A stretch of DNA of 59,271 bases. Source: Gemmatimonadota bacterium (GTDB lineage Bacteria; Gemmatimonadota; Gemmatimonadetes; Gemmatimonadales; Gemmatimonadaceae). Within the stretch, counting starts at the first letter, position 1; each line of letters starts with the position of its first letter. The notes beneath the pieces are model-generated. The model searched no databases, had not been told where the DNA came from, and was given only the letters and a program-made list of their open reading frames with translations. The stretch covers positions 1 to 59,271 of the forward strand of contig CANIWQ010000005.1 in assembly GCA_947471365.1 (NCBI GenBank), in the 5' to 3' direction. The translations under genes were made by a program, and so were the position numbers. Shown piece after piece: positions 1-59,271 of the stretch.

Positions 1-869
1 AGGAACATCACGCTCCCCATCCCCACGCCGGCACCGGTCGCTAACACATACACCGTCGCCAATTGGCGGTTCGCAAGCAATAACATCGGAATCAACGGTT
101 GTTGCGCTCGGCGTTCGATCATCACGAGTAGCACGAGGAGCACAGCAACGGCGCCGAATAACCATGGCCAGAGCGTCACGCCCACAAGGCGAGCCAACAC
201 GCGGGTAATCCCCAACACCAAGGCGCTCAAGAGCGAAAACGTGACAACGACACCAGTCACATCGAGCGGACGTTGGACCCCCGCAGACTGATGCGTTGGC
301 AACGCGCGCATCCCGAGATACAGCACGAGCACCGCGATGGGAAGATTGAGCAAAAAGATCCAGTGCCAGCTCAACTGCAGCATCAGCACAGAGGCTAACG
401 GTGGTCCGAGCACAAAGGCCATGCCGTGCGTGGCGCCAATCAAACCCAGCGCACGGCCACGCTCCAACGGTGGAAATACATCACCCACCACGGCGCTTGC
501 CGTCGGCGTAATGCCGCCCGCGCCAATGCCCTGAATGGCGCGGCTCACAATGATCATCCAAAAACTCGGCGACGTGGCAATCAGCAGCGATCCGACGGCA
601 AAAATGCTCACACTCGCCAAATACACCGAGCGACGACCGTAGCGATCGCTGAGATTGGCCATCAGCGCCGTGCTACAAAGCGAAAAGAGCACAAAGACAC
701 TCATGACCAAACCAACCTCGCGGTTGTCCACGCCAAAGGTGGCGCGAAGCACCGGAATGGCCGGACCGACTACGGCCGTGTCGAGCGCCGCCATAAAGAC
801 GCCGATGAACAGCACCGGCATAAGTCGGCGCCGCAGTGAATCCGATTCCGGCGTGACAGCGGCAGCCAT
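1..869 (-). CDS. MFS drug:H+ antiporter-like transporter (C-terminus outside window)
   Basis: Inner-membrane secondary transporter of the major facilitator superfamily, most like proton-coupled drug exporters; the substrate cannot be told. About 289 residues are visible and the gene runs off the window start. TM1 ends in LDTAVVGPAIP (29-39), the conserved acidic motif of drug:H+ antiporters. The loop 2-3 signature is LSDRYGRR (73-80). An antiporter motif C-like glycine/proline stretch, GATHGMAFVLGPPL, lies at 145-158, and WHWIFLLNLPIAV (168-180) is a typical TM6 segment. The ATG at 869 follows a GGAG at about 8 bases. It is divided by 107 bp from the co-oriented NrtR-like regulator upstream, which could control it, but nothing in the sequence shows that. 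Confidence 0.88.
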   Translation of the reverse strand, partial: MAAAVTPESDSLRRRLMPVLFIGVFMAALDTAVVGPAIPVLRATFGVDNREVGLVMSVFVLFSLCSTALMANLSDRYGRRSVYLASVSIFAVGSLLIATSPSFWMIIVSRAIQGIGAGGITPTASAVVGDVFPPLERGRALGLIGATHGMAFVLGPPLASVLMLQLSWHWIFLLNLPIAVLVLYLGMRALPTHQSAGVQRPLDVTGVVVTFSLLSALVLGITRVLARLVGVTLWPWLFGAVAVLLVLLVMIERRAQQPLIPMLLLANRQLATVYVLATGAGVGMGSVMF

Positions 870-976
870 AGTGTCTCCAGAAGCAACTAACGGCGAATCG
901 ATCGTAGCGCCGCAAACGCATGTTGCCGAGCACCACGCAGATTGTACTGGGGGATCTTCTAACGTCGACCAGTCAC

Positions 977-1666
977 TCAGTCCAGAAGGTCGAACCGAAC
1001 CCCACGACGGTTCCCGCGGCGCTTCCGCGGCGCATACCGGAACAACTGCGCAGGACGCCCCCGGCCTTCACTGCGCCATTCGTCGGTGGGCTCCACGAGC
1101 CAGACGGCCTGCAGTGAACGCCGAAAACTGGCCTTATGAACAGACCGACCGAGCAACAACTCGTACACTTCCTGCAACTCAGAAAGAGTGAAAGTCGGCG
1201 GCAAAAGCCGGAAGGCAATCGGGGCTGTGTCGAGTCGGACGCGGAGCGCCTCGGCGGCAGCAGCAACCAACGCCACGTGACGGGGCGCCATCGCCGGCAA
1301 GTGCTGGCTCGGAAACCAGACCGCGCCCTCACCGAGAGCTCGCTCGCGCGCGGCCGTCACCGCCACGTAGCCCACAGAAATCGACGCGCCCGCTGGGTGG
1401 CGCTTCTCATCGCCGGTCGCGACCACCTGTGTGATCCACGACGGCTTTGCGCCCAGAGCGGTGGTGGCGATTTTCAGGGCGCCGTCGTCCGGCTGTACTC
1501 CGGCCACCGACCATCCCCACGGCAGCGTCCATTTCTCGCGCGACCCTTCGGCACTCGGCACCAGCAACACCGACAACTGCCGGCCCGCCGGGGCACAAAT
1601 GACGAGATCGAGGCTCACCGAAGCGGGCTGAGCACCGCGAATGGAAGATTTTGTGTGGGTACGCAT
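977..1666 (-). CDS. NrtR-like regulator: degenerate NUDIX domain plus winged helix
   Basis: Protein of 229 residues with an N-terminal NUDIX fold (about 15-150) and a C-terminal winged helix (about 155-229). The segment FTLSELQEVYELLLGR followed by FRRSL is the helix signature of NrtR-type regulators, which sense ADP-ribose and repress NAD-metabolism or related genes. The catalytic NUDIX box should read G-x5-E-x7-RE-x2-EE-x-G. Here the matching stretch around DDGALKIATTALGAK lacks the glutamates, so hydrolysis is unlikely and effector binding more probable. No NAD-synthesis gene is adjacent; the downstream neighbour is an MFS transporter. A possible -35/-10 pair ends about 10 bases before the ATG and no Shine-Dalgarno is visible. 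Assignment to the family is good, the regulon is unknown. Confidence 0.78.
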   Translation of the reverse strand: MRTHTKSSIRGAQPASVSLDLVICAPAGRQLSVLLVPSAEGSREKWTLPWGWSVAGVQPDDGALKIATTALGAKPSWITQVVATGDEKRHPAGASISVGYVAVTAARERALGEGAVWFPSQHLPAMAPRHVALVAAAAEALRVRLDTAPIAFRLLPPTFTLSELQEVYELLLGRSVHKASFRRSLQAVWLVEPTDEWRSEGRGRPAQLFRYAPRKRRGNRRGVRFDLLD

Positions 1667-1676
1667 CGCGCGCGCA

Positions 1677-1704
1677 ATTAGTAGCTCGGTGAAACTATTG
1701 TCAA
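1677..1704 (-). promoter_or_regulatory. Candidate promoter of the NrtR-like gene
   Basis: On the minus strand TTGACA (1699-1704) is followed after 16 bases by ACTAAT (1677-1682), 4 of 6 matches to a -10 box. The expected start of transcription falls only a few bases before the ATG at 1666, which would give an almost leaderless mRNA. This fits the lack of a ribosome binding site. Inferred from sequence only. Confidence 0.42.
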
Positions 1705-1786
1705 GCCACTGTCACGACGCCAGCACTCTGCCAATTCGTCGCATCGATATTCCGTACGGTGGCGGCGGTTCGGCCGCCTCACCGCG

Positions 1787-2065
1787 TCAGTACTGAATCG
1801 TACCTTGCTTGGTCGTATCGACGTCGTCCGCCGCGCCCGCCTTGAACAAAAAGGCATCCATATTGCGCGTCAGAAACTGCCGAGCCTGCGGGTCCATAAC
1901 ATTGAGCCCGTAGTGGTTGATCAGCATGGTCTGCTGCTGTAACCACGCGCCCCAGCACTCGCGGCAGGTGCCTTCGAGCACGCGTGCACCGATCGCGCCG
2001 GGAAACGGCGCCCGGTCGAATGCATCCTTCTCTTTGCCACACCGCGCGCAGGTGATCGTCGCCAT
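1787..2065 (-). CDS. yggX: YggX-type Fe(2+)-trafficking / oxidative damage protection protein
   Basis: Small cytoplasmic protein of 92 residues in the YggX family, which protects Fe-S clusters and labile iron from oxidative damage. The N-terminus MATITCARCGKEKDAFDRAP carries the family's conserved cysteine region, and the core WGAWLQQQTMLINHYGLN with MDPQARQFL matches the usual W-x2-Q-x3-I-N-x-Y and D-x2-A-R-x-F pattern. The ATG at 2065 is preferred over in-frame codons upstream because the family begins at this point and a purine-rich GAGAGGG lies about 10 bases before it. E. coli YggX is about 91 residues, so the length fits. Upstream lies 194 bp without a gene, shared with the divergent MBL hydrolase; no clear promoter stands out there. 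Confidence 0.9.
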   Translation of the reverse strand: MATITCARCGKEKDAFDRAPFPGAIGARVLEGTCRECWGAWLQQQTMLINHYGLNVMDPQARQFLTRNMDAFLFKAGAADDVDTTKQGTIQY

Positions 2066-2259
2066 TGGAACCAAACCCTCTCGCACGGAAGCCGTGCGCA
2101 CCAAAACGGAAAGGAAAAATCGCCACACACCGTCTCACAAACGACGGACGGCCCGGAGAGCAGTAGCCGCCGAGCCGATGCAGAAAAGTAGTTCCGTGGC
2201 TGAGCCACAGCCACTCCTCGCCGCCGTCCTGAGCCCAGCCACCGCGCTATTTTCTACCC

Positions 2260-3267
2260 ATGACCTCGCCGCTCGACCGCCCAGCACACCACGCGGCACC
2301 GCGTGGATTTCGAAACCCGTGGCCAGGGCCGCCCATTCGGGGGCTCGGATCTATGCTGCGCTGGATGTTCCAGCGGCTACTCCGCGGGCAACTGGGCTTC
2401 TCGGCGAACGGAACCGCGCCGGCCTTGGCGGGCGCGGATGTCCGGCACCCAGCGGCCGGCACAGGCGACTGCCACGTCACCTGGATCGGACACTCGAGCT
2501 TCCTCATACAAGTGGACGGGCTGAACATTCTCACCGACCCCGTCTGGGGTGATCGCGCGTCCCCTGTCTCGTGGGCAGGACCGCGGCGCCTCGTGCCACC
2601 GGGGCTTTCACTCGATGCACTACCGCGCATCGATCTCGTGCTGCAGTCGCACGACCACTACGACCATTTCTGCGACGCGACCGTGCGCGCCCTCGCCGCG
2701 CGCCACCCCAATGCACACTGGCTCGCACCGCTCGGCGTCGCGGCACAACTGCGCGCGCGCGGCGTGACTCAAGTGAGCGAACACGATTGGCACCAGTCGG
2801 TGACCGCCTGCGGAGCAACCGCTACGGCAGTTCCGGCCGCGCATTTCTCCGGCCGCACCATGGCGTCACGCAATCAGACCCTCTGGTGCGGGTGGGTGCT
2901 CAAGACGGCGCGGCACCACATCTATTTTGTTGGCGATACGGGCCATCACCCAGAGTTCGATTCCATCGGCCAACAACATGGTCCGTTTGACGTCGTGCTC
3001 GTACCGATCGGCGCCTACGATCCACGCTGGTTCATGCGCCCCGTGCACGTCGATCCCGAAGAAGCGGTGCAGTTGTTTGACACCGTAGCAGGCCGCGACA
3101 ATAGCGTCATGATTGCGATGCACTGGGGCACCTTTGTGCTCACGGATGAGCCGGTGGACGAACCCCCGCGCCGTACGCGCGCCGCCTGGGACGCGAAGGG
3201 ACGTGACCCTTCATACCTATGGATTATGCGGCCCGGCGAGACTAGGACCGTGCAGGCGCGCGCTTAG
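2260..3267 (+). CDS. MBL-fold metallohydrolase, NAPE-PLD/UlaG-like
   Basis: Predicted Zn-dependent hydrolase of 335 residues. The N-terminal FRNPWP motif is typical of the NAPE-PLD-like branch of the metallo-beta-lactamase superfamily. TWIGHSSFLIQ then LTDPVW start the fold, and SHDHYDH gives the HxHxDH metal-binding signature. FVGDTGH and a C-terminal AMHWGTF supply the further Asp and His ligands. Bacterial members are described as phosphodiesterases or lactonases, and the substrate here is not evident. There is no signal peptide, so it is probably cytosolic. The ATG at 2260 keeps the conserved FRNPWP; a later ATG at 2353 would remove it. The stop overlaps by a few bases the end of the convergent alpha/beta hydrolase. 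Confidence 0.85.
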   Translation: MTSPLDRPAHHAAPRGFRNPWPGPPIRGLGSMLRWMFQRLLRGQLGFSANGTAPALAGADVRHPAAGTGDCHVTWIGHSSFLIQVDGLNILTDPVWGDRASPVSWAGPRRLVPPGLSLDALPRIDLVLQSHDHYDHFCDATVRALAARHPNAHWLAPLGVAAQLRARGVTQVSEHDWHQSVTACGATATAVPAAHFSGRTMASRNQTLWCGWVLKTARHHIYFVGDTGHHPEFDSIGQQHGPFDVVLVPIGAYDPRWFMRPVHVDPEEAVQLFDTVAGRDNSVMIAMHWGTFVLTDEPVDEPPRRTRAAWDAKGRDPSYLWIMRPGETRTVQARA

Positions 3268-4178
3268 GCCAGCCGGCTTTCCAGCCAGTCCGCGGCTTGG
3301 CGCTCCAGCGCTTCGTGTCCGAAATCCACCGTGATGACGTGCCCAGCCCCAGTCGTCCACACGAGCGTCTTGTCCGCCGATCCAAGGCGCGCAAACGCTT
3401 CCTCCGCTGCGGACGGGGGAATGCGATTGTCTTCTCGCGATTGCATCATCAACACGGGTTGTCGCACGTCAGGGAGTACGCGACGCGCCAACCGCAACAC
3501 GTAGGCAAGTTGTGCGAGTAGCCGAGGCGTGGAACGACCGTACGAGATCATCGCTGCGGCCGCCACGCGGTCGTGCACGGAATGCTGACCGCCGCTCGCC
3601 ATGTACCGACTGGCGAGCGCCGCAATTGGCGAAAACAACGAGAGCAGACGCAACGGCCACGCCGCGTGCAGAAATGGGGCGAATCCAACAATCGCTTTTA
3701 CTTTGGGATGACGCGCCGCCAAAATCACCGCGATCGCGCCTCCCATCGACAGGCCGCCAACGGCCACCTCCGCGTGCTCTGCCAACGCCTCATGGAGTTC
3801 ACGACGCGCCGCGGCTATCCACTCTTCCGCATGTGATGCGGCGAATGCCTGCAACGTGCGACCGTGCCCCGGGAACAGGGGAACCCGCACACTCCATCCG
3901 CGCGTGTGCATCTCACGCGCGACGCCCGCCAGTGCTTGCGGCGAGTCGTTGTACCCATGCAACAACACAATCGCCCCGCGCCGCGTGCCCGTGAGCCGAA
4001 TCGATTCCGCGCCTACAATGATGCCGTCCGCATCGCGCGTAAACCGTGCCTCAAACGCCCGTTCTGCACGCTCACCGGCGCGACGGCGAATCCTCCACCA
4101 GACGGTTGCCGCGGTGAGTACCGTCAACACGCCAAGTACTTTCACCGTCGCCGAGACCACTGCAATCTGGTCGAACAT
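3264..4178 (-). CDS. Membrane-anchored alpha/beta hydrolase
   Basis: Alpha/beta hydrolase of 304 residues with one N-terminal membrane segment (about residues 8-28) that probably anchors it to the inner membrane. LLHGYNDSP is the oxyanion-hole strand, GGLSMGG the nucleophile elbow with Ser, and GAGHVITVDFG near the end holds the catalytic His; an Asp comes from the SREDNRIPP region. The overall pattern is close to carboxylesterases and monoacylglycerol lipases. The ATG at 4178 overlaps the stop of the upstream glycosyltransferase as TGATG, so translation is probably coupled. An in-frame start upstream would run into that gene. Pairing with two glycosyltransferases suggests work on a lipid or envelope glycan, which is inference. 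Confidence 0.82.
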   Translation of the reverse strand: MFDQIAVVSATVKVLGVLTVLTAATVWWRIRRRAGERAERAFEARFTRDADGIIVGAESIRLTGTRRGAIVLLHGYNDSPQALAGVAREMHTRGWSVRVPLFPGHGRTLQAFAASHAEEWIAAARRELHEALAEHAEVAVGGLSMGGAIAVILAARHPKVKAIVGFAPFLHAAWPLRLLSLFSPIAALASRYMASGGQHSVHDRVAAAAMISYGRSTPRLLAQLAYVLRLARRVLPDVRQPVLMMQSREDNRIPPSAAEEAFARLGSADKTLVWTTGAGHVITVDFGHEALERQAADWLESRLA

Positions 4179-4975
4179 CACGGGGCTCGGTGTTGAGCGA
4201 CGCCACGTTCGCACACACGGCGTCCGCTCGCAATCGTTTCAAGCAGTTGCTCGTGCTGCCCCGCCACCGCCGCCGCGGATGCACGACGGTGTTCGAGGTG
4301 AAACGCCACCGCGAGAAATTTCAGATTCCGGCGGCGAACACCGCTGTTTTGAAGTCGCGCGGCGAGTTCCGGATCTTCACGCCCCCATCCCTCAAAGGCC
4401 TCGTTCCATCCGTTCACCGCGAACAGATCCGATTTCCAAAACGACACGTTGCACCCGCGCGTTCGCTTAATGGCGTCTCGCGGTCCGCGCACAAGTCCGG
4501 CCAGCAATGGCGCGTGAATGGCGTTGATGCGGTTCCGCACGCCGGCTGCAAACACCGGATGCGAGGGAATCTCCTGCTGCGCGATGCAACGCGCCGTCAG
4601 TACCTCACTGAGCATGACGCGGCTGCCTTGCAGATACCATCCGGGCGTCGCACACCGTATATGCGACGCCACGAACTCCGGATGCAGGAGCATGTCGCCG
4701 TCAATCTGAATGACATAGTCACCGGCCGCGTGGGCGAGCGCTTCGTTCAGGATGCGCGTTTTTCGGAAGCCCTCATCCGGTTGCCAATAGTGGTGCACGG
4801 GCACGGGATAGGTGGCCTGCACCGCACGCACCAACGCTGCGGTGTCGTCGCGTGATCCGTCATCGGCAATCAGCACTTCCAGTGGCAGCACCCGCTGACG
4901 GCGCACCGTCGCGAGAACCGCCGCCAAAGCGGACGGCCAATTGTAAGTCGAGATCAGCAACGACGGCTGAATCAT
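4178..4975 (-). CDS. Family 2 glycosyltransferase, first of two tandem paralogs
   Basis: GT-A fold glycosyltransferase of 265 residues. The N-terminal strand LLISTYNWPSALAAVL and EVLIADDGSRDDT bind the nucleotide sugar, IQIDGDML is the DxD metal-binding motif, and WGREDPELAARL is the C-terminal ED motif of galactosyltransferase-like (Glyco_transf_7C) domains. No membrane span is seen, so it is probably cytosolic or peripheral. Donor and acceptor are unknown. The next gene upstream on the same strand (5025-5846) is a clear paralog sharing YNWPEALAAVL and the same DxD and ED context, suggesting local duplication and two consecutive sugar additions. Its stop overlaps the start of the alpha/beta hydrolase. 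Confidence 0.9.
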   Translation of the reverse strand: MIQPSLLISTYNWPSALAAVLATVRRQRVLPLEVLIADDGSRDDTAALVRAVQATYPVPVHHYWQPDEGFRKTRILNEALAHAAGDYVIQIDGDMLLHPEFVASHIRCATPGWYLQGSRVMLSEVLTARCIAQQEIPSHPVFAAGVRNRINAIHAPLLAGLVRGPRDAIKRTRGCNVSFWKSDLFAVNGWNEAFEGWGREDPELAARLQNSGVRRRNLKFLAVAFHLEHRRASAAAVAGQHEQLLETIASGRRVCERGVAQHRAP

Positions 4976-5024
4976 CTACGTCCCGTGTGGTGATACAAGG
5001 GCTGCGTCCCCCAGTGTTCGCGAA

Positions 5025-5846
5025 CTAACCGCGACGCTCCGAATCGATCGCGGCGTCGATGTATTGATCCACCCCTCTCGTACACCGCACCAACCGATCT
5101 CGCCGCGTCTGCTCGAGAATCCCCTGATTGCGCCCAACGGATGCCTGTGAACGCTCCGCGTGGTACAAATGCCACGCGACGGCACGGAACTTCACATTAC
5201 GGCGACGAATCCCCGCATTGAATAGACGAGCTGCGAGTTCGTTGTCCTCTCGCCCCCACCCTTCCAACTCTTCGTTGTACCCGTTCACACGGAGTAAATC
5301 GTCGCGCCAGAATGCCATGTGGCATCCCCGAATGCGAACCTGTGGATCGGACGCGCCACGCACGAAGCGCGACAGCGCGGGCCATCGCACCCCGTTGATT
5401 CGATTATGAATGCCTGTAGAGAATGGACCCACCACCAGCCGCTCCGCTGCCAAGCAACGTCGCGTCTGCGCCTCACCAATCATCGCGCGACTTCCCTGCA
5501 CCCACCACCCACGGCGCGCCGACATGCGATGGTCGCGCACAAATGCCGAGTGCACGAGAATGTCGCCGTCGAGCTGCACCACGTAGTCACCCTGCGACGC
5601 TGCGATAGCCTTGTTGCGGATGGCCGCGAGCCGAAATCCGGTGTCATCGTGCCAGATGTGTCGCAAGGGCACCGGGAACCGCCGCGCTTCTCGTTCGACG
5701 AGATCGCGCGTGTCGTCACGCGACCCATCGTCGGCGATGAGCACCTCCAGCGGCGCCTCATCCTGTTCACGCAAGGCACGGAGGACGGCCGCCAGTGCCT
5801 CCGGCCAGTTGTACGTCGCCACGATCACGCTGATGCGCAACGTCAA
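5025..5846 (-). CDS. Family 2 glycosyltransferase, second tandem paralog
   Basis: GT-A fold enzyme of 273 residues and the first gene of the three-gene set ending in the alpha/beta hydrolase. SVIVATYNWPEALAAVL and EVLIADDGSRDDT form the nucleotide-sugar binding region, VVQLDGDIL is the DxD motif and WGREDNELAARL the C-terminal ED motif. It is near-identical in these motifs to the neighbour at 4178-4975 but differs in the acceptor-side region. The start is taken as TTG at 5846 because the beta strand LRISVIVATYN needs these residues; no good ribosome binding site supports it, so the exact start is unsure. The gap of 49 bp to the next gene fits one transcript. Confidence 0.88.
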   Translation of the reverse strand: MTLRISVIVATYNWPEALAAVLRALREQDEAPLEVLIADDGSRDDTRDLVEREARRFPVPLRHIWHDDTGFRLAAIRNKAIAASQGDYVVQLDGDILVHSAFVRDHRMSARRGWWVQGSRAMIGEAQTRRCLAAERLVVGPFSTGIHNRINGVRWPALSRFVRGASDPQVRIRGCHMAFWRDDLLRVNGYNEELEGWGREDNELAARLFNAGIRRRNVKFRAVAWHLYHAERSQASVGRNQGILEQTRRDRLVRCTRGVDQYIDAAIDSERRG

Positions 5847-5880
5847 GCACCGTTAAGGAAAAGAACTGGCAAATCAACAA

Positions 5881-7986
5881 TCACGGTTGCAGCGCTGCGC
5901 GCGCGGCGAGAATCGCCGACGTCGCCGCATCGAACCGTGACGCGAGATCGGCAATCTCCTGCTGGGCAATTTCCGCGCTCCCCACACGAATCGCTTCATT
6001 CACCGACGGAAACACCATATTCGCGTAGCCGTTGTTCTCATCCGCCGCATAGATCAGGTTTCGGAACCACGGACGCGTTCGCAGCCCCTGTGGGCGCGTC
6101 ATCGCGCGCTCCACCTGCAGGAGTGCCGCATTGCCGCGCCGCAACGCGGCGTTATCAACGCCGCGAAGCAACGCCGCGTCCCGTGCCGATGCGTAGGACT
6201 GTGCCGCGCGCTCCATGCGATCAATCGCCTCAGTGAGTCCGACGGTAGACAGCGGCATACGCATCGCAGCCGCAGCCTTCGTCAATGCCGGCACATACCC
6301 ACGCATTGTGCGCGCGTACTCCACATAGTCGTACGGCAATATGTCGGCGTTGGCGGCGCGCATCACCATCCCCGCGGCAATCCGTGCAGCGGTCGCGTGA
6401 TACTTGAACCCGGGATCACCAAACTTTTCCATCCATTCGTATGTGTCGTACAGCGAGTGATATACCCCGCCGCCGCCGCCGAAGCCCCACTCGGCGATCG
6501 GAATACCTAAGTGATTATAGAATCCGGCAAAGTCCGATCCGCCGCCAGGATCACCCATCGTCGGCTCCTGCCCATCCGCTACGCGCGTCGCGGCACGCCA
6601 TTTGTCATAGACACTCTGGCCAGAACCATCTGGCGCCGGCACAGTGGTCGCGACATCACGCAACAGCTGACGCAACGACGGGGAACCGCCTCCACCGAAA
6701 GCAGCGCCCTGCGCCGCCACATCTTGATTGAAGTAGGCCACAGCGCCCTTCATCAAACGCAGACTGTCGTCCTCCACATACTCCGTGCTGCCGATCAGTC
6801 CCCACTCCTCCGCATCCCACGTCGCAAAGAGAATGGTGCGACGCGGTTTCCATCCCGCTTTCATCTGCTCAGACACCGCGCGTGCCGCCTCGAGCACGCT
6901 CACCGTGCCACTGACATTATCTGCCGCACCCGGGCCCCACGCATCTCGGTGCGAACCAATAATCACCATCTCGTCAGGAAACTCCGTCCCCCGAATAATC
7001 CCAAAGGTGTCCCAGATCGCCTTGAATGCTTTCGTTGCCGTATCCGTTGCCGTCTTCACACGCGCGCGCACCGGCCCCGGACCCACGTGATAGCGGAACG
7101 ACATTCCGCCCTGCCAACCGGCAGGAATCGCAGCGCCTCGCACACCCTGCATCAACTCGGCGGCATTCGCGTAGCCAATTGGAATCACCGGAATGTGCGG
7201 CACATCCATTTGCGCCAGCGGAATACGGGCCGCGCCCGGACGGCTCGCATAGCCAGGCGTGCTCGGATCTCCGTCGCCATTCATCACGCTACCGCGCTGA
7301 ATTCCCTGCGGCGGACGCATCGGCCCCTCGGGATACACGTCGCCGCGTACAAACCCATCATCCTGTGGATCGGAATAGATCAGTAGCGCCGCCGCGCCAT
7401 GTTTTTCGGCCTCGCGAGCTTTGATGCCGCGAAAGCTGCGGCCGTATCGCGCCATCACGATCTTCCCGCGCACGCTCACGCCAAGGGAATCGAGCGTGAG
7501 ATAGTCTTCAATGAGACCGTAGTTCACATACACGACGTCGCCCGTCACATCGCCCGCGCCGCCGTATCCGTTGATCGGTGGCGTCTCGGGATACGCCGCG
7601 GACGACGCGTCGCCGGCGACAGGGCCCTCTTTCAGATTCAACTCCACCGGAAGCGGCGACACCCGCCACACACGTGCTTCTAATAGATGCGGCATCCAGA
7701 CGTCATACGTGCGCACTTCCGTCTCGAGCCCCATCGCTTTCATCTGCGCAATGACATAATCGCGGGTGCGCGCCTGACCGGGGGTCCCGCTGACGTGCGG
7801 ACCGTCGGACATCGCCTTCGAGTGCGCCGACGCTTTCGCCGCATCGGGGCGGGCAATCGCCGCTTGCTCCGCTGCGCGCTCACGTGCGGCACTCGCCGGC
7901 GTGTACCCGGGAGTCCCCTGCGCACCGAGCACGCCCTGGATCATTCCGGTCAATACGATGCTGCCTATCCAATGCACGGCGCGCAC
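5881..7986 (-). CDS. Secreted M28 metallopeptidase, glutamate carboxypeptidase II-like
   Basis: Exported aminopeptidase/carboxypeptidase of 701 residues. A signal peptide (1-22, ending GVLGAQ) precedes a PA (protease-associated) domain region at about 130-300 and the M28 zinc domain at about 320-550. Zinc ligands are visible: His and Asp in GSHRDAWGPGAADNVSG, the Glu pair in WDAEEWGLIGS, and His in YHSLYDTYEW. The C-terminal about 140 residues form a helical transferrin-receptor-like dimerisation domain, as in PSMA. It probably degrades peptides in the periplasm or outside the cell. The start is GTG at 7986, with AGGAG six bases upstream. It stands apart from its neighbours and no regulation is evident. 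Confidence 0.92.
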   Translation of the reverse strand: MRAVHWIGSIVLTGMIQGVLGAQGTPGYTPASAARERAAEQAAIARPDAAKASAHSKAMSDGPHVSGTPGQARTRDYVIAQMKAMGLETEVRTYDVWMPHLLEARVWRVSPLPVELNLKEGPVAGDASSAAYPETPPINGYGGAGDVTGDVVYVNYGLIEDYLTLDSLGVSVRGKIVMARYGRSFRGIKAREAEKHGAAALLIYSDPQDDGFVRGDVYPEGPMRPPQGIQRGSVMNGDGDPSTPGYASRPGAARIPLAQMDVPHIPVIPIGYANAAELMQGVRGAAIPAGWQGGMSFRYHVGPGPVRARVKTATDTATKAFKAIWDTFGIIRGTEFPDEMVIIGSHRDAWGPGAADNVSGTVSVLEAARAVSEQMKAGWKPRRTILFATWDAEEWGLIGSTEYVEDDSLRLMKGAVAYFNQDVAAQGAAFGGGGSPSLRQLLRDVATTVPAPDGSGQSVYDKWRAATRVADGQEPTMGDPGGGSDFAGFYNHLGIPIAEWGFGGGGGVYHSLYDTYEWMEKFGDPGFKYHATAARIAAGMVMRAANADILPYDYVEYARTMRGYVPALTKAAAAMRMPLSTVGLTEAIDRMERAAQSYASARDAALLRGVDNAALRRGNAALLQVERAMTRPQGLRTRPWFRNLIYAADENNGYANMVFPSVNEAIRVGSAEIAQQEIADLASRFDAATSAILAARAALQP

Positions 7987-8073
7987 GTGGTGCTCCTCGA
8001 AGTTGGAAAGGGCGCAGCCGTCTCACGCGACAGTGCCCTGCGGACTCAGATGCCCGTACCGCAACGTCCTAAA

Positions 8074-8988
8074 CTATTTAATGAAACCGTGTGCCGTTTG
8101 CCCCAACACGCCGTCGAATTCCTGGGTCGTTTTGTACCGCTCAAATCGACCGTCCCCGCCCACGGGGCGCGACTTCTGACGCACCGCATCCATCTCCCCA
8201 GCATGAAACGGCGCAAACGTGGCCGCTGCCTTGAGATTCTTGCGCAATATGGCCGCGCTGTCCATACCGCACAGCACCGTACTGACGGGCAGCGAAAAAC
8301 AATACCGCAACGATTCCTCTGGCTTTAGCACGCGCGAGCCCGCAACCGCGCCACCTGCCAGCGGCTTCGTCCCGATCACGGCCATGCCACGGCGCACCAC
8401 TTCCGGAAGCACCTGCTTCTCAAACGATCGAAAGCCAGAGTCAAATGGATTGAGCGGCATCATCACCGCATCCCAGGCAAATCCTCGCTGTAACAGCTTC
8501 ACGTGAATGTGCGGCGACTTGTGGCCGCCGAACGCAAGCCATCGCGCCTTGCCCTGCTCGCGCGCTTCCTGTGCGGCATCGAGACCGCCATGATCGTAGA
8601 GCCACTCGACGTCGTTATCGTAAATCATCTCATGAAATGACCAGACATCGACGGCGTTCGTCTTCAACCGGACAAGGGATTCGTCGAGCTGCTTCATGGC
8701 CGTCTTATAGTCGCGCTGGTGCGCACAGCATTGCCACAGCAGGGTGACGCGCTCGCGATAACCATCCTTGAGCGCGAGGCCGAGCCATCGCTCCGTTCGC
8801 CCGTCGCCATATTCCCACGCGGTCTCAATCACATTGACACCGTGATCAATAGCCTCGCGAATAATGCGCGTCGCCTCCTCCTGCCCCACATCAGCCAAAC
8901 GCGATGTACTGAGTGCCAGAATGGATGTGCCGCGGCCGGTGCGACCGAGCGGGCGCTGTTCAATAGTTGGGGGAGTTGCTTTAGGCAT
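8074..8988 (-). CDS. Aldo/keto reductase-fold protein with altered catalytic tetrad
   Basis: TIM-barrel protein of 304 residues in the aldo/keto reductase superfamily, shown by RPLGRTG at the start, NVIETAWEYGDGRTERWLG, and the loop near ALKDGYRERVTLLW. AKR enzymes use Asp-Tyr-Lys-His. Here Tyr60 and His119 (WSFHEM) are kept, the Asp is Glu55, and the Lys position in the usual VFLxTK strand reads VTLLWQ, that is Gln86. Normal NADPH-dependent reduction is therefore doubtful. The C-terminal VGGDGRFERYKTTQEFDG is not a usual cofactor-binding end. The ATG at 8988 follows no clear ribosome binding site. It could be an inactive binding protein or an AKR-derived enzyme with different chemistry. Confidence 0.8.
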   Translation of the reverse strand: MPKATPPTIEQRPLGRTGRGTSILALSTSRLADVGQEEATRIIREAIDHGVNVIETAWEYGDGRTERWLGLALKDGYRERVTLLWQCCAHQRDYKTAMKQLDESLVRLKTNAVDVWSFHEMIYDNDVEWLYDHGGLDAAQEAREQGKARWLAFGGHKSPHIHVKLLQRGFAWDAVMMPLNPFDSGFRSFEKQVLPEVVRRGMAVIGTKPLAGGAVAGSRVLKPEESLRYCFSLPVSTVLCGMDSAAILRKNLKAAATFAPFHAGEMDAVRQKSRPVGGDGRFERYKTTQEFDGVLGQTAHGFIK

Positions 8989-9069
8989 CAACGATCCGAT
9001 GGGTGGGTGAAAATCTCGCGCCGGATCAGCACGAGACGGTCAACACCAACAACGCCAATGGTTCCACGA

Positions 9070-10665
9070 TCAACGAATCGCCTGTGTGAGCACATGGCCG
9101 TCGAGCGCCTGTTGCGGCTTGATCGACAACAGCGCCGCCAGTGTCGGAGCAATATCCACAACTCGTGAATAACTCCCGTAGCGCCCTGGGGCGATGCCGC
9201 TGCCATAAAACACAATCGGCACGTGCGCGTCGTCGTCATGCGGCGAACCATGCGTCGCATACTTCACGTTCGCCCAGTAACTGAACGGCGTCAGCGTCAC
9301 CACAAGCTTGACGGGACCCTTCGGATCGAGCGTGTGGAGCCAACGACGAGCGACACGGTCCTGCGTCGTATCCGCACGGGTGAGCGCCGACATCATGTCC
9401 GCGCGCTGCACTCCCTGCACCATCATGGCGTCGGCGCCAAACGACGCGACCGCTGACTCGACATTCACCTTGGCCTTGCGGAACGCTGCCGTGTCGAGCA
9501 CCTCGAGCAGCCCGCCATCAAAGGCCACCGCGTTGGAGTCAACGCCGGCAGCTACCAGCCGCGCCTTGAACTGCGCCCACTGGGGATCGAGCGTCACCTG
9601 TCGCGCGGTGCCGTTCGCCGCGATCGTCGATTTCAACTGTGGAAACGGACTCATGCCGTGATCGCCCGTCAACGCGATCACGATGCGTTTCTGGCCGCGC
9701 AACGCAAACAGGGAATCGAGAAAGGTCCCAAGCGAGGCATCGAGTCGAAGAATGAAATCGTGCACTTCTTTCGAGTCCGGCCCGTATTTGTGCCCCACCG
9801 CATCGAGCGATGACAACGAAACGGCCAGGAGGTCGGTCCGGCGGCTGTCGCTCCCGAGGCCAAGCTCGCGCACCCCTTGCAGCGCAAAGGCCATGGTCAT
9901 GTCATCCATCCACGGATAGTTCACGAATGCTGTCACCGCCGCGAGTGGATCAGAGGGCAAGGTATGCGGAAATGTGTAATCCGTCCCAAGGGATTCCACA
10001 GGCACGCTATCTGGCTCAGCGTACGATGCTGCGGGCAGCAACGGCTTCCACGACTTACCCGCATACGATTCGGGAATCTGCCGCGCGTTGAACTGATTCA
10101 CCCACGTCGGCAACGTGTCGTCATAAAACCGGCTTGTCGTCATCAAGCCCGTGCTCGGCGAATACCAAAACACTGGGCCTCGCGACCACCCGATTGGCAA
10201 AATCGCCCCGCGATCCTTGCGCGACACTGAGAGAAAACGCGTGGTGCGGTCGGCCGCCTTCATCCAGTCCACGAGCGTCGTGCCCTGAAAGCGGAATGGC
10301 GACGCGCCAAGCTCCGGCGCTCCCACCAGCGGAGCGTCCTTCGTGTTCACCCCTTCGCGATTCGTCGAAATCCCCGTGTGCACCGGAAATCGGCCGCTTA
10401 ACGTGCTGGCGTGCCCAGGCGCGGTTTCCGTAATGCCGTGATCCTGATAGCCCTCAGTGAAAAACGCGCCACCGTCAAACAGTCGCTTCAATCCGCCGGT
10501 CAGCTGGCCTTTGAATCGGTCGAAGTAGTCACTGCGCATCTGGTCAATGGTCAGCATCACCACCAACGTCGGTCGATCAGCAGCGGTGTTCGGACGCGCG
10601 ACCTGCGCGGCAATTGGACGGGCGCTGACCAGCACTAGAGCCAGCGACGCAAAACGGCGCAACAT
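9070..10665 (-). CDS. Secreted alkaline phosphatase superfamily protein
   Basis: Exported phosphodiesterase/phosphatase of 531 residues. A signal peptide (1-20, ending PIAAQ) is followed by VVMLTIDQMRSDYFDRF, where Asp is a metal ligand, and ITETAPGHASTLSGRFP, where the Thr of the TAPGH segment is the expected nucleophile. ALTGDHGMSPFP supplies the DHG metal site and a C-terminal THGSPHDDDAHVPIVF the last His/Asp ligands. This set matches periplasmic PafA-like phosphatases and type I phosphodiesterases, which release phosphate from organic esters. The ATG at 10665 follows a GGGG purine run. It is divergent from the DUF4956-type gene across a 259-bp spacer that carries a 12-bp tandem repeat. 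Confidence 0.9.
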   Translation of the reverse strand: MLRRFASLALVLVSARPIAAQVARPNTAADRPTLVVMLTIDQMRSDYFDRFKGQLTGGLKRLFDGGAFFTEGYQDHGITETAPGHASTLSGRFPVHTGISTNREGVNTKDAPLVGAPELGASPFRFQGTTLVDWMKAADRTTRFLSVSRKDRGAILPIGWSRGPVFWYSPSTGLMTTSRFYDDTLPTWVNQFNARQIPESYAGKSWKPLLPAASYAEPDSVPVESLGTDYTFPHTLPSDPLAAVTAFVNYPWMDDMTMAFALQGVRELGLGSDSRRTDLLAVSLSSLDAVGHKYGPDSKEVHDFILRLDASLGTFLDSLFALRGQKRIVIALTGDHGMSPFPQLKSTIAANGTARQVTLDPQWAQFKARLVAAGVDSNAVAFDGGLLEVLDTAAFRKAKVNVESAVASFGADAMMVQGVQRADMMSALTRADTTQDRVARRWLHTLDPKGPVKLVVTLTPFSYWANVKYATHGSPHDDDAHVPIVFYGSGIAPGRYGSYSRVVDIAPTLAALLSIKPQQALDGHVLTQAIR

Positions 10666-10769
10666 AGAACCCCGACGGCTAAAGAGAGAGAGCTACGGCA
10701 ATGTCGCTGTACGATGCGAGGGCGCAGGGGGCATTGCTAGAGGGGGCAGCCACAAGAGTGGCCACGAGA

Positions 10770-10849
10770 GTTACCGCAGGAGTTGCCGCAGGAGTTGCCG
10801 CAGGAGTTGCCGCAGGAGTTGCCGCAGGAGTTGCCGCAGGAGTTGCCGC
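10770..10849 (+). repeat. 12-bp tandem repeat, six units plus a partial
   Basis: Six head-to-tail copies of GTTGCCGCAGGA; the first has A for G at position 4, and a seventh partial copy ends at 10849. Weaker 12-base echoes (GCCACAAGAGTG, GCCACGAGAGTT) lie just before it. It sits in the 259-bp spacer between the divergent phosphatase and DUF4956-type genes. The spacer otherwise holds no gene I can support, although reading frames are open through the repeat. The near-perfect copies imply recent slippage. Confidence 0.95.
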
Positions 10850-10924
10850 TTTCGCGCCAAGCCGCCAAGTTCTGCATGCCGCCTCACGCGGCGGCACCCG
10901 GACGGTCCCCCCACCCCACCCGCA

Positions 10925-11959
10925 ATGTCACGACGATCCTTCTCCGAGTCGGTGCTCTGGTCGAACATCCTCGTTCGCTGCACCATCTATTACCTCCTCC
11001 TCGGCGCCGTGATGTACCTTTTCCGCGACCTGTCGGTTGGCGGACTCGGTGTCCTTGGTGGCGATGGGTTCGGTGAGCTGGCTGGAATGGGGAAAAAGGC
11101 CATCATCAAAGGGACCGAAGGCGCCAGCGGCCCGGCCATGCTCCCGACGGCGGTCGCGATGGCCAGCGCCCTCGCCCTCACGATCCCGGTAGCTTGGATC
11201 TATACCCTGACCCGTAAGAAAAAGGGGTGGCAACAATCTGTCGTGCAGACGCTGCTCGTCCTACCCGTGATCGTGGCTGGCATCGTCGTCCTCGTCAAAC
11301 ACAGCTTGGCCCTCGCGTTCAGCTTGGGCGGTATCGTCGCCGCCGTTCGCTTTCGAAACTCCCTTGATGACACCAAGGACGCGGCATACGTGCTCATCAC
11401 CACCGGCATCGGACTCGCCGCCGCGGTGAATCCCGGCGTCGGCGCCGTACTCTCGGTGGGATTCAACCTCCTCGCCGTTGCGCTCTGGTACACGGACTTC
11501 GGCGTGGCCCCCGCGGCCCTCGAGGGCCGCCGTGCGCAAAAAGCGCTCGATCGCGCCCTCGAAGATGCCAATCGCACCGGTATGTTCATCGCGCGCGTCG
11601 ACGACGAAATTCTCAAAGGCCTCGCGCCCCAGCAACTCGAAGCGCTCGCCGACCGCGCCTGGCGACGTCGCAAACGACAAGGACCGGAACTCGCGGACGA
11701 AAAGGACGTGGGCGATGTGCGCTACGCGACCCTACTACGCATCCGCACCGCCGATCCCGAAACGGCACGTCCGTTTGTAGAAGGCGCCTTCAGTGGCCTG
11801 TTCTCGCGCTGGCGCTTTGGCGACGTCATCCACGAAAAAGACGGCACGCACGTGCTCGAGTACGGTGTCGATCTCGACGAAAATGTCACCGCCGGCGTCG
11901 TGCACGATGCGCTCACCACTGCCGCCGGAACGCGCATTCTCAAGGTTGAGCTGCGGTAG
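10925..11959 (+). CDS. DUF4956-type integral membrane protein
   Basis: Protein of 344 residues with four or five membrane segments in its first half: about 12-32, 74-98, 108-128 and a hydrophobic stretch at 132-190. The conserved core SLGGIVAAVRFRNSLDDTKDA is typical of the DUF4956 family, found beside polyphosphate or VTC-like and tubulin-binding proteins in other genomes. The soluble C-terminus (about 200-344) is charged and ends in TAAGTRILKVELR. No biochemical role is established. The ATG at 10925 is chosen because upstream in-frame codons run through the 12-bp repeat and give low-complexity arginine/cysteine sequence. The gene converges on argD, and a hairpin lies between the two. Confidence 0.82.
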   Translation: MSRRSFSESVLWSNILVRCTIYYLLLGAVMYLFRDLSVGGLGVLGGDGFGELAGMGKKAIIKGTEGASGPAMLPTAVAMASALALTIPVAWIYTLTRKKKGWQQSVVQTLLVLPVIVAGIVVLVKHSLALAFSLGGIVAAVRFRNSLDDTKDAAYVLITTGIGLAAAVNPGVGAVLSVGFNLLAVALWYTDFGVAPAALEGRRAQKALDRALEDANRTGMFIARVDDEILKGLAPQQLEALADRAWRRRKRQGPELADEKDVGDVRYATLLRIRTADPETARPFVEGAFSGLFSRWRFGDVIHEKDGTHVLEYGVDLDENVTAGVVHDALTTAAGTRILKVELR

Positions 11960-11994
11960 TCACCTACCCCTGACGCCCGGCGTCACTGTCGCCG

Positions 11995-12024
11995 GCAGGT
12001 GATCGTGTTTACCCGATCACCTGC
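11995..12024. terminator. Bidirectional hairpin holding the argD stop codon in its loop
   Basis: Perfect 11-bp stem GCAGGTGATCG / CGATCACCTGC with an 8-base loop that contains the argD stop codon (TAA on the minus strand, 12009-12011). It lies between the convergent DUF4956-type gene and argD. No strong T-run follows on either strand, so it may act as a weak terminator or as a 3' end protecting the mRNA. Confidence 0.6.
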
Positions 12025-13190
12025 TCCAAAATCGCAAGACCGCGCGCAAGATCGGTACGCGTCATGACGAGCGGCGGGAGTAACCTCAGGGTGTGCTCGC
12101 CCGCAGAACAGATCAACAGCCCCTGCTCCATCGCGCGCGCCACAATATCCTTGGCGGGCTCCACGACATCAATCCCCCACATAAAGCCGATGCCGCGCAC
12201 CGCGCGCACCTTTGCCGCGCGTCCAGCCAGCGCATGGAGTGAGGCGCCGAGCCACGCGCCTTCCGTTCGCACATGCGCGAGCAACGCGGGGTCACTCAAA
12301 CGCTCCAGCACGTGTACTGCAACGGACGACACAAACGGCCCACCACCAAACGTCGTCCCGTGATCACCGGGCTGCATCGCGTCCGACACGGCCTTAGTCG
12401 CCAGAATGGCGCCCATCGGGAGTCCGCCTGCCATCGGCTTTGCCACCGTGAGCAAGTCCGGCTCGACACCCGACTGTTCGCATGCCAAAAACGTTCCGGT
12501 GCGACCGTAGCCGCATTGAATCTCGTCGAGAATCAAAAGAATTCCGCGCTCACGCGTCATCGCCCGCAATGCACGCAAAAACTCGGCGTCCAACACACGA
12601 ACACCACCCTCTCCCTGCACCGGTTCGACGATCACCGCCGCCACCGTATCAGGATTCAGCGCTGCGTCCAACTCTTCGAGATCACGTTCTACAATGGAAA
12701 TGCCGCCAGCCAGCGGACGAAATGGCGCGCGATAACTCGGACGGTCAGTGGCCGCAAGTGTTCCAAAAAGCCGCCCATGGAACGCGCCACGCAACGCCAG
12801 AATTTCATGCTTCGCTGCGCCGCCCATCGAGCGTGCCCAGCGCCGCGACATCTTGAACGCCCCTTCATTGGCTTCGGCGCCCGAGTTGCTGAAGAACACA
12901 CGGTCAGCAAACGTCTTGGCCACCAACCCATCGGCCAAGCGTTCGCCCGGCGACGTGCGATACAGATTCGACGTGTGCACGAGTCCGCTGTCCGTGGCGT
13001 CCCGCATCACTTGCGTGAGTTGCGGATCGCCATAGCCGAGCGCATTCACAGCAATGCCAGCCACAAAGTCGAGATACGACGTTCCATCGGCGTCAAACAA
13101 CTCCACCCCCGCGCCCCGCACAAACTCGGCCGGCGGCTTGCGATACACACCAACCAGCGCGTCAGTGATCGAAGGCACAATCGTCGTCAT
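12009..13190 (-). CDS. argD: Acetylornithine aminotransferase
   Basis: PLP-dependent class III aminotransferase of 393 residues that converts N-acetylglutamate semialdehyde to N-acetylornithine, the fourth step of arginine synthesis. [15 protein letters not shown] binds the PLP phosphate, [13 protein letters not shown] holds the Asp contacting the pyridine nitrogen, and [15 protein letters not shown] contains the Schiff-base Lys. GTTFGGGPF is the conserved C-terminal loop. The ATG at 13190 lies 7 bases after the argB stop; a longer in-frame start would overlap argB and adds no conserved sequence. It is last of the argC-argB-argD operon. The family also includes ornithine and succinylornithine aminotransferases, but the argBC context favours ArgD. 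Confidence 0.93.
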
Positions 13191-13197
13191 GTAGAGC

Positions 13198-13980
13198 TCA
13201 CGCGTGAGAAGAGTGAAGCACGATCCGGGTGCCGGCATTCGCATCAGCGATCCCAGCGAGACCCGCGACGCGCACCGAGGCAACACCGCCCCGAAGCGCC
13301 GCCAACGCCGCATCCAGTTTTGCCGCCATACCGCCGGCAGCCACGCCGCTCGTCGTCAGCGCCGTCACGCCCGCTTCGTCGAGCAACGGAATAACATGAC
13401 CGTTGTCTAGTACACCGGGAACGTCCGCCACAAACACCAGTTCGTTCGCGCCGAGTGCCGCCGCGAGTGCCGCCGCGGCATCATCGCCATTCACATTCAG
13501 CCCAGCCCCCAGCGCATCCTCCGCATCGCGCGCCACGGGGGATACCACCGGCACAAATCCGCCGGCGAGCAATACGTGAATCACTCGCGGATTAACCACC
13601 ACGTGTCCGCCGACCCGCCCCATGGTCGCGACATCCGTCGCGCGAGCGAGGAACAGCCCCCCGTCTTCGCCTGACACACCGACCGCGTTGACGCCCGCCG
13701 ACAGCAACTGCGCCGTCAAACGCTTGTTAGTTGTCCCCGAGAGCACCATGCGCACAATGTCCAAATCCTCAGCGCTCGTCACGCGCCGACCGCCATGAAA
13801 CGTCGGCTCCAATCCAAGCCGACGTTGCAGCGCCGACACTTCGTCGCCACCCCCGTGCACGACGCACAGCGCGGCCGCGCCGTCAGTTGCCTGCGCAGCT
13901 GCCTGCGCGGCTGCCGCTGCGAGTTCCGCAGACAGGCGCGCTTCGCCCTGCGCGCGACCACCCACCTTCACGACGCGCAT
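13198..13980 (-). CDS. argB: Acetylglutamate kinase
   Basis: Amino-acid kinase family enzyme of 260 residues that phosphorylates N-acetylglutamate with ATP, the second arginine step and the usual point of feedback control. VVKVGGRAQGE starts the phosphate-binding glycine loop, LCVVHGGGDEV is the second glycine-rich loop, and GLNVNGDDAAAALA with VFVADVPGVLDN are the conserved substrate and Mg-ATP segments. It lacks the N-terminal helix found in arginine-sensitive hexameric forms, so it may be arginine-insensitive; control by ArgR would then matter more. This is inference. The start codon overlaps the argC stop as TGATG, indicating translational coupling. Confidence 0.94.
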   Translation of the reverse strand: MRVVKVGGRAQGEARLSAELAAAAAQAAAQATDGAAALCVVHGGGDEVSALQRRLGLEPTFHGGRRVTSAEDLDIVRMVLSGTTNKRLTAQLLSAGVNAVGVSGEDGGLFLARATDVATMGRVGGHVVVNPRVIHVLLAGGFVPVVSPVARDAEDALGAGLNVNGDDAAAALAAALGANELVFVADVPGVLDNGHVIPLLDEAGVTALTTSGVAAGGMAAKLDAALAALRGGVASVRVAGLAGIADANAGTRIVLHSSHA

Positions 13981-14954
13981 CAGACCGGCAACCCGGCCGA
14001 TTCCTCAAAGCCTAGCATCAGATTCGCATTCTGTACCGCCTGCCCCGCGGCACCTTTCATCAAGTTGTCGATCGCCGACAGCACGAGCATCGTCGGCGTG
14101 CGAACGTTCTGCAGCATCGTCGCATGAATCCGCACCACGTTGCGGTGATTCACGTGTCGCAGCTCAGGCGGCGCATCCGACAGTTCAATGAAACGCTCCC
14201 CAGCGTAGCGTGCGCGAAACGGCGCCATCGCATCGGCCACGTCGACGGTGAGCGGAATCGTGATTGACGACAAAATCCCGCGCGCAATCGGCAAGAGATG
14301 TGGCGTGAAAATCAAATCCGCATCCGCGTGCCATTCGCCCATCATCGCGCGCATCTCGTTCAGATGACGGTGCGTGTTGCCAATACCATACGCACGATAG
14401 TTCTCGGTGATTTCACCAAACAGGAGATCCGTGCGCGCCGAAAACCCAGCACCGGTCACGCCGCTCGCCGAGTTGGCGATCACCTGCGCCCCCGGCGCGA
14501 TCAGCCCCTGCTCCACGAGTGGCAACAGCGCCAAGAGGATCGACGTCGGATAGCACCCAGGGTTCGCCACCACGTCGGCACCGCGAACTTGCTCGCGCCG
14601 CAGTTCGGTCAGTCCGTACGGAACGCCCGATGTGTCATTCCCAATGCGAAGATCGTGCGACAGATCCACAACCTTGGCGCCGGCACCCCGCGCCCGCTCA
14701 ACCCAGAGCTTCGACGCGCCATGCGGCAACGAACTGAACACCAGCGCTGCCTCAGCAAGCGGGGCGTCGTCGGTCGCCACAAAGGTCACCGCCCCCCCAC
14801 CTGGGAGTTCGGCGGACTTCCCGCGCTGCTCATTCGCCGTCGCAAAGGCCAGCGACATCCGAGGATGGCGCTGCACCAACGCACACAGCTCTCGGCCCGC
14901 ATACCCGCTGGCGCCGAGCACTCCGACTGGCATTCTATGCATTGATGAATGCAT
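13980..14954 (-). CDS. argC: N-acetyl-gamma-glutamyl-phosphate reductase
   Basis: NADPH-dependent reductase of 324 residues, third step of arginine synthesis. VGVLGASGYAGRELCALV is the Rossmann nucleotide-binding segment, VVANPGCYPTSILLAL holds the catalytic Cys, and ENYRAYGIGNTHRHLNEM the conserved His region. The start is unsure: ATG at 14954 follows GAGAG at a normal distance, but a consensus TATAAT lies only 8 bases before it, so ATG at 14942 or 14933 is possible. The last gives MPVGVLGASGYAG, the usual family start. An ArgR-box-like sequence overlaps this region. It is first of the argCBD transcription unit and divergent from argR. Confidence 0.93.
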   Translation of the reverse strand: MHSSMHRMPVGVLGASGYAGRELCALVQRHPRMSLAFATANEQRGKSAELPGGGAVTFVATDDAPLAEAALVFSSLPHGASKLWVERARGAGAKVVDLSHDLRIGNDTSGVPYGLTELRREQVRGADVVANPGCYPTSILLALLPLVEQGLIAPGAQVIANSASGVTGAGFSARTDLLFGEITENYRAYGIGNTHRHLNEMRAMMGEWHADADLIFTPHLLPIARGILSSITIPLTVDVADAMAPFRARYAGERFIELSDAPPELRHVNHRNVVRIHATMLQNVRTPTMLVLSAIDNLMKGAAGQAVQNANLMLGFEESAGLPV

Positions 14955-14962
14955 AAACTCTC

Positions 14963-14968
14963 ATTATA
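14963..14968 (-). promoter_or_regulatory. -10 box (TATAAT) before argC
   Basis: A perfect TATAAT on the minus strand, 8 bases before the ATG at 14954. No good -35 box is seen at the right spacing. If used, transcription starts almost at the first ATG, so the mRNA is leaderless or argC begins at a later ATG. The adjacent TGAATGCATAAACT (14946-14959, plus strand) resembles one ArgR half-site and would overlap the promoter. Confidence 0.5.
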
Positions 14969-15045
14969 TAGTTGTCAAGTTGCCTTACGTTCATCTCTGC
15001 CCTGAGCTAAGCTCTCCTTTGTACCCCTGACTCGCTCCGGACGAT

Positions 15046-15501
15046 ATGAATAAGCGCGAACGACAACAGACTATCCGCGAAATTATCGCCACTCGGCTCG
15101 TCGGCAGCCAGGAAGAGCTACGTCAGTTCCTCGCCGAGCGTGGGCTTGAGGTCACGCAATCCACACTGTCGCGCGACATGCACGACTTGCGGATTGCCCG
15201 AGTCCCCACGCAATCCGGCGTCCGTTACACCGTAGCGGAATCCGCCGGCGATGAAAAGGGGCGAGCGACACTTGCCGCGATCTTTCCGCAACTCTTTGGG
15301 CGACTCGACACCGTGGGCGAGCTCATTGTCGTCAAAACGGTCGTCGCCGGCGCCCAACCGATTGCCGAGGCCATCGACTCCGAGGGCAACCCAGACGTCC
15401 TTGGCACCATCGCCGGCGAAAACACCATCCTGATCATCTGCCGCTCTGAATCGGCGCGCGACCGCACCGCCAAGCGCCTGCTCGCTCTCGCCCGCAAATA
15501 G
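15046..15501 (+). CDS. argR: Arginine repressor
   Basis: Transcription factor of 151 residues with the standard ArgR layout and length. A winged helix-turn-helix at about 1-70 contains TQSTLSRDMHDLRIARVP, the recognition helix region. The C-terminal trimerisation and arginine-binding domain at about 80-150 contains IAEAIDSEGNPDVLGTIAGE, including the Asp residues that contact arginine. It is expected to bind operators as a hexamer with arginine as corepressor. It stands alone between the divergent argCBD operon and argH, both likely targets. A possible purine-rich site, GGACG, lies before the ATG. Confidence 0.95.
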   Translation: MNKRERQQTIREIIATRLVGSQEELRQFLAERGLEVTQSTLSRDMHDLRIARVPTQSGVRYTVAESAGDEKGRATLAAIFPQLFGRLDTVGELIVVKTVVAGAQPIAEAIDSEGNPDVLGTIAGENTILIICRSESARDRTAKRLLALARK

Positions 15502-15549
15502 AGAGCCTCCTTCGGCACTTTCCGGTGACTCGGCTGACATTCCAAGGCC

Positions 15550-15583
15550 CTTGAATACGCATATTTATGTGAATATATTCAAG
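15550..15583 (+). promoter_or_regulatory. Candidate ArgR operator before argH
   Basis: An AT-rich patch in GC-rich DNA with three ArgR-type half-sites: TTGAAT (15551-15556), TGAAT (15570-15574) and ATTCAAG (15577-15583). The last two form the palindrome TGAATATATTCA. The outer CTTGAATA and TATTCAAG are exact inverted copies. E. coli boxes have a 4-base centre (TGAAT-N4-ATTCA) whereas this core has 2, so spacing differs. The site lies about 65 bp before the argH start and 49 bp after argR. Confidence 0.62.
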
Positions 15584-15648
15584 TCACTCGCTCAGCTCAC
15601 CATTCCCCGCCCCAAAACTCCTATGCGCACCCCAGCGCCGGCCTCCAC

Positions 15649-17043
15649 GTGAGCGGCGGCGAAGACGCCAAGACGCACAAGCTGTGGGGAGGCCGTTTTT
15701 CCGAAGGCCCCCACCCCGCGCTTGATGCCGTCAATCGCTCCATCGGCGTGGATTTTCGCCTGTGGCCCCACGACATCCGACTCTCCAAGGCGTGGGCCCT
15801 CGCCCTCGGTGAGGCCGGCGTCCTGTCCGCGGATGATGTGTCGCGCGTGCGAAGTGGCCTCGACCGTGTCGCCGCGCGTTTCGCTGCCGGCGCACCACCG
15901 AGCGCCACCGACGAAGACATTCACACGATGATCGATCGCCTCCTCCATGAGGAGGCCGGCGAACCTGCGTCGCGCCTGCACACCGGCCGGAGCAGGAATG
16001 ATCAAGTCGCCACCGCCACCCGTCTTTGGACGATCGATGCGATCGGGCGCATCGAAGCGCTGCTCCGCGATCTCCAGCGCGCGATGGTAACGCAGGCGGA
16101 ACTGCTTGAACATGATCTGGTTCCCGCCTACACCCATCTCCAGCGCGCGCAGCCCGTGAGTGCTGCGCATTGGATGCTCGCGCACTTCTGGCCACTCGAG
16201 CGCGACCTCGTGCGTCTCGCCAATGCGCGCCGCAGTGCCGCCGTCATGCCACTCGGCTCCGGTGCCATCGCGGGCTCGGCATTCCCGGTACCGCGCGCAC
16301 TCCTGCAGCGCGAACTCGGCTTTGACTCCGTCTCACCGAACTCCATTGACGCGGTCGGCGATCGCGATTTTATCGCAGAACTGCTCTTTGCGTTGGCGCT
16401 CACTGGCACGCACCTCTCGCGCCTCGCCGAAGACCTTATTCTGTTTGGGTCCAGCGAGTTCGGGTTTGTGCGCTATGGCGATGGTTTCAGCACGGGCTCC
16501 TCAATGATGCCCCAGAAACGCAATCCCGATGCGCTGGAGCTCGCGCGCGGTTCGGGGTCGCGCGTGCTGGGCGACCTGGTCGCGTTGCTCTCGACCATCA
16601 AAGGACTCCCGAGCGGCTATAACAAAGACCTCCAAGAGGACAAACGGACCCTGTTTGACGCGATCGATTCCCTGGAACTCCTGCTCCCAGCGGTCGCGGG
16701 CTCCGTGGCAACGCTCACATTCAATCGCACGAGAATGCGCGCCGCAGTCTCCAGCACGATGATGGCGACCGATTTGGCCGATTACCTAGTTCGGAAACGG
16801 GCCACATTCCGCGATGCCCACGGTGCGGTTGGTCGGTTGGTGAGAGAAGCTGAGGAGAAGGGGCTGGAGCTCACGGAGCTTCCGTGGGGCTCATTTGCCG
16901 CCGCACACCCCCTCTTTGAGCAGGACGTGTTGAAGGAACTCGACCCAGCGCACACTGTTTCGCACCGTGAAATCGAGGGGGGCACAGGCCCGTCCGCGGT
17001 AAAGGCGCAGCTCACGAGAGCCCGTGGAATCTTGGGTGGTTGA
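15649..17043 (+). CDS. argH: Argininosuccinate lyase
   Basis: Enzyme of 464 residues that splits argininosuccinate to arginine and fumarate, the last arginine step. It is a homotetramer of the fumarase/aspartase superfamily. LWGGRFSEGP starts the protein, HTGRSRNDQVATATRLW is the conserved C1 region with catalytic contacts, THLQRAQPVS the second, and GSSMMPQKRNPD (283-294) the superfamily signature loop with the catalytic Ser. The start is GTG at 15649; a nearby ATG at 15623 is out of frame and ends at once. No clear ribosome binding site is present. argG and argF are not in the window. ArgR control is likely from the operator-like region upstream. Confidence 0.95.
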   Translation: MSGGEDAKTHKLWGGRFSEGPHPALDAVNRSIGVDFRLWPHDIRLSKAWALALGEAGVLSADDVSRVRSGLDRVAARFAAGAPPSATDEDIHTMIDRLLHEEAGEPASRLHTGRSRNDQVATATRLWTIDAIGRIEALLRDLQRAMVTQAELLEHDLVPAYTHLQRAQPVSAAHWMLAHFWPLERDLVRLANARRSAAVMPLGSGAIAGSAFPVPRALLQRELGFDSVSPNSIDAVGDRDFIAELLFALALTGTHLSRLAEDLILFGSSEFGFVRYGDGFSTGSSMMPQKRNPDALELARGSGSRVLGDLVALLSTIKGLPSGYNKDLQEDKRTLFDAIDSLELLLPAVAGSVATLTFNRTRMRAAVSSTMMATDLADYLVRKRATFRDAHGAVGRLVREAEEKGLELTELPWGSFAAAHPLFEQDVLKELDPAHTVSHREIEGGTGPSAVKAQLTRARGILGG

Positions 17044-17100
17044 GTGAGCAGGGACGGAAGTCTCGACAGGTAGGCATCAAACACTTGTTTCTGACATTAC

Positions 17101-17142
17101 AACAAACGACAGTCATACAACATGTTATGACTGTCGTTTGTT
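17101..17142. terminator. 17-bp perfect inverted repeat after argH
   Basis: Left arm AACAAACGACAGTCATA (17101-17117), 8-base spacer, right arm TATGACTGTCGTTTGTT (17126-17142), followed by TTGTTAC. It starts 57 bp after the argH stop. The stem plus T-rich tail could end argH transcription. It also lies about 60 bp before the AT-hook gene and could be that gene's operator. The sequence alone does not separate the two roles. Confidence 0.6.
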
Positions 17143-17204
17143 TTGTTACTTTCATCCTTAGCACTGACTATTTATTTTCCTTATTTTTGAGTATATTTTT
17201 GGCC

Positions 17205-17603
17205 ATGCGACTCACCACCGCCATGGCATCGACCGCACTCGGCATTCCAAAAAAATTCCTTGATAATATCCTGACGCGGGAAGCCTCCTCACTCCTCCCG
17301 CTCGGTAGGCAGGGAAAGAGCCGGCAGATCCCCGTTGCCGCTGTCGAGCAGATCTGCGTTGCCCTCCTGCTTCAACGGGAACTCGGCACCCCCATCGCCA
17401 AATCCCTCCAAATAGCTCAGCAACTCCTCGAGGGCGCGGGGCAGGCTGCTATCGGAAAGCTGGGCGCCATCACCTTCGACCTGCCGCGCATTCGTCGGTC
17501 GCTCCACCAAGCCATCGCCCAAACGCTCGAGGAAGGCTCCAATCCGACCCGGGGACGCCCCCCTCGCCAACACCAGAAAACCAAACGGGGCGCCTCCTTT
17601 TAG
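17205..17603 (+). CDS. Small AT-hook DNA-binding protein, unnamed family (copy 1)
   Basis: I do not recognise a named family. The protein has 132 residues: an N-terminal helix-turn-helix-like region (STALGIPKKFLDNILTRE, about 9-26), a helical segment AVEQICVALLLQRELGTPIA (46-65), a helix beginning FDLPRIRRSLHQAIAQ (91-106), and a basic tail with the AT-hook core TRGRPPR (115-121). The gene at 47038-47664 has the same order, with matching ELG, FDL-x-R and RGRP elements, so the two are probably paralogs. The ATG at 17205 is preferred; a longer frame overlaps argH and codes for a hydrophobic stretch across the inverted repeat. The upstream 160 bp is strongly AT-rich and carries AGTATATTT just before the start. 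The likely role is DNA binding, possibly self-regulation. Confidence 0.65.
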   Translation: MRLTTAMASTALGIPKKFLDNILTREASSLLPLGRQGKSRQIPVAAVEQICVALLLQRELGTPIAKSLQIAQQLLEGAGQAAIGKLGAITFDLPRIRRSLHQAIAQTLEEGSNPTRGRPPRQHQKTKRGASF

Positions 17604-17613
17604 GAGGCGCCCC
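17587..17613. terminator. Strong bidirectional terminator hairpin spanning a stop codon
   Basis: 12-bp perfect stem GGGGCGCCTCCT / AGGAGGCGCCCC with a 3-base TTT loop. The TAG stop of the AT-hook gene (17601-17603) lies at the loop and first stem bases. It lies 26 bp before the end of the convergent cold-shock gene, so it can serve both genes. No T-run follows on the plus strand. Confidence 0.75.
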
Positions 17614-17639
17614 GCCAAGAGGAAGCGACGTGCGAAGCG

Positions 17640-17849
17640 CTACGCAGGCTTCGTTACGTTCTCTGCCGCCGGACCCTTCTGGCCCTGTACGATGTCGAAC
17701 TCCACCGCATCGCCCTCGGCCAACGACTTGAAGCCGTTGCCCTGGATCGCGCTGTAGTGGACGAAGCAATCCTTCGAGCCGTTGTCGGGCGTGATGAACC
17801 CAAAGCCCTTCGCATCATTGAACCACTTCACCTTGCCAGTCGTACGCAT
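17640..17849 (-). CDS. Cold-shock domain protein
   Basis: Single-domain OB-fold nucleic-acid chaperone of 69 residues in the CspA family, which binds single-stranded RNA and DNA and melts structure in m[21 protein letters not shown] contains RNP1 (KGFGFI) and DCFVHYSAI is RNP2; the C-terminus [19 protein letters not shown] is typical. The ATG at 17849 has AGGAG six bases upstream and is preferred to the in-frame TTG two codons earlier. The gene has an untranslated leader of probably about 70 bases if the promoter proposed at 17927-17956 is real, in line with the long structured leaders of csp genes. Confidence 0.95.
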
Positions 17850-17926
17850 GCCCAACTCCTGTGTGATGATTGATGCAGGGAGCGGAACGCGCCGTACCCT
17901 GACAATCTGTTCTGCGCCGCAGGACC

Positions 17927-17956
17927 CTAATATCCCCCGCGCTGGATCGCCCTCAA
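17927..17956 (-). promoter_or_regulatory. Candidate promoter of the cold-shock gene
   Basis: Minus-strand TTGAGG (17951-17956) and TATTAG (17927-17932) with an 18-base spacer. The region between here and the upstream gene end at 18077 holds no coding sequence I can support. Weak evidence from motif match only. Confidence 0.33.
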
Positions 17957-18076
17957 TCCGTCAGCCTCGGCTGAGTGGGAAAAGAGTCGTATGAAATTAT
18001 GCCCCCCAAAAGAAAAGAGCAATAGTTCCCACCCGCACGCGCCGGAGCCCTACAAAACCGCTCCCCGAACAGAACT

Positions 18077-18508
18077 TTATTGACCGATGCTTCGCACCTG
18101 TTCCACGAAATACCCCGTCTCGCCAAAGCAGGAACTGGGCACCCCGCGGTGCTCCTTGTAGTAGAGCACCACACGCCCCTTGGCCATCGCCCTATTGATA
18201 GCCTCCGCCAGGGAATCGCTCCGAACCGTAAACGTGAATATTTGGCTCATCGCCCCCGGCATATTCACCATGGCCAGCTCCCCCTCCCACGTCTTACAAA
18301 CCCACCCCTTGCGCGACAGTTTCTGCACGAAGCCGGAGCGCTCGCCACTTGAGTACGTATACGTCAGCGTGAGCCCGGCCCAAATCGTGAACAGCAGCAC
18401 CGGCACGATAATCACGAGCATGAACGTCGCTTTCCCCCAATGACGCCTCAAAAAGCCAGGGCGCGAGGCGGGTTCGGGGGTCACGGGGGAGTTCGTGGCG
18501 TCGGTCAT
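18077..18508 (-). CDS. Small single-span membrane protein of unknown function
   Basis: Protein of 143 residues. A short Pro-rich cytosolic start (1-25) is followed by one membrane helix, FMLVIIVPVLLFTIWAGLTL (29-48), and a mainly periplasmic domain. That domain has three Cys (VCKTW near 70 and SSCFG near 127) and a strand-rich core ending VVLYYKEHRGVPSSCFGETG. I recognise no named domain. Short proteins of this shape occur in several Gram-negative phyla, sometimes under misleading dehydrogenase labels, but no enzyme motif is visible here. The ATG at 18508 follows GAGGAAG at good distance. It is divergent from ispG across 98 bp. Confidence 0.72.
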   Translation of the reverse strand: MTDATNSPVTPEPASRPGFLRRHWGKATFMLVIIVPVLLFTIWAGLTLTYTYSSGERSGFVQKLSRKGWVCKTWEGELAMVNMPGAMSQIFTFTVRSDSLAEAINRAMAKGRVVLYYKEHRGVPSSCFGETGYFVEQVRSIGQ

Positions 18509-18606
18509 CGCGACTTCCTCAGCAGGGGATTCAAAAAGAAGGGAAGGGGCGGTTCGCTTTTACACGGACCGCTCGGCACTTCAAGCGCTTCCCAGTAGTT
18601 TAGTGC

Positions 18607-19863
<1,257 letters not shown>

Positions 19864-19878
19864 CGCGCATCACACGGA

Positions 19879-20478
19879 CTAGAGAAATTCTTCGAGCGCC
19901 TCAGTCACCGCGCGCAGCTCGTCCTGAATCGGCGCGCGAAAACCCAACGCCGCCAATCGATCGCACACCGCGCGATACCACCGGATCGTCCCTTCGCGTC
20001 CACTCGCGAATCGCCCCCACACCGTATCGGCATCCACCGTGCGCCGTAAATCGGTAAGCAGGGAACGACCGCTGTGAATTTTGTCCGCCGCACACACCCA
20101 GCGTGCGGAATCCCCCGCGCCGGCCAAGCGTTCGAGATAATCCGCGCGCCGTTCGTCTTTGTCGAGTTCGTTACCGTTGTCGTCAATCCGCCGTTGCGTG
20201 ATCGTCAACAACGCATCGAGCAGTGGCGTGCCGAACTTGTCGCTGACGCGCTCGTCCAACGTCTCGCGCGTCCACCCCTCGCGCAAACAGTCCTCGATGA
20301 CATCGTGCAAAATGCCTGCGACCACCGTTTCCTCGTCCTGCCCATAGCGCGTCAGAATGATCGCAATATTCGCAGGCTGCGTGAGATAGGGCAGTCGCGT
20401 CCCTTTCCGCACCTGACGATCATGGTGCTTCGCCGCAAATGCGAGCGCGTGATTGATGCGATCCGAGTAGCCTGTCAT
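19879..20478 (-). CDS. HD-domain protein, small alarmone hydrolase-like, metal-ligand His replaced
   Basis: About 199 residues with the HD fold of the RelA/SpoT hydrolase domain: INHALAFAAKHHDRQVRKGT (8-27), HDVIED (58-63) and AADKIHSGRSLLTDLR. RSH-type hydrolases remove pyrophosphate from (p)ppGpp with a Mn ion held by His, His-Asp and Asp. The first His lies in the motif P-Y-x2-H-P; here the matching text is LPYLTQPANIA, so the ligand is Gln34. The other ligands are kept. Activity may be lost or altered. No synthetase or TGS domain is present. The start is taken as the ATG at 20478, before the conserved YSDRINHAL; an ATG at 20496 and a TTG at 20532 are also in frame. It converges on ispG. 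Confidence 0.75.
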   Translation of the reverse strand: MTGYSDRINHALAFAAKHHDRQVRKGTRLPYLTQPANIAIILTRYGQDEETVVAGILHDVIEDCLREGWTRETLDERVSDKFGTPLLDALLTITQRRIDDNGNELDKDERRADYLERLAGAGDSARWVCAADKIHSGRSLLTDLRRTVDADTVWGRFASGREGTIRWYRAVCDRLAALGFRAPIQDELRAVTEALEEFL

Positions 20479-20722
20479 TTGTAAGGAGCGAAACATATCC
20501 GGCGGGAGAGCACGCCGCTCAAGCCAACACAAGGAACACCTACAGCGCCTGCGACATGACGGAAATACCCCAGGAAAAGCACGGCCTGTTCAGGTCAATC
20601 GGCAGAGCCGGCAATCCACCTCTCCGTCCTATTTATTCAGCTAAATATTCGAGTTTTGACTTTCCTACGTAGACAACATCTAATGCAATTGAGCTTATAC
20701 TGGCGCGTTACTGTATCGTTTA

Positions 20723-20753
20723 TGGCGCAATAATTAGTGCTTTATTAGCGCCA
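20723..20753. terminator. Hairpin around the stop codon of the kinase-like gene
   Basis: TGGCGC-AATAA pairs with TTATT-A-GCGCCA with one bulged base. The loop contains TTAGTGC, whose TTA is the minus-strand stop codon of the 20734-21651 gene. No T-run follows. The 240 bp beyond it toward 20478 is AT-rich and holds no gene I can support. Confidence 0.5.
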
Positions 20754-21651
20754 GTCCATGTACAGGCGCGTTTATTTCGGCAAACAATGCGGATCTCCAC
20801 ACAGCAAGCTCAACGAGTGTGGTGACCTGAAGCTCAACGCACAGAATCACCATGGCGCCGGAGGTCAGTCCTGCCGCGCGCTGCGCGACGCGCGCCCCTG
20901 GTGCCACCACGACACAAAAGTCGTGTTCAAGCAGGAACTCCGTGAGCTCTGACGTTGCGCGCTCCGGCACGTCGCGCCGAAGGGCACCGCCCGGAATCAC
21001 ATCGATGCTCAGTCCGCTATTGGCGCCCACGGCCAGTGTGACTTCGCGCCACAGTCGCACGCCGGCCATGGCGTCACTAAACCCCGGTTCCGTGCGAACA
21101 CGGTAGTGCGCAGCTGCCGGCGAGCGTTCGTTGTCGAGATCAATCACGAGTGTGGCGCGTGTGTCGGTGGCTGCCGCATGTGCGATACCGGCAGCGGTGC
21201 TCGCAACGATCGCGGGATCATCTCCCGTGACAATCACCGTGTGCGCGCGGGCGCCCGCAGGCGACACACTCAGATACATCAATCGGTACGGATCCAGTTC
21301 TTCCGGATTATCACGCGACCGTAGGCGTCGGCCGCCCACGGTCGCGAGGACGGGCACACCAAGGAATCGCTCGGCTTCATGAGCGTCTGCGACGTGTGCC
21401 CGCGCCATTTCGCGAGCCAAGTTGATAGCGTAGCCAGCGATCAAGCCAACGATCAATGACGCGGCCACAAGGGCGAACCACGAAGCTTCGTCGCGACGTT
21501 GCCCGCTCGTCGCCGAGTAGAGCCCACCAAAAACAATTCCCACGGCAAGCAGGGAGCTCACCGCGAGGCGTGCGTCACGTCGGCCCGCGAGGGCGGCTCG
21601 CGCCGCGAGCCATTCGGCGCGTCGGCGTGGAGGCGAGGAGTGCGAAGACAT
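20734..21651 (-). CDS. Polysaccharide co-polymerase / BY-kinase-like membrane protein without P-loop
   Basis: Protein of 305 residues with two membrane helices (about 32-50 and 57-79), the second followed by INLAREMARAHVADAHEAERFLGVPVLATV. This layout is that of the C-terminal half of Wzc/BY-kinases: TM2, then a cytosolic nucleotide-binding-like fold with the LGVPVLATV linker. The Walker A position after AHTVIVTGDD reads PAIVASTAAG instead of GxxxGKS/T, and the Walker A' and B aspartates survive only partly (LVIDLDN). No C-terminal tyrosine cluster is seen. It is best read as an inactive relative with a structural or regulatory role in exopolysaccharide export. No polysaccharide cluster is adjacent. 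Confidence 0.62.
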   Translation of the reverse strand: MSSHSSPPRRRAEWLAARAALAGRRDARLAVSSLLAVGIVFGGLYSATSGQRRDEASWFALVAASLIVGLIAGYAINLAREMARAHVADAHEAERFLGVPVLATVGGRRLRSRDNPEELDPYRLMYLSVSPAGARAHTVIVTGDDPAIVASTAAGIAHAAATDTRATLVIDLDNERSPAAAHYRVRTEPGFSDAMAGVRLWREVTLAVGANSGLSIDVIPGGALRRDVPERATSELTEFLLEHDFCVVVAPGARVAQRAAGLTSGAMVILCVELQVTTLVELAVWRSALFAEINAPVHGLALIKH

Positions 21652-21681
21652 CGTCGCTCGAAGCTACTGCATCGGATAGAA

Positions 21682-21712
21682 AAGCGGGCGCCCGGAAACC
21701 GGGCGCCCGCTT
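21682..21712 (-). terminator. Intrinsic terminator of the cupredoxin gene
   Basis: 14-bp perfect stem AAGCGGGCGCCCGG / CCGGGCGCCCGCTT with a 3-base loop. On the minus strand it lies 18 bases after the cupredoxin stop and is followed by TTCTATCC. It is the strongest stand-alone hairpin in the window. Confidence 0.88.
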
Positions 21713-21730
21713 CACAGCACTGCCGTCAGC

Positions 21731-22231
21731 CTACTGAACGATGATCTTGCCCTTCATGTTCATCGCGAGGTGCGGCGTGCAGTTGAACTCATACGTGCCG
21801 GCCTTGATGCCGCCCAGCGAGAGCAGGAACGTCTCGCCCGGGTTCATCTTCAGTCCGCTCGAGAGCTCGGCCATCTTGTCGGCGCCAAAGTTGGCGTCGA
21901 GCTGTCCCTTGACGTCCGCCGGAATCTTGGCGGGATCAAACGCGACGTTGTGCGGTCCGCCGGTCACCATGATGAACTTGATGCCGTCGCCCGTCTTCGC
22001 CTTGATCTCGGCGGGCTCATAACGATAGCCCTTTTCGTCGCCGATCATCTTCACTTCAAACGTGGTGCCCGTGATCGGGGCAGCCGTGCCAGCCGCCGCC
22101 GGAGCCGCTGCCGAAGCCGCTGCTGCCGGAGCTGCAGCCGGAGCCGCCGCTGCTTCTTCCTTCTTCTCGCCACCACCGCAAGCGCCAAGCACCACAGCGC
22201 TCGCAACGAGCGCAACACCGATAAACCGCAT
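21731..22231 (-). CDS. Cupredoxin lipoprotein (blue copper protein)
   Basis: Exported electron carrier of 166 residues. A lipoprotein signal ends in VLGAC (Cys18), followed by an Ala/Pro-rich linker (25-52) and a cupredoxin barrel (55-166). Type 1 copper ligands are visible: His94 in GGPHNV, Cys151 and His154 in FNCTPH, and Met157 or Met159 in LAMNMKG. It is probably lipid-anchored facing the periplasm and passes electrons to an oxidase or reductase. The ATG at 22231 follows GGAGG at 9 bases; an in-frame TTG two codons earlier is less likely. A strong terminator follows, so it is monocistronic at its 3' end. A thioredoxin-fold lipoprotein is encoded just upstream. Confidence 0.92.
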   Translation of the reverse strand: MRFIGVALVASAVVLGACGGGEKKEEAAAAPAAAPAAAASAAAPAAAGTAAPITGTTFEVKMIGDEKGYRYEPAEIKAKTGDGIKFIMVTGGPHNVAFDPAKIPADVKGQLDANFGADKMAELSSGLKMNPGETFLLSLGGIKAGTYEFNCTPHLAMNMKGKIIVQ

Positions 22232-22346
22232 GATCAAGCCTCCAGGCCCAAAACAGAATCAGGTAAGCAGTCGGAACGGATACACTGCACGCAGTTGTGC
22301 AGAGTTCGAAAAATATTCATTTGGAGGGGTGGATGCAACCGAAGAA

Positions 22347-23075
22347 CTACGGGGTTTTGGGGCGTCCCGGCACCTGTTTGAGCGAATCCTGAAGGTGGAG
22401 TAGTGCTACGGAATCGACCACCTTCTTGGTCGGAATCTTGATCGGTGGGGGGGGTGCCTTTTCAGGGGTTCCCTCGGCGTATGCGGTCAGGACGGCATTC
22501 ATCCAATCCCAGTCCTGAGCCCCGAAATAGGCTTTGCCGTTCACAAAGAAGGCTGGCGTCCCGCGTACCCCTTTCATGCGGGCATCGTCCTCGGCAGCAT
22601 CGAGGCGCTGTTGGTGCGAATGGCTCGCGGCGCAGGCGGCAAATATTGTCGTGTCCAGCCCCATTTCGGCAGCGTACCGGCGTAAGGTGCTGGGGATATC
22701 AGGATCCCGTTTCCATTGGTCTTGGCGGGCAAACAGCAGCTCGTGCATATCCCAAAACTTTCCTTGCGCGGCGGCGCAGACCGCGGCGGCCGACCCGGCG
22801 ACGCTCCCCCGATGCCACGCTAGGTCGATCACGGTGAGACGGAGCTTTCCGGTCTCCACCCACTTCAGCCGCAATTGTTCGGCGCCAGCCGTCGAGAATT
22901 GGCGGCAATCGTCACAGACCAAATCGTCGTAGTAAGTAAACTGAATAGGCGCGGTCGTCTCTCCCTGCACATACGCTACCGGTGAGGGGGTGTCGGCGGG
23001 ACGGGACTCAGTTCCGGTGCAGGCCGCAAAGGCCGTCACCAGCAGAGCAGCGACTATCGGAACGACTCGACGCAT
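22347..23075 (-). CDS. DsbA-family thioredoxin-fold lipoprotein
   Basis: Protein of 242 residues. A lipoprotein signal ends in AFAAC (Cys19). The DsbA-like fold follows: FTYYDDLVCDDCRQF gives the active-site C-D-D-C (54-57), a helical insertion covers about 95-155, and VRGTPAFFVNGKAYFGAQ holds the cis-proline loop (Pro174). It probably oxidises or isomerises disulfides, or transfers electrons, at the outer face of the inner membrane. The acidic CDDC dipeptide is less common than CPHC and would alter redox potential. A Pro/Lys-rich C-terminal tail (205-242) is unassigned. The ATG at 23075 is chosen because the signal peptide begins there. It is co-oriented with the cupredoxin gene, 115 bp away. 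Confidence 0.88.
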   Translation of the reverse strand: MRRVVPIVAALLVTAFAACTGTESRPADTPSPVAYVQGETTAPIQFTYYDDLVCDDCRQFSTAGAEQLRLKWVETGKLRLTVIDLAWHRGSVAGSAAAVCAAAQGKFWDMHELLFARQDQWKRDPDIPSTLRRYAAEMGLDTTIFAACAASHSHQQRLDAAEDDARMKGVRGTPAFFVNGKAYFGAQDWDWMNAVLTAYAEGTPEKAPPPPIKIPTKKVVDSVALLHLQDSLKQVPGRPKTP

Positions 23076-23225
23076 CAGACACCTATAAGGAACGGGGAAG
23101 ACAGACGGTGACCATCTTCTATGACGGAACATTCCAATATCCGTCGAACTTTGTTGAATTAACCACGCGCCATAGAAATCTTTGCGGTGGGACTCTTTCG
23201 CGCCACCGCTTGCTCACCTTCGCGA

Positions 23226-23254
23226 TTGACGCACCGAACACCATCCACTAGCCT
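23226..23254 (+). promoter_or_regulatory. Candidate his operon promoter
   Basis: TTGACG (23226-23231) and TAGCCT (23249-23254) with a 17-base spacer. The predicted transcript start falls at or one base before the ATG of the leader peptide at 23262, which would make the leader-peptide mRNA leaderless and explains the lack of a ribosome binding site. The -10 match is only 3 of 6. Confidence 0.4.
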
Positions 23255-23261
23255 TCAATTT

Positions 23262-23348
23262 ATGACGCGCCGCTTCTACCTCCACGACTTGCACCACCAC
23301 GCCCCGACGGGTCGCGGTTTCATGTCGTGCGTTCGAGTAGCTGTCTAA
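23262..23348 (+). CDS. hisL: Histidine-rich leader peptide of the his operon
   Basis: Short reading frame of 28 residues, ATG to TAA, beginning MTRRFYLHDLHHHAPTGR. Four of six consecutive codons (8-13) specify His, with His11-13 uninterrupted. It sits directly before a terminator hairpin and hisG. The same transcript carries GACGGGTCG (23306-23314), able to pair over 9 bp (one G-U) with CGGCCCGTC (23375-23383), the 5' arm of that terminator. This is the layout of his attenuators: stalling at His codons frees the upstream segment to block the terminator. No Shine-Dalgarno is seen. Identification rests on sequence logic; translation is untested. Confidence 0.78.
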   Translation: MTRRFYLHDLHHHAPTGRGFMSCVRVAV

Positions 23349-23375
23349 AGCGCTCAGAGCTGCCCAAATGATTCC

Positions 23376-23408
23376 GGCCCGTCCTCTTTATGGACGGGCC
23401 TTTTTTTT
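23376..23408 (+). terminator. his attenuator terminator
   Basis: 9-bp perfect GC-rich stem GGCCCGTCC / GGACGGGCC, 7-base loop, then eight T. It lies between the leader peptide stop (23348) and the hisG start (23430). The competing antiterminator pairs 23306-23314 with 23375-23383 and would remove almost the whole 5' arm. Confidence 0.92.
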
Positions 23409-23429
23409 CTCGCCACCACGCCACGATCT

Positions 23430-24293
23430 ATGCTTCGCATCGCACTTCCCAACAAAGGGCGTCTACACCAGGAGTGCCGCGAACTGCTCGCGGACGCCGG
23501 ACTTGCCGTCCGCGCATCCAGTGAACGGGCGCTGACGGCGTCGCTCGGTGGGGCGTTCGAGGCCATCTTTGTTCGCGCGCAAGACATTCCCGAGTTCGTC
23601 GCCGACGGCGCGGCGGACGCTGGCATCACGGGATGGGACCTCGTCGTGGAATCGGGACGGCCATTGACGTCCCGACTTGATCTCGCATTTGGTCGATGCA
23701 CGATCGTCGTCGCTGCGCGTGAGGACAGTGGCATCCGCGCTGTGGCTGACATTCCTGAGCAGAGTCGCGTGGCCACGGTGTTTCCAAACATCACGCGCAC
23801 CTTCTTTGCTGACCAAGGCAAAGCCGTGGTCCTGGCGCCGGTCTCGGGCGCGGTGGAAATCGCCCCACACCTCGGCATCGCCGATGTCATCGTCGACATT
23901 ACCTCCACGGGGTCTACCCTTCGCGTCAACGGACTCCGCCCGGTGTGCACGGTCATGGAGTCAAGCGCGCGCCTCATTAGCGCTACGACCCCACTCGCCG
24001 ATGCGCAAAAAGTGCGGGCACTCGACGAACTCGCGATGGCGCTGCAATCCGTGTTAGCCGCGCGCGGAAGACGCTACGTGATGGCGAACGTGCCTCGCGC
24101 GCGCCTCGACGAGGTCAAGCGCATCTTGCCCGGGATCTCCGGCCCAACAGTCATCGACGTTATGAATGGTGGGACAATGGTCGCCGTGCACGCCGTCGCC
24201 CCGGCCGACACCATCTTCCGCACCATCGCTGACCTCAAGGCACTCGGCGGCGAAGGCATTCTTGTCACGCGCATTGAACGGTTGATGCCATGA
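23430..24293 (+). CDS. hisG: ATP phosphoribosyltransferase, long form
   Basis: First enzyme of histidine synthesis, joining PRPP and ATP; 287 residues. LRIALPNKGRL opens the periplasmic-binding-protein-like catalytic fold, VADGAADAGITGWDLVVE follows, and DVIVDITSTGSTLRVNGL is the PRPP-binding signature. The C-terminal regulatory domain (about 210-287, ending LGGEGILVTRIERLMP) marks the long HisG form, which acts without HisZ and is inhibited by histidine. Control is thus twofold: attenuation of transcription at the leader and feedback on the enzyme. It overlaps hisD by 4 bases (ATGA). Confidence 0.96.
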   Translation: MLRIALPNKGRLHQECRELLADAGLAVRASSERALTASLGGAFEAIFVRAQDIPEFVADGAADAGITGWDLVVESGRPLTSRLDLAFGRCTIVVAAREDSGIRAVADIPEQSRVATVFPNITRTFFADQGKAVVLAPVSGAVEIAPHLGIADVIVDITSTGSTLRVNGLRPVCTVMESSARLISATTPLADAQKVRALDELAMALQSVLAARGRRYVMANVPRARLDEVKRILPGISGPTVIDVMNGGTMVAVHAVAPADTIFRTIADLKALGGEGILVTRIERLMP

Positions 24294-25603
24294 TCACGAT
24301 CGCGGTTCGCGCCGATGCCGCGCGGTTGTCCGCCTCGGAGCGGGCGATCCTCTTTGATCGATCGACAAGCGCCGACCCGGCCATTCGAGTCGCAACGGCC
24401 CGGCTCATCGACCGCGTGCGCACTCAGGGTGACGCCGCGCTCATCGCAATGGCGCGCGAGTTCGATGGTGCGTCCCTCCGGTCGCTGGAGATACCCCGCG
24501 CGGAATGGCGCCGTGCACTCGCAACACTTGATCCGCAGTTAGTCGCGGCGCTCGAGCGCGCGGCCGCAAACATTCGTCAGGTGCACGAGGCCTTTAAACC
24601 GGTCGCCCGCGAAGTCATGACGGCGGATGGCGTGGTGGTGGGACGTCGTCCAGATCCACTCGCGCGCGTTGGGGTGTATGCGCCGGGTGGACGTGCCACG
24701 TACCCCAGTAGTCTGCTGATGGGTGCCGTTCCGGCGCGCGTCGCAGGGGTTGGCGAAGTTATCGTCTGCTCGCCGCCGACGTCCACAGGACTACCGGCGG
24801 CGGTGCTACTTGCGGCCGCCGAGATTGCCGATGTGGATCGACTGTTCGCCGTTGGCGGAGCCGGCGCGATTGCCGCACTCGCGTTCGGCACCGACAGTAT
24901 TCCGCGAGTGGATCGTATTGTAGGGCCTGGCAATGCGTACGTCGCCGAGGCCAAGCTGCAGGTCGCCGGCACGGTGGCCATTGATTCACCGGCGGGCCCC
25001 AGCGAACTCTTGGTCATCGCGGACGACTCGGCGGACGCTGACATTATTGCGCGTGAGATCGTGGCGCAGGCGGAACACGATCCGCTCGCCGCGGTCGTAC
25101 TCGTGACCACGGCATCGAGGTTGATCGGCGCCGTGGAACGGGCGCTCGCGCCACTCATCGCCACCACGCCACGGGCGACGATTGTACGCGAAGCGCTCGC
25201 AGCGCGCGGAGGCATGATCACCGCGGCAACACTCGCCGAGGCTGAAGCGTTTGCAACAGCGTACGCCGGCGAGCATGTGCTGGTGGTGTGCCAAGACGGC
25301 GATGGTGTCGCCGCGCGGCTTCGCAACGCTGGTACGGTCTTTGTTGGCGCCGCAAACAGCGTCGCGTTTGGAGATTATCTCAGCGGCGCCAATCATGTCC
25401 TCCCCACAGGAGGGCTGGCGCGGAGTTATTCTGGATTATCGACCATTGACTTCTATCGGTGGATAACCTGGCAGCGCGTGACCCGTACGGTCGCTGCACG
25501 CCTCGCCGCAGATGTTGGAATTCTCGCGGACTCCGAAGGATTGCCGGGGCACGCTGCCACCGCACGATACTGGATGGAGGAGGGACACGAATGCGACGGA
25601 TGA
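24290..25603 (+). CDS. hisD: Histidinol dehydrogenase
   Basis: Zn- and NAD-dependent enzyme of 437 residues that oxidises L-histidinol twice to histidine, the final steps. RVGVYAPGGRATYPSSLLM, VDRIVGPGNAYVAEAK, IDSPAGPSELLVIAD and QAEHDPLAAVVLV are the family blocks. Gln and His of the QAEHD block and a C-terminal His bind zinc. GLSTIDFYRWITWQRV is the conserved C-terminal block. It overlaps hisG at its start (ATGA), and its end overlaps the hisC start. Length and domain order match the family. Confidence 0.96.
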   Translation: MITIAVRADAARLSASERAILFDRSTSADPAIRVATARLIDRVRTQGDAALIAMAREFDGASLRSLEIPRAEWRRALATLDPQLVAALERAAANIRQVHEAFKPVAREVMTADGVVVGRRPDPLARVGVYAPGGRATYPSSLLMGAVPARVAGVGEVIVCSPPTSTGLPAAVLLAAAEIADVDRLFAVGGAGAIAALAFGTDSIPRVDRIVGPGNAYVAEAKLQVAGTVAIDSPAGPSELLVIADDSADADIIAREIVAQAEHDPLAAVVLVTTASRLIGAVERALAPLIATTPRATIVREALAARGGMITAATLAEAEAFATAYAGEHVLVVCQDGDGVAARLRNAGTVFVGAANSVAFGDYLSGANHVLPTGGLARSYSGLSTIDFYRWITWQRVTRTVAARLAADVGILADSEGLPGHAATARYWMEEGHECDG

Positions 25604-26649
25604 CGACGCAGCTTGCGCGCGAGGATCTATCCAAGATTCCGCTGTATAACTCCGATGTGCGCGTGGAACTCAACCTCGCCGACAATACGAATCTGTGGGG
25701 CTCACCACCATCTGCCATCGCCGCTATGCAGGCGGTGGTGACTGGTGGTGCCGCAGACTACCCTGATCTCTACGGCGCCTCGCTGAAGCAGGCCGTCGCG
25801 CTGATTCACGGCGTTGATGTTTCGTGCGTGGTCACGGGGAATGGTTCGGACGACGTGCTCGACTGCGCCGTGCGCGCGTTCGCCGGAGCGGGGGACCTCC
25901 TCGCACACCCCGATCCCACGTTCGTAATGTTGCCGATCTTTGCACAAATCAACGGACTTCAACCGGTGGCGGTTCCGCTCACGGCCGACCATCAAATGGA
26001 TGCTGCTGCCCTACTCGCGACAGGCGCGCGCATCATTTATCTCTGCACCCCAAACAATCCCACGGGCACGGCGACGCGTCCCGAAACAATCCTTCGGATC
26101 ATTGCCGAAGCACCGGGGCTCGTGATCATCGACGAAGCGTACGCCGAGTTCAGTGGCATGGAGGGATGGATCGGGCGGGCGGCTGCACTCGAGCGTGTGC
26201 TGGTATGCCGTACGCTGTCCAAGGCATACGGCCTTGCCGGACTGCGCATCGGATACGGCGTGGCATCGCGTCCCATCATCGATGCGGTCGAACGATCGCG
26301 CGGTCCGTATAAGCTCAGCACGATCGCTGAAGCCGCCGGCGTCGCCGCCATGCTCCAGGACGCAGACTGGGTACGCACGCGCGCAGCGGAATCGGTCCGT
26401 AATCGCGACCGCCTGTCAGCGGAACTTGCCACGCTCGGGCTGATGGCGCTTCCGTCCGACGCGAACTTTCTCTGCGTTCCGACGCCGCACGCGCTGGCGA
26501 TTACGGCGCACGCACGATCACTCGGTATCGCGCTCCGGGCCTGGGCCAACCTTCCCAACATTGGTCCGGCGCTGCGCATTACCGCAGGGCCGTGGCCGAT
26601 GATGGAGCGTGCATGCTGCGCAATCCGAGAGGCACTCGCATGCGTATAA
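25591..26649 (+). CDS. hisC: Histidinol-phosphate aminotransferase
   Basis: PLP class I/II aminotransferase of 352 residues that makes histidinol phosphate from imidazole acetol phosphate. LADNTNLWGSPPSAIAAM is the substrate-binding start, GNGSDDVLD the cofactor loop, YLCTPNNPTGTATR the conserved Asn block, IIDEAYAEFSG the Asp, and TLSKAYGLAGLRIGYG contains the PLP lysine. The ATG at 25591 is preferred because GGAGGAGG lies 9 bases upstream. A second ATG at 25600 overlaps the hisD stop as ATGA and is possible. The product could also act on aromatic amino acids, but the operon fixes its main job. Confidence 0.95.
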   Translation: MRRMTTQLAREDLSKIPLYNSDVRVELNLADNTNLWGSPPSAIAAMQAVVTGGAADYPDLYGASLKQAVALIHGVDVSCVVTGNGSDDVLDCAVRAFAGAGDLLAHPDPTFVMLPIFAQINGLQPVAVPLTADHQMDAAALLATGARIIYLCTPNNPTGTATRPETILRIIAEAPGLVIIDEAYAEFSGMEGWIGRAAALERVLVCRTLSKAYGLAGLRIGYGVASRPIIDAVERSRGPYKLSTIAEAAGVAAMLQDADWVRTRAAESVRNRDRLSAELATLGLMALPSDANFLCVPTPHALAITAHARSLGIALRAWANLPNIGPALRITAGPWPMMERACCAIREALACV

Positions 26650-27233
26650 CGTTATTCGACTATGGCGCAGGCAATCTTCATTCTCTGGCCAAGGCACTGC
26701 AGGGGAGAGGACGCGTCGTGGCAATCGAGCCAAATCCAATCCGTGCGATTGAAACCGACTTTCTCGTCCTGCCTGGCGTGGGCGCCTTTGGAGCAGCCGC
26801 CGCCGCACTGGCTCCGGGTCGCGATGCCATGGCTACGGCAATCCGCGCCGGACTACCGACCTTGGGAATTTGTCTCGGAATGCAGTTGATGTGCGACGGT
26901 AGCGACGAAGGCTCTGGTGATGGACTCGGTATCGTGTCAGGTCGAGTCGAAAAACTGCACGCGCGACACACACCACAAATCGGGTGGAACAGCATCGATG
27001 ACACCCGTGACACACTCTTTGCGGAGCCGCGCCTCGGCATTGCCTACTACGCCAACCGCTACGTGTGCCGCCCCGCGGACGCGGATGTCGTTATTGCGTG
27101 GTCCGTGCATGAGGCCGATCGTTTTCCCGCTGCGATTCGCTGGGGTCGAATGATCGGCGTGCAATTCCATCCGGAAAAAAGTTCAGCGCCCGGCATCGCG
27201 TTTCTGCAACGTGTTATCGCGGAGGCCGCATGA
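26640..27233 (+). CDS. hisH: Imidazole glycerol phosphate synthase, glutaminase subunit
   Basis: Class I glutamine amidotransferase of 197 residues. It releases ammonia that passes to HisF to form imidazole glycerol phosphate and AICAR. LFDYGAGNLHSLAKAL opens the protein, LPGVGAFG is the oxyanion strand, GICLGMQLMCDGS holds the nucleophile Cys78, and GVQFHPEKS the catalytic His and Glu. YYANRYVC is the usual interface strand. The ATG at 26640 overlaps the hisC end by 10 bases and fits the family start. It is followed by hisA with a 4-base overlap. Confidence 0.96.
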   Translation: MRITLFDYGAGNLHSLAKALQGRGRVVAIEPNPIRAIETDFLVLPGVGAFGAAAAALAPGRDAMATAIRAGLPTLGICLGMQLMCDGSDEGSGDGLGIVSGRVEKLHARHTPQIGWNSIDDTRDTLFAEPRLGIAYYANRYVCRPADADVVIAWSVHEADRFPAAIRWGRMIGVQFHPEKSSAPGIAFLQRVIAEAA

Positions 27234-27943
27234 TTGTCATTCCCGCCATCGATCTCCGGGAAGGGTGTGTCGTACAATTGGTCGGCGGTGACTTCTCCAA
27301 AGAAGCCGTGCGCCTCGAAAATCCCCACGAAGTCGCGCAACGATGGACGGGGCTCGGGTTCTCGCGATTACACATCGTTGATCTTGACGCGGCCACGGGG
27401 CGCGGATCGAACGCCGCGATCGTGCGGGAGTTGTTACGCGATGCCACGATCCAGATACAGGTCGGCGGTGGCGTCCGTACGACCGATCAGGTCACGGAGC
27501 TGTTCGACGCCGGCGCCACCAGTGTTGTCGTGGGCACACGGGCGCTCGAAGATCGAGATTGGCTCGACGATATGGCACATCAGCACCCCTTCGGGATCCT
27601 CGTCGCCGCGGATGTGCGCGAGCGTCGAGTGGTCACGCATGGCTGGGCGCGTGATTCGAGACGTTTGATTCTCGACGTGATCGAGGATCTCGACGGATTA
27701 CCGCTCGCGGGACTGCTCGTGACGGCGGTTCACCGTGAGGGACAAATGAAGGGCACGGATCTGCCGTTAATGGAAGCGGTGGCGGAGGCAAGTGCTTGGC
27801 CGGTGCTCGCCTCTGGCGGCATTGCTTCGCTCGCGGATTTACGATCGCTTGAGGACCGCCGCATTGCCGGTGCCGTACTCGGCATGGCGCTCTATACCGG
27901 TGCCATTGCTCCCCATATTCTCGTCGAGGAATTTGCGCAATGA
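27230..27943 (+). CDS. hisA: ProFAR isomerase
   Basis: TIM-barrel isomerase of 237 residues that turns ProFAR into PRFAR. IPAIDLREGCVVQLVGGDF has the catalytic Asp and first phosphate loop, LHIVDLDAATGRGSN the second block, IQVGGGVRTTDQV the N-half phosphate site, and VLASGGIASLADLRSL the C-half phosphate site with the repeat symmetry of HisA/HisF. The second catalytic Asp position falls in the LVTAVHREGQMKGTD region, where HisA usually has a TDI motif; here it reads TAV, a mild departure. Overlaps of 4 bases on both sides show coupling. Confidence 0.95.
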   Translation: MIVIPAIDLREGCVVQLVGGDFSKEAVRLENPHEVAQRWTGLGFSRLHIVDLDAATGRGSNAAIVRELLRDATIQIQVGGGVRTTDQVTELFDAGATSVVVGTRALEDRDWLDDMAHQHPFGILVAADVRERRVVTHGWARDSRRLILDVIEDLDGLPLAGLLVTAVHREGQMKGTDLPLMEAVAEASAWPVLASGGIASLADLRSLEDRRIAGAVLGMALYTGAIAPHILVEEFAQ

Positions 27944-28485
27944 ACACGCCTGTCGTCATCACGCGCGAAACGAGTGAGACGGTCGTGCGCGTCGAGGCAC
28001 GCATCGGCACCGGCCTCGCGCACATCGAAACACCCGTGCGCTTTCTCAACCACATGCTGACCGTGCTCGCGCGATACTCGGCGATCGACCTCACGGTCTC
28101 GGCGTCCGGTGATCTGCGCCATCACATCATTGAGGACGTGGCGCTCGCCGTCGGTGCCGCAATCGCCGGCCTCGTCCCGGCGGGCGCCGCACGTTACGGA
28201 GAGCGCACGGTTCCCATGGACGAGGCACTCGTACAGGCCGTGCTCGATGTTGGCGGACGGCCATTCTACCGCGGCCCCATCCCCAGCGCACTGTACGAAC
28301 ACTGGATGCGCTCGTTCAGTGACGCATCGAAGTTCACGCTCCATCTGCGTGTGCTGCGCGGATCCGATCGGCACCACGTCATCGAAGCCGCCTATAAGGC
28401 GCTGGGTTTTTCCTTGCGTCAGTCACTCAGTGATACCGGGAGTGTCTTCAGTACCAAGGGTGCCGTCCGGCTGGAGCGGTTGTGA
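27940..28485 (+). CDS. hisB: Imidazoleglycerol-phosphate dehydratase
   Basis: Mn-dependent dehydratase of 181 residues acting on imidazole glycerol phosphate. It is the monofunctional form without the histidinol phosphatase domain, which explains why a separate hisN follows. Metal-binding blocks are [22 protein letters not shown] and [16 protein letters not shown], the last two being the two-fold repeat of the fold. [19 protein letters not shown] is the conserved middle. The C-terminus is somewhat short. It overlaps hisA (ATGA) and hisF (GTGA). Confidence 0.96.
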
Positions 28486-29249
28486 CGCTGACGCGCCGGC
28501 TCATCGTTTGTCTTGATGTGCGCGACGGTCGCGTGGTGAAGGGAACTAATTTCGTTGGACTCCGAGACGTGGGTGACCCTGTCGCGCTCGCGGAGCAGTA
28601 CGAGCGCGAGGGAGCCGACGAACTCGTGTTTTTGGATATCACGGCGACGCAGGAGGAACGAGCGACGCTCCTTGATCTCGTTCGGCGGACCGCGGAGCGT
28701 CTGTTTATTCCGCTGACGATTGGTGGGGGTGTTCGCTCAGTCGAAGACATCGCGGCCGTCTTGCGCGCGGGTGCCGATAAAGTGGGAATCAACTCGGCGG
28801 CCGTTCGTACCCCTTCATTGATCAATGAAGGGGCGGCGCGATTTGGAGCGCAATGCATCGTCGCTTCTATTGATGCCAAGCGCGAGGGAGATCGCTGGGT
28901 CGTCTACACCGCCGGCGGTCACACACGCACGGATCTCAACGCGGTGGCGTGGGCACAGGAGTGTGCGATGCGTGGGGCCGGTGAAATCTTACTCACGAGC
29001 ATCGACCGTGACGGCGTTCGCACCGGTTACGACCTTGCCCTCACCAAGGCGATTTCTACTGTCGTCGATGTGCCGGTGGTGGCAAGCGGCGGGGCCGGGC
29101 TCCCGGCGCACGTCGTTGCGGCGATTACCGATGGTGGGGCAGATGCAGCGCTCGTCGCCGGTATTCTTCACGATGGTGTGACCACGGTCGCCGCTCTCAA
29201 ATCCGCGATGCGCGCGGCTAATCTTTTAGTGCGAGACACGGCAGCATGA
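28482..29249 (+). CDS. hisF: Imidazole glycerol phosphate synthase, cyclase subunit
   Basis: TIM-barrel cyclase of 255 residues that partners with His[20 protein letters not shown] contains the catalytic Asp, [13 protein letters not shown] the second block, [12 protein letters not shown] and [13 protein letters not shown] the two phosphate sites, and [18 protein letters not shown] the second catalytic Asp. The start is GTG at 28482, overlapping the hisB stop as GTGA. An exact 24-bp palindrome lies inside the gene at 28810-28833. It overlaps hisN by 4 bases. Confidence 0.96.
28810..28833. repeat. 24-bp perfect palindrome inside hisF
   Basis: The half CCCCTTCATTGA is followed at once by its exact reverse complement. 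The DNA codes TPSLINEGA, a normal part of HisF, so selection at protein level may explain most of it. The third-base choices still complete the symmetry. Confidence 0.9.
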
Positions 29250-30025
29250 GTGAATCATCCGACACGCTGATGCAGGCGGCAGCTGAGGTTGCGCGTATCG
29301 CCGGCGCGACAGCGCTCCAGTACTTTCACACGAATGTCTCGGTGGAATGGAAGGCAGACGGCACGCCGGTAACCGTCGCCGATCGCGCCGCGGAACGCGC
29401 CGCCCGTGACTGGATCGCCCAGCGGTTTCCGGACGACGGTATTCTCGGTGAGGAGTTCGGTGAGCAGCCAGGGCGCAGCGGGCGATGCTGGATTCTGGAC
29501 CCTATCGATGGCACGAAGTCGTTCGTACGAGGGGTTCCGTTGTGGGGCTCACTGGTCGCGGTCGCACAGGGCCATGACGTGCTCGCGGGCGCCGCGTCCT
29601 TTCCGCCACTCGCGGAACTCATTGCGGCCGCGCCTGGCTGTGGCGCGTGGTGCAACGGCGCGCGCGCCCAGGTTAGCGCAGTGGATACCGTCGAACGTGC
29701 CACCGTGCTGGTCACAGACGATACAACACCAGGGCCAGCCGCCGCCCATCGCGGCTGGAAAGAGTTACAGGCACGCGCTGCAGTCAGCCGGACGTGGGGT
29801 GACTGCTATGGATACCTGATGGTGGCCACCGGTCGCGCTGAGGTGATGATGGATTTTACGCTCGGCGACTGGGACGCTGCCTGTTTTCAACCGATCATAA
29901 CGGAGGCCGGTGGCGTGTTCACCGATCTGATGGGCCACCCCACGGCGTTCGGCGGCAACGCCGTGGCGACCAATGTGGCGCTTGATGCCGAGGTGCGCGC
30001 GTTGCTGCGTGGGGCCACGCGATGA
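29246..30025 (+). CDS. hisN: Histidinol-phosphatase, inositol monophosphatase type
   Basis: Mg-dependent phosphatase of 259 residues in the IMPase superfamily, placed inside the his operon and thus expected to dephosphorylate histidinol phosphate. ILGEEFGE holds metal-binding glutamates, [18 protein letters not shown] is the family signature D-P-I-D-G-T, and [18 protein letters not shown] the C-terminal Asp block. The pathway needs this step because HisB here lacks its phosphatase half. Overlaps of 4 bases with hisF and hisIE tie it to the operon. IMPase relatives act on inositol phosphates or PAP, less likely in this context. Confidence 0.93.
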
Positions 30026-30615
30026 CATTGGATCTCACGACACTGAACTTCGACAAGAGCGGCGGTATGGTCACCGTCGTGGCGCAGGACGCACGCTCCG
30101 GTCGTGTATTGATGGTGGCGCACGCGGATGCGGAAGCGCTCCAGCGGAGCATCGATACCGGTGAGATGCACTATCGGTCTCGCTCACGCGGTCTTTGGCA
30201 CAAAGGCGCAACGAGTGGCAACACCCAGCAACTCGTGGAGCTCGTGGCCGACTGCGACGCGGACGCGGTGCTTGCCCGCGTGATCCCCGCCGGTCCAGCC
30301 TGCCACACCGGCGCCATCACCTGCTTCGGCAATGGCGCCGCAGACACGCTTGGAGAGCTCGACGCAACGATCGACGCCCGAGCCGCGGAGCAGAACGGCG
30401 CGGGGTACACCGCCAAACTACTCGCCGACAGAAACACGCGTCTTAAGAAATTGGGCGAGGAGGCGAGTGAACTCGTCACCGCATGCGCCGACGGTGACGC
30501 GGCGCGGGCAACCGAAGAGGCGGCGGATCTCATCTACCACACACTCGTCGCCCTGCATGCTGCCGGCGGATCGCTTGATGGCGTGCGCGACGTCCTTCGC
30601 GCGCGGCGGCGGTAA
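30022..30615 (+). CDS. hisIE: Fused PRAMP cyclohydrolase / PRATP pyrophosphohydrolase
   Basis: Bifunctional protein of 197 residues for steps 2 and 3. The HisI part (1 to about 108) has MHYRSRSRGLWHKGATSGNT and the zinc ligands in ADCDADAVL and CHTGAITCF. The HisE part (about 115-197) has the all-alpha MazG-like motif LGEEASELVTACADGD and EEAADLIYH, binding Mg. Fusion order I-E is the common one. It is the last gene of the operon, ended by a GC-rich hairpin that holds its stop codon. With it the operon covers all steps of histidine synthesis. Confidence 0.96.
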   Translation: MTLDLTTLNFDKSGGMVTVVAQDARSGRVLMVAHADAEALQRSIDTGEMHYRSRSRGLWHKGATSGNTQQLVELVADCDADAVLARVIPAGPACHTGAITCFGNGAADTLGELDATIDARAAEQNGAGYTAKLLADRNTRLKKLGEEASELVTACADGDAARATEEAADLIYHTLVALHAAGGSLDGVRDVLRARRR

Positions 30616-30632
30616 ACATCCCGCCGCGCGCG
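30598..30632. terminator. GC-rich hairpin at the end of the his operon
   Basis: CGCGCGCGGCG (30598-30608) pairs over 11 bp with CGCCGCGCGCG (30622-30632). The loop contains the hisIE stop TAA (30613-30615). It lies 14 bp before the end of the convergent M16 gene and may serve both. No T-run follows. Confidence 0.6.
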
Positions 30633-30645
30633 TCACGTCTGTCGC

Positions 30646-31953
30646 TTACGGAAAGCGAAGCAATCGCTCGCGCGGCATCTGTGCGGGATCGCCTACGTAC
30701 ACCCAGCGGATATCGCGAAAGTACTGCGTCACGACGCGCTTGATGTCGTCGCCGGTGACGGCACGCAGTTCACTCACGAACTTTGATCCGGCCCGAAAGT
30801 CACCGCGAAACAGTTGCGCGCGCGCCAGAAAGTCAGCCTGCGCGGTGATGGTTTCGTTTTCGAGAAAATATTCCGTAATGAATTGCGCCACCAACGGTGC
30901 GAGATTTTCTGTCGGAATATTGGCCTTTGCAATGAACTGCACTTCCTTCTTCATGAGGGCAATCGTCGTGTCTGGCGCCGTCGTGGTGACGTACAGCGCG
31001 ATCGACGTCAATCCACGGTCCCGGTAATTCGCGCTCACGGCGTAGGTCAGATTGCGCTTCGACCGAATTTCCGAAAAGAGGCGTCCCGAGAGCACCGCGG
31101 CCGCCACCCGCAAGGCCGCAGCGTCACGATGGTTGGCCGGCGGCCCGGCAATAAACCCCTGGATGTAGTTGGTCGGGAGCGTCCGCCGAAGAAAGACGGC
31201 GTCCGTGGGCAACGAAGCACCAGCCTCCGGCGCTTTCCACTGGTACGAACCGGCTGGAAGCGTGCCAATCGTCGTCCGAACCAACGTTTCAATCTTCTCG
31301 CGCGCCACATTGCCCACGACCACTAGGAGCATGCGTGACGTCACAAACTGATCGCGATGATATCGGCGCAATTGAGCGCGCGTAATATTCGAAATTGTTT
31401 CCGCTGTTCCGACGGTGGACAAGGCGTACGGCTGTCCGGTGTAGGCAATACTGTCGGATAAATAGTCGAGCATCGCGTCGGGACTATCGGCGCGCTGACG
31501 GACGCCACTCAAGAGCTGCGTTCGCACCAGTTCGACCTCCGCGGAATCGAGCGTCGGATGCATCACGCGGTCGGCGAAGAGCGCCCAGGTGGAGTCGAGT
31601 TCCTGTGGCGTTGTACGAATACTGATCGTGGTCCAATCTTCTCGAGGGGCAATCCCGATTTCGCTCCCCGTGCGCGCCAGCGCGCGACGCATCGCATCGC
31701 GTGGATATTTCGTGGACCCGCGCTCCGAGGCCGCGAGCAACAGACTTTCAGTGCCTGCGGTCTGTGGCGTGGCCTGCCGCAGCCCACCGAGCAAATACAG
31801 GTTCGCCACCACAATACTTGCCGGCGTACGGCATTGAATCACCTGCACACCACTCACGACGTAGCGCACCGTGTTGCTGTCGGTAGCCTGCGCGCCCACT
31901 ACTGATGCGGGAGCGGTCAGCGCACAGGCGAGAATCATCAGTGCGCGCTTCAT
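30646..31953 (-). CDS. M16 peptidase partner subunit, lacks HxxEH, carries R/Y motif
   Basis: Exported protein of 435 residues with a signal peptide (1-21, ending VVGAQ) and two M16 fold domains. The zinc motif HxxEH should lie near residue 70; the stretch TAGTESLLLAASERG has no His, so this subunit cannot bind zinc. The second domain has LFSEIRSKRNLTYAV, the Arg/Tyr substrate-binding motif typical of the non-catalytic partner in M16B heterodimers. The next gene upstream encodes the HxxEH subunit and overlaps by 4 bases (ATGA). The pair would form one periplasmic clamshell protease. This follows known M16B pairs in proteobacteria. Confidence 0.9.
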   Translation of the reverse strand: MKRALMILACALTAPASVVGAQATDSNTVRYVVSGVQVIQCRTPASIVVANLYLLGGLRQATPQTAGTESLLLAASERGSTKYPRDAMRRALARTGSEIGIAPREDWTTISIRTTPQELDSTWALFADRVMHPTLDSAEVELVRTQLLSGVRQRADSPDAMLDYLSDSIAYTGQPYALSTVGTAETISNITRAQLRRYHRDQFVTSRMLLVVVGNVAREKIETLVRTTIGTLPAGSYQWKAPEAGASLPTDAVFLRRTLPTNYIQGFIAGPPANHRDAAALRVAAAVLSGRLFSEIRSKRNLTYAVSANYRDRGLTSIALYVTTTAPDTTIALMKKEVQFIAKANIPTENLAPLVAQFITEYFLENETITAQADFLARAQLFRGDFRAGSKFVSELRAVTGDDIKRVVTQYFRDIRWVYVGDPAQMPRERLLRFP

Positions 31954-33368
31954 GGCGTGGCCCTCGCGCCGATGGTGCTCAACTCCGACACATTAAGTCC
32001 GATCCGACGACGATCCGGAGCCGTAAGCATCACGCCGGTGATGTGAGGGCGGTCGATGATGTACTTGTTCGCATATGCCCGAAGATCAGCGGCCGTGCGT
32101 TTGCCCATTTCATCGTTGTACTTCATATAGTAGTCGAGCCCCGACACGCTCCACCAAAAACCAATGGTGTGCGACGACTCTGAACTGCGCTCGAGCCCAA
32201 ATGCCGTGGATACGGACCGATTGGCCTTCGTCGCGTCCAGTTCCTCCTGCGACATATACCCGGGCTGCGTGACCACCAGCCGCAGTTCCGCAAACAACAC
32301 GCGGAGGGCCTCGCGAAGTTTATCGGGCGTGGTCTGTCCGCTGATCGAGATGGGGCCAACGTTGTTGAGCGTGTAGTAGTTCACACCAACGCCCTGCCAC
32401 AACCCCGTGTCTACCAGACGTTTCTGAAATCGCGACTGCGGGTTATTGAGGACATCCGAGAACACGTCGGCCACAAAGGTCGCGTCCTCGTCCTTGCGCA
32501 CACTGGGTCCCTGCCACTGAATGAGCACGGTCACCGCATTGACATCCTCTTCCACAATGACCGCATCGTTCTTCACGAGCGGCGGGATCGGCGGCACTGG
32601 AGCCTTCACAAAGGGATCCTCTCCGCGCGGCCAAACGCCATAAATGCGTTCCGCCATCGTGAACGCGGCCGCCGGATTGACGTCACCCGATATGATCAAC
32701 ACCGAATTGTTGGGCACGTAGTACAGGTCGCGAATACGTCGCATCTTGTCCGGCGTGACGGTGGAAATCACCAGCCGGTCGCCAATGACGTTTTTTCGGC
32801 TCCACTGATCGCTCCACAGCTTCTTTCCCATCGCCTCTTCAAGGCGGAAGAATGGCTGCGATTCATTGCGGTCATATTCTCCGATGACTACCTGCCGCTC
32901 GCGTTCCAGCTCATCCTGGCGGAACTTTGGGCCCAGCAACGCCGCCACCAGATACCGCATCGCCCCTTCCACCGAGTCGGAGGCCACGGTCAAGTAGTAG
33001 TTCACCTGCTCTTCTTTGGTCTGCGCATTGAACACCGCGCCGAGTTCGCTGGCCTTGTCGATGTACTGGTCCACAATCGGGTACTGGTCGTTCGCCTTGA
33101 AGAACATGTGTTCATACAGGTGAGCCAACCCAGCATATTCCGGCGACTGAGTGAACGAACCGTTTCGCACGGAAATCTCCACGGTCGCCAAGGGCACTCC
33201 GTGGTTTTCGAGCACCACGACCTCTAACCCGTTCGGCAGCACCCGGCGCTGGATCACCTTCTCCAAGACTGCGCGCTGAGCCATCGCGGGGGCCGTCCCG
33301 ACCACACACAGCAGCACGGCGCTGGCGAGAGTGCGCGAGCGCCTGTTGATTACCGATAGTATGCCCAA
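31950..33368 (-). CDS. M16 zinc peptidase, catalytic subunit
   Basis: Exported protease of 472 residues. The signal peptide is 1-31 (ending APAMAQ). The inverted zinc motif is GLAHLYEHMFF, giving H83-x-x-E86-H87, and the distal Glu lies in NAQTKEEQVNYY. The C-terminal domain has no clear R/Y motif, matching a partner-dependent M16B subunit. The start is taken as TTG at 33368: GGGAG stands 6 bases before it and the signal peptide follows at once. Longer frames run antisense through murB. This start overlaps the divergent murB start by 8 bp. It is translated ahead of, and coupled to, the partner at 30646-31953. Confidence 0.9.
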   Translation of the reverse strand: MGILSVINRRSRTLASAVLLCVVGTAPAMAQRAVLEKVIQRRVLPNGLEVVVLENHGVPLATVEISVRNGSFTQSPEYAGLAHLYEHMFFKANDQYPIVDQYIDKASELGAVFNAQTKEEQVNYYLTVASDSVEGAMRYLVAALLGPKFRQDELERERQVVIGEYDRNESQPFFRLEEAMGKKLWSDQWSRKNVIGDRLVISTVTPDKMRRIRDLYYVPNNSVLIISGDVNPAAAFTMAERIYGVWPRGEDPFVKAPVPPIPPLVKNDAVIVEEDVNAVTVLIQWQGPSVRKDEDATFVADVFSDVLNNPQSRFQKRLVDTGLWQGVGVNYYTLNNVGPISISGQTTPDKLREALRVLFAELRLVVTQPGYMSQEELDATKANRSVSTAFGLERSSESSHTIGFWWSVSGLDYYMKYNDEMGKRTAADLRAYANKYIIDRPHITGVMLTAPDRRRIGLNVSELSTIGARATP

Positions 33369-34329
33369 AGAAATCTCCCGTCCGGCTGGCGCGGCTGACG
33401 AACTGATTCGTGCCCTTCGCCCTTTACTCGCGGCCGATCGACTGCGCCCCGGCATCCCGTTGGCGCCGTACACCACCTTTCGTATTGGCGGTCCGGCCGA
33501 TGTCCTATACGATGCCACATCGGCCGACGATCTCGCTACCGCTGTTACGGCTGCGCGGTCGGCTGGGATCCCGTGGTTTGTCCTCGGACTCGGCGCCAAC
33601 ATCCTGATCGGCGATCAAGGATTCCGGGGTTTGGTCATCCGGAACCGTGCCGCTGAACTCGAGTACCCACGCGAGGGAGCCATCTCCGCTGGCAGCGGCG
33701 GCGTCATCGCCAACCTAATTGCTGAAGCAGTCCGGAAGGGGCTCTCAGGGCTCGAACACTATGTCGGCATCCCAAGCACCGTCGGTGGGGCCGTCTGGCA
33801 AAACCTGCACTTCCTCTCGCCGGCCCCCGAGCGTGCGCGGACCATGTTCATCGCGGAAGTCGTGGAGTCCGTTGACCTCCTGACCGCGGCGGGTGTCCGT
33901 CAGACCGTCAGCGCTGCCGAAATGCGGTTTGGATACGACACGTCCCGCCTCCACGACAGTGGCGAGATCGCGCTTGCCGTCACCTTCGCCCTAACTCACG
34001 GTGATGAAGCCGCGATGCGGCGCATCATGCAGGAGAATCTCGACTGGCGCGGCGCGCGACACCCTCATCTCGACGTGGAACCGAGCGCTGGATCGATTTT
34101 CAAGAAGATCGAAGGCGTAGGGGCGGGTCGGCTGATCGATGACTGTGGACTCAAGGGCTTTCGGATTGGCGGTGCTCAGATTTCTCCCCTGCACGCCAAC
34201 ATCATCGTGAATGTCGGCAACGCCACCGCCTCCGATGTTCGCGCTGTCATCGCGCATGCGCAATCCGCGGTGCTGGCGCGGAGTGGTCACCACCTCGAAC
34301 CTGAAATCGGGTTTGTCGGAGAGTTCTAA
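33361..34329 (+). CDS. murB: UDP-N-acetylenolpyruvoylglucosamine reductase
   Basis: FAD enzyme of 322 residues that makes UDP-MurNAc, the second committed step of peptidoglycan synthesis. APYTTFRIGGPADVLY and LGLGANILIGDQGFRG belong to the FAD-binding domain, VGIPSTVGGAVWQN to the flavin site, GSIFKKIEG holds the active-site Ser, and LEPEIGFVGEF the C-terminal Glu. After VGGAVWQN the sequence is LHFLSPAPER instead of the common AGAYG, so this is a divergent subtype. The ATG at 33361 is used; an earlier in-frame codon would run further into the divergent M16 gene. The stop overlaps the convergent outer-membrane gene by 4 bases. No other mur gene is near. Confidence 0.9.
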   Translation: MPKEISRPAGAADELIRALRPLLAADRLRPGIPLAPYTTFRIGGPADVLYDATSADDLATAVTAARSAGIPWFVLGLGANILIGDQGFRGLVIRNRAAELEYPREGAISAGSGGVIANLIAEAVRKGLSGLEHYVGIPSTVGGAVWQNLHFLSPAPERARTMFIAEVVESVDLLTAAGVRQTVSAAEMRFGYDTSRLHDSGEIALAVTFALTHGDEAAMRRIMQENLDWRGARHPHLDVEPSAGSIFKKIEGVGAGRLIDDCGLKGFRIGGAQISPLHANIIVNVGNATASDVRAVIAHAQSAVLARSGHHLEPEIGFVGEF

Positions 34330-36548
34330 AACCGCTGCCCAAACTCGGCGCGTACGCGCCAAGCAGCCGCGTGATCAACGGGTCGGGCAATCGCCACACC
34401 GAGCGCACCGCCAAAGAACCGGATTCCTGCGCTCAATGACGAGCGGACGCCATCGGTGATCACGGCACTCGGCATTAGTCGCCGCATCGCCACCCAGTCA
34501 GCCGCACTCGTGGCGCCGGTCCAGCCCGACTGAAACGACACCGACAGTGCGGGATCAAGTGCCGGCAACCAAACCCGCCCGTACAGATGGAGCGGCGCGC
34601 GCCACCAGCCGAGCCGATACATCGCCAATCCGCGCGCTGTCGCCGCTTGGGTCCCCGTGAATTCCTTGTATTCGTAACCCGGAAGATTCAACTCACGCCC
34701 CATTTCAAACAGTTGTTGTGTGGGAATATTCCCGGTCACAACGCCAGCATCCACACGCGCGGCAAAGGTCCACGCGTCCACATTACGACGCGTCGTGGCC
34801 CGCGCTTCCACCCGCTGAAAACGTAGCATCCCATCGCCACGGAGATAGTTCAGCGAGAATCCCGTTCCGGGTCGCAAGAACTCGGCCTGCACATTGCGAT
34901 GCCATTCAAATGCCAGTGCGGTGCGCACGTACGCACCGGCATCGACCGGACGATTCGGTACAAACGGCTCATGTCCAACAAGACCGTGCGCCAGATGTTG
35001 AACCGCTGATTGATCCTGGGCCCAGCCAACTTCAAGGCGGAGTAGATTGTTGTCCCCGTTGAACAACCGTGACGCCTGTACGCCGGCGCTCCAACGATCG
35101 ACATAGTCATGATCATCGACACCAAACAGCGCGCCGAGTGTCGAAATTGAATCCAACCCGTTTGAGAAATCGTTCGTCGGGTCGAGTGAACGCCCACCAC
35201 GCACGGCGAATCGCCAGGGTCGGCGCGCCAACTCCACGCTCACGCGCCCGCGCACAGTCTGTTCACTCCATGCGTATCCCACGTTGCCGCGCGCGATCAC
35301 GCCTGGAAAGCGATCGCGCATACGCACGGATGCGCCGAGACCCGTGTATGGTCCCTCGATCCTGTTGACGTGCACGACATCCTGAAAGTGCTCGGCTTGG
35401 GCCGCGAGTATCGGGGGACCAGTCGAGCGCCAACGAATGGGCGCGACATCTACAAAATCTTCAGAACTTACCGTCGCGCTGGCCGTGCCGATCTGCGCTT
35501 GCCACTTCACGTATCGCGCTAACGAATCGAAGCTGGCAAAACTGAGCAGATGGGGGCGAGCAGCAAGGGTGTCGGCTACATACGGTATTCTGCGAGTGTC
35601 ATTCGGTACGGCGCGCGGCGCACTGGCTGAATCCACCCCCGACACGGCGACTTCGTCCGCGCGTGCGGCAACAATTTCAATACCTCTGAAGCGGGTCAGT
35701 ATGCGGAAGATGGCTTTTCCTTCCCCCAGAACAGGCGCAAGTCCCTGCGCCTCAAATCGCTGGTATTGTGGTAGCCAAAATTCACCGTTGACCTCGCTGT
35801 TCACGAGCTCAACAAATACGCCAGCGTCGAGGGCCGTCACGCTTCGTAGGATCGCGCCCACTCCAAACGACGGAGGGCCTTTTGTTTCGGTAAACGACCC
35901 GCGCATACGGACCACATGTTTACGCGCCGCATCAAGGTCCAACTCGCCGTGAAACGCAACCGTGCCCGCCGGCAGCGCGGCGCGGGGCGTCACCTCAATG
36001 CGCACAATATTGATCACACGGTCGCCGATCGTGAGCGATTCGATGGTATCGCCACCGGCAAACCGATAGATCCGCTCACGATCGTCCGCGAGCGGATGCA
36101 CCGCCCATTGCCGCGCACTCTCCGCGCGCAGGAGACCGGTGGACCGCCGCCGCGGTGCCGCATTGCGCCCAAAGAGTAAAGCCAACCGATTGCCATAAAG
36201 GCTGGGGACAGCCCACGCGTCCTCGAACAGGCCAATCGTCGCGAGTTGCGGGCCGAGTGACTGCGACCGGTACCCTGTGACGTGCTGATCCACCTCACCA
36301 GTGCGCTTCCAGGTGAGCGCACTGGCCACCTGCTCCACCGATGTGGTGACTTCGCGCCCGGAACTTCCGTCCCGAAATCCGAGGGAGATTTCGCTTTCGA
36401 GTTGGGCGGCGTATTCACCAAGCCCCGGTGGCACCCGATGGTTGATGACGCTTGCCTCGGCAACCATGCGACGCAGCGCCAGCGAGGTATACGTGGCGGT
36501 GTCGGGAGCCTGTGTGGCGACCTGAAGGAACAGAAGCAGGGCGAACAT
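34326..36548 (-). CDS. Predicted outer-membrane beta-barrel protein of unknown function
   Basis: Exported protein of 740 residues with a signal peptide (about 1-17, MFALLLFLQVATQAP). The N-terminal 400 residues form a strand-rich soluble region resembling the carboxypeptidase-like/outer-membrane lipoprotein-like part of large surface proteins. The C-terminal 320 residues alternate hydrophobic and polar residues, with aromatic girdle segments such as WSAGVQASRLF and HLYGRVWLPALD, and end in RAEFGQRF, a terminal Phe as in many outer-membrane proteins. The layout recalls DUF5686-like or Omp85-like barrels, but I cannot assign one. The ATG at 36548 starts the signal peptide. It follows the winged-helix/NTase-like gene by 59 bp on the same strand. 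Confidence 0.68.
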   Translation of the reverse strand: MFALLLFLQVATQAPDTATYTSLALRRMVAEASVINHRVPPGLGEYAAQLESEISLGFRDGSSGREVTTSVEQVASALTWKRTGEVDQHVTGYRSQSLGPQLATIGLFEDAWAVPSLYGNRLALLFGRNAAPRRRSTGLLRAESARQWAVHPLADDRERIYRFAGGDTIESLTIGDRVINIVRIEVTPRAALPAGTVAFHGELDLDAARKHVVRMRGSFTETKGPPSFGVGAILRSVTALDAGVFVELVNSEVNGEFWLPQYQRFEAQGLAPVLGEGKAIFRILTRFRGIEIVAARADEVAVSGVDSASAPRAVPNDTRRIPYVADTLAARPHLLSFASFDSLARYVKWQAQIGTASATVSSEDFVDVAPIRWRSTGPPILAAQAEHFQDVVHVNRIEGPYTGLGASVRMRDRFPGVIARGNVGYAWSEQTVRGRVSVELARRPWRFAVRGGRSLDPTNDFSNGLDSISTLGALFGVDDHDYVDRWSAGVQASRLFNGDNNLLRLEVGWAQDQSAVQHLAHGLVGHEPFVPNRPVDAGAYVRTALAFEWHRNVQAEFLRPGTGFSLNYLRGDGMLRFQRVEARATTRRNVDAWTFAARVDAGVVTGNIPTQQLFEMGRELNLPGYEYKEFTGTQAATARGLAMYRLGWWRAPLHLYGRVWLPALDPALSVSFQSGWTGATSAADWVAMRRLMPSAVITDGVRSSLSAGIRFFGGALGVAIARPVDHAAAWRVRAEFGQRF

Positions 36549-36607
36549 GGTGACCAAGAATGAGTAGTTGCCCTGCAACGGGCGGTTCGAACTGAAAAGT
36601 TCTCGTG

Positions 36608-37897
36608 CTACGTGAGTTGCGTCAGCGCCCGTATGCGATTGACAACTGTCTGTGTCAGTTCGTGCAACACGGCCGCGTCTGGCAGGGTGCGTGCAATGAC
36701 AAAACTCAGCCCTGTGTCCGCAAGAAGCACCGCTGCCGCGCGGCGAACAACATTCCGAATCTCCGCCGGTGCCGACGCACACTCGCCGACCACCGACGGA
36801 CGAAGCGCCACGAGCACGACCAAATCTTCTGCACATGCACTGTCCGATGCCGCCTGACCGGCAGCGAGAAAATCATTGCAGAGCAACGCGAGTAACGCGT
36901 GAGCGGCAGTCACCCGTACAACGACAGCGTCCCCAACATCAAACCCGTTCGTGAGTAAGAGTGCGTATTCGATCCACGGCATTCCCGGTTGATCATCGTC
37001 CCCACTCACCTGTTCGAGATCAAACTCGAGCCCGTCGCGCACTCGCCACCGATCCGTCGTCGGTCCACGCTGTACACGCTCGAGTCCTAGAGATCGAAGC
37101 TCGGTGCCTACTCGGTCAACAGAGTAGGAGGTCAGTACCCGCAACGTTGCGTCCTCACGCCGGCGCACCGGTGCGAGTACGATCGTTTCGGTTCGGAGAA
37201 CCTCCGCCGCTGCGCGCCCAGCAAAGACGACGCGGTTGAGCAGTGGCCCGATGGCCTTGGCGACATTAACGAGCGAGCGCGCGCCGCTGTTTCCATCGGC
37301 AAGGGGGGGGATCTGCTGTGCCCCGTTCTCCGACCCGTGATTCAACCGCTCGCGAATCTGGCTCAGTGCCCAGGTGCGTTCACGAACCCCGGCCGTTCGG
37401 ATCACATCCACCCAGACGAGGAGGCGGTAGAGCGAGGGGTTTCGCTCAGCGAGGTCGGGGGCTCCGGGGAACAAGGGAAGGAGCCCCCGTCCTCGAGTTG
37501 GCCCGTTAGCCCGCGGCCAGACAACGGACCGCGGACCAGAAGCCATGGCATCTGGTATGGTATCGGCGACCGCAGTTTCGATTCCTGGGCCGGCGGGGAG
37601 CCAAATGGGCGGGAAAGCGATTGCGGCGCCATGCTCTAAAAATCCATCAAGCCGTGAACGCAGAACCCGACGCTTGTCTCGATCTATCAGCCCAGAGAGC
37701 ATTAGTCGGCCGAGTGAGTTGTGAACCTCACCGACGCTTATGCCAACTGACGCACTGATTCTACTCATCGGTTGCCGAATTCGTATCGCAAGTTCAAGGG
37801 CGACAACGAGATCGACAGGCTTAAGTGATGGTTGCTTTGATTGTATATTCAAGATTCGTGAATCATAGTAAATATGTTCTAGACTGTCTAGTACCAT
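36608..37897 (-). CDS. Winged-helix regulator fused to a degenerate nucleotidyltransferase-like domain
   Basis: Protein of 429 residues with two parts. Residues about 25-185: a MarR-like winged helix (AIRIRQPMSRISASVGISVG) followed by a linker with VVWPRANG, LLPLFPGAP and NPSLYRLLVWVDVIR, a pattern I know from small regulators next to nucleotidyltransferase genes. Residues about 210-425: LLNRVVFAGRAAAEVLRTE, then LRSLGLERVQRGPTTDRWRV and a helical end with DLVVLVALRPSVVGE. This is the order of AbiEii-like nucleotidyltransferases, but GG[AS] reads AGRAAA and the DxD metal pair is absent. It is probably inactive or altered. The start at 37897 is unsure, with a 13-bp palindrome just inside it; TTG 37852 is an alternative. 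Family link is by eye. Confidence 0.55.
   Translation of the reverse strand: MVLDSLEHIYYDSRILNIQSKQPSLKPVDLVVALELAIRIRQPMSRISASVGISVGEVHNSLGRLMLSGLIDRDKRRVLRSRLDGFLEHGAAIAFPPIWLPAGPGIETAVADTIPDAMASGPRSVVWPRANGPTRGRGLLPLFPGAPDLAERNPSLYRLLVWVDVIRTAGVRERTWALSQIRERLNHGSENGAQQIPPLADGNSGARSLVNVAKAIGPLLNRVVFAGRAAAEVLRTETIVLAPVRRREDATLRVLTSYSVDRVGTELRSLGLERVQRGPTTDRWRVRDGLEFDLEQVSGDDDQPGMPWIEYALLLTNGFDVGDAVVVRVTAAHALLALLCNDFLAAGQAASDSACAEDLVVLVALRPSVVGECASAPAEIRNVVRRAAAVLLADTGLSFVIARTLPDAAVLHELTQTVVNRIRALTQLT
37879..37891. promoter_or_regulatory. 13-bp palindrome near the start of the winged-helix gene
   Basis: CTAGACTGTCTAG is symmetric about its central base (6+1+6). It lies in AT-rich DNA at the 5' end of the winged-helix gene and could be its operator if translation begins later. 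The remaining 214 bp up to 38112 holds no gene I can support. Confidence 0.4.
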
Positions 37898-38111
37898 GTT
37901 TTACACCATGCACTTACGAGCATTTTCCTATGCCGTTCCTTGTCGAACGCTGCTTTTGTCTTTGCCCATCGCACTCCCAATGCATGACAGCCGGAACGGT
38001 AGCCAGACACAGCATCCCATGACCGGCTCGCTTACACAACGGTCAGCAAAACGCCGGTCCTCCAGCTCACCTCTTATCCTATAGATTGCCAGAGCCTCTA
38101 CCGAGCCGACC

Positions 38112-40715
38112 ATGCAATTTCGTTTCTCCTATGTCCTGCTAGCCATCGCGGCCGCTGTTTTATCCGCCGAGTCAGCCAAAGCCCAGGGTTCGCTCGACGG
38201 CCCAGGCGTCTCGCTCCGGCTCGCGCGGCTCCGCGCGCACGTCATTCGCGACGTCAAATACGACCTCTCGCTTGACGTTACCGCCCGTGATTCGGCCGTC
38301 GGCGCTGTTACCGTCCGGTTCGACTATGTCGATACCGGCGACGTGCTGCTCGATTTTCGCGGCCGGCGTGTGCTGAGCATTCAATCCAACCGCCAAGCCG
38401 TGCCACTGACGGCCTGGAATCGAGCGCACATTCGGCTGCCGGCTCGGACGCTCCACGCGGGCTTCAATAGCGTGGTCATCGCTTTCGTGAGTGAGATCGC
38501 CCCAACGGGGGCCAGTATCATCTCCGCACATGACCCAGACGGTAGCGACTACCTCTACACGTTGCTCGTGCCAAGCGACGCGAACCAGCTCTTTCCCAGC
38601 TTCGATCAGCCAGATCTCAAGGCTCGCGTCACCTTTCACCTGACGGCTCCGCGAGGCTGGACCACGGTCGCGAACGGTTCCGAGCAGCGTGCCGACAGCA
38701 CAACCACGACCATCGCCCACCACTTCACCGAAACGCGGCCGCTGAGCACCTACCTCCTGGCTTTTGCTGCCGGTCCATGGACCCGCGCGACGAGTACCGC
38801 AAATGGACGAACCATCAACGTCTTTGTCCGAGCCTCGCGCGCCAAGGAAGCAGACCTCGACACGCTCCTCGCGCTTAACCAGCGTGCCATCAGCTGGATG
38901 GAACGGTATTTCGCACGACCGTATCCTTTTGAGAAATTCGATCTAGTACTCGCGCCGGCCTTTCCGTTTGGCGGGATGGAGCACCCCGGCGTCGTGATGT
39001 ACAACGAAAACTCCTTCATTTTTCGGGAACGCCCGACACTGCCTCGGCGCTTGGGTCGATTTTCCACCATTCTGCACGAAGTCGCACACCAGTGGTTTGG
39101 CGACCTCGTCACTATGAAGTGGTTCGACGATCTCTGGCTCAAGGAGGGGTTCGCCACATATATGGCAGCCAAGGCCCTCGCGAGCCTTGAGCCCAATAGC
39201 GGCGCGTGGAAGTCGTTCTATCAGTCCAATAAACCAGCCGCCTACGGCGTCGATCAAACCACAGGGACAAACCCCCTCTGGCAGGAGCTCGGCAACCTCG
39301 ACCAAGCCAAGAGCAACTACGGCGCCATCGTCTACAACAAAGCACCCAGCGTGCTCAAGCAACTCAACTTTCTGGTCGGCGAAGCCGCGTTCCAGAAGGG
39401 GGTACGGGCTTTCCTCGGAAAGTTTGCGTACACCAACGCCACCTGGCAGGATCTCCTCTCCGCTATCGGGAAGGCGTCCGGAAAAAACCTGACCGTGTTT
39501 GGAAAGAACTTTATGCTGCGGCCGGGCATGCCGGTGGTCGAACAGAAGCTCACGCTTGCCGGCGGAAAGATCGCGTCGCTCGAACTGACGCAGCGGCCCG
39601 CGCAGACGCTCAGTGGCGACGCGCCATGGCCCATGCGTACCGAGCTTTTGCTGGCCTACGACGACCCGACACCCAGTGTCCGGTTGCCGGTTGATATCAC
39701 GACAAAAACAACCGTGGTCCGCGCCGCCGTCGGCAAGAAAGCGCCACGATTTGTCTTTGCGAACGTGGATGACTACGGCTATTTCCTCACCCTGCTCGAT
39801 TCCGCCAGTGTGACGGCACTCGAGCAGGGCGCCATCGCCACGGTGCGTGACCCATTACTCCGCACCATGCTCTGGGGCGCGCTGTGGGATCTCGTCCGAG
39901 ATGCGCGCCTCGAACCAGCCCGATTTATTCGCCTCGCGCTCCGTGATCTTCCGCATGAACGCGATGAACAAATCTTTCCGAATGTTTTGGGCCGGCTCAC
40001 GCGCGCCGTCACCACGTACGCGTCTGACTCGGTGCGGAATCAACTGCGACCGCAACTAGAATCGATGCTCTGGCAGCAGCTGGGCGACCGGACACTCTCG
40101 TACGGACTGCGTCGGGCTTGCCTTGATGCCTACATCGGCCTCGCAACTTCACCGGACGCCCTCGGCAAGTTGATCGTACTCTATGCGGCGGATTCGGTGG
40201 TCGGCGAACCGATGCGCGATCCCACACGATGGGAAATCGTGAATCGTCTCATGGTGCTCGATCATGCGGACGCATCGCGTTTTCTGGCCGTGCAGAGTGC
40301 CCGCGATACGACGGCGGACGGAAAGCGCCGCGCGTTCGTCGCCGGAGCTGCCCGACGCACGGCCGAGGCGAAGCGGGACTACTTTACCCGCTATTTCAGT
40401 GACGCCACGCTCAACGAAGAGTGGGCCAGTGGCTCACTCGGGGCGTTCAACGCGCACGAACACACCACGCTCACCCTGCCGTATCTGCGGCCCGCACTCG
40501 ATTCGCTTCCGTTCGTTCAGGCCAACCGCCGCATTTTCTTTCTCGGCAGTTGGCTGAGTGCCTTTATTGGCGGACAATCTGGAAGCGACGCGCTCGATGT
40601 TGTCCGGAAGTTTCTCGACGAGCACCCCACACTGCCTCGCGATCTTCGCCAGAAAGTGCAACAGACCGTCGATGAACTCGAACGCACCGTACGGATCCGT
40701 CGTCGATTCGGTTGA
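38112..40715 (+). CDS. Exported M1 family aminopeptidase
   Basis: Zinc aminopeptidase of 867 residues. The signal peptide is 1-25 (ending SAKAQ). The N-terminal beta domain is followed by the thermolysin-like domain: FPFGGMEHPGVVMYNE (the GAMEN-equivalent exopeptidase motif), HEVAHQWFGD (zinc His322, catalytic Glu323, His326) and LWLKEGFATY with zinc Glu345, an exact HExxH-x18-E. The C-terminal about 350 residues form the ERAP-like helical domain. It probably trims N-terminal residues from peptides in the periplasm. It has its own promoter region, and its end lies 3 bp from the stop of a convergent zinc-ribbon gene. Confidence 0.93.
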   Translation: MQFRFSYVLLAIAAAVLSAESAKAQGSLDGPGVSLRLARLRAHVIRDVKYDLSLDVTARDSAVGAVTVRFDYVDTGDVLLDFRGRRVLSIQSNRQAVPLTAWNRAHIRLPARTLHAGFNSVVIAFVSEIAPTGASIISAHDPDGSDYLYTLLVPSDANQLFPSFDQPDLKARVTFHLTAPRGWTTVANGSEQRADSTTTTIAHHFTETRPLSTYLLAFAAGPWTRATSTANGRTINVFVRASRAKEADLDTLLALNQRAISWMERYFARPYPFEKFDLVLAPAFPFGGMEHPGVVMYNENSFIFRERPTLPRRLGRFSTILHEVAHQWFGDLVTMKWFDDLWLKEGFATYMAAKALASLEPNSGAWKSFYQSNKPAAYGVDQTTGTNPLWQELGNLDQAKSNYGAIVYNKAPSVLKQLNFLVGEAAFQKGVRAFLGKFAYTNATWQDLLSAIGKASGKNLTVFGKNFMLRPGMPVVEQKLTLAGGKIASLELTQRPAQTLSGDAPWPMRTELLLAYDDPTPSVRLPVDITTKTTVVRAAVGKKAPRFVFANVDDYGYFLTLLDSASVTALEQGAIATVRDPLLRTMLWGALWDLVRDARLEPARFIRLALRDLPHERDEQIFPNVLGRLTRAVTTYASDSVRNQLRPQLESMLWQQLGDRTLSYGLRRACLDAYIGLATSPDALGKLIVLYAADSVVGEPMRDPTRWEIVNRLMVLDHADASRFLAVQSARDTTADGKRRAFVAGAARRTAEAKRDYFTRYFSDATLNEEWASGSLGAFNAHEHTTLTLPYLRPALDSLPFVQANRRIFFLGSWLSAFIGGQSGSDALDVVRKFLDEHPTLPRDLRQKVQQTVDELERTVRIRRRFG

Positions 40716-40718
40716 TCG

Positions 40719-41540
40719 TTACGGCTTTGTGGCGGGAACAAAGAGTCGTGGATCGACCCACCCTTGGTCCGTACCCACGCGCGCCGCGCGCCAACCGTTC
40801 ATCGAAGGACCAAGCAGGACGCGCTGCGACGAATCGATCATGCGCACTTCGTCACCATTACGGCCCGGTTTATCCCGGAGCCGAACCCACGTAGTCGCAC
40901 GCCAGTAGCTCCAACTAGAATCAGCCGCAGGCCGCACCAGTCGCGCGGCTCGCTGCGCGTCGAGCGTTACAGCGGGAGCAGGAGCGGGCGTTGTGATTGA
41001 AGCGGGCGCCGTTTTGGGTGGCCCCATCGGCGCCGTCTTGGGCACCTCAACCTTCCGAGGTGCTGCCTGCACAACGGCAGTTGCGCCGCGCGAACGACTT
41101 ATCGGCGCCCGAGTCGAATCCAGCGGCATTTCTGGCGGAATATTTTCGCGCGAGCCGCCGATCGAATCCAACGAAATCGGCGCGGCTGACGCAACGGGAT
41201 TGGTGTCTGGAGCCGTCGTCGGCTGGTTCGCAACGGCCAAGTCGCGTGAAGCGCTACTGAACTGTGTGATCGCGAATCCGCCAACAAGTATCAAGACAAT
41301 CACACCGCCAGCCAGCATAAGCCCGCGCGCGGACCGTTTGTTGGGACTTTCCGGCCCAGCGTGACAGTTGGGACACACGCCTATGGCTGAGGGTCGCAAC
41401 ACACCGCACCCTTGGCATCGCACGGTTTCCGGTCGCTTGGATCCCGGCGCATACGAGACCAACGGTGTCTGGCACCGCGGACACCGCGTGGCTCCGACAA
41501 GCGTTTTTGCTCCGCACGCTACGCACAAGCTGTAGGCCAT
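40719..41540 (-). CDS. Membrane protein with two zinc ribbons and a C-terminal SH3-like domain
   Basis: Protein of 273 residues. Two zinc ribbons are visible: C6-x2-C9 with C20-x2-C23, and C42-x2-C45 with C56-x2-C59. One membrane helix follows (about 74-94, LMLAGGVIVLILVGGFAITQ), then a Pro/Ala/Thr-rich linker (100-200) and a bacterial SH3-like domain (about 210-270, WVRLRDKPGRNGDEV ... GWVDPRLF). The orientation predicts cytosolic ribbons and a periplasmic SH3 that may bind cell wall. The ATG at 41540 is chosen because the first ribbon starts there; a longer frame overlaps the M24 gene. It lies 22 bp downstream of the M24 peptidase gene and may share its transcript. Function unknown. Confidence 0.78.
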   Translation of the reverse strand: MAYSLCVACGAKTLVGATRCPRCQTPLVSYAPGSKRPETVRCQGCGVLRPSAIGVCPNCHAGPESPNKRSARGLMLAGGVIVLILVGGFAITQFSSASRDLAVANQPTTAPDTNPVASAAPISLDSIGGSRENIPPEMPLDSTRAPISRSRGATAVVQAAPRKVEVPKTAPMGPPKTAPASITTPAPAPAVTLDAQRAARLVRPAADSSWSYWRATTWVRLRDKPGRNGDEVRMIDSSQRVLLGPSMNGWRAARVGTDQGWVDPRLFVPATKP

Positions 41541-41562
41541 GTGGGGTTCCGTTGAGGCGCGC

Positions 41563-42849
41563 TTAGGCAGCGGCGAACGGTTTCTCCAAACTAGGGGATT
41601 GTGGTGTGAACAATTCCGCACCGTTTTCCGTGATGAGCATGTCATCTTCAAGGCGAATCCCGAACTCTCCTGGAATATAAATCCCAGGTTCATCGCTGAA
41701 AGTCATCCCGGCCTTCAACGGCAGCGTATTGCCGCGCACGAGGTATGGCCACTCGTGACCATCCATCCCCATCCCGTGCCCCACGCGATGAGAAAAATAC
41801 TTATAGTCCGGACCAAAGCCGGCATCCACAATCACCTTGCGCGCGGCAGCGTCCACGGCTTCGCACGGCAATCCCGGGCGGGCCGTCTTCACGGCCATCG
41901 TTTGTGCGCGATGTTCAATTTCAAACACGTCGTGCATGCGTTGCGTGGCCTTGCCGAGGACGAAGGTCCGCGAGATATCCGAACTGTACCCCTCGACCTT
42001 ACAACCACCGTCGATCAACAGAATGGAGCCCTCTCGCACCACCTGCGGCGTGGTGGAGCCGTGCGGCAGTGCGCTGAATTTGCCAACCTGCACGCCGGCC
42101 GATCCGTCAAAACCCAATCGCGTGTGAGCCGCGCTGACCAGCGAAGCAAAATCATTCTGGCTCATGCCTTCTTTCAGTGATTTCCACGCCGCCTCATACG
42201 CTTTCAACGTGACCTGAGCCGCCAGACGCATCAGCGCGATTTCGTGTGCGTCTTTGATGGTGCGACAGCCAGCAGTGACTGGCGTACCGCTCACCACCTT
42301 GACGCCCGGGAGATGTGCCGTTCCATCAGCGAAGACGAAGCGCACGGTTTCTTCCGCGCCAATAGTCGCCGTGGCGAGGCCGCGCGCGCGCAATCCCGTC
42401 GCAATAAGCTCCCAAGGGTTCTCATGCTCTTCCCACGGATACACCTGGGCGTCTTTCCCAAGAGGCCCGAGGTGCGCTTGTTCCATAGCGCGCTCTTCTT
42501 CGAACTTTGGTGTCACTAAAAATGCTGAACCATGCACTGGGATGACGGTCGCCAACATCCGCTCACTCAACCCCCAGCGGATCCCGGTGAAATATTCCAT
42601 GGAGGTGCCGCCGTTCAGCATGAGGGCGTCAATGCCATTCGCTTTCATCAGGACGCGCGCTTTTTCAATGCGCCCCCGACGCTCATCCACTGAAATCGGC
42701 GTGGCCAAACTCCGCATGGATTTCAGTGCCTTGATCGCGGGAGGCAGATCATCGGCGATCTGTTGAGCTGCGCTAGCGGGACGTGCACCCACGGCTACGC
42801 CAACGGTGGCAGCAGCAGCGGACCCAAGAAACTCGCGACGTGAAGACAT
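41563..42849 (-). CDS. Tat-exported M24 family Xaa-Pro dipeptidase/aminopeptidase
   Basis: Metallopeptidase of 428 residues. The start SSRREFLGSAAAATVG is a Tat signal, cleaved near ARPASAA. After a creatinase-like N-domain, the pita-bread domain shows the dinuclear metal ligands: Asp in LLIDGGCKVEGYSSDISRTF (two Asp), His in HRVGHGMGMDGHEW, Glu in FSDEPGIYIPGEFGIR and Glu in RLEDDMLI. It is expected to cut Xaa-Pro bonds; folded cofactor-loaded export explains the Tat signal. The ATG at 42849 is preferred because it begins the twin-arginine signal. It is divergent from the amidase gene across 127 bp. Confidence 0.92.
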   Translation of the reverse strand: MSSRREFLGSAAAATVGVAVGARPASAAQQIADDLPPAIKALKSMRSLATPISVDERRGRIEKARVLMKANGIDALMLNGGTSMEYFTGIRWGLSERMLATVIPVHGSAFLVTPKFEEERAMEQAHLGPLGKDAQVYPWEEHENPWELIATGLRARGLATATIGAEETVRFVFADGTAHLPGVKVVSGTPVTAGCRTIKDAHEIALMRLAAQVTLKAYEAAWKSLKEGMSQNDFASLVSAAHTRLGFDGSAGVQVGKFSALPHGSTTPQVVREGSILLIDGGCKVEGYSSDISRTFVLGKATQRMHDVFEIEHRAQTMAVKTARPGLPCEAVDAAARKVIVDAGFGPDYKYFSHRVGHGMGMDGHEWPYLVRGNTLPLKAGMTFSDEPGIYIPGEFGIRLEDDMLITENGAELFTPQSPSLEKPFAAA

Positions 42850-42976
42850 GGCAGCCCTAATCCAAGGATGGTTGTGATCTTCCTGCACTGAAGATGGGGT
42901 GCATGTTGCCGTCGGGGCAAATACGCGAGGTCGGCGCCCCTGTCCGACCGCTACCTGCCACCCCTATGTTTGCTCG

Positions 42977-44296
42977 ATGCAACGTCGACACTTTGTCCGT
43001 CTGGCGGCCCTTGCCGCATCCTCAGCCAGCATACCGAAGTCGTGGCGCGACCTCGCGCACCTTCGCGGTGCCCCCGCGGTCAACGCCGCTCGCCTCAACG
43101 CCCATTTGCAGGCCTTGCGCCAGTTCGGGAAGAACGAGGCGGGAGGGATATCGCGCGTCGCCTACTCTGCCGCCGACCTCGGCGCTCGAGACTATGCGCG
43201 ACAGTTGATGCGCGAAGCGGGGCTGACCGTCCGCACGGACGCCGCGGGCAATATCTTCGGTCGCCGTGCGGGCAGCGACGCTCGGGCAACACCCATTCTG
43301 TTCGGTTCTCACGTGGATTCCGTACCGGACGGCGGCAACTATGACGGCCAGGTCGGGTCGATGGGCGCTATCGAAGTGGCTCACGCGCTGAAGGACGCCG
43401 GTGTGGTCACTCGACATCCGCTCGACGTGGTCATCTGGCAAAACGAGGAGGGAGGCACCTGGGGGAGTCATCTCGTCACGAGCGACCCTACGGACCGTGA
43501 ACTCGCGACTGTCGCCACCAGCGGCAAGACGATCCGCGAAGGCATCGCCGTCCTCGGGGGAGACCTCGAACAGCTCGGCTCGGCGCGTCTCCGGACCGGC
43601 AGCATCCACGCCTACTTCGAGCTGCATATCGAGCAGGGCGGCTTGCTCGACAAAGCCGGCATTCAGATTGGCGTCGTAGAGGGCATTGTGGGACTTCGAC
43701 AATGGGAGGTGACCATTCTGGGTGTAGCAAACCACGCCGGCACGACCCCCATGCCCGACCGGCACGATGCGATGCTCGCCGCCGCCCGTTTCACGGAGAT
43801 GGTCAACCGTGTGGTCACCAGTGAAGCGGGGCGACAAGTCGGAACCGTCGGCCGCATCCAGGCATTTCCGGGTGCACCAAATGTCATTCCAGGAAAGGTT
43901 GTCTGCACGCTGGAACTACGTGATCTCGATGATCCGAAAATTGAACGACTCTTCCGGTCGGTGCAGCGCGAAGCGCAGTCGATTGGCGTGAACAACGGGA
44001 CGACCTTTGCGTTCCGTGAATTCGTCACCCACGAGAGCGCGCTGTCGGATCCGCGTCTACGCACGATCATCGGCGACGCCGCGCGCCGGCTAGGGTTTTC
44101 GACAATGAGTTTGCCGAGCGGCGCAGGCCACGATGCGCAAAACCTCGCACGCATCGGGCCGATGGGAATGATTTTCGTGCCGAGTGTCGCCGGCATTAGT
44201 CACGCACCGGCAGAGTTTTCTGCGCCCGACGCGATTGCCCGCGGCGCCGATGTCTTGCTGGCCACGGTACTCACCGCCGACACCACGACGCTCTAG
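42977..44296 (+). CDS. Zn-dependent hydantoinase/carbamoylase family amidase, probably exported
   Basis: M20-like amidase of 439 residues, related to N-carbamoyl-L-amino acid hydrolases and allantoate amidohydrolases. The start MQRRHFVRLAALAASSAS looks like a Tat-type signal, unusual for this mostly cytosolic family. Metal ligands: His and Asp in GSHVDSVPDGGNYDG, Glu pair in WQNEEGGTWGS, HIEQGG, and a C-terminal His in GISHAPAEFS. The dimerisation domain contains GVANHAGTTPMPDRHDA. It could release ammonia from ureido or amide compounds outside the cytosol; substrate unknown. The ATG at 42977 starts the signal; an upstream frame adds unrelated sequence. It converges on the TerC gene. Confidence 0.88.
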   Translation: MQRRHFVRLAALAASSASIPKSWRDLAHLRGAPAVNAARLNAHLQALRQFGKNEAGGISRVAYSAADLGARDYARQLMREAGLTVRTDAAGNIFGRRAGSDARATPILFGSHVDSVPDGGNYDGQVGSMGAIEVAHALKDAGVVTRHPLDVVIWQNEEGGTWGSHLVTSDPTDRELATVATSGKTIREGIAVLGGDLEQLGSARLRTGSIHAYFELHIEQGGLLDKAGIQIGVVEGIVGLRQWEVTILGVANHAGTTPMPDRHDAMLAAARFTEMVNRVVTSEAGRQVGTVGRIQAFPGAPNVIPGKVVCTLELRDLDDPKIERLFRSVQREAQSIGVNNGTTFAFREFVTHESALSDPRLRTIIGDAARRLGFSTMSLPSGAGHDAQNLARIGPMGMIFVPSVAGISHAPAEFSAPDAIARGADVLLATVLTADTTTL

Positions 44297-45280
44297 TTAC
44301 GAATTTCTTTTCTGCCGCCGGTCTGCAACCACACTCGCCAACGATCCGGCGATCAATATTCCGGCGACGATCGCGAGCATGCCAAAATTCTGCGCTTCGC
44401 CAAAACGCTCCGCCATCCACTTGGCGGCTAGCATCTTGATGCCGACGATCGCGAGAATCACGGCAAGTGAAATCTTAAGGTAGCGAAATTTCTCAATAAG
44501 CCCAGCGAGACCAAAGTAGAGCGATCGCAGGCAGAGAATCGCAAACACGTTCGAGGTAAAGACGAGAAACGCATCGGTCGTGATCGCAAAAATGGCCGGA
44601 ATAGAATCCACCGCAAACACCAAATCCGTCGTTTCCACGAGCACGAGCGCCACCGCAAGTGGCGTCAGACTCCACTTGCCATCGACCACGATCACGAACC
44701 GTGATCCGTGGAATCCGCGCGTCACGGGAAAGTGTCGCGTGAGCCAGCGCACCACCCAGGCCTCTTCGGGCTCCTCTTCTTTTTCTTTCGCCAGCAGCAT
44801 CTTAATGGCGGTAAACACCAAGAAGGCGCCGAAGAAATACAGAATGCCGTGATAGCGCGCCACCAACGCGGTTCCACCACCAATCATGGCACCGCGCATC
44901 GCCAGTGCGCCCAGAATTCCCCAGAAGAGAACGCGATGCTGCAGCGTCTTGGGAACTTTCAGATGCTCGAACAGCAACGCCATGACGAACACATTGTCCA
45001 TGCTCAGGCTCATCTCCACGATGTAGCCCGTCACAAACTTCACCGTCGCTAAGCGGCCATCATTTATCTGGCCGTCCACGGCATCGCGAATGAGACCCAG
45101 GCCGTTCCAGTGAAACTCGTAGGCTTCGTAGATGAAGCCCGCAAATCCTATGGCCAGCGCCACCGTCATGGCGGTAAACGCGAGGGCTTCACGAATGGTC
45201 GGAGCGTGCGCGTTCTTGTTGAACACCCCAAGATCGAGTGCCAACAGCATTCCTACAAAGGCGAGAAATCCAATCCACAT
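44297..45280 (-). CDS. TerC family integral membrane protein
   Basis: Protein of about 327 residues with eight or nine membrane helices. The two family motifs are present: VEMSLSMDNVFVMALLF near 90 and ETTDLVFAVDSIPAIFA near 220, with Asp residues that probably carry metal ions. EKEEEPEEAWVVRWL forms the central cytosolic loop. Members (TerC, Alx) are linked to Mn efflux, alkaline response and metalation of exported enzymes. The latter would suit a genome rich in secreted metalloenzymes, but that is inference. The ATG at 45280 is used; GTG at 45289 is also in frame. No yybP-ykoY riboswitch was found upstream, where an ArsC-like gene ends 33 bp away. Confidence 0.92.
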   Translation of the reverse strand: MWIGFLAFVGMLLALDLGVFNKNAHAPTIREALAFTAMTVALAIGFAGFIYEAYEFHWNGLGLIRDAVDGQINDGRLATVKFVTGYIVEMSLSMDNVFVMALLFEHLKVPKTLQHRVLFWGILGALAMRGAMIGGGTALVARYHGILYFFGAFLVFTAIKMLLAKEKEEEPEEAWVVRWLTRHFPVTRGFHGSRFVIVVDGKWSLTPLAVALVLVETTDLVFAVDSIPAIFAITTDAFLVFTSNVFAILCLRSLYFGLAGLIEKFRYLKISLAVILAIVGIKMLAAKWMAERFGEAQNFGMLAIVAGILIAGSLASVVADRRQKRNS

Positions 45281-45313
45281 GAGAATCACGACACCGTTCC
45301 GTGCTTGAGGTAG

Positions 45314-45688
45314 CTACGACTGGGACGACGAGCCACGCTTGGCCGCCTCGATCCACTGCTCCCACTCTTCTGCCGCATGCCCGATGGTCACCTTGTGCTG
45401 CCAACGCACGAGCGGTTGCACCAGCACGAGCGGCTCGGCCACTAAGGTCTCCACCCACCGCTCGTCGTCGTAGCGGACAACGCCAAGTCCGAGGTCCTGA
45501 TACCGACGAGACGTTTTGTCGATGAGCGCGGTGAGCCCAAATCGTTGAGCAAACCGCTGTAGCTCCCCTTTGCTCGCGGCGCGTTCTTTGAGGTCCACAA
45601 AATGCACTTTCACGCGACGTTCGGCGAAGAATCGCTGCGCCTTTTTGGTATCTTGACTCTTGTTCGTGCCAAAAATCTGAACTTCCAT
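45314..45688 (-). CDS. ArsC/Spx-like thioredoxin-fold protein lacking the catalytic Cys
   Basis: Cytosolic protein of 124 residues in the ArsC/Spx/YffB group. The N-terminal pattern G-x3-C-x4-KKA of YffB-like proteins appears as FGTNKSQDTKKAQRFF, so the nucleophile Cys is Ser11. There is no other Cys in the protein. VHFVDLKERAASKGELQRF and RYQDLGLG follow the usual ArsC order, and LVQPLVRWQHKVTIGHAAEEW ends it. Arsenate reduction is therefore not expected; a regulatory or glutathione-independent binding role is more likely. It is co-oriented with TerC 33 bp downstream, so the two may be one transcription unit. Confidence 0.82.
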   Translation of the reverse strand: MEVQIFGTNKSQDTKKAQRFFAERRVKVHFVDLKERAASKGELQRFAQRFGLTALIDKTSRRYQDLGLGVVRYDDERWVETLVAEPLVLVQPLVRWQHKVTIGHAAEEWEQWIEAAKRGSSSQS

Positions 45689-45834
45689 GGAAATTGGCGT
45701 CCCGTAGACGGTGCAATGAAGCCCTGCGGCAACTCCGCTACTATTATATCCCGTCGACAGCTCCGCCGATGCCTGCGAACTACCGACCGTGGGGCTCGAC
45801 GGCTCTTCCCGTCCTTATTCTTGTGCGGTTACAG

Positions 45835-46812
45835 ATGCCTGAACTGGAATCCAGATACCGCCCAGCGTGGTGGCTCCCAGGTCCTCACCTCCCGACCATC
45901 TGGGGGAAGCTCGGCCGGCGGCGACCGACGGTGCATGACCGGGTTGAACGCCTGGCCACCCCCGATGGCGATCACATCACTTTGGTGCGAATGGGGCACG
46001 CACGACCCGGCATTCCCCACCTCCTTGCCCTGCACGGACTCGAGGGGAAGGTCAACGCAAAGTACGCGCACGGCCTGTTAGACGAGGCGCGAACGTTGGG
46101 ATGGAGCGGGGACCTCATGATGTTCCGCTCGTGTGACGGCGAGATTAATACGGCACGACGGTTTTATCACTCCGGCGAAACCACCGATATTGATTTCGTC
46201 GTTCGCACTCTGATCGCTCAAGAGCCGGCGCTCCATCTCGTGCTCTGCGGTGTTTCGCTCGGCGGTAACGTCACGCTCAAGTGGCTCGGTGAGCAGGGCT
46301 CGAACCTCCCGCCGCAGGTGAAACGAGCCGCGGCCGTCAGCGTACCGTATGACCTTGAGGCCGGCGCCGTCTTTATGGAAAAGGGGTTTGCCCGTCGGTA
46401 CGTCCAACACTTCCTCGATACGCTCACGGAAAAAGCGCTCAAGAAGCTTGCGCATCACCCAGGGCTATTTGACCGCGAAAAACTGCTGGCGGCGCGTACC
46501 TTTCGGGACTTTGATGACCTTATCACCGGTCCTCTGCACGGGTTTCTCGATGCACACGACTACTACACGAAGTCCAGCTCCATTGGTTTTCTTGACGGAA
46601 TAGCCGTGAACACCCTGCTGCTTAGCTCGCAGGATGACCCTTTCCTTCCCCCTGTTGTCTTGGACAAAGTAAAGAAAATTGGTGCCTTGAACCCAAGCCT
46701 TCACCTCGAGTTTTCTCAACGAGGGGGTCACGTTGGCTGGGTGGAAGGACAACCCTGGAACCAGCGTTTTTACATGGAAAGACGAGTGGTCGAGTGGCTA
46801 TCTGGGGAATAG
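45835..46812 (+). CDS. YheT-family alpha/beta hydrolase
   Basis: Alpha/beta hydrolase of 325 residues of the YheT/ABHD1-3 group. YRPAWWLPGPHLPTIWGKL is the family start. LLALHGLEGKVNAKYAHGLL is the oxyanion region, MFRSCDGEIN the conserved R-x-C segment, CGVSLGGNVTLKW the nucleophile elbow (GxSxG), SSQDDPFLP the Asp and SQRGGHVGWVEG the His. Members act as esterases or acyltransferases on lipid substrates. The ATG at 45835 fits the conserved start; upstream in-frame sequence is not family-like and overlaps the antisense ArsC-like start. No signal peptide. The 225 bp downstream are AT-rich and carry the dyads listed at 46840 and 46972. Confidence 0.9.
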   Translation: MPELESRYRPAWWLPGPHLPTIWGKLGRRRPTVHDRVERLATPDGDHITLVRMGHARPGIPHLLALHGLEGKVNAKYAHGLLDEARTLGWSGDLMMFRSCDGEINTARRFYHSGETTDIDFVVRTLIAQEPALHLVLCGVSLGGNVTLKWLGEQGSNLPPQVKRAAAVSVPYDLEAGAVFMEKGFARRYVQHFLDTLTEKALKKLAHHPGLFDREKLLAARTFRDFDDLITGPLHGFLDAHDYYTKSSSIGFLDGIAVNTLLLSSQDDPFLPPVVLDKVKKIGALNPSLHLEFSQRGGHVGWVEGQPWNQRFYMERRVVEWLSGE

Positions 46813-46839
46813 ACCGACGCTAGCGCATCCTGCCATCAA

Positions 46840-46870
46840 GTAACTTAACTTAGTTGAGTTAAATTGTTAC
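46840..46870. promoter_or_regulatory. AT-rich nested dyad before the second AT-hook gene
   Basis: GTAAC (46840-46844) and GTTAC (46866-46870) flank TTAACT / AGTTAA (46845-46850 and 46857-46862). It lies between the YheT-like gene and the AT-hook gene. It may be an operator or a weak terminator of the hydrolase gene; no T-run follows. Confidence 0.4.
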
Positions 46871-46971
46871 AGTAGAACAACATAGCGTATTTTATTTGTG
46901 CGCTAATTTTTGGAATGATCGTGCTGGTATATTCTCCCAGAACGCGCGGATGAGAATGAGTATCAATCTCG

Positions 46972-46982
46972 ACAGTGACTGT
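46972..46982. promoter_or_regulatory. ACAGTGACTGT palindrome before the second AT-hook gene
   Basis: An 11-bp symmetric site in the 225-bp AT-rich spacer. The first AT-hook gene has CGACAGTC and GACTGTCG in its upstream inverted repeat, so both genes share a CGACAGT / ACTGT motif. Could be a common operator; short enough to arise by chance. Confidence 0.35.
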
Positions 46983-47037
46983 TACGGTGGTGTGTGAGGG
47001 GTACAGAAGTAAATAAATGTACTTAGTATATTTATTT

Positions 47038-47664
47038 ATGACGCTCGATCAATTCGCGATCGCCTCACGCTCCTCCGTCACCTGGCTGAACAACGCGCGA
47101 CGACTCACCGGTCGACGAATCCACCGCACACCGAACGGGGCTCGGTGGTGGGGGATGATCCGGACACTCAACACTGAGCTGGGGATATCACTCGGCTCTG
47201 CGGTGTTGCTGGCCGACACGATCTTGGGGGCGCCCCACACCACGCACCGAGTGCGGATTGCAGCGAGTGCCGACCTCGCCATCGCGCTCCATTTTGATCT
47301 TGAGCGGTTCCATTCCACTGCAAACGCCGCCCTCGCCGCCGCCCTCGCCTTCTCGCAACCGAAATCTCGGGGACGCCCCAAAAAGGCGAGCTCCGAGCGT
47401 CCCCGCCCGCGCACAGAGCCGATTTCAGACGTGTGGGTAATCCGTGTGGACGATTCGCCGTCAGCGTTAGAGCGGCTGGCTCACCACCTAAGAGAGTGGG
47501 GGGCCTACCCTCGCGGCATTGAACGCGGACTCCCTTTCATCATGGATGCCGCCACACTCAAGGCCGTGCCAAGGCTCGCACTCACGACAACCGAGAAAGG
47601 GCCCATCGACGTACTGGTGGCGGGGCCTCTTTCTCTTGAAGACCCCGCGCCCAAAAATCGATAG
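47038..47664 (+). CDS. AT-hook DNA-binding protein, unnamed family (copy 2), with extra C-terminal domain
   Basis: No named family recognised. The protein has 208 residues. Residues 1-120 follow the same order as the product of 17205-17603: an N-terminal helix-turn-helix-like part (DQFAIASRSSVTWLNNARRL), a helix ending in LNTELGISLGSAVLLADTIL (44-63), a helix beginning FDLERFHSTANAALAAALAF (86-105), then the AT-hook SRGRPKK (110-116). Residues about 128-205 add a compact alpha/beta region (WVIRVDDSPSALERLAHHL ... GPIDVLVAGPLSL) missing in copy 1. The ATG at 47038 is preceded by AGTATATTT, the same 9-mer found before copy 1. No ribosome binding site is seen, so a leaderless mRNA is likely. Probably a DNA-binding regulator; target unknown. 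Confidence 0.65.
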   Translation: MTLDQFAIASRSSVTWLNNARRLTGRRIHRTPNGARWWGMIRTLNTELGISLGSAVLLADTILGAPHTTHRVRIAASADLAIALHFDLERFHSTANAALAAALAFSQPKSRGRPKKASSERPRPRTEPISDVWVIRVDDSPSALERLAHHLREWGAYPRGIERGLPFIMDAATLKAVPRLALTTTEKGPIDVLVAGPLSLEDPAPKNR

Positions 47665-47680
47665 CGCTGCTCGTGTCGCC

Positions 47681-50476
47681 TTAGTTTCGCTTTGCGGGTG
47701 CCCGTGGAGCGGGCGGCACCTTGTCTTGGCGGCGCTCCAGTTCTTCCCGTTGATCATCATCAAGGTCCGCACTCAACGGAAAAAAGACTGACCGACGAAC
47801 GCCTGGAAACTTTGTTCCCCATCCCCGTGCGTCGTGCCACAAAATTTCGTTTAACAGGTCCGACGGCGCGGCGTCTGGTTCGCGAAAATTCATCTTTGCG
47901 CTCGCCAACGCGGCCTTCCGTTGGTCCGCGGCATGCGGACCCTTGATGGCACCAACCTTGACGTTCGTTTCGTACAGGCTCTGCGTGGGCATCAATGCCG
48001 AAAACGGCGTGAAGTCCGGCTTATCGGCGGTCGCCAGAAAACTGGCCCGCATGGGATCCGCCACGAGATCAAACATGGAAAGGGCGGGCAACCCAAGCAT
48101 CAACTCAATGGTCTTCACCATCGACGGCTGGCTATAGAACGTGCTGTCAATCACTCCGCGCTTGGCCCACGGGCTCGCCACCAATGCCACGGTGCGGTGG
48201 CCGTCTATATGATCGACGCCATTCTGCGCGTCATCCTCGACCACCACAATGGCCATAGAGGGCCAGAAGCTCGAGTGGCTCAACGCCTCCACAATCTTCC
48301 CGAGCGCTAGATCATTGTCTGCCACACAGGCCTTCGGCGTGCACCATCCCGCGCGCGTTCCGACCGTGTGATCACTCGGCAACACCATCATCACGAGATT
48401 CGGCATCTGCTTGGCCGTTTCCCACTCCTTGAGGTGCTCCACAACCACATCCGCCTTTACAACATCCGGCACCTCAAGCGTCCACCCTGGGTATTCGCGA
48501 ACCAACGCGCGGTTCAGTGAAGGGATCTCGCTCGTGGTACGATACATTCCCCGCAACACATCCCGAAAGAAGGCCGGGCGATGTGGCTGCGAATCTCGAT
48601 ACTGTTCCAGTAAGCGGGTGCGGACACCGCTAACCGAATCCCGCGGGGCAGGGGCGAACTCGCCAAAAATGGAAACCGTCTTCCCCTTGGCTTGCGCAGC
48701 CTCCCATAGAAAGCCGCCCGAACTATACGCCAGCGGATCATTCCCTTCGCTAGGATAGCTGCGGCCAAAATAGAGCGGCCAGTAGGGATATTCTGTTTCG
48801 TTCGCCTGCGTGAGCCACTGATGTCCGTCGGCGCTATTGCCGCCTGTCGCAAAAAAATGATCCAAGAGGACAAACTGCTCCGAGAGTGCGTGCGCGTTCG
48901 GGGTAACGTCCCGTCCATACATCGCGAGGTTCGCGTCACTGGCACCCTTGCCCATGTCACCGAGCACTTGATCGTACGTCCGGTTCTCGCGAATCACATA
49001 CACCACGTGCGAGACGCGGCTCGGTTCGCCAGGGCGTTCTGGCACGGGCTGCGCCGCAATGCCGCGCCGTGGTGTGACATCGATCGCCGCATCGCGCGAC
49101 AGCGACAAGCGATTGTTCTGTGCCACTGAGGTGGTATACGCGGCAAGTTCCGCTGCGGCCGGCACGGAAATCACATTGACGGATCCGCGATTCGCGTGAA
49201 CAAATCCGCCGCGCTTTCCAGGGTGACCCGATGTTTCGCCGATCCCAGATCCAACACCGAGCAGCGTGCCGACGGCAAGCGTAGTGCCGTCCGCACTCAC
49301 ATCGAGGGCGTTGGGATACCAGCCCGTTGGGATCAGGCCGCGCAGGACGGCGCGATCGGGTGTCCCAACGGATACATCAAAAACAGCAACCGCATTAATA
49401 CCGCCGAGTGCCACGTAGAGTGCGGCCCCGTTCGGTGAGAGTGCAACGGCCGTTGGCGCTAACCCGATTTTGCGTTCGTGAAACGGCGACACGCGAATCG
49501 TTCCGCGCACACCATTTGTGCGCGTATCCACGACGGTGATGTCATCCGAGTTGCCGTTCGCGACATACAGCAGTTCGTGCGCCTTGTCCCACGCCAGACC
49601 GGTCGGATGCAGCCCAGCCGTGAGTGTGCCGGTCACCTGCTTTCGCACAAGATCAACCCTCACCACGTTTCCACGAATCGCAATTCCGCGCGCATCAATC
49701 CGCACGCGCTCGACGCGTGGATCGCAACATTGCGAAGCGGCACGGTCTCGCGCGGTTGGTTTTTCGCCGCCAAACACTGTCACCCAGGCCGTCGATCCGT
49801 CATCGCTGATCACCGCGGCAATCGGCAGCACTCCGAGTGGCACGGCGCCGAGTAGTTCACCATCATCTGCGTCGACAATCGCCAGTCGGTCGTTGGCCGG
49901 CAATGGCACAACCGCCGGTCGGTGGCCGGTCGCATTCTTGGTGCGTGCGACCGCTGGTGCGCCCACCATATAGTCGCCTACCGATCCAGAACTCAGAATA
50001 CGGGGGGCGGGGAGCTGTGATTCGAGATTGGGTGTTGAACTGGTGCCCACCGCTGGGCGTGTGAACCCCGAGAGCTGCGCAATGACCTTCGCGCTCGCCG
50101 GAACGGCAGTTCCGGGAAGCCGCGAGGTGGCAAGCGATCCCGGTAACTTCCCTACGGACGAGACATACGCCCGGTGCGTCGACGGGTCATACGCCACACC
50201 CTGTACGCCAGGGCGACCATCAAAATCCCCGCGAGCCACAAGTCTGTTGTCTCGCCAACTCATTAAATACGCGCCACCTTGGCTTGCGATCCACACTTCA
50301 GACGGTGTGTCGCCAAACCGAACACCATAGACGCGGTCGTTAAAGACACTTTGCACGCCTGCTGGCGTGACGCGCTGCGCGGTGGCAATGATCCCCGAAT
50401 CTGGAACCGAGCGCCTAGGCTGCGGAGGCACAGGGGTGGTGGCGGCCTGAAAAAGCAGAAGTGGGAGAGAAATCAT
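47681..50476 (-). CDS. Exported beta-propeller / phosphoesterase fusion
   Basis: Exported protein of 931 residues. After a signal peptide (about 1-13), residues about 40-480 form a YncE/lactonase-like seven-bladed propeller; repeated units such as LAIVDADDGELLGAV, LYVANGNSDDITVVDTRTNG and LYVALGGINAVAVFDVSVG show it. Residues about 490-880 form a phosphoesterase of the alkaline phosphatase / phospholipase C type: HVVYVIRENRTYDQVLGDMG, LDHFFATGGNSADGHQW, VEDDAQNGVDHIDGHR. The fusion is known as bifunctional YncE/alkaline phosphatase in several phyla. It probably works in the periplasm on phosphate esters or lipids; substrate unknown. The ATG at 50476 starts the signal; GTG at 50497 is a weaker option. 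Confidence 0.88.
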   Translation of the reverse strand: MISLPLLLFQAATTPVPPQPRRSVPDSGIIATAQRVTPAGVQSVFNDRVYGVRFGDTPSEVWIASQGGAYLMSWRDNRLVARGDFDGRPGVQGVAYDPSTHRAYVSSVGKLPGSLATSRLPGTAVPASAKVIAQLSGFTRPAVGTSSTPNLESQLPAPRILSSGSVGDYMVGAPAVARTKNATGHRPAVVPLPANDRLAIVDADDGELLGAVPLGVLPIAAVISDDGSTAWVTVFGGEKPTARDRAASQCCDPRVERVRIDARGIAIRGNVVRVDLVRKQVTGTLTAGLHPTGLAWDKAHELLYVANGNSDDITVVDTRTNGVRGTIRVSPFHERKIGLAPTAVALSPNGAALYVALGGINAVAVFDVSVGTPDRAVLRGLIPTGWYPNALDVSADGTTLAVGTLLGVGSGIGETSGHPGKRGGFVHANRGSVNVISVPAAAELAAYTTSVAQNNRLSLSRDAAIDVTPRRGIAAQPVPERPGEPSRVSHVVYVIRENRTYDQVLGDMGKGASDANLAMYGRDVTPNAHALSEQFVLLDHFFATGGNSADGHQWLTQANETEYPYWPLYFGRSYPSEGNDPLAYSSGGFLWEAAQAKGKTVSIFGEFAPAPRDSVSGVRTRLLEQYRDSQPHRPAFFRDVLRGMYRTTSEIPSLNRALVREYPGWTLEVPDVVKADVVVEHLKEWETAKQMPNLVMMVLPSDHTVGTRAGWCTPKACVADNDLALGKIVEALSHSSFWPSMAIVVVEDDAQNGVDHIDGHRTVALVASPWAKRGVIDSTFYSQPSMVKTIELMLGLPALSMFDLVADPMRASFLATADKPDFTPFSALMPTQSLYETNVKVGAIKGPHAADQRKAALASAKMNFREPDAAPSDLLNEILWHDARGWGTKFPGVRRSVFFPLSADLDDDQREELERRQDKVPPAPRAPAKRN

Positions 50477-50675
50477 GCCCCAACGATACAGCGGCACGTG
50501 AGTTTCGCACGAGTCCCAGGGTCACAACTATGTTTCGGATCGGAGACCTCTCGGTAGGACAGGACCCGCCGAGAATTTGGCGGCTCCCGCATGCGATCCG
50601 TTGACGCTGGCCGTGAGTTCGTGCATCATCGTGAGTACCCTATGCGCCGGTGTCCCCCCAACCGCGGAGTTTCTG

Positions 50676-51713
50676 ATGTCCGTTCGCTCTGTCTCCCTCT
50701 TCATTGCCGTTGTGTTGGCCTCCGCGTGCTCGGTTCAGCGCTGGCAACCGTCGAAAGCAGCCGCGATGGATGAGCACATGACTCATATGACCGCGGTGGA
50801 CATGGCGGCCGGCACGGGAGTCGCTCGCGCAAGTGGGGCAGCGGCGCAGGGAACTCCAGGGTTGCCGGCGAGCGCCGCGACGGCAGCCGCACGCGTGTCT
50901 GCTTCCCCACGCCACGCCGAATGGGTGAAGATCGCGTGGGAGCCAGGTTCCAGCGACTCGCTGATGGCGTGGATTGTGTACCCGATGACCAAGACCAAGG
51001 CTCCGGTCGTGGTCGTGGTGCACGAAATCTTTGGCCTCTCCACATGGGTCCGGTCCGTGGCTGACCAGTTTGCCGCGGAAGGATTCATTGCCATCGCCCC
51101 CGACCTGAACTCGCGCGTGCGTGGCGGCCCGAGCACCACCGAACTTTCGTCGGATTCGGCGCGCAAGCTGATCGCGGGCGTCAACTTCAGCGATCGCAAT
51201 AAGGGCATTTCCGCTGTGGCCGCGTATGCCATGAGCCAGCCCAGCGCAGAAGCGCGATATGGCGTGGTCGGCTATTGCTGGGGCGGTTCAACGGCATTCG
51301 GAAGCGCCGTCTACAACGGCAAGGGGCTACGAGCCGCGGTCGCCTTCTATGGATTGCCGTTTACGCGATCGATCACCGACTCGACAGGGAAGGCCGTGGG
51401 CGTCGAGGTAATTGCCGATTCACTCGCCAAGATTACCGTGCCGATGATGCTACTTAACGGCTCCGCTGATCAGCGCATCGCGGCGGCAATGCCGGAGCTA
51501 GAGGCAAAGATGAAGGCGCTGAAAAAGGACTACGTCGGCAAGAATTACGAAGGCGCGGTGCACGGCTTCCTTCGCGCTCAAGACGACGGGTCCGCTCCTG
51601 GACAACAGGCGAATGCCGCTACGCAGGCCGCACAGGCGGCGAACCTCGCGGCCACCAAAGATGCGTGGCCGCTCACGGTCTCATTCTTTAAGAAACACCT
51701 CGGTTCGAAGTAG
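50676..51713 (+). CDS. Dienelactone hydrolase-family lipoprotein
   Basis: Alpha/beta hydrolase of 345 residues with a lipoprotein signal (LASAC, Cys18), so it is lipid-anchored, unlike cytosolic dienelactone hydrolases. After an Ala-rich spacer (about 25-85), the fold starts with PVVVVVHEIFGLSTWVRSVA. The nucleophile is Cys in GYCWGGS, Asp lies in NGSADQRI and His in GAVHGFLRAQ, the Cys-Asp-His triad of the DLH family. The C-terminus has an Ala/Gln-rich insert (AQAANLAA) before SFFKKHL. The ATG at 50676 follows GGAG by 6 bases. The last 26 bp overlap the end of the convergent small gene. Substrate unknown. Confidence 0.9.
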   Translation: MSVRSVSLFIAVVLASACSVQRWQPSKAAAMDEHMTHMTAVDMAAGTGVARASGAAAQGTPGLPASAATAAARVSASPRHAEWVKIAWEPGSSDSLMAWIVYPMTKTKAPVVVVVHEIFGLSTWVRSVADQFAAEGFIAIAPDLNSRVRGGPSTTELSSDSARKLIAGVNFSDRNKGISAVAAYAMSQPSAEARYGVVGYCWGGSTAFGSAVYNGKGLRAAVAFYGLPFTRSITDSTGKAVGVEVIADSLAKITVPMMLLNGSADQRIAAAMPELEAKMKALKKDYVGKNYEGAVHGFLRAQDDGSAPGQQANAATQAAQAANLAATKDAWPLTVSFFKKHLGSK

Positions 51714-52020
51714 TCTCGCCGGCGCCGTGCGCGCCGCGCGCGCCGCGCACGAAAACTTCGATCCATTCAGGCCAGTTGCCGCTCAAGTCAAAAAAGTCCT
51801 CAAAGTGCACTAACCCTGCCGCCTCGAAGGCGGCAAGGAGTGCGTCGAACCCCGCGTCCTCAAACACCGGACCGATCGCGATCAACGATCCTTCGACGCG
51901 AAACTCCTCGTCGGTGAGGGTGAGCGCGCGATCAACATCGGCGCGGGTAAATCCGGTGCGCTCGAACGCTTCTTTGCGGACAAGCAGGGTTGGGGCGCTG
52001 TTGGTAAGTGAAAGTGGCAT
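51688..52020 (-). CDS. Conserved small acidic protein of unknown function
   Basis: Protein of 110 residues, not assigned to a named family. The body MPLSLTNSAPTLLVRKEAF is followed by FTRADVDRALTLTDEEFRVE, which looks like a short helix-turn-helix or lid, then LIAIGPVFEDAGFDALLAAF and LVHFEDFFDLSGNWPEW. The tail is Gly/Arg/Ala-rich. No membrane span or signal. Sequences of this shape occur in other environmental bacteria as single-copy hypotheticals, in my recollection. The ATG at 52020 is preferred to an in-frame start at 52068, which would overlap mnmG. It is divergent from mnmG (23 bp) and converges with the dienelactone hydrolase gene, overlapping it by 26 bp. Confidence 0.68.
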   Translation of the reverse strand: MPLSLTNSAPTLLVRKEAFERTGFTRADVDRALTLTDEEFRVEGSLIAIGPVFEDAGFDALLAAFEAAGLVHFEDFFDLSGNWPEWIEVFVRGARGAHGAGETTSNRGVS

Positions 52021-52043
52021 GCGCGCACGATAGCTTTCCGGTA

Positions 52044-53954
52044 ATGAACGCCACAAGGTACGAAGCACGATTTGACGTGGTCGTGGTCGGCGGCGGCCAC
52101 GCTGGAACCGAGGCCGCCGTCGCGGCGGCGCGATCTGGAGCGACCGTCGCGCTTATTACCAGCACGGTCGAGACGATCGGGCAGATGTCGTGCAATCCGG
52201 CCATCGGCGGCGTTGCCAAGGGGACGGTCGTGCGCGAAGTGGACGCCTTCGGTGGCGTGATGGCCCGCGCCACAGACCTCGCCACCATTCAGTTCCGTAT
52301 GCTCAACCGCGGAAAGGGTCCGGCAGTCTGGGCGCCGCGCGCACAATGCGATCGTGGCTTGTACCGGCGCGCCGTGCGTGGACTGGTCGAAGCACAACCG
52401 GGCGTTTTTGTGGTGCAAGGCACGGTGCAGCGCTTGTTGTTTGAGGCCGACGGTTCGACGGTCTGTGGCGTCGTGACACTCGAGGGGCGCTGTATCGAAG
52501 CGCGCACCGTCGTGATTACTACCGGCACCTTTCTGCGCGGGCGCATTCACATTGGCACGGAGACCCGTGTCGCCGGGGGTCGTGCCGGGGAAGCGTCGAC
52601 CACACATCTCGCAGAACAGCTCGCCGAGATCGGCCTTACGGTGGAACGATTTAAAACCGGTACGCCGCCCCGAATCGACGGGCGTTCGGTGAACTATTCC
52701 GTGCTCCAGCAGCAGGACAGCGAGCTCGCCGATTTCCGCTACCGCTGGTCGTTGTTCTCTGGGGATCGCGTCGGCCAGCACAGCGAGCCGCCGTTGCCGC
52801 AACTGCCGTGTTGGATCGCCTTCGCCGAGTCACGGACCAAGGCGCTGGTCGCGGAACACATTAACGAGTCCGCGATGTATGGTGGCGCCATCGGCGCGCG
52901 CGGACCGCGGTATTGTCCGTCGATCGAAGACAAGATTGTGCGCTTCCCGGATGCGGAACGACACCAGTTGTTCCTGGAGCCCGAGGGACTCGACACGCAC
53001 GAACTGTACGTCAACGGCCTTTCGACGTCGTTGCCGGCGTCTGTGCAGATTGAGATGTTGCGCTCCGTCACCGGTCTTGAGCGCGTGGAGATGACACGCG
53101 CTGGGTACGCGATTGAGTACGACTATTACCCGCCAACGCAGTTGCGCGCGAGCCTCGAAGTGCGCGCCATTGCCGGATTGTTCTTTGCCGGACAGATCAA
53201 CGGTACGACGGGGTATGAAGAGGCCGCGGGGCAGGGGGTGATGGCCGGCATCAACGCCGCCGCCCGAGCGCTTGGCCGCGATCCGGTGATCCTCGGCCGC
53301 GAAACATCGTACATCGGTGTGTTGATTGATGACCTCGTGACCCGAGGGGTCGATGAACCGTACCGCTTGTTCACCTCTCGCTCGGAATTTCGCCTCACCG
53401 TACGACAAGACAACGCGGTACGTCGGCTCGCCTCCGTGGGAGTCGCGCGTGGCATGTTCACCGACACCGAACGCCAGACCATTACCGACCGACTAAACGC
53501 GGAAGACCGCGCACTGGCCTTGTCGCGCGAAACGAGTGTGCGGCCAGAACAGGTGTCGGTGTTACTCGAGGCCGGCGGCTCGACGGCACTCCCACACGCC
53601 ATGCGCGTTTCTGAAATTGCGAAACGCAATGGCGTGAGCCTTGCCGCACTGTTCGCCGCGGTCGAGGTGGGCGCCTCGCTCCCACGCGAGGTGCTCGACA
53701 CCGTCGAACTCGAACTCAAGTACGACGGCTACTTTGCGCGCGAGCGAGTGGCGGCGGATCGACTGCGCCGCATGGCGCAGTTTCCGCTCCCGCCGGACGC
53801 GAAGTACGAATCGATGCGCTCCCTGTCTATGGAATCACGCCAGAAACTCGCCGTGCGACGCCCGTCCACACTGGCGCAGGCGGCCAACATTCCCGGCGTC
53901 AGTCCGAGTGACCTCCAAAATCTCATTATGGAGATTGAACGATCGCGCGGCTAA
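52044..53954 (+). CDS. mnmG: tRNA uridine-5-carboxymethylaminomethyl modification enzyme MnmG
   Basis: FAD protein of 636 residues that works with MnmE to modify U34 of tRNAs reading NNA/NNG codons. FDVVVVGGGHAGTEAAVAAAR is the FAD-binding motif with the GxGxxG-like loop at 16-21; SCNPAIGGVAKGTVVREVDA, RTVVITTGTFLRGRIHIG, FKTGTPPRIDGRSV and GQINGTTGYEEAAGQG are the family blocks. A C-terminal helical domain (about 540-636) binds MnmE. Length is standard. mnmG (gidA) is often near the origin with rsmG and parAB; here parAB lie 3 kb further and rsmG is not between. The stop at 53954 lies next to the following membrane gene. Confidence 0.97.
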   Translation: MNATRYEARFDVVVVGGGHAGTEAAVAAARSGATVALITSTVETIGQMSCNPAIGGVAKGTVVREVDAFGGVMARATDLATIQFRMLNRGKGPAVWAPRAQCDRGLYRRAVRGLVEAQPGVFVVQGTVQRLLFEADGSTVCGVVTLEGRCIEARTVVITTGTFLRGRIHIGTETRVAGGRAGEASTTHLAEQLAEIGLTVERFKTGTPPRIDGRSVNYSVLQQQDSELADFRYRWSLFSGDRVGQHSEPPLPQLPCWIAFAESRTKALVAEHINESAMYGGAIGARGPRYCPSIEDKIVRFPDAERHQLFLEPEGLDTHELYVNGLSTSLPASVQIEMLRSVTGLERVEMTRAGYAIEYDYYPPTQLRASLEVRAIAGLFFAGQINGTTGYEEAAGQGVMAGINAAARALGRDPVILGRETSYIGVLIDDLVTRGVDEPYRLFTSRSEFRLTVRQDNAVRRLASVGVARGMFTDTERQTITDRLNAEDRALALSRETSVRPEQVSVLLEAGGSTALPHAMRVSEIAKRNGVSLAALFAAVEVGASLPREVLDTVELELKYDGYFARERVAADRLRRMAQFPLPPDAKYESMRSLSMESRQKLAVRRPSTLAQAANIPGVSPSDLQNLIMEIERSRG

Positions 53955-53980
53955 TCGCCGTTGTCCTTACGCTCCTCGGC

Positions 53981-55999
53981 GTGCTGCCGATCGCTAACTG
54001 GATCGTGGGCGGCACCGCGGATCCGGCGTATGCGCGACGCTGGATGGAGTGGGGATATGGCACCAGCGTCTGTGTCGGCGTTGCCATTATCGCGGCGATC
54101 TTGGCGCGACGCGACCCCGTGCGCCGTTGGTTTTCGTTGGACCCTCGGGATGACACGAGCGCGCTGGACACCCGCTCCTCGGAACACCGAGAATCGGTGC
54201 TCACACTGACCGCGGTATCGATGATCGCGTTCGTGCTATATGCGGGAGTGGCACGCTGGGTCTTTTCTGGTGCGCCGCTCCTGATTGATGAACTCGTGCA
54301 GTTGTTTCAGGCGCGAATTTTCGAATCCGGACGCCTCGCGCTCCCGGTCGCCGCGCACCGTGAGTTCTTCTCGGTCCTCCATGTTGTCGATTTGGGCGAT
54401 CGCGTGTATTCGCAGTTCCCCCCGGGATGGCCAGCCATGTTGGCGATCGCCGATAGGGCGGGCGTGTCGTGGATTGCCGGACCGCTGTGTGGCGCGCTCG
54501 CCGTGGCGCTCTTCGCGCGACTCGTGCGCCTTCTCCAACCTCAGTCCTCCCGCACATTCGTTCTCGGCACGACCGCACTCTTTGCCGTTGCACCATTCGG
54601 GGTTTTTCAGTTTGCCTCGCACATGAACCACGGCCCGACGTTGCTGTGGCTGCTCATAGCGCTGGTGGGGATGGGCGAGTTGTTGCGCGAGCGCAGCGCG
54701 CTCTTTGGACTCGTCATTGGGTTGGGTTTGGGAGCCGCGGCCACCATACGGCCGCTCGATGCGTTCGCCTTTGCCTTGCCGCTCGGCGTCTGGCTCCTTT
54801 GGCGCGCCCTCCGCGCACGAGCGCACGCAGATAGGATCAGTGTGGTCCGCGCGCGCCGCGCCTTCTGGCTGTCTGGGGTCGGGGTGAGCATTCCCATGCT
54901 CGCGATGTTCTATATCAACACGCGCACCACGGGGTCGCCGCTCGTCTTGGGATATGAGGTCCTCTGGGGAAAGGCACACGGCCTTGGGTTTCATGCGGCA
55001 CCGTGGGGCGCGTTGCACACGCCGGCCAGAGGGGTGGAGTTGTTGTCGCTTTACGTGACGCGACTACAGACCTACCTCTTCGAAGCACCCTTTCCCGCGC
55101 TCGCACCAGCAATCATTGCGCTGGCCTTTGCCACCCCACTCGGAACGCTCGATCGCCTGCTGCTGCTCTCCTCCGCGCTACTCGGCGCGCTCTATTTCGC
55201 GTATTGGCACGACGGGTTCTTTCTCGGTCCCCGCTTTATGTTCGCCTGGCTGCCTGTCTTGGTACTCTGGACGGCACGGCTTCCCGGTGTGATGCGCGCG
55301 CGCTGGCCAGTGACGCGGAGTATTGAGGCTCGGGCGGCGCTCACGGCATTCTTCGTGGCGGGCATTGTCATGAGCGTGGGGTTTTCACTGCCCGTGCGAA
55401 TCACGCAATACCGCAGCGGGCTGACGTCGATGCGCACAGACTATGCACAGTCGGCGGCAGCGGCCGGCGCCAACGGAGCGCTCGTTTTTGTGCGGGAGAG
55501 TTGGGGAGCGCAATTAATTGCGCGCTTGTGGGCGGTCGGTGTCTCGCGGAGCGCCACCGCTGCACTCTACGCCGGTGTAGATGCCTGCCTACTCGAGCGC
55601 GCGTTACAGCACGTCGAGGCCACTGGCCTCCGAGCAAAGGCCGCCGAGCGGTCATTGACGCCGTTGCTTGCGGATTCAGCACAGGTCCGGTCGAGCCCCT
55701 GGAGTCCGGATAGCACCGAAAAACTTTTGCCCGGCGCTCGCTACGACGCGGTATGTGTGTCCCGTATCAACCAGGACCGAGAGGGGTATGTCCACCTAGC
55801 CCCCTTATTGCTTGAGCGAACGAGCCGGAACCTCTATGCGCGCGACTTGCACGGCCGAGATTCATTACTGCTCCAAGAGCACCCCGACCGACCGGTGTTC
55901 TTGTTGCGCCGCCTCGGGACGGACGCGGACGCCCCGCTGCACTGGGCACCATTGCGTCGCGACTCCTTGTTCGCGGCGTGGCGCGCCGGCGCACCGTAG
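53981..55999 (+). CDS. Multispanning glycosyltransferase, family 39/ArnT-like
   Basis: Integral membrane protein of 672 residues with about 11 helices. The first large loop reads LIDELVQLFQARIFESGRL, the D-E metal/substrate motif of GT-C glycosyltransferases such as PMT and ArnT, and VYSQFPPGWPAMLAIA follows. These use polyprenyl-phosphate sugars at the periplasmic face. A large C-terminal soluble part (about 480-672) follows the last helix. The acceptor is unknown. The GTG at 53981 is the first usual start, but the in-frame text between the mnmG stop and this codon codes a hydrophobic run (LIAVVLTLLG) that would complete TM1. A non-standard start codon upstream is therefore possible. Convergent or polar elements are absent. 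Confidence 0.8.
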   Translation: MLPIANWIVGGTADPAYARRWMEWGYGTSVCVGVAIIAAILARRDPVRRWFSLDPRDDTSALDTRSSEHRESVLTLTAVSMIAFVLYAGVARWVFSGAPLLIDELVQLFQARIFESGRLALPVAAHREFFSVLHVVDLGDRVYSQFPPGWPAMLAIADRAGVSWIAGPLCGALAVALFARLVRLLQPQSSRTFVLGTTALFAVAPFGVFQFASHMNHGPTLLWLLIALVGMGELLRERSALFGLVIGLGLGAAATIRPLDAFAFALPLGVWLLWRALRARAHADRISVVRARRAFWLSGVGVSIPMLAMFYINTRTTGSPLVLGYEVLWGKAHGLGFHAAPWGALHTPARGVELLSLYVTRLQTYLFEAPFPALAPAIIALAFATPLGTLDRLLLLSSALLGALYFAYWHDGFFLGPRFMFAWLPVLVLWTARLPGVMRARWPVTRSIEARAALTAFFVAGIVMSVGFSLPVRITQYRSGLTSMRTDYAQSAAAAGANGALVFVRESWGAQLIARLWAVGVSRSATAALYAGVDACLLERALQHVEATGLRAKAAERSLTPLLADSAQVRSSPWSPDSTEKLLPGARYDAVCVSRINQDREGYVHLAPLLLERTSRNLYARDLHGRDSLLLQEHPDRPVFLLRRLGTDADAPLHWAPLRRDSLFAAWRAGAP

Positions 56000-56188
56000 A
56001 CCAAGCGTAGACCACGGAGTCGCCCGCGGAGTCGTCCGCGCGGCAGGTAACGCAGGGCTACGGCGCGGTTGATTAATATCTTATTTGATACTATTAAAAT
56101 CTCCAGCTCGCTTGCTGGAAGACATGGTCGTTCTTGACAACGCTGTTATTTAGTTGCAAATAGTTACTTATTATCACCTGGAGGAGCT

Positions 56189-56929
56189 ATGACCCGCCTT
56201 CGCGTGTTCCACGCACCCCTTCTCGCCTCTAGCATGTGTCTGCTTCCCGCTATGAGCGGAGCTCAGGGTGGCGGCCTTTTGCCACAACCCCCACAGCTGT
56301 CGGTCTCCGCTACGGCTGACGTTGAGGTCAAGCCGGATCAGGCAACGCTCACCCTCACCATTGAGAGTCGAGGAAATACCGCAGCGAAGGCCGGCGCCGA
56401 GACCGCACGAAAGGCGCGCGCGGTGATCGACACCGTGAAGGCTCTTGGGGTGTCTGTTGACCTCATCAAAACCCTTCGGCTCGACATCTCTCCGGAATAC
56501 AGTTATCCGGGAAAGGGGGAGCCTCCGCGGCTTACTGGATACGTCGCGCGAAACTCCATTCGCGTCGATGTACGCACGATCGACCAGACCGGCGCGCTGA
56601 TTGACGCAGCGCTGGCGAAAGAAGCCTCCGGCCTTGGGGCACTCCAGTTCAGCAGCTCTAAGGCGGATGAAGCTAGGCTTCAGGCACTTGCACGTGCCGT
56701 AGCCAAGGCTCGCGAAGAAGCCGCCGCTATGGCTACAGCGGCAGGAGGTTCGCTTGGTGGGCTCGTGGAAATGAACGCCAGTCCGGCTCAGGAAGCATTT
56801 GAGCAAGCCTCCGCAGACTATCGTATGGCGAGAATGAGCGCTTCCACACCCCCGGAGACGCCTGTTTCTCGCGGACTTCTAAAGTTTTCCGCATTGGTAA
56901 GCGGAAAATGGGTGTTTATCCCCAAATAG
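56189..56929 (+). CDS. Exported SIMPL-domain (DUF541) protein
   Basis: Periplasmic protein of 246 residues with a signal peptide (1-26, ending SGAQG). The SIMPL domain covers about 35-245: LSVSATADVEVKPDQATLTL is the typical start, TIDQTGALIDAALAKEASGL and SKADEARLQALARAVAKARE the central helices, and VSGKWVFIPK the end. Members such as E. coli YggE are linked to oxidative-stress protection and form ring oligomers; the exact role is not settled. The ATG at 56189 has an excellent GGAGGAG site. The 189 bp upstream are AT-rich, with TTGACA near 56138 and a small hairpin CCAGC/GCTGG at 56103-56118. A parS site and terminator follow the gene. Confidence 0.9.
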   Translation: MTRLRVFHAPLLASSMCLLPAMSGAQGGGLLPQPPQLSVSATADVEVKPDQATLTLTIESRGNTAAKAGAETARKARAVIDTVKALGVSVDLIKTLRLDISPEYSYPGKGEPPRLTGYVARNSIRVDVRTIDQTGALIDAALAKEASGLGALQFSSSKADEARLQALARAVAKAREEAAAMATAAGGSLGGLVEMNASPAQEAFEQASADYRMARMSASTPPETPVSRGLLKFSALVSGKWVFIPK

Positions 56930-56938
56930 CTTGTGGAT

Positions 56939-56954
56939 TGTTCCACGTGGAACA
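56939..56954. promoter_or_regulatory. parS: parS centromere site
   Basis: TGTTCCACGTGGAACA is a perfect 16-bp palindrome and matches the bacterial parS consensus TGTTTCACGTGAAACA in all but one symmetric base pair. It lies 79 bp before parA, inside the spacer after the SIMPL gene. ParB is expected to bind it and spread. The symmetry extends one base each side. Confidence 0.93.
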
Positions 56955-56974
56955 ACTGTGCTTGCCACGGGTTG

Positions 56975-57005
56975 GGGGGACCGGTAACTTCTTCGGTCCC
57001 CCTTT
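56975..57005 (+). terminator. Intrinsic terminator before parA
   Basis: 9-bp stem GGGGGACCG / CGGTCCCCC (56975-56983 and 56994-57002), 10-base loop, then TTTCTGTT. It probably ends the SIMPL-domain transcript, so parA needs a promoter in the 28 bases after it or within the hairpin region. Confidence 0.8.
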
Positions 57006-57032
57006 CTGTTACCCAAAACAACGGCACCGGCT

Positions 57033-57806
57033 GTGGCTCGAGTCATTGCAATCGCAAACCAAAAGGGTGGAGTCGGTAAGACAACCACCGCAGTAAACCT
57101 AGCGGCTAGTCTCGCCGCCGCCGAGCAGAGGGTGCTCCTTGTTGACGGAGATCCGCAGGGCAACGCCTCGAGTGGCATTGGTCTCGATAGAGATTCGTAC
57201 ATCGGCACTGTCTACGATGTGTTGCTAGAGCCGACCGCTATTGAGTCCGTCATCAAGCGAGAGGTGCAGTTCAAACACCTCGACGTATTGCCCGCGACCC
57301 CCGATCTCGCGGGAGCGGAAGTTGAGCTCGTCTCGAAGACGGATCGTGAGCTTTCCATGCGGCACGCTCTTGAAATCGTCCGAGGGAACTATGACTTCAT
57401 TCTTATCGACTGCCCTCCGTCGCTCGGATTGATCACAGTCAACATGCTGGCAGCGGCCGACGCGCTTCTGATTCCGCTGCAGTGCGAGTACTACGCACTC
57501 GAAGGGCTTTCGCAGTTACTCAACACCGTGCGCCTTGTGCAGCAGGGAGTAAATCCAACCCTGGCCATCGACGGTGTGCTCCTTACGATGTACGACGCAC
57601 GACTCAACCTCTCGCGTCAGGTTGCGGCAGACGCTCGCGAGTACTTCGGCGACAAGGTGTTCCGAAGCGTCGTCCCAAGGAATGTCCGACTGGCAGAGGC
57701 TCCGAGTTTTGGAAAGCCAATCATTCTTTATGATGTCGCGTCAGTTGGATCTCAGGCGTACCTAGGTGTGGCAAACGAGGTTATCGAAAGATCGGCCGCA
57801 CGTTAA
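57033..57806 (+). CDS. parA: Chromosome partitioning ATPase ParA (Soj)
   Basis: Deviant Walker A ATPase of 257 residues. [21 protein letters not shown] holds the KGGxxKT loop at 10-17, [14 protein letters not shown] the A' motif, and [18 protein letters not shown] the Walker B region. It binds DNA as an ATP dimer and is stimulated by ParB-parS, moving the origin. It lacks the N-terminal helix-turn-helix of plasmid ParA types, as usual for chromosomal Soj. The start is GTG at 57033. It lies 79 bp after parS. A weak terminator separates it from parB, so parB may have its own promoter. Confidence 0.96.
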
Positions 57807-57807
57807 C

Positions 57808-57847
57808 CGTAACTCCTTTTACTGCAGCCTGTTACGTTCTTTTTTTG
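57808..57847 (+). terminator. Possible terminator between parA and parB
   Basis: A 6-bp stem CGTAAC / GTTACG (57808-57813 and 57831-57836) with a 17-base loop is followed by TTCTTTTTTTG. The T-run is strong and the stem weak. The rest of the 101-bp spacer is AT-rich and could carry a parB promoter. Confidence 0.55.
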
Positions 57848-57907
57848 TTATCGACTGTTCGTGCGAGACGGGCATTTTCGATATCAATAATTTTAGGCGG
57901 TGATATT

Positions 57908-58846
57908 ATGTCAACTGACAAAACACGGCGACTTGGTCGCGGCCTTGAGGCGCTTCTCTCTCCTCGACCCCCGCAACCCGAGCTTGGGCAGCCAGCACGG
58001 CCGATGAGCGAAGAGACGCCTAAGCTCGGGCTCCGCCAAATACCGCTCTCTCAGATTCGCCCGAATCCGCTTCAGCCCCGCAAGGAGTTCAACGCGACCG
58101 AACTCGCGGACCTTGAGGCGAGCATCCGAGCGAATGGATTGTTGCAACCCGTGACCGTGCGCACAGCGGCAAATGGCTACGAGTTGATTGCCGGCGAGCG
58201 GAGATTCCGCGCCGTGCAGCGTGTAGGGTGGACTGAAATTCCTGCGATTGTCCGCGGCGAAGCGGACGTGGATGACAAGACCGCACTCACGCTCGCCCTG
58301 GTAGAAAACTTGCAGCGCGCCGACCTCAATCCAATTGAAGAGGCGGAAGGATACCAGCAACTCATCGCGCAGTTCTCGCTGACACAGCAAGAGGTCGCTG
58401 AGGTTGTCGGAAAAGATCGCTCAACGGTGGCCAACGTCCTGCGCTTGCTGGCATTACCCGCGGCAGTACGACGGATGGTCCGCGAAGGACAGTTGACGCT
58501 GGGACACGGCCGCGCACTTCTCGCGCTCGGCGACGATCGTAGAATGCTCGAACTTGCCAAGATCGTGATCGCCGAGGGGTTGAGTGTGCGTGATGTCGAA
58601 CGGCGCATTCGTGAATCCGGTACGGCGCGCACTCGTGCGGGAGCTGCCCCGAGCGCCGTACCGGAAACCAAGCGCCCCGCAGAGGTGGTCCGTATTGAGG
58701 ATGAACTTCGGCGCCACCTGCAGACGGATGTGAAGATTCAGCTGTCGACGCAGGATAAGGGCGATGTACGCATTGCGTTCTATTCCACCGACGACCTTGA
58801 GCGTGTGTTGGACATCCTCTTGGGTGCGTCCAGAGAACGCCTATGA
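57908..58846 (+). CDS. parB: Chromosome partitioning protein ParB (Spo0J)
   Basis: CTP-dependent DNA clamp of 312 residues. The N-terminal LGRGLEALL is the ParA-contact motif. The ParB/sulfiredoxin CTP-binding domain holds NPLQPRKEF and IAGERRFRAVQRVGW (GERRFR at 96-101). ALVENLQRADLNPIEEAEGY follows, then the helix-turn-helix near 158-180 (QEVAEVVGKDRSTVANVLRLL) that recognises parS, and a C-terminal dimer domain (about 265-312) ending ERVLDILLGA. The ATG at 57908 begins the conserved start; a longer frame runs into the spacer. It overlaps the next gene by 4 bases. Confidence 0.96.
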   Translation: MSTDKTRRLGRGLEALLSPRPPQPELGQPARPMSEETPKLGLRQIPLSQIRPNPLQPRKEFNATELADLEASIRANGLLQPVTVRTAANGYELIAGERRFRAVQRVGWTEIPAIVRGEADVDDKTALTLALVENLQRADLNPIEEAEGYQQLIAQFSLTQQEVAEVVGKDRSTVANVLRLLALPAAVRRMVREGQLTLGHGRALLALGDDRRMLELAKIVIAEGLSVRDVERRIRESGTARTRAGAAPSAVPETKRPAEVVRIEDELRRHLQTDVKIQLSTQDKGDVRIAFYSTDDLERVLDILLGASRERL

Positions 58847-59271
58847 GAAATCGCGGAAGCGAGTCCACGTCGTCCCGCCACGGGAACCTCTTCTCTCGTA
58901 ACTCGGGAGCGATGCTAATTCACGTGCAGCGGGAAAGGGGACTTGCCCATCGCACCATGTCGCTTCGTCCCTGGCAAGTGCAGCTTCTCCGGATCGCGGT
59001 ATCGCGGTGGTTCGTGGCGATCCTTGCCATCGCCGTTTGCAGTTGGGGATACTTCGCGGTCCAGGCAGCGCGAGTGACTCTCGTGTCCCGCCGTTTGGTG
59101 GTGCTGGAAGCGGACGCGCTTCGCCTTGATACGCTACAGCGCGCACTGACGCAGCTGCAGCAGCGCTACGACCAGGTTCAGAAAATGATGAGCGCCCAGA
59201 ACGGTGCGCGTGGCGCGGGCGCCGGATCACCTCCGCCCACACCTCCGCCCACACCTCCGCCCACACCTCCG
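58843..59271 (+). CDS. Envelope protein downstream of parB, N-terminal part (possible M23-type)
   Basis: 143 residues visible; the gene continues beyond the window. It overlaps parB as ATGA. A basic cytosolic start (1-50, with TMSLRPWQVQLLR at 39-51) precedes one membrane helix (about 55-75, VAILAIAVCSWGYFAVQAA). A predicted coiled coil follows (about 83-115, heptads rich in Leu and Gln), then a proline-rich tail (129-143) of PPPT repeats. A basic start, a helix and a periplasmic coiled coil are seen in N-termini of M23 (LytM) peptidases, often encoded beside parB and bactofilin, so that is a possible identity. The catalytic part is not in view, so this is inference. A later start at residue 24 or 39 is possible. 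Confidence 0.6.
   Translation, partial: MRNRGSESTSSRHGNLFSRNSGAMLIHVQRERGLAHRTMSLRPWQVQLLRIAVSRWFVAILAIAVCSWGYFAVQAARVTLVSRRLVVLEADALRLDTLQRALTQLQQRYDQVQKMMSAQNGARGAGAGSPPPTPPPTPPPTPP
59230..59271 (+). repeat. 12-bp tandem repeat encoding PPPT
   Basis: Three and a half exact copies of CCTCCGCCCACA reaching the window edge. They lie in frame and code a Pro-Pro-Pro-Thr spacer, probably an extended linker in the periplasm. The exact repeat suggests slippage-driven length change. Confidence 0.93.

Follow-up and report, generated by a model that had tools for sequence, protein, structure and literature searches.

A lineage-specific family of MerR-like, AT-hook-bearing proteins in Gemmatimonadota, kin to NTase-paired regulators

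The window, the whole 59,271-nucleotide stretch of Gemmatimonadaceae DNA analysed here, contains two intact open reading frames for small AT-hook proteins, both on the plus strand. The first (17205..17603) encodes a product of 132 aa, P0001, and the second (47038..47664) a product of 208 aa, P0002. P0001 starts with a MerR-like winged helix-turn-helix (HTH) that spans about residues 1-76; residues 80-111 form two strands and one helix, and the AT-hook TRGRPPR follows at 115-121. P0002 has a MerR-like HTH with a shortened wing, assigned by homology, the AT-hook SRGRPKK (110-116) and a remnant of a nucleotidyltransferase (NTase; about 131-195). Upstream of P0001 lies argH (15649..17043, plus strand), which encodes argininosuccinate lyase and carries the signature GSSMMPQKRNP; its convergent neighbour is csp, a cold-shock domain gene (17643..17849, minus strand). 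P0002 has as its conserved upstream neighbour an ORF (45694..46812, plus strand) with a presumptive hydrolase-like product; the genus has tblastn matches to it, with 56-89% identity, at 11 loci of the P0002 and fused types.

The initial annotation described the two products as sharing one order of features. A direct comparison is suggestive at most (BLASTP, 30% over 81 aa, E 0.063). The profiles built from the two ortholog groups, in turn, align over 111 columns with a probability of 97.5% and an E-value of 8.4e-12, which places the proteins in the same family and not in unrelated ones, and the order HTH-like start, [ED]LG helix, FD[LIV] helix and RGRP recurs in both groups, as had been claimed. 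This profile-profile match, together with the conserved order of features, indicates that the relation is real and that, by sequence comparison, P0001 and P0002 are homologous across about 110 residues. An AT-hook, that is, a (P)RGRP core with basic flanks, is present, and R116-G117-R118-P119 is invariant in the alignment of the P0001 group; the Pfam AT_hook model reaches E 0.13 at best on P0002, under the family cut-off. No regulator family was assigned to either protein in Pfam, NCBIfam, PADLOC or PHROGs, and sequence profiles gave no credible match to PDB chains. Weak one-off matches to 4HBT_3C, PipB2 and HigA fell under their cut-offs and were discarded. The proposal of an unnamed, lineage-specific family of AT-hook-bearing DNA-binding proteins with two members here, probably regulators, is supported: the family is a genuine one, MerR-like and kin to NTase-paired regulators.

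Structure prediction, one of the checks suggested with the initial annotation, gives P0001 a MerR-type winged helix. The AlphaFold2 model, made from P0001 and eight relatives (nine sequences), is of moderate quality (pLDDT 74, pTM 0.62), and it is in this predicted model that the N-terminal winged HTH has the MerR topology; residues 80-111 of the model may constitute a dimerisation part. Its best Foldseek matches are mostly of the MerR type, with CvkR at E 0.008 and none below 1e-3. CvkR (7xn2) also tops the VIA list with Z 9.2 and an rmsd of 2.8 over 107 of 132 residues, the next entry having Z 7.1; VIA Z-scores under 8 can reflect a common arrangement only, and CvkR stands above that value. 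Other MerR-type proteins align to the model with Z of about 5 to 7, mostly through the winged helix alone. VIA rows for NaK channels were ignored on account of their rmsd of 6-7. A single-sequence model of P0002 has a pLDDT of 40 and was set aside, so that the assignment of fold applies to P0001. Because no curated MerR family in Pfam or NCBIfam matches P0001 or P0002, we call the proteins MerR-like and do not file them as members of that family.

Counting copies in relatives, namely 148 genomes from its GTDB family, showed that P0001 is normally single-copy, with matches at E<1e-4 in 77 of them. In a phylum-wide sample, strong matches of the P0001 type were limited to Gemmatimonadaceae, and the P0002-type profile extended to other families of Gemmatimonadales. 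A profile search of genome contigs with a narrower alignment matched eight Gemmatimonadota loci, and the named relatives were all Gemmatimonadota; no match to P0001 was found in plasmids, nor to P0002 in phages. Among 30 ortholog loci, argH with its GSSMMPQKRNP signature lies upstream of the P0001-type gene in 27 and a convergent csp downstream in 28, and at least some of the exceptions may reflect a contig end or the 1.5-kb flank. P0001 is thus a single-copy Gemmatimonadaceae gene with a fixed place, flanked by argH and a convergent csp. Because P0001- and P0002-type genes occur together on one contig, in the same orientation and 9-47 kb apart, in eight genomes of the genus, the 30-kb spacing in the window represents an old shared neighbourhood and not a recent duplication. 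The term paralog, by which the two had been linked, is accordingly apt in the sense of homology but not in that of a recent duplicate pair, since they belong to two old clades.

It would be tempting to read this arrangement, which several genera share and which is kept at about 28 of 30 loci, as a sign that P0001 controls argH or csp in addition to itself. However, argH precedes P0001 on the same strand and is separated from it by a terminator-like hairpin, and csp is convergent, so that its promoter is on the far side; we therefore regard control of the neighbours as unlikely. The hairpin in question is a 17-bp perfect inverted repeat with a T-rich tail (17101..17142, plus strand; dG -25.8 kcal/mol, z -6.1), and to judge from these features it is most likely the terminator of argH and not an operator. 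A second hairpin (17584..17616; dG -30 to -33 kcal/mol) lies between P0001 and csp, is likely a terminator as well, and encodes the last residues of P0001 (RGASF) and its stop. In several congeners the protein ends in KRGAxL or a similar sequence, which suggests that the C-terminus is set by the terminator.

The initial annotation had further placed both genes in AT-rich islands with inverted repeats and with a common sequence just before the start. Each of these observations stands, in part with another meaning. The islands are indeed AT-rich, with 41% and 43.5% GC compared with about 61%, but they are ordinary promoters, and other intergenic gaps in the window reach 44-45% GC. Dyads do lie upstream of both genes, but the strong one near P0001 scores as the intrinsic terminator of argH; at P0002 an imperfect dyad, TAAATAAATGTACT-T-AGTATATTTATTTA (47010..47038), abuts the start codon and overlaps a TATATT -10-like box. 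The common sequence, AGTATATTT, occurs twice in the window, where 0.05 copies are expected, and both copies lie just before the starts of P0001 and P0002, as claimed, but it is better understood as a -10-like element. Genome-wide there are four copies in 3.3 Mb, an unremarkable count next to two for the reversed control pattern, and all four fall within about 15 nt upstream of a start codon. With a TATAAT that stands 8 nt before the ATG of a minus-strand ORF of 324 aa at 14954, the simplest reading is that AGTATATTT represents a leaderless -10 box. Its use as a shared operator was considered and demoted, since its remaining two copies in the genome stand before unrelated genes, one like holA and one like a gene for a UvrD-type helicase (L117, L118); these copies hint at a class of leaderless promoters. 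In P0001 the promoter/operator region (17172..17204, plus strand) has a TATATT -10-like box 7 nt before the ATG.

Palindromes at the start sites are more informative. We scanned the 50 nt before and the 6 nt after each start at a threshold of at least 9 of 10 paired bases, which was reached by 15 of 30 P0001-type genes and by 7 of 24 genes of the P0002, operon and fused types. Among control starts, taken from long ORFs of the same loci and the window, 6 of 156 did so; these controls are less AT-rich on the whole, and one of the nine with at least 60% AT reaches 9. A strong palindrome thus abuts the start codon in half of the P0001-type genes, and many orthologs are without one (e.g., L012, L013, L015, L017, L021). 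The palindrome of P0001 itself is strongly degenerate, no better than shuffles, which weakens the operator reading for this copy, and it is perfect in several congeners. In six congeners, TAATATCCTC-N6-GAGGATATTA, allowing up to three mismatches, occurs once per genome and the control pattern not at all; the match lies at the coordinates of the ortholog in five of them and just before the ortholog ORF in the sixth, G311. The shorter form TATCCTC-N(4-8)-GAGGATA is likewise found once, just before the P0001 ortholog, in five congeners, and G311 carries a single exact copy at another place, while the longer form matches there once, with three mismatches, just before the P0001 ortholog. In the genome of the window, the core of the P0002 palindrome is unique. 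A near-unique palindrome at the gene itself argues for an autoregulator with a single site, and we take the family to be most likely autoregulating.

These counts bear directly on the idea, also put forward initially, that the family silences AT-rich DNA. A global silencer or nucleoid-associated protein would bind such DNA broadly through its AT-hook in this GC-rich genome, like Lsr2 or H-NS, and the invariance of RGRP in the P0001 group would fit such a role, as would a P0001 gene that is single-copy, syntenic and under purifying selection. The operator-like palindrome, however, marks about one site per congener genome and that of P0002 is unique, although binding driven by the AT-hook could do without a palindrome. 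Binding by a lone AT-hook is normally weak, which also counts against a silencer, as do a predicted fold of the sequence-reading MerR type and the operonic association of the related genes with an NTase. We consider silencing improbable, and the claim is not upheld.

The NTase association comes from the wider family. Members of the P0002 clade, which is spread through Gemmatimonadales, typically precede an NTase gene, and an NTase ORF with the motif GG...GS..T.D(L/V/I)D lies directly 3' of the operon-type genes, with the exception of L051, at a contig end. A representative operon-type NTase matches Pfam DUF2204 above the cut-off, and AbiEii and DUF6036 below theirs. The operon-type regulators carry a C-terminal tail with the consensus YGvDlslLrxxLrrtPaeRLrrLdanaxF, which also appears, at E 4.5e-8 among 5061 ORFs, in an XRE protein encoded beside an NTase in the genome of the window; two further ORFs near NTase ORFs match it weakly. 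A tail common to different DNA-binding domains with the same kind of enzyme as partner is what one would expect of the toxin-binding module of an antitoxin. The XRE-type HTH protein followed by its NTase (L003, 622-1508) resembles an intact NTase toxin-antitoxin pair. At L052, the stretch 315-1272 upstream of the operon-type pair holds a further NTase, different from that of the pair, and an ORF close to it that matches the tail weakly.

In P0002, the C-terminal third matches the NTase profile (8e-17) and is without GG and the DxD segment, so that the protein is a putative regulator fused to an NTase remnant. In longer fused relatives the NTase is complete but degenerate, with GG changed to GD, for example. 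Fusion of regulator and NTase is seen at two separate places in the tree (L045/L053/L057 and L040/L042/L043/L049/L054), and the NTase motif is degenerate at each. P0001, which has csp as its neighbour, carries no tail and no NTase. An adjacent NTase with an intact motif is found with the operon-type homologs, whereas neither P0001 nor P0002 has an active NTase partner.

In a tree of 64 sequences, the 30 P0001-type proteins form one side of a branch with support 100/100, and the operon, fused and P0002 types form the other, where P0002, like the fused forms from the genus, nests among operon types. The tree is unrooted, with midpoint placement only, and does not fix the direction of descent of P0001; that the operon type is spread more widely and that a long branch leads to the P0001 type favour the latter as the derived one. 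On our reading P0001 and P0002 are related to NTase antitoxins and probably derived from them. It might be argued that they are decaying toxin-antitoxin remnants without present function, as the truncated NTase of P0002, lacking DxD, and the absence of the tail in P0001 could suggest. However, dN/dS from NG86 counts against the nearest congener comes to 0.15 for P0001, 0.10 for P0002 as a whole and 0.15 for the C-terminal part of P0002, which is thus constrained too; it ranges from 0.05 to 0.17 in P0001-type pairs and from 0.06 to 0.10 overall in P0002-type pairs. These low values indicate that both are working genes and that the NTase remnant is still constrained. The gene positions are conserved as well, and decay, already disfavoured, is very improbable.

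We suggest that P0001 and P0002 are local autoregulating MerR-like repressors, kin to NTase antitoxins, which is the best overall explanation and in our judgement a rather likely one. Both would be dimeric winged-helix regulators of the MerR type with a C-terminal AT-hook. The winged helix would read the palindrome overlapping the core promoter and start codon of its own gene, the AT-hook would clamp the minor groove of the A/T tract beside it, and the bound regulator would block RNA polymerase, so that the gene represses itself. In the operon types across Gemmatimonadales, in which a tailed regulator precedes an NTase, the two would most simply form a toxin-antitoxin-like pair, with the regulator serving as both antitoxin and autorepressor; P0001 would then be a stand-alone member without tail or toxin, and P0002 a regulator fused to a decayed NTase. 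The proposal builds on observed homology, gene neighbourhoods, purifying selection, palindromes and their uniqueness, and on the predicted fold; dimerisation, DNA binding, autorepression, antitoxin function and the direction of descent are what we infer. We further speculate, with confidence a little short of even, that an undescribed toxin-antitoxin-like family of Gemmatimonadales, made up of MerR-type AT-hook antitoxins and their NTases, was domesticated twice, as a stand-alone gene for a single-site regulator between argH and csp throughout Gemmatimonadaceae and as a fusion to a catalytically dead NTase, with selection continuing after loss of the toxin activity. The series from two-gene module through fused to stand-alone regulator makes antitoxin domestication directly testable, and it gives two hypothetical proteins conserved among Gemmatimonadaceae a specific, testable role.

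Our literature searches did not find a MerR-type HTH combined with both a bacterial AT-hook and an NTase partner, and searches for an AT-hook in NTase antitoxins found none. The parts of this combination have counterparts. Truncated MerR proteins have been described as predicted antitoxins of PIN toxins, likewise with a MerR-like HTH, and they differ in their PIN partner and in being without wing 2 and the dimerisation helix; an AT-hook is not mentioned in the available part of that source (Makarova 2009, PMC2701414). The operon types resemble NTase systems of the AbiE/MenAT type in pairing a DNA-binding protein with an NTase in a two-gene operon, and their NTase, a putative toxin, shares the GG/GS...DxD motif (PMC11375011). 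In contrast, the operon-type regulator is not AbiEi-like by Pfam, being MerR-like with an AT-hook, and P0001 and P0002 are set apart from those systems by having no active NTase partner. CvkR (Alr3614; PDB 7xn2) is, according to the available part of its description, a MerR-type repressor of type V-K CRISPR-associated transposons that is expressed from a leaderless mRNA, binds a promoter palindrome, dimerises via beta strands and represses cas12k and tnsB (PMC9938897). P0001 shares 14% identity with CvkR and no sequence-level match, comes from another lineage and neighbourhood, and has an AT-hook, which that part of the CvkR source does not mention (PMC9938897). Like CvkR, however, it is small, with a predicted winged HTH followed by strands and no evident ligand domain, and has a palindrome at its promoter and probably a leaderless start.

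Follow-up and report, generated by a model that had tools for sequence, protein, structure and literature searches.

The histidine biosynthesis (his) operon in the window (the whole 59,271-nt stretch of Gemmatimonadota genome DNA analyzed here) is very probably controlled by a ribosome-mediated transcription attenuator, a reading based on sequence, conservation, promoter spacing and structural compatibility. The mechanism is conventional, being that of classic ribosome-mediated attenuation, and its novelty lies in the predicted leaderless form and in its unexpected breadth across the phylum. It is part of a wider family of attenuators in this little-studied phylum, other members of which serve tyrosine and phenylalanine genes.

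The operon was encoded on the forward strand in the order hisG-D-C-H-A-B-F-N-IE (23430-30615), with hisG as first gene (23430-24293; TIGR00070 at 204.7 bits, and TIGR03455) and hisD, hisC, hisH, hisA, hisB, hisF, hisN and hisIE (24290-30615) assigned by profile matches. It was preceded on the same strand by a leader open reading frame (ORF) of 28 codons, MTRRFYLHDLHHHAPTGRGFMSCVRVAV, extending from the ATG at 23262 to the TAA at 23346-23348, with regulatory His codons (23283-23300) at positions 8 (23283-23285) and 11 to 13 (23292-23300). An intrinsic terminator followed, consisting of a 9-bp stem-loop with 8 G-C pairs (23376-23400) and a run of eight T (23401-23408). The first-pass annotation of this DNA had described this succession of His-rich frame, hairpin with eight T and hisG, and its coordinates proved exact to the base. 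The antiterminator strand (segment 2, GACGGGTCG, 23306-23314), located within Thr-Gly-Arg-Gly codons, can pair with the 5' arm of the terminator (segment 3, CGGCCCGTC, 23375-23383), for which segments 2 and 4 are alternative partners; the 9 bp that had been proposed between segments 2 and 3 were recovered, one of them being G-U (T23312 with G23377).

The arrangement of leader and terminator is real and beyond chance. The 159-nt leader was predicted by folding to be more stable than its dinucleotide shuffles (z -2.66), the terminator pattern GCCCGT(N3-12)ACGGGC(N0-4)TTTT occurred at 2 sites in the 3.3 Mb of the organism's own genome (0 in the reversed control), and the arrangement recurred before hisG in 97 distinct loci. 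As the upstream neighbor gene (22347-23132) lies on the opposite strand, the terminator at 23376-23408 is not that gene's and stands inside the his transcript.

His leaders were conserved before hisG well beyond the window. Among relatives gathered with the window's HisG as query, a His-rich short frame was present at 25 of 25 orthologous-HisG loci with upstream sequence (L001-L025, from the family and its neighbors), 24 of them recognized by script and L022, whose frame is interrupted by two N, by eye; a terminator accompanied the leader at these 25 loci. The wider collection added Candidatus Eisenbacteria and Myxococcaceae/Archangiaceae (Myxococcus xanthus, Corallococcus, Archangium), nearly all with the leader, and the 97 distinct loci left after de-duplication were spread over three phyla (Gemmatimonadota, Eisenbacteria, and that of Myxococcaceae/Archangiaceae). 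These leaders had 4 to 9 His codons each and averaged 27 aa in length, and a simple scan found a terminator between the leader ORF and the first gene at 91 of the 97 loci. A covariance model built from 24 His leaders and searched over 297 Gemmatimonadota genomes gave 96 matches at E<=1e-6, 93 of which lay before hisG on the same strand, at a distance of 6 to 101 nt (median 38). Weaker matches to this model (E 1e-3 to 1e-5) were partly chance (L198, L202, L208). No leader was found directly before hisG at the two loci where hisG was not first in the operon (L027, L028).

Promoter spacing was conserved together with the leader. In the window, a -35 element TTGACG (23226-23231) and a -10 element TAGCCT (23249-23254) are separated by a 17-nt spacer, and TTGAC was found at equal spacing in most relatives; transcription is accordingly predicted to start around 23261-23262, at the leader ATG. 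The 97 loci were scanned over 150 nt on either side of the leader start, with no position preference and the best site taken. In 92 of them the best promoter ended 5 to 11 nt upstream of the start codon, an exact distance biased towards this range for leaders with multiple in-frame starts, as start codons had been picked with the promoter in mind. Shine-Dalgarno-like 4-mers were seen at 4 of the 97 loci, and none preceded the window's leader ORF. The first-pass annotation had already pointed to this lack, which the predicted start at the ATG explains without any defect. Leaderless messages are recognized by a start codon at the expected transcription start, without Shine-Dalgarno, and the window displayed this combination, as judged from promoter spacing only; the his leader mRNA would thus probably begin at its ATG or no more than about 4 nt from it.

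Leaderless starts seem to be ordinary in this organism, given that the pattern TTGAC-N16-18-TAnnnT-N5-8-ATG occurred at 11 sites in its genome (4 in the reversed control), several of them at gene starts recognized by eye. DUF177-like and HslV-like genes (L124 and L129, also identified by eye) had their start codon 5 to 8 nt after such a TTGAC/TAnnnT promoter. Leaderless leader ORFs are on record for trpL of Sinorhizobium meliloti (PMC7298713) and for leuL, trpL and ilvL of Streptomyces lividans (PMC8079986), with the mRNA 5' end at the ATG (predicted in the window) and no Shine-Dalgarno in both cases; they concern other amino acids and phyla, and the excerpts of these two papers include no His leader.

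Folding of the nascent RNA predicted that the position of the ribosome decides the structure in the window. The RNA was folded to 23386, where the 3' arm of the terminator is not yet made, with an assumed ribosome footprint of 15 nt beyond the first base of the P-site codon. Without ribosome, or once it had reached the stop codon, the probability of pairing between segments 2 and 3 was 0.00, segment 2 being held inside a predicted protector hairpin (23283-23329; CACGAC at 23283-23288 with GTCGTG at 23324-23329, and inner pairs between 23296-23304 and 23309-23318). With the ribosome stalled at His8, His11 or His12, this probability rose to 1.00, while with His13 in the A site, where the ribosome would cover part of segment 2, it reached 0.13. 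The first-pass claim that stalling at the His codons frees segment 2 was therefore borne out, since occupying the His region moved segment 2 onto the terminator arm in the fold. The protector is an addition to that reading: in the model it is needed to hold segment 2 when translation completes or never starts.

In the full-length RNA, the terminator formed with a probability of 1.00 in every ribosome state, so that the decision must be kinetic and taken while the 3' arm is transcribed, as in classic systems. Such a strong terminator, dominant at equilibrium, would also suit a constitutive partial terminator that imposes a fixed drop in his expression, the His-rich frame having no regulatory role. 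This alternative appears highly unlikely, because most of the 97 loci keep His codons 4 to 5 nt upstream of segment 2, promoter-to-ATG spacing was conserved as well, and Tyr and Phe codons replaced His codons where the same cassette precedes aromatic genes. Folding of 85 leaders agreed with attenuation: in the stalled state, segment 3 pairing averaged 0.81 (0.58 with shuffled ORF tails), and with the ribosome at the stop codon 0.50 (0.31 with shuffled tails). An antiterminator formed on stalling is thus predicted to be general, while the mean of 0.50 at the stop codon indicates that in many relatives the predicted protector leaves segment 2 unheld.

From these elements we infer a transcription start at the leader, leader translation, stalling and a response to histidine. 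RNA polymerase would start at or next to the leader ATG, and a ribosome would load on the leaderless 5' end. With ample His-tRNA, it would reach the stop codon, the His-codon segment would refold with the leader tail into the protector, and segment 2 would be held there, allowing the terminator (23376-23408) to form before hisG. With scarce His-tRNA, the ribosome would stall at His8 or His11-12 and cover the 5' strand of the protector; the freed segment 2 would then pair with segment 3 ahead of the synthesis of the terminator's 3' arm, and polymerase would continue into hisG. Without translation, protector and terminator would both form and the operon would be off.

The window thus combines an ORF with His codons, a terminator and an alternative antiterminator that uses the 5' arm of the terminator, the constituents of this functional class. 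The likeness to enterobacterial his attenuation put forward in the first-pass annotation holds for both logic and structure. Escherichia coli/Salmonella hisL (RF00514, His_leader) likewise has an ORF with His codons, mutually exclusive antiterminator and terminator, and hisG as first gene, but its seven His codons stand in a row, whereas those of the window are interspersed (H..HHH). The window also differs from hisL by its predicted leaderless start, a simpler set of arms, and a conserved CGGG/CCCG core coding for Thr-Gly-Arg-Gly. RF00514 had no match in the window, at the gathering threshold or at E<=10, nor in nine related loci. Proteobacteria and three Firmicutes lineages have known His attenuators, according to the excerpts of PMC9413887. 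The Firmicutes ones are likewise leader peptides with 3 to 5 His codons before a terminator; they belong to other phyla, and those excerpts neither mention Gemmatimonadetes nor describe a leaderless start.

His T-boxes precede his genes in other bacteria (excerpts of PMC9413887), and the region could in principle be a T-box or another riboswitch next to a frame rich in His by chance. We give this explanation practically no weight, as no Rfam family was found at the gathering threshold in the window and nine related loci, and the T-box model remained unmatched even at E<=10. Low-scoring Rfam matches in the window (sRNA and Thr_leader) corresponded to the terminator hairpin and were discarded.

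The attenuator arms were conserved in register. Segment 2 mostly lay 4 to 5 nt past the last His codon (about 12 nt in Myxococcaceae), and when segments 2 and 3 were aligned in register 88.6% of the cells were paired, against at most 52.4% when slid. The core CGGG/CCCG was almost invariant across His leaders, which accounts for the little covariation seen: inside the His set, covariation of segments 2 and 3 was not above shuffles. The conservation expected from the first-pass annotation was therefore found for His codons and arms in the relatives, while covarying arms were seen weakly. Segments 2, 3 and 4 were altered together in three leaders (L014, L040, L046). Complementarity within single leaders was only moderately better than in GC-rich shuffles (mean z -1.5). 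When His and aromatic leaders were considered together, the first antiterminator pair was G-C in 43 cases, C-G in 26, C-C in 13 and G-G in 0 (Fisher p 5e-12), His leaders displaying G-C and aromatic ones C-G. This covariation mostly reflects one change between two families, and counts as support rather than as many independent events.

The motif GPTGRG, conserved after the His run, could point to a leader peptide acting in trans, with attenuation secondary, for which peTrpL of Sinorhizobium offers a precedent (excerpts of PMC7298713). This possibility is extremely unlikely, as GPTGRG is what GGCCCGACGGGCCGCGG must encode, and the frame-shifted leaders L007, L013 and L023 keep the DNA while their peptide differs, showing that conservation follows RNA and not protein. 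On this ground, no role was assigned to the GPTGRG peptide itself.

Gemmatimonadota genomes also harbored Tyr- and Phe-codon leaders built on the cassette of the His leader, which made up most of the His-model matches not located before hisG. The other terminator-pattern site of the own genome (contig C19) lay before DAHP synthase (Pfam PF00793), behind a leaderless Tyr/Phe leader, MNAGAATYFYYYYRTPVTGRGGRG (G000:C19:17177-17323; L231:1388-1534, also L252). In its predicted fold (dot-bracket), the antiterminator formed both in the free RNA and on stalling, and disappeared when a ribosome occupying the stop codon covered segment 2. A model built from 15 Tyr/Phe leaders matched 88 of the 297 genomes at E<=1e-5, a count that includes some His leaders. 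Among 30 aromatic loci fetched, the downstream gene identified by motif was DAHP synthase in 14, phenylalanine hydroxylase in 13 and prephenate dehydratase in 1; Pfam confirmed DAHP_synth_1 at L231, Biopterin_H at L197 and L206, and CM_2 and PDT at L196. Codons varied with the target: phenylalanine hydroxylase leaders carried mostly Tyr codons, DAHP synthase leaders Tyr/Phe codons and chorismate mutase/prephenate dehydratase leaders Phe codons.

Tyr-rich leaders, mostly leaderless, preceded phenylalanine hydroxylase (Biopterin_H) at L197, L206, L249, L253, L255, L258, L261, L265, L267, L269, L271 and L273, implying a putative tyrosine-sensing control of the enzyme that converts Phe to Tyr. If true, this would be a previously undescribed target, as far as found. 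Searches of the open-licence literature, where absence is weak evidence, returned no publication on attenuation of phenylalanine hydroxylase, and none on attenuation in Gemmatimonadota. A Phe-Tyr-Phe leader is known before DAHP synthase in aroR-aroF of Corynebacterium glutamicum (PMC11802643), and works like the Gemmatimonadota Tyr/Phe leaders before this gene; what sets the latter apart from aroR-aroF is that they have the switch cassette in common with the His leader and stand before phenylalanine hydroxylase as well.

We lean towards a single cassette, made of a leaderless ORF and a Thr-Gly-Arg-Gly-coded antiterminator a few nt after the sensing codons, that was reused in Gemmatimonadota with codons swapped (His for hisG and once hisC, Tyr for phenylalanine hydroxylase, Tyr/Phe for DAHP synthase, Phe for chorismate mutase/prephenate dehydratase), and whose His form reached Myxococcaceae/Archangiaceae by horizontal transfer. 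A HisG tree with 83 rows, sampled for similarity to the window, placed Myxococcaceae/Archangiaceae as one clade (100/100) among Gemmatimonadota, with support of 84/86 for its sister group and 90/87 for the larger group. Together with the shared leader, this tree suggests, without proving it, a joint transfer of the his operon and its attenuator.

Classic amino-acid attenuation would be placed as a phylum-wide control where no report was found, coupled to predicted leaderless initiation, through a compact switch that hardly varies and whose sensing codons seem interchangeable. Attenuation depends on the ribosome keeping pace with RNA polymerase; as a natural series, these leaders lend themselves to studying how this is achieved when the mRNA is leaderless. 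The same leader in Myxococcus xanthus (L101) makes the mechanism testable in a laboratory organism amenable to genetics.

A leader combining codons for Phe, Tyr, Trp and His, an unusual mixture, preceded a DAHP synthase-like gene at L195 (G170:C23; MSTRAFSYWHGYRTPPRMGSGVR). A similar terminator stood before ilvD at L207 (G103:C81:36554-36668), and the stretch just upstream, which reads VIQTTVALLGLIVVALVSLTGLIGV, suggests a candidate branched-chain amino acid leader. No Trp, ilvB or leuA leader passed the filter in eight genomes. In the own genome (G000), no leuA or ilvB scored over the curated cut-off, possibly reflecting branched-chain amino acid auxotrophy or an assembly gap.

Distant HisG types (34 to 38% identity) were also preceded by leaderless His leaders, with different stem sequences (L029, L030, L111-L114, L117). 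Two genomes of the window's own genus, G003 (L111) and G010 (L030), harbored such a HisG (about 34% identity) with a leaderless His leader; their his operon seems to have been replaced, and its control kept or regained. In five others of the same genus (G001, G004, G005, G008, G016; listed as 95-99% complete) hisG was not found, while sister species have it, and histidine synthesis may have been lost. Two records look contaminated or mislabelled, namely Comamonas sp. KCTC 72670 (L098), with a Myxococcus-like HisG and leader, and a Candidatus Kuenenia bin (L096), with a Gemmatimonadaceae-like HisG and leader. One genome with a His leader before hisG harbored a second one, MISVTAHPHHHVHHTPRTGRVVVGVGA (L193; G122:C210:21797-21942), before an aminotransferase resembling hisC.
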